DNA of 39,715 nucleotides from Myxococcota bacterium (GTDB lineage: Bacteria > Myxococcota_A > UBA9160 > UBA4427), in assembly GCA_029268645.1 (NCBI GenBank), contig JAQWNI010000127.1:1-39715 (forward strand). Reading direction: 5' to 3'. A program made the translations under genes and the position numbers. The notes beneath the pieces are model-generated. The model was not told the origin of the DNA and did not search any database. It saw only the letters and a list, made by a program, of their open reading frames with translations. Below, in pieces: positions 1-39,715 of this stretch. Numbering within the stretch: the first letter of the stretch is position 1; every line of letters starts with the position of its first letter.

Positions 1-2
1 GT

Positions 3-626
3 GCTGAGATTTTGGCGGAGATCGGGATTGCTCCGTTCTATGCCCGAACGGCCCATCCTGCTTTTCGTCACGTAGCGCCTGTTCGGCAGGCGCTTGGGAT
101 CCGAACGCTTCTTAACTGCATGGGCCCGCTGCTCAATCCGGTAGGCGCTCGGCACCAAATTGTGGGGGTGTATGCCAAGGAGCTAGTCGAGCCCCTTGCC
201 CAGGCTCTCGGCGAGCTGGGGGCCCGCCAGGCTCTGGTGGTGCATGGAGAAGATGGTCTGGATGAGTTGACCACGACTGGGTCCAGTCGTGTTGCGTTCT
301 TGCGGGGTGGTGAGGTGGACGTATTCGATTTTGATCCCACAGACCTTGGCTTTTCGTTGTCCACCGGGCCCGACCTTGCCGGAGGAGACGCGAAAGAGAA
401 CGCGAAGATCTGCCGGGCTATTTTGGACGGTGAGGCGGGCCCACGGCGCGATATCGTTTTGCTCAATGCCGCAGGAGCACTCTGGGCGGCCGACGCGGTG
501 GACGGAATGCACGCTGGGGTCGAAGCGGCTGCTCAGAGCATTGATTCCGGGGCCGCCAGGGAAAGCCTTGAGCAGCTTGTGCTTGCGTCGGCGGACTCTG
601 AACCATCCAGGGGCTCGACCCGATGA
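3..626 (+). CDS. trpD: Anthranilate phosphoribosyltransferase, C-terminal part
   Basis: This is the 3' part of trpD; the reading frame is open to the left window edge, so the N-terminal half is missing. The enzyme joins anthranilate to phosphoribosyl pyrophosphate, the second step of tryptophan synthesis, in the cytoplasm. The visible part carries family signatures: HPAFRHVAPVRQALGIRT, then NCMGPLLNP, then VVHGEDGLDEL. The stop codon overlaps the trpC start as ATGA (623-626), so the two genes are probably translationally coupled. The assignment is secure from motifs and from the trpC-trpF genes that follow. Confidence 0.96.
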   Translation, partial: AEILAEIGIAPFYARTAHPAFRHVAPVRQALGIRTLLNCMGPLLNPVGARHQIVGVYAKELVEPLAQALGELGARQALVVHGEDGLDELTTTGSSRVAFLRGGEVDVFDFDPTDLGFSLSTGPDLAGGDAKENAKICRAILDGEAGPRRDIVLLNAAGALWAADAVDGMHAGVEAAAQSIDSGAARESLEQLVLASADSEPSRGSTR

Positions 627-1411
627 CGATCTTGGACACGATTCTGGAGCGAAAGGTGGAGGAGGTCGAAGAGGCGAAGAAGCAAGTTGCCCCCGATCAG
701 ATGCGGACGGCGGCCGAGGCGGCCCCCCTGACCCGGGGGTTCGGTCGGGCGCTTCGGTGCGCGGAGGCTCCGGCAATCATTGCGGAGATTAAGCGACGCT
801 CTCCAAGTAAAGGTTTGATTCGGTCGGACTTTGATCCGGTCTCGATTGCGCGCGCTTACCAACAAGGTGGAGCTGCCGCAATTTCCGTCTTGACCGATCA
901 ATCTTTTTTTGGCGGGGAGCTCGGTTTTTTGAGCCAAGTTCGGGAGTCGGTGTCCCTGCCGCTTCTTCGAAAAGATTTTTTGATCGATCCGTATCAGGTG
1001 GATGAGGCTCGAGTGTCGGGAGCCGATGCGATTCTTTTGATCGTGGCGGCCCTTCCGGGCAATGTTTTGAAGGCCCTGCATGATCGCGCGCTGGCTCTCG
1101 GCTTGGATGCGTTGGTCGAGGTCCACGATGAGTCTGAACTCGATCAGGCTCTGGCCGTGGGGGCTCGACTCGTGGGGGTGAATAACCGTGACCTGAGGAC
1201 CTTTGAAGTTGATTTGGCAGTCAGTGAGCGCGTGGCGGCCCGTCTGGGACGTGACTCCGAGGCCCTCCTCGTGGCCGAGAGCGGCATTTTGGGGCCTCAG
1301 GATATTCAGCGCTTGTCATCAGCGGGCGCACGGGCTTATCTCGTAGGGGAATCATTGATGCGTCAGTCCGACGTCAGGAAGGCACTCGAAGAAATGCGGA
1401 GGCCAATGTGA
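623..1411 (+). CDS. trpC: Indole-3-glycerol phosphate synthase
   Basis: This cytoplasmic TIM-barrel enzyme closes the ring of carboxyphenylamino-deoxyribulose phosphate to indole-3-glycerol phosphate in tryptophan synthesis. At 262 residues it has the usual length of a monofunctional TrpC. Family motifs appear in order: IAEIKRRSPSKG (Glu55 and Lys57), LTDQSFFGG, LLRKDF (Lys117), LVEVHDE (Glu166), VNNRDLRTF (Asn187-188) and AESGI (Glu219). These match the known catalytic and substrate-binding positions. The start ATG lies inside the trpD stop (ATGA), and the stop overlaps the GTG start of trpF. Confidence 0.97.
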   Translation: MTILDTILERKVEEVEEAKKQVAPDQMRTAAEAAPLTRGFGRALRCAEAPAIIAEIKRRSPSKGLIRSDFDPVSIARAYQQGGAAAISVLTDQSFFGGELGFLSQVRESVSLPLLRKDFLIDPYQVDEARVSGADAILLIVAALPGNVLKALHDRALALGLDALVEVHDESELDQALAVGARLVGVNNRDLRTFEVDLAVSERVAARLGRDSEALLVAESGILGPQDIQRLSSAGARAYLVGESLMRQSDVRKALEEMRRPM

Positions 1412-2052
1412 GTGGGGTGAGGGTCAAGATTTGTGGATTGGTGAGTCCCGAGGACGCTTTAGCGGCTGTCGATGCCGGAGCGGATTTGATCGGCGTTAAC
1501 TTTGTGTCTGACTCGCCACGGTTCGTGGACCTCCGGGTGGCCGAGGCGATCTGCGAGGCCATCGCAGATGCCCCGGTCGAGCGTGTGGCATTGTTTCGAG
1601 ACGCGCCTTGGAAAGAAATCGATCATGTGATCAGTCGTGTCGATTTTGACCGCGTTCAATTTCATGGCGAGGAGACTGAGGACGATGTCGAGTCCGTCGA
1701 TTTGCCTGCCATCAAGGCCATTCGCGGCGCAGACCTCGAGGCCGCCGAAAATTATCCCGGCGCCATTCTCCTGCTGGATCATCCCCACGCGGGAGGCGGT
1801 CAAGGGCAGTCATGGGATTGGAGTGAAGCGGAGCAGCTGATCGCAATGGGCCAAGACGTGATCATCGCGGGGGGACTCAGCCCCGAAAATGTGGAACAGG
1901 CCCTTGAGGATGTCGGCGATATTCCGCCTTGGGGCGTGGACGTCGCGACAGGGGTTGAAAATGATGCATTTGGAAAGGATCCCGCACGGATGAAGGCCTT
2001 TGTCGAGGCCGTGCGCCGTCACGTGGGTGAGGTCAAGCTCGAGATCGAGTGA
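1408..2052 (+). CDS. trpF: Phosphoribosylanthranilate isomerase
   Basis: TrpF performs the Amadori rearrangement of phosphoribosylanthranilate in tryptophan synthesis. The 214-residue protein starts with VKICGLVSPEDA, which holds the catalytic Cys9. The catalytic acid is probably Asp124 in LLLDHPHAGG. The usual glycine-rich phosphate loop (GGTGxxFDW type) is altered here to GGGQGQSWDW, a mild deviation. GGLSPENV and GVDVATGVE are recognisable late motifs. The start is GTG, overlapping the trpC stop by 4 bases. trpB and trpA do not follow, unlike in many trp operons; coaE lies 13 bases away on the other strand. Confidence 0.94.
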   Translation: MSGVRVKICGLVSPEDALAAVDAGADLIGVNFVSDSPRFVDLRVAEAICEAIADAPVERVALFRDAPWKEIDHVISRVDFDRVQFHGEETEDDVESVDLPAIKAIRGADLEAAENYPGAILLLDHPHAGGGQGQSWDWSEAEQLIAMGQDVIIAGGLSPENVEQALEDVGDIPPWGVDVATGVENDAFGKDPARMKAFVEAVRRHVGEVKLEIE

Positions 2053-2068
2053 GCGTCGCCTTCGCTCA
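2050..2068. other. Inverted repeat spanning the convergent trpF and coaE stop codons
   Basis: TGAGCG at 2050-2055 is complementary to CGCTCA at 2063-2068, with a 7-base loop. The left arm contains the trpF stop and the right arm contains the coaE stop on the other strand. It could act as a small bidirectional 3'-end hairpin, but neither side has a T-run, so an intrinsic terminator is not supported. Confidence 0.35.
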
Positions 2069-2695
2069 GGTCTCAGTTTCTTCTGTCCAATCGCGCCAGA
2101 GCGCCTCGACTTGGCTGTGCGTCGAGTCGAGGTCGCCTGAGTTGTCGATAATGTGGGTGGCCAACGCTCGCTTCTCGTCGATCGGCATTTGCGCAGCGAT
2201 CCGACGCTTGGCCTCTTCGGCCGTGCAGCCATCGCGAGAGACGGTCCGCTGAATTTGCATCGCCTGGGGGACCCACACCAAGACGGTTGCGTCGTAGGGC
2301 ATCGCGGAAGCGGTTCCCGTCCCGGCCTTCTGGCCCTCGAAAAATAGGGGGATGTCGAGGACGACAGCCGGGACTTGCCGCGCCACTGCCTGTTCGGCTC
2401 GGGCGACCATTTCCGCGATGACTGGGGGGTGCATTAGCGATCCGAGGCGGGCGCGTGCTTTTGGGTCTTGGAAGACGATTTCGCCGAGGGCAATGCGATC
2501 GAGGGATCCATCGGAGCGAATGACGGAGGCACCGAAGGCCTCTGCGATGGCTTCGAGTAGCGGGGCACCGGGAGCCTGAAGTTCATGGACGATCGCATCT
2601 GCATCGACCGTGGTGGCGCCGAGTTCTTCGAGGATTCGAGTGACGGTGCTCTTGCCGGATCCGATGCCGCCGGAGAGGCCGATTCGTTTCGTCAT
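2066..2695 (-). CDS. coaE: Dephospho-CoA kinase
   Basis: CoaE phosphorylates the ribose 3'-hydroxyl of dephospho-CoA, the last step of coenzyme A synthesis, in the cytoplasm. The chosen 209-residue product begins MTKRIGLSGGIGSGKST, placing the Walker A loop at residues 9-17 as is normal for CoaE. DADAIVHEL (residues about 37-45) and VLDIPLFFEG are further family motifs. The reading frame is open for 68 more codons upstream, but that extension has no family character and would push the P-loop far from the N-terminus, so it is rejected. The gene is convergent with trpF. Confidence 0.95.
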   Translation of the reverse strand: MTKRIGLSGGIGSGKSTVTRILEELGATTVDADAIVHELQAPGAPLLEAIAEAFGASVIRSDGSLDRIALGEIVFQDPKARARLGSLMHPPVIAEMVARAEQAVARQVPAVVLDIPLFFEGQKAGTGTASAMPYDATVLVWVPQAMQIQRTVSRDGCTAEEAKRRIAAQMPIDEKRALATHIIDNSGDLDSTHSQVEALWRDWTEETET

Positions 2696-2969
2696 GCGGG
2701 CAGCATCGCAAGACTGGCCAGGGCCCTCAAGGTGTCCTCGGACTTGGATTTGTGAGGCGGAAGAAGGGGACCGGTCAGTTTGAGCAAAATGGCGTTTTGT
2801 ATTGAGCGAGCCTGTAAAATTGGCGGTATTACTGCAAAAAGATCGTCCTCTACGGCCTTGGCCCCCTGTGTCAACGAGTGGAGGAGGCCCGTTCTGCACT
2901 CACTGGCGTGGATTTCGACCGGCTTTGGGCGCGATGAGACCACACGAGCAGCCTGCTAAGGCCCCTTTC

Positions 2970-2991
2970 GCCCGGTTCTCTCCAACCGGGC
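2970..2991. repeat. Perfect 8-bp inverted repeat
   Basis: GCCCGGTT (2970-2977) and AACCGGGC (2984-2991) flank a 6-base loop. Allowing one bulged C the stem can grow by four more pairs (TTCG with CGAA). There is no T-run on either strand, so it is either a protein-binding dyad or a structured leader element of the coaE transcript. Confidence 0.5.
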
Positions 2992-3054
2992 CGAATTCGC
3001 GGCGGGGGACCCTCCGGGGGGGGGGAGGGCGCAGGATTTATAACTCCCTGTCGG

Positions 3055-3090
3055 GCCACGTGAAATAGCGGAGGCCGGGTTTGCCACGTG
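3055..3090. promoter_or_regulatory. Two GCCACGTG boxes, possible operator over the pheA promoter
   Basis: The octamer GCCACGTG occurs at 3055-3062 and again at 3083-3090, 28 bases apart start to start. Its core CACGTG is a palindrome. The second copy begins inside the TTGCCA -35 hexamer and runs into the spacer, so a protein bound there would cover the promoter. The regulator is unknown; this is inferred from position and repetition only. Confidence 0.4.
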
Positions 3091-3109
3091 GAGGGCGAAC
3101 GGATATATT
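3081..3109 (+). promoter_or_regulatory. Sigma70-type promoter for the pheA cluster
   Basis: A -35 hexamer TTGCCA (3081-3086) and a -10 hexamer TATATT (3104-3109) are separated by exactly 17 bases; each differs from consensus at one position. Transcription should begin near 3116, giving a leader of roughly 127 bases before the pheA ATG. It is the best promoter match I found in the window and has the correct orientation for pheA-hisC-tyrA. Confidence 0.7.
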
Positions 3110-3159
3110 GCTTTCGCTTTTCAAGGGGTTACAGCATTTCACGCAAGCCTTGAACGGAT

Positions 3160-3214
3160 CCAGCCTGGGCGGCTGGTAAGCATTCTTTCTGAGCCAGTCT
3201 CCGACGTCGCTGGC
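3160..3214 (+). promoter_or_regulatory. Possible attenuator-like leader hairpins before pheA
   Basis: CCAGCC (3160-3165) pairs with GGCTGG (3171-3176) over a 5-base loop. Further on, GCCAG (3193-3197) can pair with CTGGC (3210-3214). The CTGG of the first hairpin can instead pair with the CCAG of the second, so the two folds can exclude each other. No Phe-rich leader peptide with an ATG was found and no T-run follows, so attenuation is only a possibility. Confidence 0.25.
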
Positions 3215-3242
3215 CTTCATTCTAACCGGTTCTGATCACGCC

Positions 3243-4409
3243 ATGTCCGAAGCGAAGAAAACGGTGAGCGTGCAGTCTGATCAACCCGACGACATCGTGC
3301 GGCAACTGGCGCCCTTGCGTGAAGCGATTGATGATACCGATCGTCAATTGCTTGCTTTGCTCAATGATCGCGCCGAGTTGGTTCGTCAAGTCGGCCACGT
3401 CAAGCAGGGCGGACGGCGCAGTCCCGTCTATGTGGCGAGTCGTGAGCGGGATCTGGTTTCGGCGCTGGTTCGTTCGAATCCTGGTCCATTTCCCGACGGG
3501 GCGATCGGACCTGTCTTTCGTGAAATCATATCGGCTACGCGATCTCTCGAGGACCAAGTGCGTGTGGGCTACCTCGGGCCGGCGGGCACGTTCAGCCATC
3601 AAGCGGCCCTGGATCAGTTTGGTTCGCAGGTGGTTCTGTCCCCGTTTACCCATCTCGAGGACGTTTTTCACGCGACAGAACGAGGCGAGACCCACTTTGG
3701 CGTCATCCCTGTTGAAAACACCATCGAGGGGGCGATCAATCCAACGTACGACGCCTTGATGGAGAGTGAAGTCACCATTTGCGGTGAGGTGATGGCGCCG
3801 ATCAATCAGCATTTGATGTCACAATCCGGCCAGGAGAAGGACGTCAGGATTGTGGCATCGATTCCGCAAGCGACTGGCCAGTGCCGTCGTTGGCTCCACG
3901 AGCGGATGAGGGACGTTGAAATCCAAAACAGCAGCAGCACGGCCGCAGCCGCGCAGCTTGCCTCCGAACGACCGGAGGTCGCGGCGATCGGAAGCAGCGC
4001 GGCCGCGGAAGTGTATGGTCTCGCTTTTGTGGCTCGCGATATCGAGGATCGTCGGGGCAACACGACCCGTTTTGCAGTGATTGGCAGTGAGGCTCCGAAG
4101 TCGAGCGGGAACGATCTGACCTCGGCTGCTTTCACGGTTCGCCGGGATCAGGCCGGAGCGCTGTACCACTTGCTGGAGCCTTTTGCCCGGCACGGCGTGA
4201 ACTTGACCGCTGTGCAATCTCGCCCGATGAAAGGGCGTCCGTGGGAGTATGTATTTTTTATTGACCTTGAGGGCCACGAATCAGAAGAGGCGGTCGGAGA
4301 AGCGTTGGATGAGGCGGCAGCCTACGCCCATTCCCACAAGATCCTCGGATCCTATCCCCGCGCAGTTCGGCCGGGGGATCGGGCCCCGGGAGAAAGGCCG
4401 ACCCCGTGA
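3243..4409 (+). CDS. pheA: Bifunctional chorismate mutase / prephenate dehydratase (P-protein)
   Basis: The protein converts chorismate to prephenate and then to phenylpyruvate, committing carbon to phenylalanine. An AroQ-type helical mutase domain occupies about residues 20-100 (LREAIDDTDRQLLALLNDRA). The dehydratase domain starts at VGYLGPAGTFSHQAA (about 108) and includes the catalytic NTTRF motif near residue 274. A C-terminal ACT domain (about 295-375; GALYHLLEPFARHGVNL, then QSRP) suggests feedback control by phenylalanine. Length 388 fits the family. It is the first gene of the cluster behind the promoter at 3081; its stop overlaps the hisC GTG start. Confidence 0.97.
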   Translation: MSEAKKTVSVQSDQPDDIVRQLAPLREAIDDTDRQLLALLNDRAELVRQVGHVKQGGRRSPVYVASRERDLVSALVRSNPGPFPDGAIGPVFREIISATRSLEDQVRVGYLGPAGTFSHQAALDQFGSQVVLSPFTHLEDVFHATERGETHFGVIPVENTIEGAINPTYDALMESEVTICGEVMAPINQHLMSQSGQEKDVRIVASIPQATGQCRRWLHERMRDVEIQNSSSTAAAAQLASERPEVAAIGSSAAAEVYGLAFVARDIEDRRGNTTRFAVIGSEAPKSSGNDLTSAAFTVRRDQAGALYHLLEPFARHGVNLTAVQSRPMKGRPWEYVFFIDLEGHESEEAVGEALDEAAAYAHSHKILGSYPRAVRPGDRAPGERPTP

Positions 4410-5524
4410 CGATCGAGAAGCTTGTGAATCCGCATATTCGAGAGCTTTCTGCCTATGTGCCGGGCAAGCCTATTGAAGCGGTCGAGCGGGAGCTGGGCAT
4501 TTCGGGCTCGGTGAAGCTCGCCTCCAATGAAAACCCGCTGGGTCCCTCTCCGAAAGCGATTGAGGCGATTTCGTCCGCGTTGGCGGAAGTGAATCGCTAC
4601 CCCGACGGGGGTTGTTTCCGACTTCGTTCAAGGCTTTCAGAGCGGCTGGGCGTGGCGGCCGACCAGCTGATCTTTGGCTGTGGGGCCGACGAGGTCCTTG
4701 AACTGGTCGTTAAAACTTTTTTGGCGCCGGGGGACGAGGTCGTTATGCCGTGGCCTTCCTTCGCGATGTATCCGATCGTCACCCAGGGGATGGGAGGGGC
4801 TTCCCTGCGTGTTCCGCTCAATGACGAGATGAAACATGACCTGCCCGCCATGGCGGAAGCCGTCTCAGGGCGAACGAAAATTGTCTTTGTTTGCAATCCG
4901 AATAATCCGACGGGGACCAGTTTCTCGGCAGCCGAGCAGGCCGCCTTCGTGAATGATCTGCCCGATGATGTTGTGCTGGTGATTGATGAGGCCTACGTGG
5001 AATTTGCCCGGCGGAGCGATTTTCCGGACAGCCTGTCTCTGATCGACCAGCGTCCTGCGACTCTGATTCTTCGGACGTTCTCTAAGATCTATGGTCTCGC
5101 GGGCCTCCGGGTTGGCTATGGAATTTCAAGTCCCGAGTTGATCGGTTTTCTTGATCGAGCGCGACATCCGTTCAACGTGAACCGGATTGCCGAAGCGGCG
5201 GCGCTCGCGGCCTTAGAAGACGAGGCTCATGCCAAGCGATCTTGGGAGACCAACGCGTCCGGCGCCGAATTTTTGACGCGGTCCCTGGAGGCGCTCGGAC
5301 ACACTGTGTGGCCCACGGACGCGAATTTCTTGCTTGTTGAGGCGGGGGAGGGCGTGGTGGATGCGTTGCTCCGGGAGGGCATTATCGTTCGCCCGCTGGC
5401 GGGCTTCGGGTTGCCTCGTCACCTGCGGGTTTCAATTGGCACCGCTGAAGAAAATGAACTGGCCGTCAAGGCTTTTGCTCGCATTGCCGAGCGAGACGGT
5501 GCGGCGGCGGGGGCAGAATCATGA
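4406..5524 (+). CDS. hisC: Histidinol-phosphate aminotransferase family protein
   Basis: This PLP-dependent fold-type I aminotransferase is 372 residues long. The N-terminus VKLASNENPLGPSPKA and the lysine motif TFSKIYGLAGLRVGYG (PLP Lys227) are typical of HisC. HisC makes histidinol phosphate from imidazole-acetol phosphate; several HisC homologues also transaminate phenylpyruvate, 4-hydroxyphenylpyruvate or prephenate. Lying between pheA and tyrA with 4-base overlaps on both sides (GTGA and ATGA), this copy may act mainly or also in phenylalanine and tyrosine synthesis; that role is inference from context. The start codon is GTG. Confidence 0.93.
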   Translation: MTIEKLVNPHIRELSAYVPGKPIEAVERELGISGSVKLASNENPLGPSPKAIEAISSALAEVNRYPDGGCFRLRSRLSERLGVAADQLIFGCGADEVLELVVKTFLAPGDEVVMPWPSFAMYPIVTQGMGGASLRVPLNDEMKHDLPAMAEAVSGRTKIVFVCNPNNPTGTSFSAAEQAAFVNDLPDDVVLVIDEAYVEFARRSDFPDSLSLIDQRPATLILRTFSKIYGLAGLRVGYGISSPELIGFLDRARHPFNVNRIAEAAALAALEDEAHAKRSWETNASGAEFLTRSLEALGHTVWPTDANFLLVEAGEGVVDALLREGIIVRPLAGFGLPRHLRVSIGTAEENELAVKAFARIAERDGAAAGAES

Positions 5525-6498
5525 CGCCCCGTTTCGAAAAAATGGCCATTCTCGGCCTCGGTCTGCTGGGCGCTTCCGTGGCGCGGGCGGCGAGGCGGGC
5601 GCAAGTGGTCGAGTGCATTGCTGCGGCGAGTCGGCGGCGGGGCCCGATGGACGCCGCACTGGCGGCGGGCGTCGTTGATGAAATCGGAGGATGTGAAGAG
5701 GTCGTTCGCGGGGCTGATTTGGTGGTTCTCTGTTCACCCATTGGGGCCATGGCTCAGTTAGTGGAAGCGGCGGGTCCCGGATTTCGGTCGGGCGCTCTGG
5801 TCACCGATGTGGGGAGTGTGAAGGGTGTTCTGGCGGATCGAATCCCAGCCATTCTTCCTGAGGGCGTCGAATACATTGGCTCGCACCCGATGGCAGGGAG
5901 CCATGAGCGGGGCGCCGAGCATGCGCGAGCTGACTTGTTCGACGGGGCTGCCTGCGTGCTGACGCCCCGAGTGGATACGAAGGCGACGACTTTGGCTCGC
6001 CTGGCCGGCTTCTGGGAAACCTTGGGGGCTCGAGTCGTGACGCGAACTCCGGAGCAACACGATGTCGACGTTGCTTGGGTGAGCCATGCCCCTCACGTTG
6101 TGGCTTTTGCCTTCGCCCATGCATTCCAAGAAGCGCCTGAGCGGGCAGCAGATTTGGCCGGCAGCGGCTTTAGAGATTTTACGCGGATCGCCCAAAGTGA
6201 TTCCGAGATGTGGAGCGAGATCCTGAACGCCAATCGGAAGGCTCTCTCCGGGCCCCTCCAATCGTTTGGTCGATCCATGGCTCAGCTGGGAGAAGCGCTC
6301 GAAGCCGGAGAGATTGAAACGCACGAAGAATTTCTCGCGCAGGCTCGTCAAGCGCTGGAGCAGTCGGCCAGGTTGCCGGTGGGCTCGGGTGCACCGCGAG
6401 CGCGGCGCGTTAAAAACGCCCGATCCGGGGGCGAAAACCCGGAAATTTCGGCCGGCATGTTGCCGGCCAACCCTAGGAGTGTCGAAAACGACTCATGA
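5521..6498 (+). CDS. tyrA: Prephenate (or arogenate) dehydrogenase
   Basis: TyrA oxidatively decarboxylates prephenate or arogenate on the way to tyrosine. A Rossmann motif GLGLLGAS sits at residues 11-18, followed by VVLCSPIGAM and the family motif SHPMAGSHERG (His122). The helical dimer domain fills the C-terminal half. Oddly, after QARQALEQSA (about residue 283) come some 40 residues rich in Arg, Gly, Ser and Pro with no family look. They are encoded by DNA that folds into serial hairpins just before rpsA, so this tail may be read-through into a former intergenic segment. The stop overlaps the rpsA start (ATGA). No ACT domain is visible. Confidence 0.94.
   Translation: MTPRFEKMAILGLGLLGASVARAARRAQVVECIAAASRRRGPMDAALAAGVVDEIGGCEEVVRGADLVVLCSPIGAMAQLVEAAGPGFRSGALVTDVGSVKGVLADRIPAILPEGVEYIGSHPMAGSHERGAEHARADLFDGAACVLTPRVDTKATTLARLAGFWETLGARVVTRTPEQHDVDVAWVSHAPHVVAFAFAHAFQEAPERAADLAGSGFRDFTRIAQSDSEMWSEILNANRKALSGPLQSFGRSMAQLGEALEAGEIETHEEFLAQARQALEQSARLPVGSGAPRARRVKNARSGGENPEISAGMLPANPRSVENDS
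6407..6494 (+). promoter_or_regulatory. Serial hairpins forming the rpsA translation-start region
   Basis: Four foldbacks occur in a row. GCGTT (6407-6411) pairs with AACGC (6415-6419). CCGGG (6425-6429) pairs with CCCGG (6438-6442). GGCCGGCA (6450-6457) pairs perfectly with TGCCGGCC (6461-6468). GTCG (6481-6484) pairs with CGAC (6489-6492). The Shine-Dalgarno-like TAGGAG (6474-6479) is 15 bases from the rpsA ATG, but the last small hairpin would bring it close. In E. coli the rpsA leader is a set of hairpins through which S1 controls its own translation; a similar role is inferred here. Confidence 0.5.
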
Positions 6499-8213
6499 GT
6501 GAAACCACAAACCCTGCCTCTGCGGAGACGAGCTTCGCAGAGCTCTTTCAATCAACGTCCCAAGCGGTCAAAGAAGGTGAGATCGCCCAGGGAAAAGTTC
6601 TGGCCATCGATAACGACTATGTCACGGTGGACGTGGGCTTTAAATCAGAAGGCCAGGTTCAGACCTGGGAGTTCATGGATGACGATGGAACCATCCAGAT
6701 CGCGGTGGGCGACATCGTCGAGGTGCTGATCGAAGATGCCGAGGACGAGGACGGTCGGGTTGTCCTGTCCAAGGAAAAAGCCGAACGCCTGAAGGTCTGG
6801 GAAGACATCAGTCAAGCCTACGAAAGCGACCAAGCGGTCGAAGGCACGATCGTGGCGCGGGTCAAGGGCGGTCTTTCGGTCGATATCGGCGTCAAGGCCT
6901 TTTTGCCGGGTTCCCAAGTGGACCTTCGCCCAGTCCGCAATCTTGATGGCATGATGGGTGAGCGGACCAAGTTTAAAATCATCAAATTCAACAAGCGTCG
7001 AGGTAACATTGTTCTCTCGCGCCGGGCTCTCTTGGAGACCGAGCGCAAGCGCATGCGGGCGGACACGCTTTCGACGCTGGAGCCCGACCAGATTCTCGAT
7101 GGGGTCATCAAGAATTTGACCGATTACGGTGCCTTTATTGATCTCGGTGGAATCGACGGCCTTTTGCACATTACGGACATGTCCTGGGGTCGGATCAATC
7201 ACCCCAGCGAGTTGTTCAATGTAGGCGATGAAATCAAGGTCAAGGTTCTCAAGTTCGATGAGGACAGCGAACGGGTTTCGCTTGGACTTAAGCAGATTCA
7301 GCCTGACCCGTGGGTCGACGCGGCCCTTCGCTATCCCCTGGGTAAGCGTCTTGAGGGGAAGGTCGTTTCGTTGACCGACTACGGAGCTTTCATTGAGCTG
7401 GAAGCCGGGATCGAGGGGTTGGTTCACGTCTCGGAAATGTCATGGACTAAGCGAATCAAGCATCCCTCCAAGGTGGTCGCCATCGGAGATGATGTGGAAG
7501 CCGTGGTCCTCGATGTTGATGAGCGTAATCGAAAGATCTCTCTGGGGATGAAGCAGATCGAGGATAATCCCTGGACGGTGATCGAGGCTCAGTATCCGCT
7601 GGGTAGTCGCGTCAAGGGAACGGTTCGAAATATCACCAACTTTGGTGTCTTCGTTGGCTTGGACGAGGGGATCGACGGATTGGTGCATGTTTCGGATATT
7701 TCTTGGACCGAACAAATCAAGCATCCCGGCGAGAAGTTCGAGAAAGGTGACGAGGTTGAGGCCATCGTTCTGAAGATCGACAAGGAGAGCGAGAAGTTCT
7801 CCCTGGGGATCAAGCAGCTCGAAGCCAACCCGTGGGATGAAATCCAGCGCAAGTATCCCATCGGGAGCGAAGTCACGGGTCCCGTGACGAGCGTGGCCGA
7901 CTTCGGGGTATTTGTTCGACTGGGCGACGGGATCGACGGACTCGTGTACAGCTCTGAGCTTGCTCAGGAGCGCGTCGAAAATCCCGCCGAGACGTTCCAG
8001 GAAGGCCAGGAAATTACTGCACTCGTGGTCAAGGTTGACCCCGCTGAGCAGAAAATTTCTCTGTCAATCCGAGCGGTCAACGACAAGGCCGAGCGAAAGG
8101 TGCTGCAAGAACTTGCGGCCCAGCAGTCGCAGAGCCAGACGACAACGCTCGGAGACCTCTTGGCTGAAAAGTTGGCGCAAAAGACGGACGATGACGGTTC
8201 GGCTGAGGAGTAG
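6495..8213 (+). CDS. rpsA: 30S ribosomal protein S1
   Basis: S1 binds mRNA on the small ribosomal subunit and helps start translation. The 572-residue protein contains six S1 (OB-fold) repeats at about residues 29-93, 114-176, 199-267, 285-354, 372-441 and 459-526. The first two are divergent as usual; repeats 3-6 show the classic pattern such as LTDYGAFIDL, then DGLLHITDMSW, then VSLGLKQI. The C-terminus is an acidic tail. The length and six-repeat layout match proteobacterial S1. The ATG overlaps the tyrA stop; ihfB follows after 66 bases. Confidence 0.97.
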   Translation: MSETTNPASAETSFAELFQSTSQAVKEGEIAQGKVLAIDNDYVTVDVGFKSEGQVQTWEFMDDDGTIQIAVGDIVEVLIEDAEDEDGRVVLSKEKAERLKVWEDISQAYESDQAVEGTIVARVKGGLSVDIGVKAFLPGSQVDLRPVRNLDGMMGERTKFKIIKFNKRRGNIVLSRRALLETERKRMRADTLSTLEPDQILDGVIKNLTDYGAFIDLGGIDGLLHITDMSWGRINHPSELFNVGDEIKVKVLKFDEDSERVSLGLKQIQPDPWVDAALRYPLGKRLEGKVVSLTDYGAFIELEAGIEGLVHVSEMSWTKRIKHPSKVVAIGDDVEAVVLDVDERNRKISLGMKQIEDNPWTVIEAQYPLGSRVKGTVRNITNFGVFVGLDEGIDGLVHVSDISWTEQIKHPGEKFEKGDEVEAIVLKIDKESEKFSLGIKQLEANPWDEIQRKYPIGSEVTGPVTSVADFGVFVRLGDGIDGLVYSSELAQERVENPAETFQEGQEITALVVKVDPAEQKISLSIRAVNDKAERKVLQELAAQQSQSQTTTLGDLLAEKLAQKTDDDGSAEE

Positions 8214-8227
8214 AACAACGGCTTGAT

Positions 8228-8259
8228 GGTCGGTGGGGACGAGGAGGTCCCCACCGGCT
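8228..8259 (+). promoter_or_regulatory. Strong hairpin between rpsA and ihfB
   Basis: CGGTGGGGAC (8231-8240) and GTCCCCACCG (8247-8256) are perfectly complementary around a GAGGAG loop; wobble pairs can lengthen the stem by about three. No T-run follows, so it is not a classic terminator. It could protect the rpsA 3' end, mark an RNA processing site or damp transcription into ihfB. The loop sequence resembles a Shine-Dalgarno site, but no start codon follows at a suitable distance. Confidence 0.55.
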
Positions 8260-8279
8260 GTCCCAATCCGGGGAGTGAG

Positions 8280-8624
8280 ATGACCAAGAGCGGTTTGATC
8301 GAAGAAGTGGCCAAGCGGACGCCGCATATCTCGAAGAAGGACACCGAGGTTGTGGTCAATACGATCTTTGATTCGATGATCGAGTCGTTGAGGGGAGGCG
8401 AGCGCATCGAGATTCGGGGCTTTGGGAGCTTTCAAGTAAAGCTTCGAGAAGCGAGGGAAGGTCGAAATCCGAAAACCGGTGAACCGGTTCACATCAGTGC
8501 AAAGCGAACGCCCTTCTTTAAAGTGGGTAAAGAATTGAAGGAGATGGTCGACGGCGCTCCGTCTATTTCCGATGAGTCGGATGATGAGGAAGCCGAGGCG
8601 AGCCATCACGAAGCCACGGCCTGA
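8280..8624 (+). CDS. ihfB: Integration host factor beta subunit / HU-family protein
   Basis: This is a small DNA-bending nucleoid protein of the HU/IHF family. The body starts MTKSGLIEEVAKRTPHISKK and carries the family signature IEIRGFGSFQVK, then the DNA-intercalating arm GRNPKTGEPV, and ends in an acidic, His-rich tail not needed for the fold. The 114-residue start at ATG 8280 is preceded by GGGGAG and matches the normal family N-terminus; a longer frame from 8223 would run through the hairpin and is rejected. The position after rpsA is the classic ihfB location, which favours IHF-beta over HU. Confidence 0.93.
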   Translation: MTKSGLIEEVAKRTPHISKKDTEVVVNTIFDSMIESLRGGERIEIRGFGSFQVKLREAREGRNPKTGEPVHISAKRTPFFKVGKELKEMVDGAPSISDESDDEEAEASHHEATA

Positions 8625-8643
8625 TGGGGCACGGAGCGGCCTA

Positions 8644-8964
8644 ATGAAGACATTCCGAAGAAGTTTGCTTCTGCTGGTCTTTGTGGCGTTGCTGATCGTG
8701 GGCTGGCGGTTTGCTCATCAGAATGAGAGTGCGGTCAGCGTGCACTACCTCTTTGGGCAGACGTCGGAGACGGCTCTTTGGAAAGTGCTGGGCCTCGCGA
8801 CTGGGGCCGGGTCCGCTTGTGTTGCGCTGGTGATGGGGTGGGCGTTGCTGCGGGCACGCTTCGAGGCGCGGGGGTACCGCAAGAAGATGCTGGCCTTTGA
8901 AAGCGAGGTGCACCAATTGCGCCACCTACCCGCCTCGGGAGGAAAGAAGGCCGGGAAGGGATAG
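8644..8964 (+). CDS. lapA: LapA-family membrane protein (DUF1049)
   Basis: This is a small inner-membrane protein of 106 residues with two predicted membrane segments (about residues 7-24 and 44-68), followed by a basic, coiled-coil-prone helix (RARFEARGYRKKMLAFESEV). That layout is typical of LapA (DUF1049). LapA partners with LapB, which in E. coli controls LpxC turnover and therefore lipopolysaccharide synthesis. The gene lies 19 bases after ihfB and before a TPR gene, matching the rpsA-ihfB-lapA-lapB order known from gamma-proteobacteria. An upstream extension in the same frame overlaps ihfB and lacks family character. Confidence 0.82.
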   Translation: MKTFRRSLLLLVFVALLIVGWRFAHQNESAVSVHYLFGQTSETALWKVLGLATGAGSACVALVMGWALLRARFEARGYRKKMLAFESEVHQLRHLPASGGKKAGKG

Positions 8965-9130
8965 AGCGAGGTGATTGGAAAGCATTGAGAAGTCGCCCAG
9001 GCGGAGCGAGGAGAGGCCTGGACCTCGGTCGGGGATTGAGCCTCGTGGGGAACGCTGCATTCGGCGGGGGCCGGAGACACGTGAATTTGAAGTGCGGGGC
9101 GCAGGCCCGTGTGCAGGCGGAGAGGGGCGC

Positions 9131-9160
9131 ATGGGCGCGGTGATGGGGTGGTTCTTCTGA
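9131..9160 (+). other. Nine-codon frame with a good ribosome site before the TPR gene
   Basis: ATG at 9131 follows GGAGAGGGG and opens the frame MGAVMGWFF, ending at TGA 9158-9160. The TPR protein frame begins beside it with LLRRDKRG. Joining the two by a one-base shift would give GWFFLRRDKRG, resembling the GWxxGRR junction after the membrane anchor of LapB proteins. It may be a leader frame, a frameshift in the gene or a sequence error. Confidence 0.35.
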
Positions 9161-10173
9161 GGCGGGACAAGCGCGGATCGAGGAAGGCTCCGGACGTTAA
9201 CGCGGTATGGGGTCGGGCCTTGGACGCGGCACTCTCCGATGACCTTGAAAGTGCGGACTCGCACCTGACGACGCTCGTCCAAGATCAGGACCCGGGCCCC
9301 GAGGTCTATCGACTCCTTGGCCGGGTGGCCCGTGAGCGGGGTGATGTCCGGCGCGCTGTTCAGATTCATCAGGCACTGGTTTTAAGGCGCGACTTAAGCG
9401 CGGCCGATCGCATCGATTCGCTGAACGAGTTGGGTCGTAGTCTCGAATCTTCGGGCGAATTTGACCGGGCTCTGGCAGCCCATCACGAAGTGTTGGCTCA
9501 TGACCGACACAATCGAATTGCGCTTGAGGCCGCCGAGCGGATGCTTAGCCAGCGGGGAGACCTGGAAGCGGCCTGGGCTCTGAAGAAGCGTCGGGGTCGT
9601 GTCGAAGGCTTTCGGGATCGACTGGGTGAGGCAGAGCTTTTGTGCGCGATCGCGGATTCCTCGCTTGTCTTGGGCGAAAGGCGCCGAGCAAAGCGGGCGA
9701 TGGGTAGAGCCCTTCGAGCCTCTCCAACTCTCGCCGCGGCATGGAAACTGAAAGCCCAGCACGGGAGGCGGAGCCGTCGTGCACTGAAAAGCTGGGGCCG
9801 TTGGCTTGAAAATGAATTGGAGCCCAATCCGGAGGATCTCGCCGAGGCCGAGGTCGCCTTCACCAATGCGGGTCGAGCCAAAGAATGGCTTCAGGCTCTC
9901 AAGGCTCAAATCGAAAAGCGGCCCGCTGAGCCCGCTTTGTGGCGAGCCCTGGGTCGAGGGCTTGCTGGGAGCGGCGGCTCAGACTCTCGAGAGACCGTGG
10001 GACGGCTGATCGAGAAGCTCAGTGATCGAGATTCTGCCATGCGGGCTCTTCAGAGTGTCTTGGTTGAGACTGATGTGGATGACATGGAGGTGATTTCTCG
10101 ATACTGCGATTGGATTGACCGCTGCAGCGACGACGGACGAGGCAGCGAGCCCGCAGTCCAGGAGAAAGACTGA
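9148..10173 (+). CDS. LapB-like tetratricopeptide repeat protein, divergent
   Basis: The protein is made of TPR-like helical pairs (for example EVYRLLGRVARERGDVRRAV, then NELGRSLESSGEFDRALAAH) in the arrangement of LapB/YciM. LapB is a membrane-anchored adaptor that brings LpxC to FtsH. Here the N-terminal membrane helix of LapB is not present in frame, and the C-terminal rubredoxin-like CxxC pairs are missing; only RYCDWIDRC remains. The start is uncertain: GTG 9148 is chosen, GTG 9109 is also possible, and a frameshift near 9157 may separate it from ATG 9131. The stop overlaps the mutS start by one base. Confidence 0.65.
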   Translation: MVLLRRDKRGSRKAPDVNAVWGRALDAALSDDLESADSHLTTLVQDQDPGPEVYRLLGRVARERGDVRRAVQIHQALVLRRDLSAADRIDSLNELGRSLESSGEFDRALAAHHEVLAHDRHNRIALEAAERMLSQRGDLEAAWALKKRRGRVEGFRDRLGEAELLCAIADSSLVLGERRRAKRAMGRALRASPTLAAAWKLKAQHGRRSRRALKSWGRWLENELEPNPEDLAEAEVAFTNAGRAKEWLQALKAQIEKRPAEPALWRALGRGLAGSGGSDSRETVGRLIEKLSDRDSAMRALQSVLVETDVDDMEVISRYCDWIDRCSDDGRGSEPAVQEKD

Positions 10174-12875
10174 TGGCTTCGGCGCTTGAAACGCCCATGA
10201 TGAAACAGTTTCTCGCCATCAAGGCGCGTTACCCCGATTCGATTGTTTTTTATCGAATGGGCGATTTTTACGAAATGTTTTTGACGGACGCCGAAGTGGC
10301 CGCACCCTTGCTCGACATTGCCTTAACGACCCGTGACAAGGGCAAGGCCGACGCAGTGCCGATGTGCGGTATCCCTGTCCACAGTGCGGATCAGTACATC
10401 AAACAGCTTGCTGGGTTGGGCCACCGCGTGGCGATTTGCGAGCAGGTCGAGGACCCAAAACAGCTGGGTGGCCGGCGTTTGGTCAAGCGCGATGTCGTGG
10501 AAGTGGTCACGCCTGGTCTGGTGGGGGATCCGGACGGCTTGGACGGACGCCTTGAGGTCTCTCTGGCGGCGCTTGACCTTGCTGGGGAAGGCCAGCCGGC
10601 TGCCCTCGCGGTTCTTGATGCGTCAACGGGAGATTTCCGAGCCACGAGCATCGAGGCGGAAGAGGGGGGTGGGCTCCCGGCGGCCCTCCTTGAGGAGCTG
10701 GAGAGGGTCGCGCCTCGCGAAATTTTGGTGGCTCGATCCCACGCGGAAACCGTACGCAGTCGATTAGTTGATCGTTTGCCGGAGTGTGCAGTAACCACTG
10801 TGGAAGACGAAGATTTTTCCACAGGAGGCCTGCCGGTCAAGCCGGAAGGCTATGTGGAACTTTCCGAAGCGCTTGGCAAGCGTCCCGCAGCAGCCTTGCT
10901 TCGCTATTTGGGGACCAATCAGCCATCTGCTCTCGCGCATGCGCCGCGGATTCGTCGTTACGAACTACTCGATACCGTCGTAATCGACGCCGCGACCCGA
11001 AACCATCTCGAACTCTTTGAGAACTCGGAGGATCGAGGCCGCAACGGAACGCTCATGCAGTTGCTGGATAGAACATGCTGCGCGTTAGGGGCTCGACGTT
11101 TGGCTCGCTGGATTGCGTATCCATTACGGTCTCCTGATGAGATTCTTGTCCGCCAAGGGGCGGTCTCTTGGTTGGTCGAGCACGACCGGGTTCGCGCGCA
11201 CCTTCGTGAAGCGATGGCCGGCGTCCGGGACCTCGAACGCTTACTTGCGAAAGCGGCCCGGCCTACCGCAGTTCCACGAGACCTTGGTGCGCTGCGAAAC
11301 GCTTTGAAGGCGCTGCCGGACGTGGTGTTGGCGCTCAAGGTGGGTGAAGGCTCGCTTTTTGAGTCGAATCAGGCAGCGGGCGCTTCGCCTCCGTCAGGTA
11401 TCGTGGCCCCAGAACCGGTACCCGTCCTGGCTGGGCGCCTAGAGGAGGCCTTGATCGATGATCCGCCGGTGATCGCGAAGGGCTCGCGGGGAGCCAATGA
11501 GTCAGGCTACGTGCGCCAAGGCTTTCGGAGTGATTTGGATGGCATTCATGAGAGTGCCCGCAAGGGGCGTGAGTGGATTGCCGGCCTTGAAGCGAGTGAA
11601 CGAGAGCGCAGCGGTATCGCGGCATTGAAGGTGCGGTATCACCCGGTTCATGGCTATTCGCTAGAAGTCTCGAAAACGCAGCTCGATAAGGTTCCTGACA
11701 ACTACGAACGAAAGCAGACCTTGGCCAACGTCGAGCGCTTTACGACGGAAGCTTTGCGCGAAATTGAAGGGACTGTAATGGGTGCGGCGGAGCGGGCCGC
11801 GGCACTTGAACGCGAGATTTTCGAGTCTCTGCGTCAGGAGGTGGTGGCCGCAGCGACCCCAATCCGTGCCGCAGCAGATCGTGTCGCGACGTTGGATGCG
11901 CTGGCGAGCCTAGCCGATGTTGGACGACGCGAGGCGTGGATCGCACCGACGGTAGACGACGGAGACCGTCTGGAGATTCGCGAAGGGCGTCACCCTGTAG
12001 TCGAGTCAAATCTGAGAGGAGGCGGCGGGGATGGTTTTGTTCCCAATGACACTCTTCTCGATCGAAAAGAAACACGCATTCTGCTTCTGACCGGGCCCAA
12101 TATGTCCGGTAAGAGTACTTACCTCCGGCAGGTGGCTGTGATTACGCTGATGGCTCAAGTTGGGAGTTTCGTTCCGGCGGCTTGGGCACGGGTAGGTGTG
12201 GTCGATCGTATTTTTACGCGTGTTGGGGCTTCTGATCGGCTATCCCGGGGTGAGTCGACCTTTATGGTCGAGATGAGAGAAACCGCCGAGATCCTTCGTC
12301 TGGCCTCAAGTCGGAGTCTGATCATTCTTGACGAGATTGGCCGGGGGACGAGCACGTTCGATGGTTTGTCTATTGCTTGGGCGGTGGCGGAGTACCTCCA
12401 CGAAACACCGGGTCTTGAGGCGCGCACTCTATTCGCGACGCACTATCACGAACTGATCCAACTCGCAGAAGAGTTTCGACATATCGACAACGCCCACTTT
12501 GAGGTGCGGGAATGGCAAGATGAAGTCGTATTCCTCCGTCGACTCATTCAGGGGGGAGCGAACCGCTCCTACGGAATCCAAGTCGGTAAGCTGGCCGGGC
12601 TGCCCACGCCGGTGGTGGCGCGAGCGCGAGAAATCTTGAGCCAATTGGAGCAGGGTGAACGTCGCACGAGCGGATCTCTGTCTGGGGATGGGCCTGATGG
12701 GCGCGGTCAACTCCCTCTGGCGCTTGGTCGGGAAGATTTCTCTCTGCCTGAAAGACGCGCCGAGTCTGATGTCCTCAAAGAGCTTGCCGAGTCGGATCCT
12801 AATCGAATGACGCCCATGGACGCTCTCGCGGCGCTCACCCGGTGGCGAGCGAAGCTGGAGGCGGACGAGTCGTGA
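10173..12875 (+). CDS. mutS: DNA mismatch repair protein MutS
   Basis: MutS recognises base mismatches and small loops and starts repair together with MutL. The 900-residue protein shows the mismatch-binding motif FYRMGDFYEMF (Phe32-x-Glu34) in the N-terminal domain. The connector and lever domains follow, then the ATPase with Walker A GPNMSGKST (about residue 640), DEIGRGTSTFDG as Walker B, and ATHYHEL. Length and motif order are those of MutS1, not MutS2. An AGGAG site lies before the ATG, which overlaps the TPR stop (TGATG). It has no special link to the neighbouring LapB-like gene. Confidence 0.97.
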   Translation: MASALETPMMKQFLAIKARYPDSIVFYRMGDFYEMFLTDAEVAAPLLDIALTTRDKGKADAVPMCGIPVHSADQYIKQLAGLGHRVAICEQVEDPKQLGGRRLVKRDVVEVVTPGLVGDPDGLDGRLEVSLAALDLAGEGQPAALAVLDASTGDFRATSIEAEEGGGLPAALLEELERVAPREILVARSHAETVRSRLVDRLPECAVTTVEDEDFSTGGLPVKPEGYVELSEALGKRPAAALLRYLGTNQPSALAHAPRIRRYELLDTVVIDAATRNHLELFENSEDRGRNGTLMQLLDRTCCALGARRLARWIAYPLRSPDEILVRQGAVSWLVEHDRVRAHLREAMAGVRDLERLLAKAARPTAVPRDLGALRNALKALPDVVLALKVGEGSLFESNQAAGASPPSGIVAPEPVPVLAGRLEEALIDDPPVIAKGSRGANESGYVRQGFRSDLDGIHESARKGREWIAGLEASERERSGIAALKVRYHPVHGYSLEVSKTQLDKVPDNYERKQTLANVERFTTEALREIEGTVMGAAERAAALEREIFESLRQEVVAAATPIRAAADRVATLDALASLADVGRREAWIAPTVDDGDRLEIREGRHPVVESNLRGGGGDGFVPNDTLLDRKETRILLLTGPNMSGKSTYLRQVAVITLMAQVGSFVPAAWARVGVVDRIFTRVGASDRLSRGESTFMVEMRETAEILRLASSRSLIILDEIGRGTSTFDGLSIAWAVAEYLHETPGLEARTLFATHYHELIQLAEEFRHIDNAHFEVREWQDEVVFLRRLIQGGANRSYGIQVGKLAGLPTPVVARAREILSQLEQGERRTSGSLSGDGPDGRGQLPLALGREDFSLPERRAESDVLKELAESDPNRMTPMDALAALTRWRAKLEADES

Positions 12876-14101
12876 AGCCTCTCTATGATTCACTCACGCG
12901 AAGAGTTGGGCTGGCGGCCATTCTGCTTTGCGTGCCTCTGCTTCTGGGGGCGGAGCGGCCGAAAGGACTTGGAGACGTTCAGGATGTTCGGACTTGGTCG
13001 TATCCGGACTACACCCGCGTGGTGGTTGAATTGACACGCTCTGTCGATCTGGCGGAGGATGCGTTGGTCCGGCTGGCGGCTAACCAAGGCGCCGGGCGCC
13101 CCGAGCGGCTGTATGTGGACGTGCCTGGGATTTGGGTTGGGCGCCAATATGTTGACGGCTTGCCTGTTGGAGATGGTTTACTGGAAGGGGTTCGGATCGG
13201 ACAGAATACTCGCTATGCGAGCCGGATCGTGATCGACCTTCAGCGCTACGGGCACCACCGAATGTTTACTCTGCGCTCGCCTGATCGCGTGGTGATCGAC
13301 ATCTACGGTGATCGCAGGCCCGACAAGGAGCCTGGCGCGAGTCATTCCTCTTCGGCCAAGCGGCTTTCGATGGCCTCTCGTCCAATCCGTAAAGTGGTCA
13401 TTGACCCGGGTCACGGCGGGCGTGACCCGGGGGCGATTGGAGTTGGCGGCGTTCGCGAGAAAGATATTAATTTGCGTCTATCGAAGCTTCTCGCCCGCCG
13501 CCTTCGCGCTCGGTCCTTCGAGGTGGTCCTTACCCGCGAAGATGATCGGTACGTAGATTTGGAAGAAAGAACAGTGATTGCCGAGTCGGCGGGTGGGGAT
13601 CTGTTTGTGTCGATCCACGCCAATGCCGCACGAAATAAGAGTTTGAGGGGGATTGAAGTTTACTACCTGGATGCCGGCCACCGCAGACACAACCTTGATG
13701 TGGCCGCCCGGGAAAACGGCGTGCCCAGAGGCCAGCTGGATGACTTGCAGACGACGCTTTCTCGGCTTCGAGTGGCTGAGGCATCGCATCATTCCAAGAC
13801 GCTGGCGGATACGGTTCATCACGATCTGATTCACGGACTTTCTCAGACCTATTCTTCAGTCCCGGACTTGGGAGTAAAGCAGGGGCCTTTCTATGTTCTC
13901 TTTATGTCGAGCATGCCTTCGATTCTTGTAGAGACCGGCTTCTTGACCCATCGGAAGGAGTCCAAGTTGCTTCGGAGTGAGCGCTATCTCGATACGGTCG
14001 CCGCGCAGATCGCGGCAGGAATAGGACACTACCGAACCCGGAATCGTCAAATAACAGCCGAAGCAGCAGCGTCTCGTAAGGCAAGGACCGAGGCCCGATA
14101 G
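12872..14101 (+). CDS. amiC: N-acetylmuramoyl-L-alanine amidase, AmiC type
   Basis: This periplasmic zinc amidase cuts the bond between muramic acid and the stem peptide, usually for septum splitting. From the GTG start overlapping the mutS stop (GTGA), the 409-residue protein has a signal peptide (RVGLAAILLCVPLLLGA). An AMIN domain follows at about 33-150; it targets such enzymes to the septum or cell wall. The Amidase_3 domain at about 173-395 has zinc ligands His181 (DPGHGG), Glu196 (REKDIN) and His249 (SIHAN), and catalytic Glu354 (VETGF). All key residues are present. Confidence 0.93.
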   Translation: MKPLYDSLTRRVGLAAILLCVPLLLGAERPKGLGDVQDVRTWSYPDYTRVVVELTRSVDLAEDALVRLAANQGAGRPERLYVDVPGIWVGRQYVDGLPVGDGLLEGVRIGQNTRYASRIVIDLQRYGHHRMFTLRSPDRVVIDIYGDRRPDKEPGASHSSSAKRLSMASRPIRKVVIDPGHGGRDPGAIGVGGVREKDINLRLSKLLARRLRARSFEVVLTREDDRYVDLEERTVIAESAGGDLFVSIHANAARNKSLRGIEVYYLDAGHRRHNLDVAARENGVPRGQLDDLQTTLSRLRVAEASHHSKTLADTVHHDLIHGLSQTYSSVPDLGVKQGPFYVLFMSSMPSILVETGFLTHRKESKLLRSERYLDTVAAQIAAGIGHYRTRNRQITAEAAASRKARTEAR

Positions 14102-16924
14102 ATGAGAATGCCGACGATCGATGATGCTTTGGACGCACTGCGGGAAGGAGTCAAGGGCCGGGAACAGGACCGACTGACGGCAGCGGCCGTGCGTGATCAC
14201 TTGGCCAATGTTCGCGAATACCTCGAAGATTTGCATCGCCAAACCGAGTCTGGGCGGCGTGTCAATGAGGCGAATTCCGATTTGACAGACCGGCTGCTGA
14301 GGCGTCTCTTTTCCTTCGCGGAAGAGCGCATCCTGGCAGAAGGCGGTGAGCTTGAGGCAGGTGTCTGCGTGGTGGCGGTGGGGGGGTATGCCCGGAGAGA
14401 GATGTCGATTCACTCCGATGTCGACCTGCTCGTTCTCTATCGGGATGAGTTGACGCCCTGCGTAACGACCATTTCGGAACGCCTTCAGTATTGGCTCTGG
14501 GATGCAGGCGTGACGGTCGGCTGCGCGACTCGGACGATTGGAGACACCGTCGCCATGGGGCGAGCAGACGTCACCGTGCGAACGGCAGTTTTGACCGCTC
14601 GATTCTTATGCGGGGATGGCGAGTTCTTTCACGAGTTTGCTGATTCCATTCGCGCCGAGCTCTTGCCCGATCCTGTTGACTTCATCCACGAGCAGGTTGA
14701 AATGTTGGAAAAACGACATGTCGATTACGGAGAGTCGCTGTTTCTACTGCAGCCGAATGTGAAGGAGGGCGAAGGAACGCTGCGGGATTATCACGGTGCA
14801 TATTGGGTCGCCCGCGGGACCCAACCTTCGTTGAGGAATCTCGATGACTTTCTGCACTTTGGCTTGTTGAACGAGCGAGAGATGGACGAGTACTCGGCCG
14901 CTCTGGATTTTTTGTGGCGGGTTAGAAACGAGCTTCACCTCCGTTCTAAGCGTGCTAATGACCAAATGAGCTTCGAGTTGCAGGAGGTGGTCGCGGAAGG
15001 GCTCGGCTATGGCTCAATGAGTGACTATGAGGCGCTGGCTCCGGAAATGATGCACGTGAGTCAGCCGTCTGCCGCGGAACTCCGATTTGACCCTGATAAC
15101 CCCGACCTGCCTGTCGAGCGCTTTATGCGGGATTACTATCGTCATGCAAGGTCAATTAAAACTTATTCCGATTTGGTGATTGCGCAATGCGCGGCCCGAG
15201 CCGGGGCGGTTGAGGCTCCCGCTTCCCCCAGTGTTGAGGTGGAAGAAGGCTTCTATCTGTCGGGTGGGCTGATCGAAATTCCTCATGCTGCTCATCTCCG
15301 GGAGAGGCCAATTCGTCTGCTGTTGGCGTTTGAGATTGCCCAAAATCATGATGTCCCTCTGTCTCGGATGGCCGAGAGGCTCCTGCGTGACAACGTGCAC
15401 TTGATCGGGGAAGAACAGCGGAGAGACCCCTCCTTTGCAGCCTGCTTTATGAGGATTCTGGATGCCCGGAATCGCGTGATGCGTAGCCTCATGACGATGA
15501 ATGATATTGGGCTATTGGCTGCATTTGTTCCTGAGTGGGAACATATCGTTTGCCGATGGCAGCACGTGGTCTATCACACGTACACCGTCGATGTTCACTC
15601 GATCTTTCTAGTAGAAGAACTTCGTCGTCTGTGGCGGGGGAAATATGTAAAGGAGATGCCGGAGCTTACTGAGTTAATGAAGGAGGTTGATGACCGCCCG
15701 GCTCTATTTTTAGGTTGTCTTCTGCACGACATTGGGAAGGGGTTTGGAGGACATCATTCATCGAAAGGTGTAGTGAGGGCCCGCAAGTCTCTTCAGCGCC
15801 TCAGCTTCGACAAAGAACGTTCGGCTCGGGTTCTCTTTGTGGTGGAGCACCATCTCCTCATGTCGCATCTTGCTCAAAGTCGAGACATTTCGGATCCCAA
15901 ATTAATTCTGGAATTGGTCCAGCTTTGTGGGGACCGGACCAACCTCCGAAATCTTTACCTCGCGACTTTTGCAGATATTCGAGCATCGTCTCGCGATGCG
16001 TGGACAGAATGGAAGGGGCAACTGCTCCGGGAGCTTTTTGAGCGAGCGGCAGAAATGCTGGAGACGGGGGCCGATGACGAGAGTAAAGCCATTGAAGTGG
16101 TAGAGGCTCGTGTCAAAGTGCGCAGGGAAAGCGCACGAGAAGAGTTGCGAGGTCTGGGTGTAAGTGAGTCTAGGATTGAAGCTTTTTTCGACGGGATGCC
16201 GCGTCGTTACTTCATCTCTCATACACCACGGCAGATCGCCCGACATGGTCGCGTTGTTCTGGAATACACAGACGAACGGTCCTTTAAGACGTCGTGGCGG
16301 GAAATGCGGGGTGGCTTCACGGAGTTTCTTTTTTCCACAGGGGATGCTCACGCCCTGTATTCGAATGTGGCGGGAACGCTCGCCGCGTGTGGCTTTAATA
16401 TTCTGGGGTCGAATGTCTATACAAGCAGGGGAGGGATTGCCCTAGAAATTTACCGGCTGAGAACGCCACGGGGCGGCGAAAAAGAACGGAGTCTGGCTCG
16501 GAGTGAATTTCAGGAAATGCTGGCGCGGGTTCTGTCCGGCGATGTGAATCTCGAAGATCTGCTCGATCGGCGGGCGCGAAGTCGCATGACGTCTCCCCGA
16601 ATGCCGACACGGAAACCCGCTCGAGTATTGATCTCAAATACCGAATCCGATTTCTACACTTTGGTCGACGTTGTGACTGATGATCGAATCGGCTTGCTCC
16701 ATGACCTCACTCGATGTATCGGTGATCATTCTCTCGAAATCTTTGTATCCAAGGTCGCTACAATTCAGGACCAGGTTGCGGATACTTTTTACTTGAAAGA
16801 TGCGGCTGGACGTAAGCTTCGAGACGCAGACGAACTCGAGAGGCTTAGAACGGATCTTCTGGAAGCTGCGGTGGGTGGGGGCGACCGCGATCGTCAGGAT
16901 TCCGGCCCGAGGGTGGTTCGGTGA
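14102..16924 (+). CDS. glnD: PII uridylyltransferase / uridylyl-removing enzyme
   Basis: GlnD senses glutamine and adds or removes UMP on PII proteins, thereby setting nitrogen regulation. The 940-residue protein has the full family order. A nucleotidyltransferase motif GGYARREMSIHSDVDLL (Asp107 and Asp109) is followed by the linker domain. An HD hydrolase domain has CLLHDIGKGFGGHHS at about residue 540. Two ACT domains near the C-terminus (about 745-800 and 850-925) bind glutamine. The ATG directly follows the amidase stop. No glnB or amtB is in the window. Confidence 0.95.
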   Translation: MRMPTIDDALDALREGVKGREQDRLTAAAVRDHLANVREYLEDLHRQTESGRRVNEANSDLTDRLLRRLFSFAEERILAEGGELEAGVCVVAVGGYARREMSIHSDVDLLVLYRDELTPCVTTISERLQYWLWDAGVTVGCATRTIGDTVAMGRADVTVRTAVLTARFLCGDGEFFHEFADSIRAELLPDPVDFIHEQVEMLEKRHVDYGESLFLLQPNVKEGEGTLRDYHGAYWVARGTQPSLRNLDDFLHFGLLNEREMDEYSAALDFLWRVRNELHLRSKRANDQMSFELQEVVAEGLGYGSMSDYEALAPEMMHVSQPSAAELRFDPDNPDLPVERFMRDYYRHARSIKTYSDLVIAQCAARAGAVEAPASPSVEVEEGFYLSGGLIEIPHAAHLRERPIRLLLAFEIAQNHDVPLSRMAERLLRDNVHLIGEEQRRDPSFAACFMRILDARNRVMRSLMTMNDIGLLAAFVPEWEHIVCRWQHVVYHTYTVDVHSIFLVEELRRLWRGKYVKEMPELTELMKEVDDRPALFLGCLLHDIGKGFGGHHSSKGVVRARKSLQRLSFDKERSARVLFVVEHHLLMSHLAQSRDISDPKLILELVQLCGDRTNLRNLYLATFADIRASSRDAWTEWKGQLLRELFERAAEMLETGADDESKAIEVVEARVKVRRESAREELRGLGVSESRIEAFFDGMPRRYFISHTPRQIARHGRVVLEYTDERSFKTSWREMRGGFTEFLFSTGDAHALYSNVAGTLAACGFNILGSNVYTSRGGIALEIYRLRTPRGGEKERSLARSEFQEMLARVLSGDVNLEDLLDRRARSRMTSPRMPTRKPARVLISNTESDFYTLVDVVTDDRIGLLHDLTRCIGDHSLEIFVSKVATIQDQVADTFYLKDAAGRKLRDADELERLRTDLLEAAVGGGDRDRQDSGPRVVR

Positions 16925-17859
16925 TGCCGTCTGCAGTCACGCTGTCGTCGTTGATTGACGATTTTTTGCGATTCTGCCGGGTCGATCGGGGCTTGTCTCC
17001 GCGGACACTGGAAGCGTATACGTCTGATTTGGGGCGGTTCTTAGAGCATGTGACAGCGCATGGCGTTGCGCATCCACATGAGCTGGTGCGGGATCATCTC
17101 ACCACTTTTACGCATCGCCTGGAAGAGGCCGGCTTGGCGTCTCGCAGTCGAGCACGGGTTCTGTCGGCCGTCCGGCGCCTGCTGGCCTATGCGACTGAAA
17201 GGAATCTAATAGAGCGAGACCCGCTGGAGGGGGTGAGAGGGCCGAAAGTTCAGGCGCCGCTCCCCCGTGTTTTACGGCCTGACGAAAGCTTGGCGCTGAT
17301 CGATGCTGCGGATCCAGGCACGCCCCTCGGACTGCGAGACCGTGCGATGCTCGAATTGCTTTATGGGTCGGGTTTGCGGGTGAGCGAGTTGGTGTCATTG
17401 CCCATTGCGGGGTTGGATCGACGGGCCGGGCTCTTAAGAGTCTTGGGAAAGGGGGCGAAGGAAAGGGTTGTCCCGGTCGGTGAGTCAGCGCTTGGGGCGG
17501 TGGAACTTTACCTAGAGCGCGGTCGGGGCCTCCTTTTGGCTGGCCGTGTGGATCGCAGCGGTGCCTTGTTTGTGACGCGTCGGGGCGGATCGATGACGCG
17601 TCAAAATTTTTTTTATCGCCTGCGATCTCTGGCCAGAGTTGCAGGAATTCCCGAGGAAAAGGTTTCGCCCCATGTTCTGCGCCACGCGTTTGCGACAGAC
17701 CTTCTGGAAGGGGGCGCGGACCTGAGGGCGATTCAATCCATGCTGGGCCACGCAGACCTCTCGACGACAGAGGTCTATACGCACGTGAGCCGAGGCCGGC
17801 TGCGCTCCACCGTCGAGTCCCGTCATCCTCGGGGTTCTCGTAAGGCTCGGAGACCATGA
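16921..17859 (+). CDS. xerD: Tyrosine recombinase XerD/XerC
   Basis: Xer recombinases resolve chromosome dimers at dif sites near the end of replication. The 312-residue protein has a SAM-like N-terminal domain (FLRFCRVDRGLSPRTLEAY) and a catalytic domain with all residues in place: Arg153 (SGLRVSEL), Lys177 (LGKGAKER), His251 and Arg254 (HVLRHAFATDLL), His277 (LGHADLSTT) and Tyr286 (EVYTHV). Length and motifs fit XerD slightly better than XerC, but the paralogue assignment is tentative. The start is GTG 16921 or ATG 16924; both overlap the glnD stop. The gene sits in a housekeeping cluster, not in a mobile element. Confidence 0.88.
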   Translation: MMPSAVTLSSLIDDFLRFCRVDRGLSPRTLEAYTSDLGRFLEHVTAHGVAHPHELVRDHLTTFTHRLEEAGLASRSRARVLSAVRRLLAYATERNLIERDPLEGVRGPKVQAPLPRVLRPDESLALIDAADPGTPLGLRDRAMLELLYGSGLRVSELVSLPIAGLDRRAGLLRVLGKGAKERVVPVGESALGAVELYLERGRGLLLAGRVDRSGALFVTRRGGSMTRQNFFYRLRSLARVAGIPEEKVSPHVLRHAFATDLLEGGADLRAIQSMLGHADLSTTEVYTHVSRGRLRSTVESRHPRGSRKARRP

Positions 17860-19229
17860 AGTCGCCTTCTTTTAGCCGAGATGAATTACTACGCGGTTTG
17901 CCTGGGGGCGCTCAAGGCCTCGTTGAGGCCGTGGCTCGTGCCTCTGAGGCGGTCGGGTCTCGTGTGCTGATCGTGGGTGGGCCCGTTCGAGACTTGCTGC
18001 TGGGTCGTCCCATACGGGACGTGGACCTGTTGGTGGAAGCGGGGGCAGAGGTCGTCGAGGAAATTGCGAGACGGTCGGCTCCCGAAGATGCTCGTATCGT
18101 GACGCACGGTCGATTTGGAACAATCCGAATGGAGACTGGCGAGACCCGATTGGATCTCGCCGCAATGCGCTCCGAAACCTACTCTCGTCCGGGTGCGCTG
18201 CCGACCGTGAGTCCGGGCTCCCTCGATGAAGATCTTCGGCGAAGAGACTTTTCGATTAACGCTTTGGCCATCGATCTGTCGCCGGGCGCTGGAGAAAAAA
18301 GACTCCCAGTGATTGATGAGGTGGGGGGCTTGGAGGATTTGGCGGCACAACGCCTTCGGGTTCTTCATTCGGAGAGCTTTCATGATGATCCAACCCGTGT
18401 GCTCCGGGCGGCCCGGCTGGGAGCTCGATTGGGTTTCTCTTTGGCTCGCCCGACCCGTTCGGCCCTTCGTAATGCGCTGAGGGATGGAGTTTTTGGAGCC
18501 GTCAGCGGAGACCGGTTGCGTCGAGAGATTGAAAAATGCTTTACAGATGCAGCACTGGGCCTTGATCCCCCGGTGGCGCTTCGGCGTTTGGCGGAGTGGC
18601 ACGTGCTCACGGCACTCGAGCCCGGTTTGGAACTGCCGGGTGTCAGCGTCACGGCGCTTCGAAGGCTGGGGAGGAGTGTAGGAGCGCCCATTTGGCGCGG
18701 ACCTCGACATCGAGCGTGGGTCTCTGGGCTGTCGATTTGGCTGGCCCCTCTCCCGCCGGCGCTCAGGCGACGGACTCTGACGCGTTTTAACGTACGTGGA
18801 GAGGGTGCAAAGCGTATACTCGGATTTGCTCGTTTACGCGATGGGATTCTTAGGCAGCTGGGTCGGGCTCGAGGGCGGGGCGCAGTGGATGCGGCCCTCT
18901 ACGGGATCTCTGAGGAAGACCTGCTGGCGCTTCACGCAGTGGCGGATCCAGCGGTTCGCCGGCGGATAGAACGCTGGGCCGCGGAAGACCGTTTGCGCCG
19001 CGTGCCGCTGAGCGGCAACGACTTGACGGAAAAGGGCTTGGAGGGGCCGGCGGTGGGTCGGGTTCTCGTACGCGTTCGGGCCGCTTTTCTCGACGGAGAA
19101 GTGGCCAACCGGGAAGAGGCGACTGCCCTGGCTGAGGAATTGGTGCGGCGCAGTTTGAGGAGACCGGGGGCCGCAGGCCGAAAGAAGAAATCGGGCGGAC
19201 AAGAGCCAAAACCTCAGTCCAAGCCCTAG
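17856..19229 (+). CDS. tRNA nucleotidyltransferase / poly(A) polymerase family protein
   Basis: This is a class II nucleotidyltransferase. Family motifs are VGGPVRDLLLGRPIRDVDLL (catalytic Asp55 and Asp57), RRDFSINALAI (129-139) and DPTRVLRAARLGARLGF (about 176-192). Such enzymes add CCA, only CC or only A to tRNA 3' ends, or add poly(A) tails; the motifs alone do not decide which. No HD phosphohydrolase domain is visible in the 457 residues, and the end is a basic low-complexity tail. The ATG overlaps the xerD stop (ATGA). Confidence 0.87.
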   Translation: MKSPSFSRDELLRGLPGGAQGLVEAVARASEAVGSRVLIVGGPVRDLLLGRPIRDVDLLVEAGAEVVEEIARRSAPEDARIVTHGRFGTIRMETGETRLDLAAMRSETYSRPGALPTVSPGSLDEDLRRRDFSINALAIDLSPGAGEKRLPVIDEVGGLEDLAAQRLRVLHSESFHDDPTRVLRAARLGARLGFSLARPTRSALRNALRDGVFGAVSGDRLRREIEKCFTDAALGLDPPVALRRLAEWHVLTALEPGLELPGVSVTALRRLGRSVGAPIWRGPRHRAWVSGLSIWLAPLPPALRRRTLTRFNVRGEGAKRILGFARLRDGILRQLGRARGRGAVDAALYGISEEDLLALHAVADPAVRRRIERWAAEDRLRRVPLSGNDLTEKGLEGPAVGRVLVRVRAAFLDGEVANREEATALAEELVRRSLRRPGAAGRKKKSGGQEPKPQSKP

Positions 19230-19298
19230 CCAGCCCTCGTTCAGGATGCGGGTCTCGGCGGGTTCCGGTGCCTCGCCGTCTTCAATCGAGGTCGCCCA

Positions 19299-19327
19299 TT
19301 GCCCGCTTCGGGCCCTTCCCGCATACT
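19299..19327 (+). promoter_or_regulatory. Possible promoter for scpA-scpB-rluB
   Basis: TTGCCC (19299-19304) and CATACT (19322-19327) are spaced by 17 bases, each matching four of six consensus positions. It lies in the 165-base gap before scpA, the first sizeable gap after a long chain of touching genes, and would give a leader of about 60 bases. Confidence 0.4.
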
Positions 19328-19394
19328 CTGGACAGCGCGCGCTGCTGTGCGGCGCTTCTCCGGCCAACTTCTCCCCCCAGGCGTTTCCGGACTC

Positions 19395-20252
19395 ATGAAT
19401 CTTCCCGACGCCGACATGACGAGTGCCCCGGACGCAGGCGACCGACCCGATCTAGAGGGAGGGGAGGCCGGCTATGCGGTGAAGCTTCCGGTTTTCGAAG
19501 GTCCACTCGACCTGCTCCTGCACTTGATTCGTCAGAATGAGGTCAATATTGCTGATATCCCGATTGCGCTGATCGGTCGGCAATACCTCGATTACATCGA
19601 ACTCATGAAGGACCTGAACATTGATGTGGCCGGGGAGTACCTCGTGATGGCGGCGACTCTGGCTTTGATCAAGTCGCGCATGCTTCTCCCGGTTGAACAA
19701 GAGGAAGAGGAGGGAGAGGCGCTCGATCCTCGGGCGGAGTTGGTGGCGCGATTGCTCGAGTATCAACGATTCAAGGAAGCTGCGGATGCGTTGGCTCGAC
19801 GTCGGTTGTTGGGGCGAGATATTTTTGAGGCGAAGGGACAACCCCTTGAGCCGACGCCGGAAGGGCAGCGAGAAATCGAGGTAGGGCTCTTCGAGTTGAT
19901 CGAGGCCTTTCGTGGCATGCTCGATGCGGCTCACGAGAAAAACCTGATCCACTCAGTTGAAACTGAGAATGTTACGGTGCGGGACCGCATGGTCTATGTC
20001 ATGGAGCAATTCGAGGCGAACGACCAGATTGAATTTGAATCGATTTTTCAGATCCAAGACTTGGGCCCACCGAGCAAGCCGGTTCTAGTGGCGACGTTCT
20101 TGGCGATTCTAGAGCTGGCTCGTCTCGGCGCCGTGCGGATCTTTCAGAGCGTCGCTGAAGACGAGGCACCTATTGGGCCGATTCGACTGCGGTGTGTTCC
20201 CGAGGAAGGGGACGTGCCTGCGTGGCATGAACGCATTACGGAGACCATGTAG
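19395..20252 (+). CDS. scpA: Segregation and condensation protein A
   Basis: ScpA is the kleisin subunit that links the heads of SMC in the bacterial condensin complex. The 285-residue product has the typical N-terminal kleisin helix (LPVFEGPLDLLLHLIRQNEVNIADIP, shown here only as a reference stretch from residue about 33) and a C-terminal winged helix (LVATFLAILELARLGAVRI). The acidic EEEEEGE stretch in the middle is normal linker. ATG 19395 is chosen; ATG 19416 is an alternative, and neither has a strong ribosome site. A longer frame from TTG 19299 would overlap the presumed promoter and is rejected. Confidence 0.93.
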   Translation: MNLPDADMTSAPDAGDRPDLEGGEAGYAVKLPVFEGPLDLLLHLIRQNEVNIADIPIALIGRQYLDYIELMKDLNIDVAGEYLVMAATLALIKSRMLLPVEQEEEEGEALDPRAELVARLLEYQRFKEAADALARRRLLGRDIFEAKGQPLEPTPEGQREIEVGLFELIEAFRGMLDAAHEKNLIHSVETENVTVRDRMVYVMEQFEANDQIEFESIFQIQDLGPPSKPVLVATFLAILELARLGAVRIFQSVAEDEAPIGPIRLRCVPEEGDVPAWHERITETM

Positions 20253-20321
20253 GAAGAAAGGCCTCGTTGGTCGAGGTCTCTCCATCCTCGGCGCCGAGCC
20301 ATCTCACCGGGAGAGCCAGCG

Positions 20322-21068
20322 ATGAAATCAGACGAGCAACGCCGTGTGCTCGAGGCTTTAATCCTCGCCTCGCCGGAGCCGATCACTTTGGCTCGACTGG
20401 CGCAGATCGTGCCCCACCTAAAGGAGGGGAAGGCGAAAGATCTAATCAATGAACTGAATACCGTTTACGCCGACCAGGATCGAGCCTTCGAGATTTGGGA
20501 GGTTGCGGGGGGGTATCAGATCCGGACTCGCGCAGAGTTTTCGGGTTATCTGCAGCAACTCCGCCGGGAACGTCCGCTGAGGCTGACCAAAGCCACGCTC
20601 GAAACACTTTCGATTATCGCATACAAGCAGCCCGCGACCCGGGCGGAGGTTGAAGAGGTTCGAGGAGTCGATTCTGGAGCCGTCATTAAGACCCTGCTTG
20701 AGAGACGGTTGGTCCGGATTTCTGGGCACAAGGAAGTGCCAGGCCGTCCGATGCTCTACAGCACCTCGAAGCGTTTCCTTGAGGTTTTTGGCTTAGAATC
20801 CATCAAGAAGTTGCCAAGCCTTCGTGAGCTGGAGGACCTTGCACGGGAGCAAGGCGTCGAACTGCCTGGAATGATCAATCAGGATGTGTCGGAAGAGGCT
20901 TCCGTCGAAGAGCCTTCGGAGCCGGAGCCGGAGCCGGGGGCGGTGCAAGGTCAAGATCCCGCGGTTGTGGTCAATGCTCCTGGTTTCGTGGTTTCCGGTG
21001 ATGCCGAGGTCAACGACGAGCCGCAGGCCGATGACCTCGGCGCAGTCCGTAGCGACGATTCCGGTTGA
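20322..21068 (+). CDS. scpB: Segregation and condensation protein B
   Basis: ScpB dimers bind ScpA and regulate the SMC condensin. The 248-residue protein contains the two winged-helix domains of the family, with signature LSIIAYKQPATRAEVEEVRGV and the later GRPMLYSTSKRFLEVFGL. The last 60 residues are an acidic, Pro/Glu-rich tail, more variable than the core. GGGAG lies before ATG 20322. It follows scpA after 69 bases, a gap that includes a 7-bp foldback (CCTCG with CGAGG near 20266-20280), and precedes rluB. Confidence 0.93.
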   Translation: MKSDEQRRVLEALILASPEPITLARLAQIVPHLKEGKAKDLINELNTVYADQDRAFEIWEVAGGYQIRTRAEFSGYLQQLRRERPLRLTKATLETLSIIAYKQPATRAEVEEVRGVDSGAVIKTLLERRLVRISGHKEVPGRPMLYSTSKRFLEVFGLESIKKLPSLRELEDLAREQGVELPGMINQDVSEEASVEEPSEPEPEPGAVQGQDPAVVVNAPGFVVSGDAEVNDEPQADDLGAVRSDDSG

Positions 21069-21074
21069 TCCCCG

Positions 21075-22031
21075 ATGCCGCACGGTGAAACGCCTCGACA
21101 TGTCCGCCGAAAGAAGCCTGCGGGCAAAAGACGGCGAAGCGCGCCGGTCAAGGGAAAGGCTCCTCTTGAAACGGTGCCTCTTTCTGGACTCTTGCGTCTG
21201 CAAAAAGTTTTGGCGGCAGCCGGGGTAGCCTCTCGCCGTGCGGCGGAGGAATTAATCAGGGCGGGGCGAGTCAGTGTTAATGGAGAGACAGCAGAGATCG
21301 GAGTTTCGGTCGATCCAGCGGTGGACGTCGTTCGTGTCGATGGTGAAAAGATTCGAGCAGAGAAGCCTCGTTACTGGGTTCTTCACAAACCAAAGGGTGT
21401 CTTGACCACTTTGGCTGACCCACACGGTCGTCGCACAGTTCGTGATTTGATTCCGGGGTCGGCGGGCAGGGTTCATCCGGTTGGAAGGCTTGATTTTGAT
21501 AGTTCAGGTTTGGTCCTCTTGACCAATGATGGTGTCTTGACCCAGAAACTTTTGCATCCCTCTCGGGAGAGCGAGAAGGAGTATCGGGTCACGTTCAAGG
21601 GAGAAATGACGGATCGGGACTTGAAGCGGCTCCGCCAAGGCGTTCATCTGGACGATGGCCCCAGTAAGCCGATACGTGTTGAAGGGCTTCGCTTTGACAC
21701 TGATCGCGAACTGAGCTCTTGTCAGCTGACTCTGACTGAGGGGCGAAAGAGGCAGATACGGCGGATGCTCTTGCGGGTTGGGCACCCAGTCAAAAAACTT
21801 GTGCGAATTCGGATGGGTCCGATTCGTTTGGGGCGCCTGGGCGTGGGCCTGGCTCGTGCCCTGAGGGCAGATGAAGTTCGATCGCTCCGTCGCTACGTCG
21901 AGAGCCTCGATGAATCTGAAGGATCTGAGAGGAAAGCCTCCAACCGTTCTCGATCAGTTTCTGGTAAAGCTAAGCGTTCGCCCCGAGTAAAGGCAGCAGG
22001 ACGTAAAAAGCCAGCAAAAAGCCGAGCATAA
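21075..22031 (+). CDS. rluB: 23S rRNA pseudouridine synthase, RluB type
   Basis: RluB-family enzymes convert a 23S rRNA uridine near the peptidyl-transferase centre (2605 in E. coli) to pseudouridine. The protein has a basic N-terminal extension, an S4 RNA-binding domain (RLQKVLAAAGVASRRAAEEL, about 41-100), and the catalytic domain with Asp in PVGRLDFDSSGLVLL and the motif EGRKRQIRRML. The last 40 residues are a Lys/Arg/Ser-rich tail. The DNA for the end of that tail also encodes, on the other strand, the first two thirds of a small membrane peptide (21970-22062). Together with scpA-scpB it forms a commonly seen gene order. Confidence 0.92.
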   Translation: MPHGETPRHVRRKKPAGKRRRSAPVKGKAPLETVPLSGLLRLQKVLAAAGVASRRAAEELIRAGRVSVNGETAEIGVSVDPAVDVVRVDGEKIRAEKPRYWVLHKPKGVLTTLADPHGRRTVRDLIPGSAGRVHPVGRLDFDSSGLVLLTNDGVLTQKLLHPSRESEKEYRVTFKGEMTDRDLKRLRQGVHLDDGPSKPIRVEGLRFDTDRELSSCQLTLTEGRKRQIRRMLLRVGHPVKKLVRIRMGPIRLGRLGVGLARALRADEVRSLRRYVESLDESEGSERKASNRSRSVSGKAKRSPRVKAAGRKKPAKSRA

Positions 22032-22062
22032 AGTAAAGCCCCTGGGTCGGATTCTTGGGCAT
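21970..22062 (-). CDS. Putative 30-residue single-pass membrane peptide
   Basis: On the minus strand ATG (22060-22062) is preceded by GGAGGAGG (22071-22078) at 8 bases, one of the best ribosome sites in the window. It opens a 30-codon frame ending in TAG at 21970-21972. The peptide starts MPKNPTQGLYF and its residues 9-27 are a continuous hydrophobic helix (MLGFLLAFYVLLPLLG), so it should be a single-pass inner-membrane peptide. It overlaps the rluB 3' end antisense by 62 bases, where RluB encodes a dispensable-looking basic tail. It lies about 200 bases beyond DUF368 on the same strand. I recognise no family. Confidence 0.6.
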   Translation of the reverse strand: MPKNPTQGLYFMLGFLLAFYVLLPLLGANA

Positions 22063-22145
22063 CCCGAATTCCTCCTCCACGAATGAGTCTGCAAGATATG
22101 TGCGCGCGACGGGTGGTTGGGAGGGGGGCAGGGGAAAAGCTTATT

Positions 22146-22169
22146 CGGGCAAGGGCTTAGCCCAACCCG
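22146..22169. repeat. Imperfect inverted repeat in the rluB/DUF368 gap
   Basis: CGGG (22146-22149) and GGGC (22153-22156) pair with GCCC (22160-22163) and CCCG (22166-22169), giving a two-part stem with a TTA loop and a small internal loop. It may mark the 3' end of the rluB transcript or lie in the leader of the small peptide gene. No T-run follows on either strand. Confidence 0.35.
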
Positions 22170-22218
22170 TCGCAGCGGAGTTGCGGACGGCGTGAGCTGT
22201 CGGCGCCAACGGGAGATG

Positions 22219-22249
22219 AAAAAAAGTGCCGAGGTTCTCCTGTCCTTGG
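22219..22249 (-). terminator. Intrinsic terminator of the DUF368 gene
   Basis: Read on the minus strand, CCAAGG pairs with CCTCGG (one A/C mismatch) around a 9-base loop; three bases later comes a run of seven T (plus-strand A 22219-22225). It lies 11 bases beyond the DUF368 stop in the right orientation. The stem is short, so termination may be moderate. Confidence 0.55.
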
Positions 22250-22260
22250 GTCTTCCTGGT

Positions 22261-23307
22261 CTAGTCGCTGCCCACGCGGTCGATGAGCCAAGTGGCGCCG
22301 AGGCCGAGGAATATTAGACCCAGGGCCCCTGTGGTCTGGCCCGCGCTGGGATCAAATCGCCGAAGGGGCCAGTGTTTTTCCTCCAGTTGGGCGATGGCTG
22401 ACACATCCAGAACCTGGCCCCGGTGAACGAAGCCCGGATCAGGCTGGCTTGGTTGTTGGAAGGGGTACAGGCCAACCACGCTGCCGAGCAGCAAACCGAG
22501 TAAGACACCGAGTGTGGGCTTCTCGAAGCGATCGAGCAGCCACCGTACCGCGTTGCTGACCCCGATGATGCCGACCAAGACCCCGAGACCGACCGGGAGC
22601 AAGGTGAGCAGCGAGTCGCCGAGTAAATCGCTTGAAGGACCGCCTGGGCCAAGCAGGCTTTCTTTGAGTCCGTCAATCGCGGCCAAGATCGGCTCGTATT
22701 GACCGAGGAGGAGCAAGAGGTAGCCGCCGCTCACACCCGGCAAAATCATGGCCGAGGCACCGGCCAAGCCCGAAAGGCCCAGAAGCAGGGGGTCCGCCGG
22801 GCCTGCTCGCTGTGTTTCGGTCCCGAACGCCATGGCAACCATGAGTCCGAAGGCGACCAATGTGCCGCCGACCAGTCCCGAGGAGAGGGGGCGCGCGAGG
22901 CGCCACACGAGAGGCACTCCTCCCAAGGTCAACCCAATAAAAAGGCTGTACATGATCCAGCGCTCTTCGATTACGAGGCTCCGCATGGTTCCAGCGAGTA
23001 AGAGAATTGAAAGTCCGGCGGCTCCGGCGATGGAAATCAGGGCCGCTACGGCCCTTGGTCGGATCCGGAGTGTTGTGAGTTCGGCAATCGAGGCGATGAA
23101 AGTGGGGTAAACCCCGGCGGCCAAAAGCATGGTGCCTCCGCTAATGCCGGGGACCAAGTTGGCCAGCCCCATGAGAAGACCTCCTAGAGCGCTCCGGACT
23201 ACTAGGGTCGGAAGCGGCAGGCTTTCACTCTCGGCGAGCACATGACCGTGTGCCGGTTTCGAAGGCTCGGGGGAACTGTCCGGTGAGGTGTGCTCTTTGA
23301 TACTCAT
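22261..23307 (-). CDS. DUF368 membrane protein, PopT-type undecaprenyl-phosphate transporter
   Basis: This is a polytopic inner-membrane protein of 348 residues. It has the two family signatures GLANLVPGISGGTM (near residue 47) and AMILPGVSGGYLLLLLGQYE (near 186), which form the internally repeated core of DUF368. Members of this family (PopT) have been shown to recycle undecaprenyl phosphate across the inner membrane for cell-wall and surface-polymer synthesis. The C-terminal part includes a soluble insertion before the last helix. The gene is divergent from the SRAP gene and is followed by a terminator and the small membrane peptide gene. The start ATG at 23307 lacks a strong ribosome site. 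Confidence 0.85.
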   Translation of the reverse strand: MSIKEHTSPDSSPEPSKPAHGHVLAESESLPLPTLVVRSALGGLLMGLANLVPGISGGTMLLAAGVYPTFIASIAELTTLRIRPRAVAALISIAGAAGLSILLLAGTMRSLVIEERWIMYSLFIGLTLGGVPLVWRLARPLSSGLVGGTLVAFGLMVAMAFGTETQRAGPADPLLLGLSGLAGASAMILPGVSGGYLLLLLGQYEPILAAIDGLKESLLGPGGPSSDLLGDSLLTLLPVGLGVLVGIIGVSNAVRWLLDRFEKPTLGVLLGLLLGSVVGLYPFQQPSQPDPGFVHRGQVLDVSAIAQLEEKHWPLRRFDPSAGQTTGALGLIFLGLGATWLIDRVGSD

Positions 23308-23397
23308 TTCGGGGATCGGTCTCCGGGCTCGGCTTGGGCTGCGGCCGCTGGTCGGTATCCTAGCAGTCTGGTTGAATTGGTCTGAGAGGCAAACGAA

Positions 23398-24099
23398 ATG
23401 TGCGGCCGCATGGTCTTGACCCGCTCCGCAGCGGAGATCGTGGAAGGTTTGAAGGGGTTGGAAGGCGAGACGGGTTTCGAATGGCCCCCTCGATACAATC
23501 TGGCCCCCAGTCAGGATGTTCTGGCCATTCGCTCAGACCCAGCAGGCGTTCGGCAATTGGCCCGACTTCGATGGGGCCTGATTCCCTCTTGGGCACGGGA
23601 AGCGTCGGTCGGGCATCGGATGATCAATGCGCGCGCTGAGACCGTGGCCGAGAAGCCCTCTTTTAGAACGGCTTTTCATAAACGCCGATGCCTCATCCCT
23701 GCAGACGGATTCTATGAGTGGCTTCGGCCCGCAGCGTCTGGCTCGCGGAGTCGCGCTCCCGCAAGGCCGTTCTTCTTTCGGGGGAAAAATGGGGGTGGGC
23801 TAATGATGGCCGGGCTATGGGAAAGTTGGACCGACCAAGGGACGGGTGAATCGATTGATTCGTGTACGGTGTTGACGACAACAGCGAATGCAGACGTGGC
23901 TCCCATTCATCATAGGATGCCGGTGCTTCTGGAACGTGAGGGTTGGTCTCTTTGGCTTGATCCGTTGCTTGCGGACCGTAGCCGGCTTGCGCCGTTGCTC
24001 AGGCCGGCTGTCAAGGACACTCTTGAGTCATTTGAGGTCGGAGTCCATGTGAACAATCCCCGGCACGATGCGCCCGACTGCATTGAACCGTTGGTTTGA
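23398..24099 (+). CDS. SRAP-domain protein (YedK/HMCES type)
   Basis: SRAP proteins trap abasic sites in single-stranded DNA by a covalent thiazolidine link through Cys2. The 233-residue protein begins MCGR, so Cys2 is exposed after Met removal. Other active-site residues are present: Asn77 in INARAE, Glu107 in DGFYEW and His171 in IHHRMP. The substrate-binding RWGLIPSW motif is also clear. A GAGAGG ribosome site precedes the ATG. The gene stands alone, divergent from DUF368 across 90 bases that presumably hold both promoters. Confidence 0.93.
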   Translation: MCGRMVLTRSAAEIVEGLKGLEGETGFEWPPRYNLAPSQDVLAIRSDPAGVRQLARLRWGLIPSWAREASVGHRMINARAETVAEKPSFRTAFHKRRCLIPADGFYEWLRPAASGSRSRAPARPFFFRGKNGGGLMMAGLWESWTDQGTGESIDSCTVLTTTANADVAPIHHRMPVLLEREGWSLWLDPLLADRSRLAPLLRPAVKDTLESFEVGVHVNNPRHDAPDCIEPLV

Positions 24100-24174
24100 C
24101 TTCGTGACGAACAAATGTCAACGCCTATGGGCCAGTGCTACATCTATGGTATGGGCGGTTGCTTGGGAGAAGAG

Positions 24175-24459
24175 ATGAATCAAAAGCAACGGGCCACCCG
24201 TCGCCGTCGCCGTCGATATCTGTTGCTTGCAATCGGGTTACTTTACCTCGTCTCGGTCCCCTGGTACCGAACCTCGGAAGGGGGACTTCGGCTCCTGTGG
24301 GGTTTGCCGGATTGGGTGGCGGTATCCGTTGCTTGCTATGCGCTGGTCGCCATTCTCAATGCGTTTGCCTGGAGGCTGACCGACGTCGATGACGGTGATG
24401 CTCTCCCCTTGACCCTGTCTGAGCGGCCGGAATCGTCTCCCGATAGGAATGTGCCGTGA
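24175..24459 (+). CDS. Small two-helix membrane protein, symporter accessory subunit
   Basis: The product has 94 residues: a highly basic N-terminus (RATRRRRRRY), a first membrane helix (LLLAIGLLYLVSVPWY), a loop with GGLRLLWGLPDW, a second helix (VAVSVACYALVAILNAFAW) and an acidic tail. Such proteins (DUF3311- and DUF997/YhdT-like in layout) are commonly encoded just before a sodium/solute symporter, and here the stop overlaps the symporter GTG start (GTGA). A role as a small subunit or chaperone of the symporter is inferred. ATG 24175 is preceded by GGGAGA; an upstream in-frame ATG at 24115 has no ribosome site. Confidence 0.75.
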   Translation: MNQKQRATRRRRRRYLLLAIGLLYLVSVPWYRTSEGGLRLLWGLPDWVAVSVACYALVAILNAFAWRLTDVDDGDALPLTLSERPESSPDRNVP

Positions 24460-25979
24460 ATTTTTCTGAGATGGGCGTCGTCGCGCTGGTGGTTTATGTC
24501 GCGCTTTTGCTCGGCGTCAGCGAGGTTGCGAGCCGGATGCGGCGCGACGGTTCGCCGAGCGACCATTTCCTAGGGGGCCGGGAGCTGGGTGTCTTTGTCC
24601 TTTTTCTGACCCTCTATGCCACCGCCTATTCGGGGAATTCTTTGCTGGGATATCCTGGGAAAGCCTACCGGACTGGTTTTCACTTCATTATGTCAACCGG
24701 TTTCATGATGGCGATCGTCGTGGTGTTTCATGTTCTGGTGCCCAAGCTACGGCCGGCCGCTGTTCAGAGGGGTTATGTCACGCCAGGAGACTGGGTGCGC
24801 GATCGTTTCCGTGATGACCGGTGGGGTGTCGGCCTGACGCGAGCGGTTTCGGTTCTGATGATCATGGCCCTGGCTAATTTCTTGCTCGCCAGCCTCAAAG
24901 CAATGGGCGAAGTGGCAAGCCTCGTGACCGGAGACTTAATTCCTTACAGCTGGGGCGTCGTGGGTTTGGCGGGAATGATTCTTTTTTATGAAACGCGCGG
25001 AGGCATGCGCGCCGTGGCCTGGACCGACGCGGCTCAGGGCATTCTGATGCTGGCCGGACTAACGACCTTATTGGCTTGGTTGATGAGTAGCGCCGGCGGA
25101 TTGACGGCGGTGACTGAGTCAGTGGCCGCTGCCCGGCCTTCAGCGGTGGCTTTGCCTGACGGGCAGGGGATCGCCAACTGGTTCAGCACGATTGTTCTCC
25201 TGGGCCTCGCCAGTGTAATTTACCCCCAAGCTATTCAGCGGATCTATGCCGCAAAGAGTGGGCGTGTTTTGACCCATTCTTTGGTCTGGATGACCTTCAT
25301 GCCCTTAGCGACGACACTTGTCGTGACCTTGATTGGCGTGGCTGCGATTCCACGCCTTGACCTAGCAAGCGGCGTGGCTTCGGACGGCGTTATGCCCGCT
25401 CTCTTGGTCGAGTGGTCCGAGGAAGGTGCGAGTAGTCGTCTGGCTGCTGTGCTGGTTTTTATTGGTGCTCTTTCGGCCATCATGTCAACGGCTGACTCGT
25501 GCTTGCTATCGCTCGGATCAGTGATGGCGCGAGATCTGCTGGGAAAGACAGGGGCTGACGTTCGTCAGACGAGACTTGGTAAGCTGCTGGCGGCTTTTGT
25601 TTTGGTGCTCATTATTCCGATTGCTCTCCAGAGGGACATTACTCTTTGGCGGTTGATTGAACTCAAGATGGAGCTGTTGATTCAATGTGTACCGGCATTC
25701 TTGATGGCTCTACATTGGCGGCGGCAGTCAGCGCGCGCGACCTTGGCGGGGTTATTGGCCGGTACAGGGTTCGCTGTGATCGCTACGCTCTCCGGGACGA
25801 GTCAGTGGGGGGGCGTCCATGTTGGGGTGATCGGTTTGTTGGTGAACGGATGTGTTGTTGTTTTGGGATCCTTGTTCAGTGAATCGGGTGGTCGACACGA
25901 CCGGTGGCGTGCTGGCTCTCGGTTAGACGGTTCGACGGGTGTTGCAGGTATCCTTGGAAAGGGACGAGTTGAAAGCTGA
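24456..25979 (+). CDS. Sodium:solute symporter family transporter
   Basis: This is a 507-residue polytopic membrane protein with about 13 hydrophobic helices in the SSS (LeuT-fold) pattern. DHFLGGRELGVFVLFLTLYAT after the first helix, the LGYPGKAYRTGF loop and GALSAIMSTADSCLLSLGSV near residue 340 (the helix-8 sodium-site serine/threonine region) are characteristic. The substrate cannot be told from sequence; the small upstream membrane subunit recalls pantothenate- or organic-acid-type members. The start is GTG inside the upstream stop. The C-terminal tail overlaps the start region of the M3 peptidase gene. Confidence 0.88.
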   Translation: MNFSEMGVVALVVYVALLLGVSEVASRMRRDGSPSDHFLGGRELGVFVLFLTLYATAYSGNSLLGYPGKAYRTGFHFIMSTGFMMAIVVVFHVLVPKLRPAAVQRGYVTPGDWVRDRFRDDRWGVGLTRAVSVLMIMALANFLLASLKAMGEVASLVTGDLIPYSWGVVGLAGMILFYETRGGMRAVAWTDAAQGILMLAGLTTLLAWLMSSAGGLTAVTESVAAARPSAVALPDGQGIANWFSTIVLLGLASVIYPQAIQRIYAAKSGRVLTHSLVWMTFMPLATTLVVTLIGVAAIPRLDLASGVASDGVMPALLVEWSEEGASSRLAAVLVFIGALSAIMSTADSCLLSLGSVMARDLLGKTGADVRQTRLGKLLAAFVLVLIIPIALQRDITLWRLIELKMELLIQCVPAFLMALHWRRQSARATLAGLLAGTGFAVIATLSGTSQWGGVHVGVIGLLVNGCVVVLGSLFSESGGRHDRWRAGSRLDGSTGVAGILGKGRVES

Positions 25980-28080
25980 GGAAAATCCATTACTGGATCT
26001 ATCCGGTCTGCCGCGATTCGATGAGATCGGTCCTGAGGTGGTCGAGCCTGGTCTGAAGCAACTCCTCGGCGAGCTGGCGATTGAACTCGAGGCTCTCGAG
26101 GCTGAGTCGCCGAGCGGCTATGAGGACCTAATAGGTCCGCTGGAAGCGATTACCGATCGCCTTGCTTTTTGCTGGGGAATTGTCGGACACCTTATGGGAG
26201 TCCAGAATAGTGACGCCCTTCGCGAAGCCCACGACGCCGTACAGGCCGACGTGGTGGCCTTCGGCTTAAGGCTGGGGCAGAGTCAAGCTCTTTATCGGGG
26301 TCTTGTCTCATTGCGAGAGGGACCAGTATTTGAAGGGCTGAAGCCGGTTCAGAAACGCGTCGTGGATGGACTGATTCGAGAAGCCCGGCACGCGGGTGTT
26401 GCGCTGGAGGGTGCTGAACAAGAGCGATTCAAGGCGCTGGCTCAAGAGTTGGCCCAATTGGCCACCCAATTCAGTCAGAATGTTCTTGAAGCGACGCGTG
26501 GCTTCTCCCTAGTGCTGCGAGATCCCGTTCAGATGGAGGGCACCCCCGACTCGCTGCGCGAACTCGCCGCCCAGTCAGCTCGAGCCGCAGGCGAGGCCGA
26601 GGCCAGCGCGGCCCTCGGCCCATGGCGGTTGACTCTTGATGCGCCTTGCCTGACCCCTTACCTCGAGCATGGCCGCGATCGATCTGTTCGAGAGGAGCTG
26701 TACCGAGCACATGTGGCTAAAGCCAGCTCTGGCTCCGTTGACAATACTCCGCTGATAGATCGGATTCTGATCCTACGCCGCGAAATGGCTGAACTCTTGG
26801 GTTATGCCACCTACGCGGAGTTGAGCCTGGCCAGTAAGATGGCGCCGGATGATCACGCGGTCGAAGTGCTGTTGGAGCAATTGCGAGTTTCGTCATTTCC
26901 GGCTGCGCAGAAAGATCTCAAGGAAATTCAAGATTATGCGCGAGAGCGTGGGGGGCTCCAAGACGAAGCCATTCGTCCATGGGATGTGGCCTACTACGCA
27001 GAGCGGGTGCGCGAGGATCGATTTAACTACAGTGAAGAGGATTTGAGGCCCTACTTTCCTTTTGACAGGGTTTTGAAGGGACTCTTTAGTTTGGCCGAAC
27101 GATTGTTCGGGGTCACTGTCGAGCCAGCTGACGGCGAGACAGCGATTTGGCATTCGGATGTCCGCTTCTTCCGGGTTCGGGATGAAGGCGGAGACGCCAT
27201 CGCTTCGTTTTTTCTCGATCCGTTTTCTCGCCCCGGTGAAAAGCGAGGTGGTGCTTGGATGGACGAATGTGTCGGGCGGAGCCTTCGGCTCTCACGCCCA
27301 GGTGAGGATGTCCGGCGGCCCGTGGCGTATTTGGTCTGTAATCAGACGCCGCCCGTGGAAGGTCATTCCGCGCTGATGAGCTTCTCAGAGATCGAAACTC
27401 TGTTTCATGAGTTCGGTCATGGGTTGCAGCACATGCTCACTCGAGTCGACGAGGGCTTGGCGTCCGGAATTCGCAATATCGAATGGGATGCCGTTGAGTT
27501 GCCCAGTCAATTCATGGAGAACTGGTGCGTGGATCGTCACACTTTGGATGAAATCTCCGGGCATTTCGAAACTGGAGAGCGGCTTCCCGGCAATTTATTC
27601 GAGAAGATTCGCGATGCGCAAACCTTTCGCGCCGGCAGCGCGATGCTGAGACAATTAGAGTTTGCTCTCACGGACCTCTCCCTGCATGGTGATTTTTTGC
27701 CGGGCGGTGAGCAAACCCCCTTCGATATTCGGACCGATATAGCCGAGACGACCTCTGTCCTAGCGCCGCTTGCGGAGGACCGTTTTCTCTGTGGGTTCGG
27801 TCATATTTTTGCAGGAGGATACGCGGCGGGGTACTACAGCTATAAGTGGGCCGAAGTGCTTTCGGCTGATGCATTTGGCGCTTTCGAGGAAGTGGGTCTC
27901 GGGAATGAAGATCAGGTGCAGAGACTCGGTCGACGCTTTCGAGAATCGGTCTTGGCGGAAGGGGGCGCTCGAGCGCCGATGGACGTTTTCCGTGATTTCA
28001 GAGGGAGGGAGCCGCAGCCCGAGGCTCTGCTCCGGCACAGCGGGCTTTTGTCGAAGGCTTCAGGGGGCGGAGAAGTATGA
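25969..28080 (+). CDS. prlC: Oligopeptidase A-like M3 metallopeptidase
   Basis: M3 peptidases are cytoplasmic zinc enzymes that finish degradation of peptides, including cleaved signal peptides. The zinc motif HEFGHGLQHML lies at about residue 478, preceded by ETLF; the downstream ligand region WDAVELPSQFMENW is present. The N-terminus NPLLDLSGLPRFDEIGPEVV is typical of oligopeptidase A. TTG 25969 is chosen because it follows AAAGGGACGAG and gives the usual short leader (MKAEENPLL); GTG 25939 is the longer option. The length of 703 is slightly above E. coli PrlC. It overlaps the symporter end and its stop overlaps the next ATG. Confidence 0.9.
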   Translation: MKAEENPLLDLSGLPRFDEIGPEVVEPGLKQLLGELAIELEALEAESPSGYEDLIGPLEAITDRLAFCWGIVGHLMGVQNSDALREAHDAVQADVVAFGLRLGQSQALYRGLVSLREGPVFEGLKPVQKRVVDGLIREARHAGVALEGAEQERFKALAQELAQLATQFSQNVLEATRGFSLVLRDPVQMEGTPDSLRELAAQSARAAGEAEASAALGPWRLTLDAPCLTPYLEHGRDRSVREELYRAHVAKASSGSVDNTPLIDRILILRREMAELLGYATYAELSLASKMAPDDHAVEVLLEQLRVSSFPAAQKDLKEIQDYARERGGLQDEAIRPWDVAYYAERVREDRFNYSEEDLRPYFPFDRVLKGLFSLAERLFGVTVEPADGETAIWHSDVRFFRVRDEGGDAIASFFLDPFSRPGEKRGGAWMDECVGRSLRLSRPGEDVRRPVAYLVCNQTPPVEGHSALMSFSEIETLFHEFGHGLQHMLTRVDEGLASGIRNIEWDAVELPSQFMENWCVDRHTLDEISGHFETGERLPGNLFEKIRDAQTFRAGSAMLRQLEFALTDLSLHGDFLPGGEQTPFDIRTDIAETTSVLAPLAEDRFLCGFGHIFAGGYAAGYYSYKWAEVLSADAFGAFEEVGLGNEDQVQRLGRRFRESVLAEGGARAPMDVFRDFRGREPQPEALLRHSGLLSKASGGGEV

Positions 28081-28421
28081 GTCGAGCCACCGGTTCGGAG
28101 GTGTACACGCGGATCTATTCCGTTGTGCGCCGGGTGCCGAAGGGACGGGTGGTGACGTATGGGGCGGTAGCTCGACTCGCTGGACTACCTCGAGGCGCTC
28201 GCCAAGTCGGCTACGCGCTGCATTCGCTGGATGCTGGAAAGCGCGATGTTCCTTGGCAACGAGTGGTGAATTCGCGCGGGGAAGTGAGCCTTCGAGGAGA
28301 ATTGGGCGCGGCGCCGCTTCAGCGCTCAATGCTTTGCGCTGAAGGGGTGGTGTTTGACGCAAGGGGTCGCGTAGATTTAGAGATATATGGCTGGCCGGAA
28401 GCCTTTTTGAAAGGGACTTGA
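28077..28421 (+). CDS. Alkyltransferase-like DNA-binding protein (ATL)
   Basis: This 114-residue protein is the DNA-binding domain of O6-methylguanine-DNA methyltransferases, with the family opening RVPKGRVVTYGAVARLAGLP and arginine-finger region RGARQVGYAL. The catalytic PCHRV motif is replaced by PWQRV (Trp60), so it cannot transfer alkyl groups to cysteine. That is the hallmark of ATL proteins, which bind bulky O6-alkylguanine and hand it to nucleotide excision repair. Gln61 in place of the common His is a further variation. The ATG overlaps the oligopeptidase stop (ATGA). No uvr gene is in the window. Confidence 0.9.
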   Translation: MSRATGSEVYTRIYSVVRRVPKGRVVTYGAVARLAGLPRGARQVGYALHSLDAGKRDVPWQRVVNSRGEVSLRGELGAAPLQRSMLCAEGVVFDARGRVDLEIYGWPEAFLKGT

Positions 28422-28469
28422 CTCGCGGCTTCCACCCTAATGGCTAGGCTTTGGATTGGAGGATCGGAC

Positions 28470-28718
28470 GTGAATGATGGGATGATTCGGCTGGCTGTGG
28501 ATTTTGAGAATCCGTGCCCCGAATGGTGGGCTTCTGGGGGGCAAGAACTCTGGGATGCGCTCGTGGAGGCATTCGATGGGAATCATGTCGTTGTCGAAGA
28601 ATCCCTCGCCGACTCCTGGATCCGTGAGGCTTCTAAATTGCCCGGATGGGAGGGGGGGCCGGAGTGGGCGCCCCACCCAATTTGTTTGAAGGCAATCAAC
28701 GATGACGAGGAACTCTAA
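28470..28718 (+). CDS. Small protein of unknown function
   Basis: I do not recognise this 82-residue acidic protein. GTG 28470 follows GGAGGA at 7 bases, a strong ribosome site; an in-frame ATG 30 bases earlier has none. The sequence is Trp-rich (PEWWASGGQELWDAL, then DSWIREASKLPGWEGG) with no membrane helix, no signal peptide and no clear metal site, although two Cys are present. Codon use and composition look like the neighbouring genes. It follows the ATL gene by 48 bases and may share its transcript. A small cytoplasmic protein is the most that can be said. Confidence 0.6.
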   Translation: MNDGMIRLAVDFENPCPEWWASGGQELWDALVEAFDGNHVVVEESLADSWIREASKLPGWEGGPEWAPHPICLKAINDDEEL

Positions 28719-28893
28719 AACTCGCCTGGAAGCCGGGGTCTAGGTGCGCCCATCTGGTCAACGCAATTTTGGGGGCTGGCCGACGCAGGAGTCGTGGGAT
28801 CGGCTGGAGTCAATGCTACCCTGGTGATCTCTCGAGTCGATCTTTGGGGCTTTCGGAGAGGTGTTTCTAGGGTCAACGAAGAAGGAGTTTTCC

Positions 28894-29616
28894 GTGAGCA
28901 ACGGAAGCGCGATTATTATCGCAGCGACGATTCTCGGTCTGAGTGTGCTGGGTGGCTCGTACTTAATGGTGCAGTCATTGGATGCCGCGAGTAGCCAGCT
29001 CGCTGACTTGGGGGAAGCTGTGGCGGGCTTGGATCTGGCGGCTGGCCCGGCCAAGCGGGAAGCGCCGCGTCGGCGTGGAATTGATCCGAATAAAGTTCAT
29101 AAGGTGAACACCGCTGGATCTCCTTCGATTGGCCCTGAGGATGCGGCAGTGACGCTGATCGAATTCTCCGATTTCCAGTGCCCCTTTTGTGGGCGGGTCA
29201 ACCCGACTCTGGATCAGATTGAAGAAGCCTATGGAGATGATGTGCGTATCGTCTTTAAACATCTCCCTTTGAGGATTCACCCGCAGGCCCCGATGGCGCA
29301 CGCTGCATCGGAAGCCGCCAAGTCGCAGGGAAAGTTCTGGGAAATGCACGATCTCATTTTTACGAACCAACGTGAGTTGACCGAGGAAAAGTTCGTGGAA
29401 TACGCGGGGCAGATTGGTCTCGACGTCGAGCAATTCAAGGTTGACATGGCTTCTCCTGAGATCAAGAAACGTGTTGATGCAGACACGGCTGAGGCGTCGC
29501 AGCTCGGCGTGACGGGAACACCCGGTTTTTTTATCAATGGAAAATTTGTTTCCGGGGCCAAGCCGTTTGCTGACTTTAAGCGGCGCATTGACGAAGAACT
29601 GGACGCTCAGGGCTGA
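28894..29616 (+). CDS. Membrane-anchored DsbA-like thiol oxidoreductase
   Basis: The 240-residue protein has an N-terminal hydrophobic anchor or uncleaved signal (SAIIIAATILGLSVLGGSYL), a linker to about residue 75, and a DsbA-type thioredoxin fold. The active site is FQCPFCG (Cys96 and Cys99) and the cis-proline loop is GVTGTPGFFINGK (Pro210). Proteins of this group form or rearrange disulfides in exported proteins; CPFC differs from the CPHC of classical DsbA. GTG 28894 is preceded by AAGGAG at 6 bases, which decides the start over a GTG 33 bases upstream. No dsbB-like partner is visible nearby. Confidence 0.88.
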   Translation: MSNGSAIIIAATILGLSVLGGSYLMVQSLDAASSQLADLGEAVAGLDLAAGPAKREAPRRRGIDPNKVHKVNTAGSPSIGPEDAAVTLIEFSDFQCPFCGRVNPTLDQIEEAYGDDVRIVFKHLPLRIHPQAPMAHAASEAAKSQGKFWEMHDLIFTNQRELTEEKFVEYAGQIGLDVEQFKVDMASPEIKKRVDADTAEASQLGVTGTPGFFINGKFVSGAKPFADFKRRIDEELDAQG

Positions 29617-29621
29617 CGAAG

Positions 29622-29636
29622 CGGCTCTGTGAGCCG
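29622..29636 (+). repeat. Small hairpin just after the dsbA-like stop
   Basis: CGGCTC (29622-29627) and GAGCCG (29631-29636) form a perfect 6-bp stem with a TGT loop, five bases past the stop codon. There is no T-run, so it is more likely to stabilise the mRNA 3' end than to end transcription on its own. Confidence 0.45.
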
Positions 29637-29648
29637 ACGCGCACTGCT

Positions 29649-29670
29649 CAGGACCAAGGCCTTGGTCCTG
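29649..29670. promoter_or_regulatory. Perfect 22-bp palindrome
   Basis: CAGGACCAAGG (29649-29659) is followed directly by its exact reverse complement (29660-29670), with no central spacer. GCT before and AGC after it can add three pairs across small mismatches. A loopless dyad of this length fits a dimeric repressor or activator site better than an RNA hairpin. It lies about 120 bases before the glycosyltransferase gene. Confidence 0.5.
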
Positions 29671-29780
29671 TAAGCGGCTAGGTCCGTGGATGCGCTGGGG
29701 TTCTGAGGATCCTTTTGCACGTGAAAGGCTCACCTTAGCTTGGCCGATCAAGCGAGGCGGGCTTCAATCGGGCCGGGCCC

Positions 29781-29786
29781 TATAAT
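29781..29786 (+). promoter_or_regulatory. Consensus -10 element immediately before the glycosyltransferase ATG
   Basis: TATAAT occurs at 29781-29786, only six bases before the ATG at 29793. A start of transcription at the normal distance would fall at or beside the A of ATG, and no Shine-Dalgarno sequence is present. I find no convincing -35 hexamer at 16-18 bases. A leaderless transcript is the natural reading. Confidence 0.45.
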
Positions 29787-29792
29787 GACCAC

Positions 29793-31766
29793 ATGTCTCG
29801 AACCGCATGGGTCGCTCTTGCTCTCGCGGTGTGCCTAGGGTCCGGACTGGCGGTTGGCCGCCTGCTGGGTTTCAGTGGAGGGCGCGTTCTGATTTCGGAT
29901 GCCACGGCCCCCTGGGTCATGGCGGATGAGCCCTTTTCGGCGATGAATCGACAGTGGGGTTCCGAGCGGGCGCGGCGGATTCGATTTAGAACATCCTGGG
30001 ACATTGAAGGAGCAGTGCCTGAGCAAGTGCAACTGCGCCTGAGGGCATTCGGCCGTTTTTTCGTGCATTTAAATGGCATGCCGGTGGTCTTCGAAAGCGA
30101 TCCAGAACGTCGTTGGTCTGTCTTCCAGGCTAAAGATGTGACGTCTGTTCTGAAGGCGGGTCGGAATCGGCTTGTCGTCGAAGTCAGAAACCGCCAGGGG
30201 CCTGCTCTGATTTCAATGGATCTGAGTGGGCGAGAGGGGCGCATGCGGGGCAGCGTCTCTGATTTTGAAGCCCAGGTGGGGGCTGGGCCTTGGGGGCCGG
30301 CGATCCCGGCGCGGGACATTCGTCGGCATCCGGCGAACGACTGGCTACCCACCCCAAAACAAGGCTTCGAGCGATACGGTTGGGTCTTAGTCGGTGTGGC
30401 GAGCGCCGGTGCGTTGCTGGGCTTCTGGGCGACCTCGATGAGTTCGATGCTTGGCCGCTGGGGATTGGCAGGGCTCTGGGCTGCAGTGTTGTTCTTTTGG
30501 GGTGCTTTTTGGGCGAGGAGCGTCGAGATCCCGTTGGTGGCGGGATTTGATGCCCGAAGCCATTTGGAAGTCGTTGGTTGGATCGGTTCCGGTCGACTGC
30601 CCATTGCGACTGATGGTTGGTCAGCCTATCACCCGCCTTTGTACCACGGCGTGGTGGCGGTTCTTCACCACTTGGGGCGGGGCCTGGAGGGGAGCGGTTC
30701 TCTTTGGGCCATTCGGCTTCCCGCGCTGATCGCGGGTTTAGGAGTGGTGTTCTGGTCCGGCCGTCTCGCCCGATGGGCGAATCCCGAGCAGCGGGGTGTG
30801 CAGGGGCTGGCGATTGTTTTTGCTGCGCTTTTGCCGGTGAACTTGGGATTAGCGGGAACCGTCTCGAACGAGGGCTGGTTGGCCTTTTGTGCCGCCGGGG
30901 CTGTTGTTCAGGCTGCGCAGGTTCTGGGCCAAAGGAGCCTCAGTTCACGAGGCTTGGTATGGGTTTCTATCTGGTTGGGGCTTGCTTTGTTGACGAAGTA
31001 CACGGCCCTGGTTGCGGCCGTGGTCATTTTGGCTTTTGTCATGGTCCGTCTCTCTGGCGGGCCTTCGCGGGAGAGCTCTACTCGCGTACGGGAGCTGCTC
31101 TTTTTTTTGGCCCCAGTGCTCGCCATCTCTGGCTGGTATTACGCTCGCAATTGGGTTCTCTTCGGCCGGTTCTTGGTGCCGAATTGGGACTTGCCGGGAC
31201 CCAAGCGCACTTGGTGGTCGCCGCCCGGTTTTCATAGTGTGGACTATTACCTTTCATTTGGGCGATCGCTTACGGAGCCCTTCTACTCGAGTTTTTCCTC
31301 TTTCTGGGATGGTTTGTATTCGACTCTCTGGGGCGATGGTTTGCTCTCGGGTGCGCCCGGTGTTCCGGATATCCTGGTTCCGTGGGATCTGGAATGGATG
31401 GCTGTAGGGTATTGGACTGCTCTGCCAATGCTGGCTCTGATACTTCTGGGAATTGGGTTTTGGGGACGTGATGTTCTACGAAGCGGCTCCGAGTCAAGAG
31501 CGATGGGGTTGGCGCTTCCGCTCGTTTACGGAGCGGCTCTGCTCTTTGCGATCTTCTTTGCGACGCTGGCGTTGCCCTTCTTCGGCCAGTCTCGCGCATC
31601 CTACGGTTTGTCGGCGACTCCGATTTTAGCGGTGGCCTTCGCACGCGGTTGGTTTGCGGTAGAAGAGCGCGCTCGGTCTCGGTCCGCGCTTCGTGCCCTT
31701 CGAGCAGGCATGGGGGCTTTACTGGCCGTATGGGGCTGGGCGGCTGCGATGGCGTTCCTGGGCTGA
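29793..31766 (+). CDS. GT-C-type membrane glycosyltransferase with a periplasmic beta domain
   Basis: The 657-residue protein has one N-terminal helix (VALALAVCLGSGLAVG), a soluble domain of about residues 30-180 with beta-sandwich, sugar-binding style (LRAFGRFFVHLNGMPV, then KAGRNRLVVEVRN), then about eleven membrane helices. The first large loop after the second helix carries FDARSHLEVVGW and AYHPPLYHG, like the acidic and His-containing loop of PMT/ArnT-type GT-C enzymes, which use lipid-linked sugars. A role in glycosylating an envelope lipid or protein is inferred; acceptor and donor are unknown. The start lacks a ribosome site and follows a TATAAT box. Confidence 0.7.
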   Translation: MSRTAWVALALAVCLGSGLAVGRLLGFSGGRVLISDATAPWVMADEPFSAMNRQWGSERARRIRFRTSWDIEGAVPEQVQLRLRAFGRFFVHLNGMPVVFESDPERRWSVFQAKDVTSVLKAGRNRLVVEVRNRQGPALISMDLSGREGRMRGSVSDFEAQVGAGPWGPAIPARDIRRHPANDWLPTPKQGFERYGWVLVGVASAGALLGFWATSMSSMLGRWGLAGLWAAVLFFWGAFWARSVEIPLVAGFDARSHLEVVGWIGSGRLPIATDGWSAYHPPLYHGVVAVLHHLGRGLEGSGSLWAIRLPALIAGLGVVFWSGRLARWANPEQRGVQGLAIVFAALLPVNLGLAGTVSNEGWLAFCAAGAVVQAAQVLGQRSLSSRGLVWVSIWLGLALLTKYTALVAAVVILAFVMVRLSGGPSRESSTRVRELLFFLAPVLAISGWYYARNWVLFGRFLVPNWDLPGPKRTWWSPPGFHSVDYYLSFGRSLTEPFYSSFSSFWDGLYSTLWGDGLLSGAPGVPDILVPWDLEWMAVGYWTALPMLALILLGIGFWGRDVLRSGSESRAMGLALPLVYGAALLFAIFFATLALPFFGQSRASYGLSATPILAVAFARGWFAVEERARSRSALRALRAGMGALLAVWGWAAAMAFLG

Positions 31767-31803
31767 AATCTTCGAGCGAAGAAGGTTCTGAACGTGGGGG
31801 GCC

Positions 31804-33147
31804 TTACAACTGGAGCGGGAGTCCCTCGGCTTCTCGTTGACTGGCGGCAGACGCATGACGGAGGTCTTCTGCGACCGTCTGAGAGGCCCGCCAAAATTGG
31901 TAACCGGCGCCGACGAGAACGAGTGAGGTCAGCAACATTGCGTAGCGGAGAGCATCGTCTCCATAGGCGGTGGTGAGTTGGTCACTCAGAAAACCCGTGG
32001 CGGGTGGTCCTATCGCGAGGCCTAGGATGTTAATGATGAACAAGAGGATGGCGGAGGCGGTCGCCCGCATTTTGGGGGTGGCCAGGGACTGCACAAGAGC
32101 AAGGGAAGGGGCCTGATACATCAGGCCGAGAAAGGTCGGGACGATGAAAAGGGCCAAAGCCAGTGGGGTCTGATTCGTGGTGTAGATCACGAAGCCGAAG
32201 GGTACGGAAAGCCACATCGCGTAGGCAGGAATTCGCATGCGAAGCCGTTCATCCCGAATCCCAAAGCGGTCGGTCAGCGCGCCTCCAAGATAGATCCCGA
32301 GTCCGCCGCCGATGCCGATGAGGAGCGCCAGCGCGGTTCCGACCTGGCTGGTCGTCATCCCGTGGGATCTCTCGAGGAAGGCCGGCGCCCAGGTCGTCGT
32401 CGAGTATCCGACAAATGCATAGAGGGCCGAACCCCAGGCGTTGTGACGAAAGGAGGGACTGCTCCAAAGAAAGCGAAGGACCTCCCGCGCGCTGGGAGCT
32501 GCGGTGTCCTCTGGGGCGGGGGCCTGCGTTTCGTTGATTCCCCGAGGTGGTTCTCGAAGAGTGAGGCCGACGATGGCGGCCAAGAGGATACCGGGTGCGC
32601 CCACCAGGATGAAGGCTGCCCTCCAGCCGAGAATGTCGTTCATGAAGCCGCCGGCAAGAAAGCCGACCATGATGCCGACCGGGACGCCCAGCGAAAAGAT
32701 TCCCATGGCGGTTCCGCGTTGAGAAGCTGGAAAAAGGTCTGAAATCATGGAGTGGGCGGGGGGGCTACCTCCGGCTTCCCCCACCCCGACCCCGATCCGA
32801 AAAAACAGCAGAGATAGAAAGCTCGAAGCAGAACCACAGAGTGCGGTCATGGCGCTCCAAATAGTGAGACTCGTCGCCATGACGGCTTTCCGTGAGACTC
32901 TGTCCGCGACCCGCGCAATGGGCACACCAAGCGTGGCGTAGAAAATGCCGAAAGCGGTTCCTGAGAGAAGGCCGAGCTGAAGGTCAGAAAGCCCTAAGTC
33001 TTGTTTGATCGATTGCATCAGGATCGACAGAACCTGACGGTCTACAAAGTTGACCACGTAAACTGTGGTGAGAAGGCCCAGGGCGTAGCGAAGGTAAGCC
33101 TTGGAATAGCCGGTGGGATTGTGACCTGCCGCTTGCAAGTGACTCAT
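31804..33147 (-). CDS. MFS transporter, spinster-like
   Basis: This 447-residue protein has twelve predicted membrane helices and major facilitator motifs: NFVDRQVLSILMQSIKQDLG at the start, then GVPIARVADRVSRKAVM (motif A) and FFRIGVGVGEAGGSPPAHSM. That arrangement is typical of the spinster-like branch common in Proteobacteria. Substrates of this branch are mostly unknown and include lipids and organic anions. It lies nine bases downstream of the methyltransferase on the same strand, so the two probably form one unit. It is convergent with the glycosyltransferase gene with 37 bases between. Confidence 0.87.
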   Translation of the reverse strand: MSHLQAAGHNPTGYSKAYLRYALGLLTTVYVVNFVDRQVLSILMQSIKQDLGLSDLQLGLLSGTAFGIFYATLGVPIARVADRVSRKAVMATSLTIWSAMTALCGSASSFLSLLFFRIGVGVGEAGGSPPAHSMISDLFPASQRGTAMGIFSLGVPVGIMVGFLAGGFMNDILGWRAAFILVGAPGILLAAIVGLTLREPPRGINETQAPAPEDTAAPSAREVLRFLWSSPSFRHNAWGSALYAFVGYSTTTWAPAFLERSHGMTTSQVGTALALLIGIGGGLGIYLGGALTDRFGIRDERLRMRIPAYAMWLSVPFGFVIYTTNQTPLALALFIVPTFLGLMYQAPSLALVQSLATPKMRATASAILLFIINILGLAIGPPATGFLSDQLTTAYGDDALRYAMLLTSLVLVGAGYQFWRASQTVAEDLRHASAASQREAEGLPLQL

Positions 33148-33156
33148 CCAGTCATA

Positions 33157-34014
33157 TTAAGACGTTTTGGTCGAAAGGGTGGGTCGGGTTCCGACTACGG
33201 CGAAGAGGTCTACATCGCTTTCCCGTTGCGGGCTGATGGATTCATAGCGGCCGGTGATGGATAGGCCTGCACCTTCGAAAACCGCCTCCAGCGTGGCATC
33301 CGAATAGGCTTGGGTGTGGAGCGAGTAGACCCGGGCAGGAGTTCGCTCGGGAAATACCCAGTAGCGCTCGGTGGTGACCCGGGCTGCAGCGTGCCATTGG
33401 CTTTCATGGAGCAGGACGTAGGGGTCTTCTGCGAAGAGTCCCTCTGGCTCTGTAGACCACTCGCAGGGATTCTCGCCGAGGGCTCGTATGTCGTCTTCAT
33501 ATTGGAGTTCCAGAAGAACCCGACCGGAGGGTGAGAGAGCGGCTTGAACGCGATGGAGCAGGCCTGCGGCTTCCAGGGGCGCAAGCGTATTGAACTCGCC
33601 AAAGAGCATGATGACCATGTCGAAGCCTGATCCGAGTTCGGCACTCCGTAGGTCAATCTGCCGATATTCGCAGTCTTCTCCAGCTTGATCGGCGTGGGCC
33701 TTCGCGTGCTGAATCGAGGCCGGTGATACATCGAGCCCCGTGCATTGGTGCCCTCTTTGGGCCAGACGCTGGGTATAGAGGCCCGGCCCGCATCCTAGGT
33801 CGAGAATCCGCCCGGGCTGGCGGCCGAGGAGGGATTCATGAATCCACGCGACCTGTTGGTCAATGATCTCGAAGCGGCGACTGGCTCGGTCGTGATCCTG
33901 ACAGAGATGCGCCTTCAGTACGCGCCGGCTGAAGTCCGGTTCATTCCAAGGGAGCCCGGTGCCTGGACTGAAGGGGGTCATTGCTGGACGTTGAAGCAGT
34001 GACTGAATATCCAC
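33157..34014 (-). CDS. SAM-dependent methyltransferase, class I
   Basis: The 285-residue protein has the Rossmann-like methyltransferase fold. Motif I is ILDLGCGPGLYT (70-81), followed by CTGLDVSPASIQHAK with the ribose-binding Asp, then YRQIDLRSAEL and FDMVIMLFGEFNTL. The substrate is not evident; the pattern is that of small-molecule methyltransferases. Ten bases after its stop comes the MFS transporter, so the pair may modify and move the same compound. The upstream region 34015-34140 contains GC-rich foldbacks and probably holds the promoter. Confidence 0.88.
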   Translation of the reverse strand: MDIQSLLQRPAMTPFSPGTGLPWNEPDFSRRVLKAHLCQDHDRASRRFEIIDQQVAWIHESLLGRQPGRILDLGCGPGLYTQRLAQRGHQCTGLDVSPASIQHAKAHADQAGEDCEYRQIDLRSAELGSGFDMVIMLFGEFNTLAPLEAAGLLHRVQAALSPSGRVLLELQYEDDIRALGENPCEWSTEPEGLFAEDPYVLLHESQWHAAARVTTERYWVFPERTPARVYSLHTQAYSDATLEAVFEGAGLSITGRYESISPQRESDVDLFAVVGTRPTLSTKTS

Positions 34015-34177
34015 GGCGCGAGGCTACAGCGTTTTGGGCCGTTGATCCCTGCGGAGCCGGCGAGTCGGCCCCCCGGCTTCAAGTCCCTCGGGGAGAGACT
34101 TCGGCTCGCCAGGTTTGCTGCGCGGGCGAGGTTGGGAATAGGGGGCCCTGAGCCCCTAAATAGATTTTTATCTTGCA

Positions 34178-34396
34178 AACGTCTGGGGATCGGGGCACAT
34201 TCAATTTGCACCTGCCGTTCGGTCGCAGCGGCTTCGTGAGGAGCGCATTCGCGCAAGCACGCGGCGAGAAGACCCTCGTTCCCCCCAATGGAATAGGGAC
34301 TGCATGCTCGTCGACGAGCGCCACGTCGAACGCAACGGAAGAAAGAACGGCTCAGCGCCCGGGCGGAGAACCCATCTCTCCCCCGGGCGCTTTTTT
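34178..34396 (+). ncRNA. Candidate structured non-coding RNA with its own terminator
   Basis: No plus-strand gene lies between 31766 and here, yet a plus-strand intrinsic terminator ends this segment, so an independent transcript is implied. An AT-rich patch (TAAATAGATTTTTATCTT) just upstream may be its promoter. The RNA would fold: GCCGTTC (34214-34220) with GAACGGC (34345-34351) as closing stem; CGTG/CACG plus GCGC/GCGC (34235-34261) as one arm; GCTCG/CGAGC around TCGA (34306-34319) as another. I could not match it to tmRNA, RNase P or SRP RNA; a 6S-like RNA is possible but unproven. The 5' end is approximate. Confidence 0.5.
34354..34396 (+). terminator. Very strong intrinsic terminator
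   Basis: AGCGCCCGGG (34354-34363) pairs with CCCGGGCGCT (34382-34391); inside, after one unpaired C, GGAGA (34365-34369) pairs with TCTCC (34377-34381) around a 7-base loop. The stem is followed at once by six T (34391-34396). The T-run is only on the plus-strand side, so it ends a rightward transcript. A second copy of GCCCGG just after the T-run could compete for the 3' arm. Confidence 0.88.
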
Positions 34397-34458
34397 GCCC
34401 GGTGCATTGTCCCCCCCCTCAGGTGAAGTGAGGAGGCCTGGGCCGTCGGCTTGGAGGA

Positions 34459-35742
34459 CTAGGCGGAGCCGAAGCGTTCGAGGATCCAGGGGACAACCGC
34501 GTCCATGAGGGCCTCGACATCGGGGGCTGCCTTGGATCCGAAGTCCGGCTCGAAATAGTGCCTTGCGCGCTCGAAAGCTTGAAAGGTGCGGTCCGGGGCG
34601 GCGACTGCTTCAAAGAGTGGCTGGGCATCCGTCTCGGGATAGATTTCGCGGTCCCGGCCTGCATGGACCAGAAGAGTCGGTTCCATGATCTCAGGCAAGG
34701 TTTGAATCATGTCGGCCCGGGACGTGATCCCCGACCATGTCGAGAGCCACGCTCTTGGGGTGCAGAGCCGAGCAAAGCCCATTAACGCCATATTCATCAA
34801 ATCGGGGCGGTCGCTCAGCAGCGACCCGTATTCGCGGGGGGATGGGTCCAGAGTGCAGTTGACGTAGTGGAGATTCGCCATGGTTCGATAGATCACCATG
34901 ACGGGTTCAAAGGCCTCCCGTAAAAGAATGGAACGCTGTTCTTTGGCACTCTGTTTTTGAAAGTCAGGGTCGGCGTGAAGGTTTTCCGCCGAGACAGTCT
35001 GCTCGACGGCATGAAGCGCCAAGGCATCGAGTCTCCGGACTCGATCGATCTGAGCGGCCCGGTAGCGGGCCACAAACTCCGGTGCGTAGCGAGACCATTG
35101 CGGGGCGGGTTGAAAACCATTTTCCGGGTCATACATGTCGAGGGAGGACTCGCTGATGAGCGGTGCGCTCTCATCGACGACGGCCGGATCGATACATTCG
35201 TTCATGACCCGACCTTCACCCTTGTGGGCCGAAACGTAGATCATTCCGTCTGCCGGGCTGAGAGACGACTGCTCGAGTCGAGTGGCAGCACCCGCCGGAG
35301 TCTTGCGGAGTCTTTGTTCCGGTGAGCGAGCAGCTTGGGCCTGATAGAAGGCGAACAATGACCCGCCTCCTGAGTTTCCGAGTAGGACCACTTTTTGGAC
35401 ACCGACATCTCTGAGGTGGGCGACACAGGCCGCCACGTCCAGAAGGATCGACTCATGCACGGTGTCCGTGTCGTTGTTCGGGTTGCGAGTGTTGGCGCCG
35501 AGGCATCCGATGCCCGCATCGAGGAGGCGGGGGAAACTATAGTGACGCGTAAAATCAACGCGCGGATGCATGGCGACCACGGCTATTCGAGGAATAGGCT
35601 GGGCGTTAGGGGTCCACCAGAGAGCCGTTAACTCGCGGTGGTCTTCCGAGCGGAGAAGGAGGGGCTCAACCCGAGCGTTTTGGGGCGGGGTACGAAAATG
35701 GAATGGGGCCCCTGCCCAGTAAGTTTGGCTGACGAGAAGCAT
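34459..35742 (-). CDS. Alpha/beta hydrolase family protein
   Basis: This 427-residue protein shows the alpha/beta-hydrolase catalytic set: nucleophile elbow LLGNSGGGSLF (Ser124), acid HAGRDREIYP (Asp364) and His395 in RARHYFEPD. A large insertion of about 190 residues between the nucleophile and the acid forms the lid, including MYDPENGFQPAPQWSRYA. No signal peptide is seen, so it is probably cytoplasmic. The substrate is unknown; esterase or C-C hydrolase activity are options. AAGGAGAG precedes the ATG at 35742. It stands alone between the ncRNA candidate and the divergent AsmA gene. Confidence 0.85.
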   Translation of the reverse strand: MLLVSQTYWAGAPFHFRTPPQNARVEPLLLRSEDHRELTALWWTPNAQPIPRIAVVAMHPRVDFTRHYSFPRLLDAGIGCLGANTRNPNNDTDTVHESILLDVAACVAHLRDVGVQKVVLLGNSGGGSLFAFYQAQAARSPEQRLRKTPAGAATRLEQSSLSPADGMIYVSAHKGEGRVMNECIDPAVVDESAPLISESSLDMYDPENGFQPAPQWSRYAPEFVARYRAAQIDRVRRLDALALHAVEQTVSAENLHADPDFQKQSAKEQRSILLREAFEPVMVIYRTMANLHYVNCTLDPSPREYGSLLSDRPDLMNMALMGFARLCTPRAWLSTWSGITSRADMIQTLPEIMEPTLLVHAGRDREIYPETDAQPLFEAVAAPDRTFQAFERARHYFEPDFGSKAAPDVEALMDAVVPWILERFGSA

Positions 35743-35970
35743 GCTGGGCTCTCCTTGGGCCGGTTAAGCACGGAAGCGCATTGGCCCTTGGTTTTCGCTT
35801 GGTTCCGACCGTAGCCCGCTGACGAGCCCGCGAAATAGCTACTCCCCCACGGGTAAGCGGTCTCGAGAAGAGTCCCCGGCGGGTCGCGGGAGGATGTGGG
35901 GCGCCTGGGGAGGTATGTCACTATAGGGACGGCTCTGCAGGGGAGGCAGTGGCCAAGGGGGGCGCCGTCC

Positions 35971-38961
35971 TTGCGGAAAGTGGTGCGCCGGGCGTTCCTG
36001 GCGTTTCTTTTGGCTTTGCTATTGCTGGCTCTGACGTCGTTCGTTGTCGTCCGCTTGTACGATTTTGATGGCGGGCGGGATGATTTGGAGCGAGCTCTGG
36101 CCGGAGCCCTGGGCCTTGATGTTCGCATCGAGGCACCGCTGCAATTCGAGTGGGGATGGAGACCGGAGGTCGTCGTTTCTCAACTCGTCATCTATCCGGC
36201 GGGTGAGGTCGAGAGGCCTCTCGCTCGGCTCGAAGCCGTTGCGTTCGAGGCGGACGTTCCGCGTTCACTTCGTGAGGGCCGTATCGTCATCCCCCAAGTC
36301 AGAGCGTCTGGCCTCTTGTTGGAATTGCGGCGGAACCAGCATGGCGTGGGCAATTGGCAGCTACGTAGAGAGCGCGCTTCCCAATCGGCTCCCTCGGGTC
36401 TGGACTCGGTTGTTCTCGAAGATATCCTGATCGAGGAAGCTCGGGTGACCTACGAGACCGAAATGTCAGATTGGTCGTTCGTGATGGGTGTCGACTGGCT
36501 GGATCTTGATGCCCGTCAGGGCGGGCAACATCTTCTGCTGAGTGCGCATGGTCACGTGCAGGATGATCCCTTCACCTTTGAGGCCTCGGCCGTCACGCAG
36601 GAATTGAAGCCTAGGGTGCTTCTCGGGGATTGGTCACATGTGGACCTGCAGGCCATGGCGAGCCTAGGGCCGCTGTCCTTAGTGGCTTCTGGAGGGCTGG
36701 ATGAACCCCGTCGGCGAGCTCGGGTTGACCTTCAAGTTTCGGGTCACCTCGATGATTTTGGTCAGCTGCGGGATCTGATTTCGATGGACCCAAAGTTGCG
36801 ATTGAAGGGCATCGGTGCGTTTGATTTCACGGGAAGGCTCCTGGGCGGAGATGGGCGTGTCCGCTTTGAGGAAGTCATCGCCCGGATCGCTGGGCCGGAG
36901 ACCGGTTCACTGGAGGGACGTGGTGTCGTGGGTGACTTAGTGAAGGTGAAGGAAATCGACCTCGCCCTCACTATGAAAACACCCGATCTCGCGAGGGTGA
37001 CAAGCCGGCTGAGAATCCCACATCCCCAGGCTGGTCCGGCCTCGGGTACGGGGGCATTGCGTGGACAATGGCCGGGCATCGCCTTTGAGGATGTGAAGGT
37101 TCAGGCAGAGCATGTCGAGGGACATGATCTTCGCGTCGAGGGAGATGTTCGACGGATCAATAAAAAATGGGCAGGTGACCTTTGGCTGGAAGTCGAAGCG
37201 CCTCGCGCGGGAGATGTGACTCAGGTGGTCGAAGAGGTCGTTTCATCTCTTCGGCCTGGCCGGCCCGTGATTCGCTTGGGCCGACCAGACCTTCGGCTGC
37301 AACAGCTTGTGATGGCGATTGGCCCGGCCAAGGTTAAGGCCCATCTGAAAGGTCGGGATAAGGAATGGACGCTCGATTCAGTCGAGGCGACGGCTGGCCA
37401 CGATGATGTTGACTGGTTTCGGGCAACCGGTGGCATTCGTTCCCTGGTTCCGCAGCCCCAAGGGATCAACTTTGAGGTCGAAGCGGGGAGCGACGACCTC
37501 GGCCCCTTGATGGTGAGGGCCAACATGCCCCTGTCTGGGTTGGAGCGACTTCGTTTAACAGGCGAGATGGTGGGCGACGCGGATCAGATCGTTTTTCAGA
37601 ATATGCAGGCCGTGGCGGGGACGCCCGGGCGTCTCTCTATTGGCCTCAGCGGCGATATGCCGATGCGGGATACCGTGGTGGGCACTGAGCTCTTTGCTGC
37701 GGTCAGCGCGCAGGATCTCGCTGTGGTGGGGGATCTCGTAGGGCGGTCGCTCCCCGCGGTTGGCCCCTTCGAATTGAGCGCAGAGGTGCATGCGGATGGT
37801 GACGCCCTCAACGGTCATGACCTGCGCGTCTTGCTCGGCGAGAGCCGCTTAGGAGGCGTCTTTCGTGTTGAGCCCCATCCAGATCGACCCCACGTGACTG
37901 CCAACCTGATGGCCGAGCGGTTCCTTCTGCAAGATCTCGGTCTCAGGCCGCAGAGCCCGGAGACAGAGTCAGAAGAGGGTTCGCGGTGGTTCGACCAGGT
38001 GATCCCCTTTGAAGATTTGCTCGAGATCGACGGCGACCTGGTTGTACAGGTTGATGAATTGGTCGGCCGGGAGGGCCTTCAGGTCACTGACTTTAGAATC
38101 TGGGGCCGCCTCCGGGAGGGGATTCTCGATGTTCGTGACCTGGGTCTAACTTATGAAGGCGGTCTTCTTAACGCCAATCTCCGTATTGATGCTCGTGAGG
38201 TGCCCGCGGAAGTTGGACTCAACTTGAATGCAGATGGGATACGGGTCGACCGTGTTCTGGCTCAGTTTGTTGAAAAACCCTTTGCGGATGGGATGGCCCA
38301 AGTCGTGGCCGATGTGGATTCTCGGGGCGTAACAGCCCGGGAACTCGGCGCGAATTTGGGTGGTGATATGTTTTTCTACGGCCGCGCGGGAGGGCTTTCG
38401 CGTCGATACAGTCATGCTTTGCAACTGGATCTCGGCACGGAAACGGCCCGACGCGTTCGCGAAGGAGAATTTGAACCGGTCGAATGTCTGATTGTGGATG
38501 CATCTGCCCGAAATGGCCTTGTGGCGCTTGAAACTGTTCTTTTCGACACGGAGGACAAGCAGGTTCTGGGGGTCGGAGACATCAATATGGCGACCGAGCG
38601 AGTGCAAGTGATGTTGACACCAGTCTTTAAGGACCCGATTCCTGAAAGTGTGGCCACCTCGGTTCGCGTGCAAGGTACTCTGACGGATCCAAGCATTACG
38701 CCGGCGCCGTTGGTGACGGCAGCTGGTGCAGCCCAAGGTTTGGTCGATCGCGCACTGATGCCCCTGAACCGCATTCTTCCCGGGTTGGGCAATGCCGTCG
38801 TCCAAGCACGGCGCGCTGCGGATCGGGCCATGGAGACAGCGGGGATCGACTTGCCGGCCAGTGGTCTCTGGAGGCCTGGCATCGATGTCACCTGTGAACG
38901 CGTATTGCAGACAGAGCGGATCGAGTCCCTTCGTTCTGCCCAAACCGGGCCACCGGGCTGA
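35971..38961 (+). CDS. AsmA-family envelope protein
   Basis: AsmA-like proteins are inner-membrane-anchored periplasmic proteins related to TamB and YhdP, which span or line the periplasm and are linked to phospholipid delivery to the outer membrane. The product of about 996 residues has an N-terminal membrane helix (AFLAFLLALLLLALTSFVVV), then DLERALAGALGLDVRIEAPL typical of the AsmA N-terminus, a long beta-rich body and the C-terminal AsmA signature (DINMATERVQVMLTPVFKD, then SVRVQGTLTDPSITPAP). The start is uncertain: TTG 35971 puts the helix at the N-terminus and follows AAGGGGGG; GTG 35896 is an upstream option. Confidence 0.85.
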   Translation: MRKVVRRAFLAFLLALLLLALTSFVVVRLYDFDGGRDDLERALAGALGLDVRIEAPLQFEWGWRPEVVVSQLVIYPAGEVERPLARLEAVAFEADVPRSLREGRIVIPQVRASGLLLELRRNQHGVGNWQLRRERASQSAPSGLDSVVLEDILIEEARVTYETEMSDWSFVMGVDWLDLDARQGGQHLLLSAHGHVQDDPFTFEASAVTQELKPRVLLGDWSHVDLQAMASLGPLSLVASGGLDEPRRRARVDLQVSGHLDDFGQLRDLISMDPKLRLKGIGAFDFTGRLLGGDGRVRFEEVIARIAGPETGSLEGRGVVGDLVKVKEIDLALTMKTPDLARVTSRLRIPHPQAGPASGTGALRGQWPGIAFEDVKVQAEHVEGHDLRVEGDVRRINKKWAGDLWLEVEAPRAGDVTQVVEEVVSSLRPGRPVIRLGRPDLRLQQLVMAIGPAKVKAHLKGRDKEWTLDSVEATAGHDDVDWFRATGGIRSLVPQPQGINFEVEAGSDDLGPLMVRANMPLSGLERLRLTGEMVGDADQIVFQNMQAVAGTPGRLSIGLSGDMPMRDTVVGTELFAAVSAQDLAVVGDLVGRSLPAVGPFELSAEVHADGDALNGHDLRVLLGESRLGGVFRVEPHPDRPHVTANLMAERFLLQDLGLRPQSPETESEEGSRWFDQVIPFEDLLEIDGDLVVQVDELVGREGLQVTDFRIWGRLREGILDVRDLGLTYEGGLLNANLRIDAREVPAEVGLNLNADGIRVDRVLAQFVEKPFADGMAQVVADVDSRGVTARELGANLGGDMFFYGRAGGLSRRYSHALQLDLGTETARRVREGEFEPVECLIVDASARNGLVALETVLFDTEDKQVLGVGDINMATERVQVMLTPVFKDPIPESVATSVRVQGTLTDPSITPAPLVTAAGAAQGLVDRALMPLNRILPGLGNAVVQARRAADRAMETAGIDLPASGLWRPGIDVTCERVLQTERIESLRSAQTGPPG

Positions 38962-39019
38962 CTCTTATCTGCTTGACTTAGGCGAGTGTTTTCTTCCGGG
39001 CTTAAAGCCGAGCCGCGAA

Positions 39020-39715
39020 CTACAAACTTAATTTGTCTCGGTCTGCGAGTTCCGCCATGAGGCCGAAGAGTTCGACCAGATTGGCTTGGGGTGTTTGCGG
39101 GTCGAATTCGCGGTAAAGCGTCTGTACGTTGATGACGATTCGCTCGGAGTCGAGCCACGAGGAATACCGTCCGAGGGCGATATCTCGAGCGGCGTCGCTG
39201 GCGGATAAACCCGCTTCGAAGCGCAGGCGAGCCTCGTCCCGGATGAATTCCAAATATTCACGGACGCCGTGGACACCCTTGAGGTCGGTGAGGGGGCCAT
39301 GCCCGGGGACGATGATTTTCGGTTTCAGCTCCAGAATCCGGTCGCAGGCTGTGATCCAGTTGGCGATTGGGCCTTCCCAGAGGATGGGGGTCCCGTCGAT
39401 AAAGAGAATGTCGCCTGTGAAGATGATCTCATCTTCAGGGACGTGGACGAGAATATCTCCTCGGGTGTGGGCAGGTCCGACCTCAAGAAGCTCTACGGAT
39501 TTATTTCCGACGCTGACGCTGTGTCGTCGCTCGAAGGTTTCGGTAGGGGGCGTTGGAGTGATGCCCTCGAATTCAAAAGCTCCGAAGCTTTGGCGAAAGT
39601 ACGTGCCGGCCGCTCCGAGTTCATCAGATCGACGCAGCATTTCGGCCATCAGAGCCGGCGGGACAGCATCCATTTCTTCGGCACTGGCTCGGGATGCGAT
39701 GATCCGGGCCCCTTT
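39020..39715 (-). CDS. Metallo-beta-lactamase-fold hydrolase, partial
   Basis: The frame is open to the right window edge, so the N-terminal part with the HxHxDH zinc motif is missing. The rest of the MBL fold is clear: VGPAHTRGDILVHVP (zinc His), IIFTGDILF (bridging Asp) and IIVPGHGPLT (zinc His). Such enzymes include hydrolases and cyclases of many substrates, and none can be named here. An ATG at 39673 lies in frame but is internal, because the preceding codons (KGARIIASRASAEE) fit the fold. The gene is convergent with the AsmA gene, 58 bases apart. Confidence 0.85.
   Translation of the reverse strand, partial: KGARIIASRASAEEMDAVPPALMAEMLRRSDELGAAGTYFRQSFGAFEFEGITPTPPTETFERRHSVSVGNKSVELLEVGPAHTRGDILVHVPEDEIIFTGDILFIDGTPILWEGPIANWITACDRILELKPKIIVPGHGPLTDLKGVHGVREYLEFIRDEARLRFEAGLSASDAARDIALGRYSSWLDSERIVINVQTLYREFDPQTPQANLVELFGLMAELADRDKLSL

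Follow-up and report, generated by a model that had tools for sequence, protein, structure and literature searches.

Near the right-hand end of the stretch analysed here (the window; 39,715 nucleotides of contig JAQWNI010000127.1 of an uncultured Myxococcota bacterium), a well-formed rightward intrinsic terminator is found at a place where no gene is read on the plus strand. An earlier note, made from the letters of the sequence, had described it as the end of an orphan structured RNA of about 200 bases, and the question raised by the locus is whether such an RNA gene exists and, if so, what kind of RNA it specifies. Both neighbouring genes are indeed directed leftward, a SAM methyltransferase at 33157-34014 and an alpha/beta-hydrolase-like gene at 34459-35742. 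Folded as a single sequence, the whole segment is only mildly more stable than its shuffled versions (z = -1.6), which is unremarkable, and the question was therefore decided by comparison between genomes.

Homologs and transcription signals

When 98 related genomes were searched at the DNA level, five clear relatives were retrieved, and a covariance model was built from the resulting six sequences. The RNA was found in nine genomes of one Myxococcota family, the present one included, as a single copy in each and distributed over four genera: both genomes of the own genus (g1), one genome each of g4 and g12, and all five genomes of g11. The six-sequence model recovers the own copy with an E value of 4.5e-45 and the other eight with E values between 3e-44 and 2e-32. 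Between the own copy and that of the second genome of its genus (G001), the core is 91% identical, while the flanks share about 55% identity.

All nine homologs carry a promoter-like pattern, TTGnnn-N17-CAnnnT, comprising -35-like and -10-like elements and located 39 to 43 bases upstream of the core (Table 1). The pattern is expected by chance in approximately 1% of such sequences, and in none of 2000 rounds of shuffling was it reached in more than two of the nine. The 5' end of the RNA would lie about 7 bases (plus or minus 3) past the -10 element. The terminator proposed in the earlier note was confirmed at exactly the same positions, with its stem at 34354-34391 and the T-run extending to 34396; folded alone it has an energy of -31.2 kcal/mol (z = -4.4), a stability attained by none of 200 shuffled sequences, and six of its pairs show double changes across the nine genomes. 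As read from these signals, the gene carries its own putative promoter and its own terminator around a structured, non-coding core.

Just upstream of the promoter, a terminator-like inverted repeat (TAGGGGGCCCTGAGCCCCTA followed by AATAGATTTTT) occupies positions 34139-34169 of the window. It was not seen at the equivalent place in G001.

Table 1. Predicted features of the RNA locus, in window coordinates
Feature	Position	Strand	Remarks
-35 element TTGCAA	34173..34178	+	TTG-N20-CAnnnT in 9/9 homologs
-10 element CACATT	34196..34201	+	spacer 17; CAGAAT in most relatives
RNA gene	34207..34396	+	approximately 190 nt; conserved core 34212-34396 in nine genomes
Closing helix P1, 5' strand	34214..34220	+	GCCGUUC, pairs with 34345-34351
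Helix P2, 5' strand	34235..34238	+	pairs with 34322-34325
Side hairpin H1	34243..34254	+	GCGC-AUUC-GCGC; stem invariant in 9/9 except for one G-U
Long helix P3, 5' strand	34257..34270	+	pairs with 34305-34319
Apical hairpin P4	34273..34298	+	CCC...GGG, then UUCC...GGAA
Invariant UUCCCCCCAA	34279..34288	+	identical in 9/9; includes the exposed apical loop, CCCCAA
Long helix P3, 3' strand	34305..34319	+	pairs with 34257-34270
Helix P2, 3' strand	34322..34325	+	pairs with 34235-34238
Closing helix P1, 3' strand	34345..34351	+	GAACGGC, pairs with 34214-34220
Intrinsic terminator	34354..34396	+	15-pair stem, one bulged C, U-tract

Conserved fold and covariation

The fold was tested on a MAFFT alignment of the nine sequences that had not been fitted to any structure. 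The consensus contains 52 pairs, and 95.5% of the cells of the alignment are paired, a percentage inflated by the derivation of the consensus from the same nine sequences; double changes to the extent observed are not expected to arise in this way. Such compensatory changes were found at 14 of the 52 pairs (28 cells), in comparison with 7.6 pairs and 9.6 cells in shuffled alignments (reached in 0 of 500), and registers slid along the alignment gave only 2 to 4 pairs with double changes. The support is distributed across P1, P2, P3 and the terminator. It is this conservation and covariation, and not the folding energy of the whole segment, that gives the case for an RNA its strength.

The complementarity of the two strands of P1, to which the earlier note had drawn attention, is that of a covarying helix, with 100% of its cells paired in the nine sequences and double changes in 2 of its 7 pairs. 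P2 is CGUG/CACG in the own copy, GAGCG/CGCUC in g11, and AUGCG/CGCAU in G004. Among the 13 pairs of P3, five show double changes and 92% of cells are paired; in P4, 96% of cells are paired and the changes are one-sided only. The present sequence is able to form the two inner hairpins of the earlier proposal (34235-34261 and 34306-34319), yet across the relatives just 67% of their cells are paired, no better than in shuffles, and their strands appear from the alignment to be taken up by the long-range helices P2 and P3, most clearly in the case of P2. Overall, the pattern of changes indicates that selection has maintained a fold composed of a closing helix, a junction with its side hairpin, a long rod with interruptions that carries the C-rich loop at its tip, and the terminator. 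Six relatives in which the convergent hydrolase is still the neighbour (G001, G011, G017, G020, G023, and G025) also retain the RNA and its pairing, so that the loss of pairing named in the earlier note as a refutation is not observed in them. With promoter, covarying core and terminator kept in nine genomes while the neighbours change, we are nearly certain that the plus-strand locus is a real free-standing structured RNA, as had been suggested.

Distribution and history

The covariance model search revealed no copy in the other 21 genomes of the family, and a second model, built from the nine sequences, found no further copies in 80 genomes of the order. Among 379 genomes of the phylum the only match, in G141 (E value 7.7e-4), was taken as chance, as were matches to the sequence pattern in Gemmatimonadetes, Sulfuritalea, Sulfitobacter, and Phycisphaerales, which had no support from the model there. 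No copy was present in the phages, plasmids and viral contigs searched. Every named record found to carry the RNA is a MAG assigned to the Myxococcota or the Deltaproteobacteria, bacterium TMED88 among them.

In a tree of FtsA and AnmK the carriers fall in one clade (support 0.83) within which genus g2 is nested. A dedicated search confirmed that g2 is without the RNA, which is therefore dispensable there, and no diverged copy was located beside the hydrolase in the non-carrier genera. The simplest history compatible with this tree would be a single origin followed by vertical descent, with loss or extreme divergence in g2.

The apical loop and possible targets

The loop CCCCAA at the tip of P4 has a predicted unpaired probability near 1 in eight of the nine sequences. 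This form, in which a conserved rod displays an unchanging C-run, is that of small RNAs which pair with G-rich sites. By analogy with these, our best guess, which we hold with a slight inclination in its favour, is that the RNA acts on mRNAs through this loop. The RNA would be expressed, its rod and terminator would present and stabilise the loop, the loop would pair with G-rich ribosome-binding sites of the type UUGGGG(GG)AA, and such pairing would block or alter translation of the mRNAs bound.

In the nine carriers, the pattern UUGGGGGGA-N1-12-AUG was found at 61 sites, against 7 for the reversed pattern; in 21 non-carriers the corresponding figures are 80 and 10. The start sites are thus not enriched specifically in carriers, and the carrier and non-carrier ratios do not differ (p = 1). 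The longer match UUGGGGGGAAG, a subset picked post hoc, is commoner in carriers (11 of 61 versus 4 of 80, p = 0.014), an excess which is not significant once orthologs are collapsed (p = 0.08). Ribosome-binding sites with G-runs thus seem to be a habit of the whole family, not visibly shaped by the RNA. In a search of start codons for complements of the loop, ftsA recurs in two genera. Almost every family genome read has a run of about five or more G in the ribosome-binding site of this gene (L187-L216), the G-run being as common where the RNA is lacking, and ftsA was for this reason rejected as evidence of regulation. It is unlikely, in our estimation, that the RNA is a lineage-wide global regulator of translation, with ribosome and C6 loop in competition for the G-run sites of the family; in that case many genes, those of cell division (ftsA) included, would be tuned by a single RNA.

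In genus g11, the leader of a gene of porin type (BBP2-like, slightly under the Pfam cut-off) contains a perfect 12-nt complement, UUGGGGGGAAGC. The complement was seen in G011 and G017, and the same leader lies at a contig end in G020; it is not kept upstream of the relatives found in g1, g4, and g12. This gene is a possible target, or its leader may be regulatory in its own right, and we regard it as a lead only. The leader itself is long and contains, besides UUGGGGGGAAGC, a small open frame beginning MSLQ and several C-runs (L150:200-680, L167:207-700, L154:207-399).

Alternative explanations

The RNA could belong to a neighbouring gene, as its cis-acting leader, its attenuator or a fragment of its 3'-UTR, since in G012 a same-strand gene follows about 100 bases downstream, and one ends upstream of the RNA in G004, G011, and G023. 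The neighbours, however, vary. The convergent hydrolase downstream is common to g1 and g11, while G004 and G012 have other genes there; in all but one of the nine carriers the gene on that side is convergent. The upstream neighbour varies between methyltransferase, TetR-like, TauD-like and acyl-CoA-dehydrogenase-like genes (names of neighbours in relatives were read by eye from the translations, except those tested with Pfam). Because the promoter, present in nine of nine, and the terminator directly behind the core are kept while the neighbours change, the RNA is not the leader or tail of one gene, and we consider a cis-acting element highly improbable. It is even less credible that the locus is a small protein gene or a chance set of inverted repeats. 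Open frames of 68 to 111 codons do cross the region, as expected for GC-rich DNA, but insertions and deletions of one and two bases within the core of relatives indicate that the RNA is non-coding, and the covariation and the conserved promoter and terminator speak against both readings. A structured RNA that works mainly with a protein partner, for instance as a sponge for an RNA-binding regulator, and is bound at the C-run or the GCCAUGGC strand, is a more serious contender that we nevertheless regard as rather doubtful. It would explain why elements beyond the loop are conserved, namely the GCGC stem of the side hairpin and GCCAUGGC in eight of nine sequences; against it, the own copy has GCAACGGA in place of GCCAUGGC, and no repeated motif of a protein-binding type, such as multiple GGA hairpin loops, is present.

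The earlier note had also considered a faint resemblance to 6S RNA, which did not hold up. At gathering thresholds the models of Rfam 15 found nothing in the whole window, and ARAGORN found no tRNA or tmRNA there; the library searched at E values up to 10 over 34015-34460 gave nothing credible, and no match to 6S (RF00013), 6C, tmRNA, SRP or RNase P. A strongly diverged 6S RNA binding RNA polymerase would have a similar length, a rod-like overall form and a wide internal loop above P1, and the 6S slot of the family is apparently empty, as RF00013 recognises none in the 25 family genomes searched. On the other hand, the covarying fold departs from the 6S plan, in which a long closing stem, a central bubble and an apical stem form a single rod: the closing stem has only 7 pairs, a side hairpin is placed at the junction, and the terminator is within the unit. 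Rfam does recognise 6S genes beside anmK in G041 and G044, which belong to the same order, although one of the two scores slightly under the gathering threshold; neither is matched by the model of the present RNA. Moreover, the nested genus g2 and most of the family members lacking a recognised 6S are also without the RNA. We therefore judge the 6S assignment very improbable. No 6S was found at the anmK loci of the family, whose 6S is, on the evidence of RF00013, either very diverged or missing.

At the anmK locus of both own-genus genomes a hairpin with a U-tract is convergent with the gene (L084:1328-1412, L093:2660-2757). It has a weak match to Rfam BjrC68 (E values 0.027 and 0.008, below the gathering score), and may be a further small RNA or no more than a terminator. 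In genus g6, a sequence resembling a cobalamin riboswitch, GCGGGAAGCCGGTG...GCCACTG...GGAAGCCAGAAGACC, lies behind the hydrolase (L045, L046, L047); it was read by eye only.

Comparison with known small RNAs

The locus is an undescribed, lineage-restricted small RNA gene, and represents a new family. Taking fold, distribution and loop together, we think it probable, with moderate confidence, that its product of about 190 nt is a trans-acting small RNA of one Myxococcota lineage, the C-rich-loop mode of action included. The family is absent from Rfam 15, its anatomy is complete and has been tested by covariation, and it comes from a branch of uncultured Myxococcota in which RNA regulation is little known.

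In Mycobacterium abscessus, B11, the homolog of 6C of M. tuberculosis, represses genes via C-rich loops complementary to ribosome-binding sites, one of which has six G residues (PMC10470900). Like 6C/B11, the present RNA is predicted to be free-standing and to expose about six consecutive C in a hairpin loop which could pair with the G-tracts of ribosome-binding sites. It differs in that 6C/B11, from the Actinobacteria, has two C-rich hairpin loops, whereas here a single such loop is carried by a long rod that comes with a junction and a side hairpin, in another phylum, and no Rfam model matches it. 6C/B11 is the closest tested example, by a likeness of presumed working and not of membership. 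PmaR of Agrobacterium also acts through a C-rich loop (PMC6234868), and its spoon-like form, a long stem presenting a single-stranded C-rich loop, is similar to that predicted here; the PmaR loop is larger, the RNA described here adds further helices and a junction, and there is no recognised sequence relation between the two. With 6S RNA it shares size and a partly rod-like form, and is set apart by the lack of a model match in either direction, by its architecture and by its locus. Pxr of Myxococcus xanthus is likewise a conserved free-standing small RNA of the same phylum and is described as three stem-loops (PMC5684412), a description on which the distinction from the present RNA is drawn. 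If the proposed loop mechanism is correct, small RNAs with C-rich loops would have arisen independently outside the Actinobacteria and the alphaproteobacteria.
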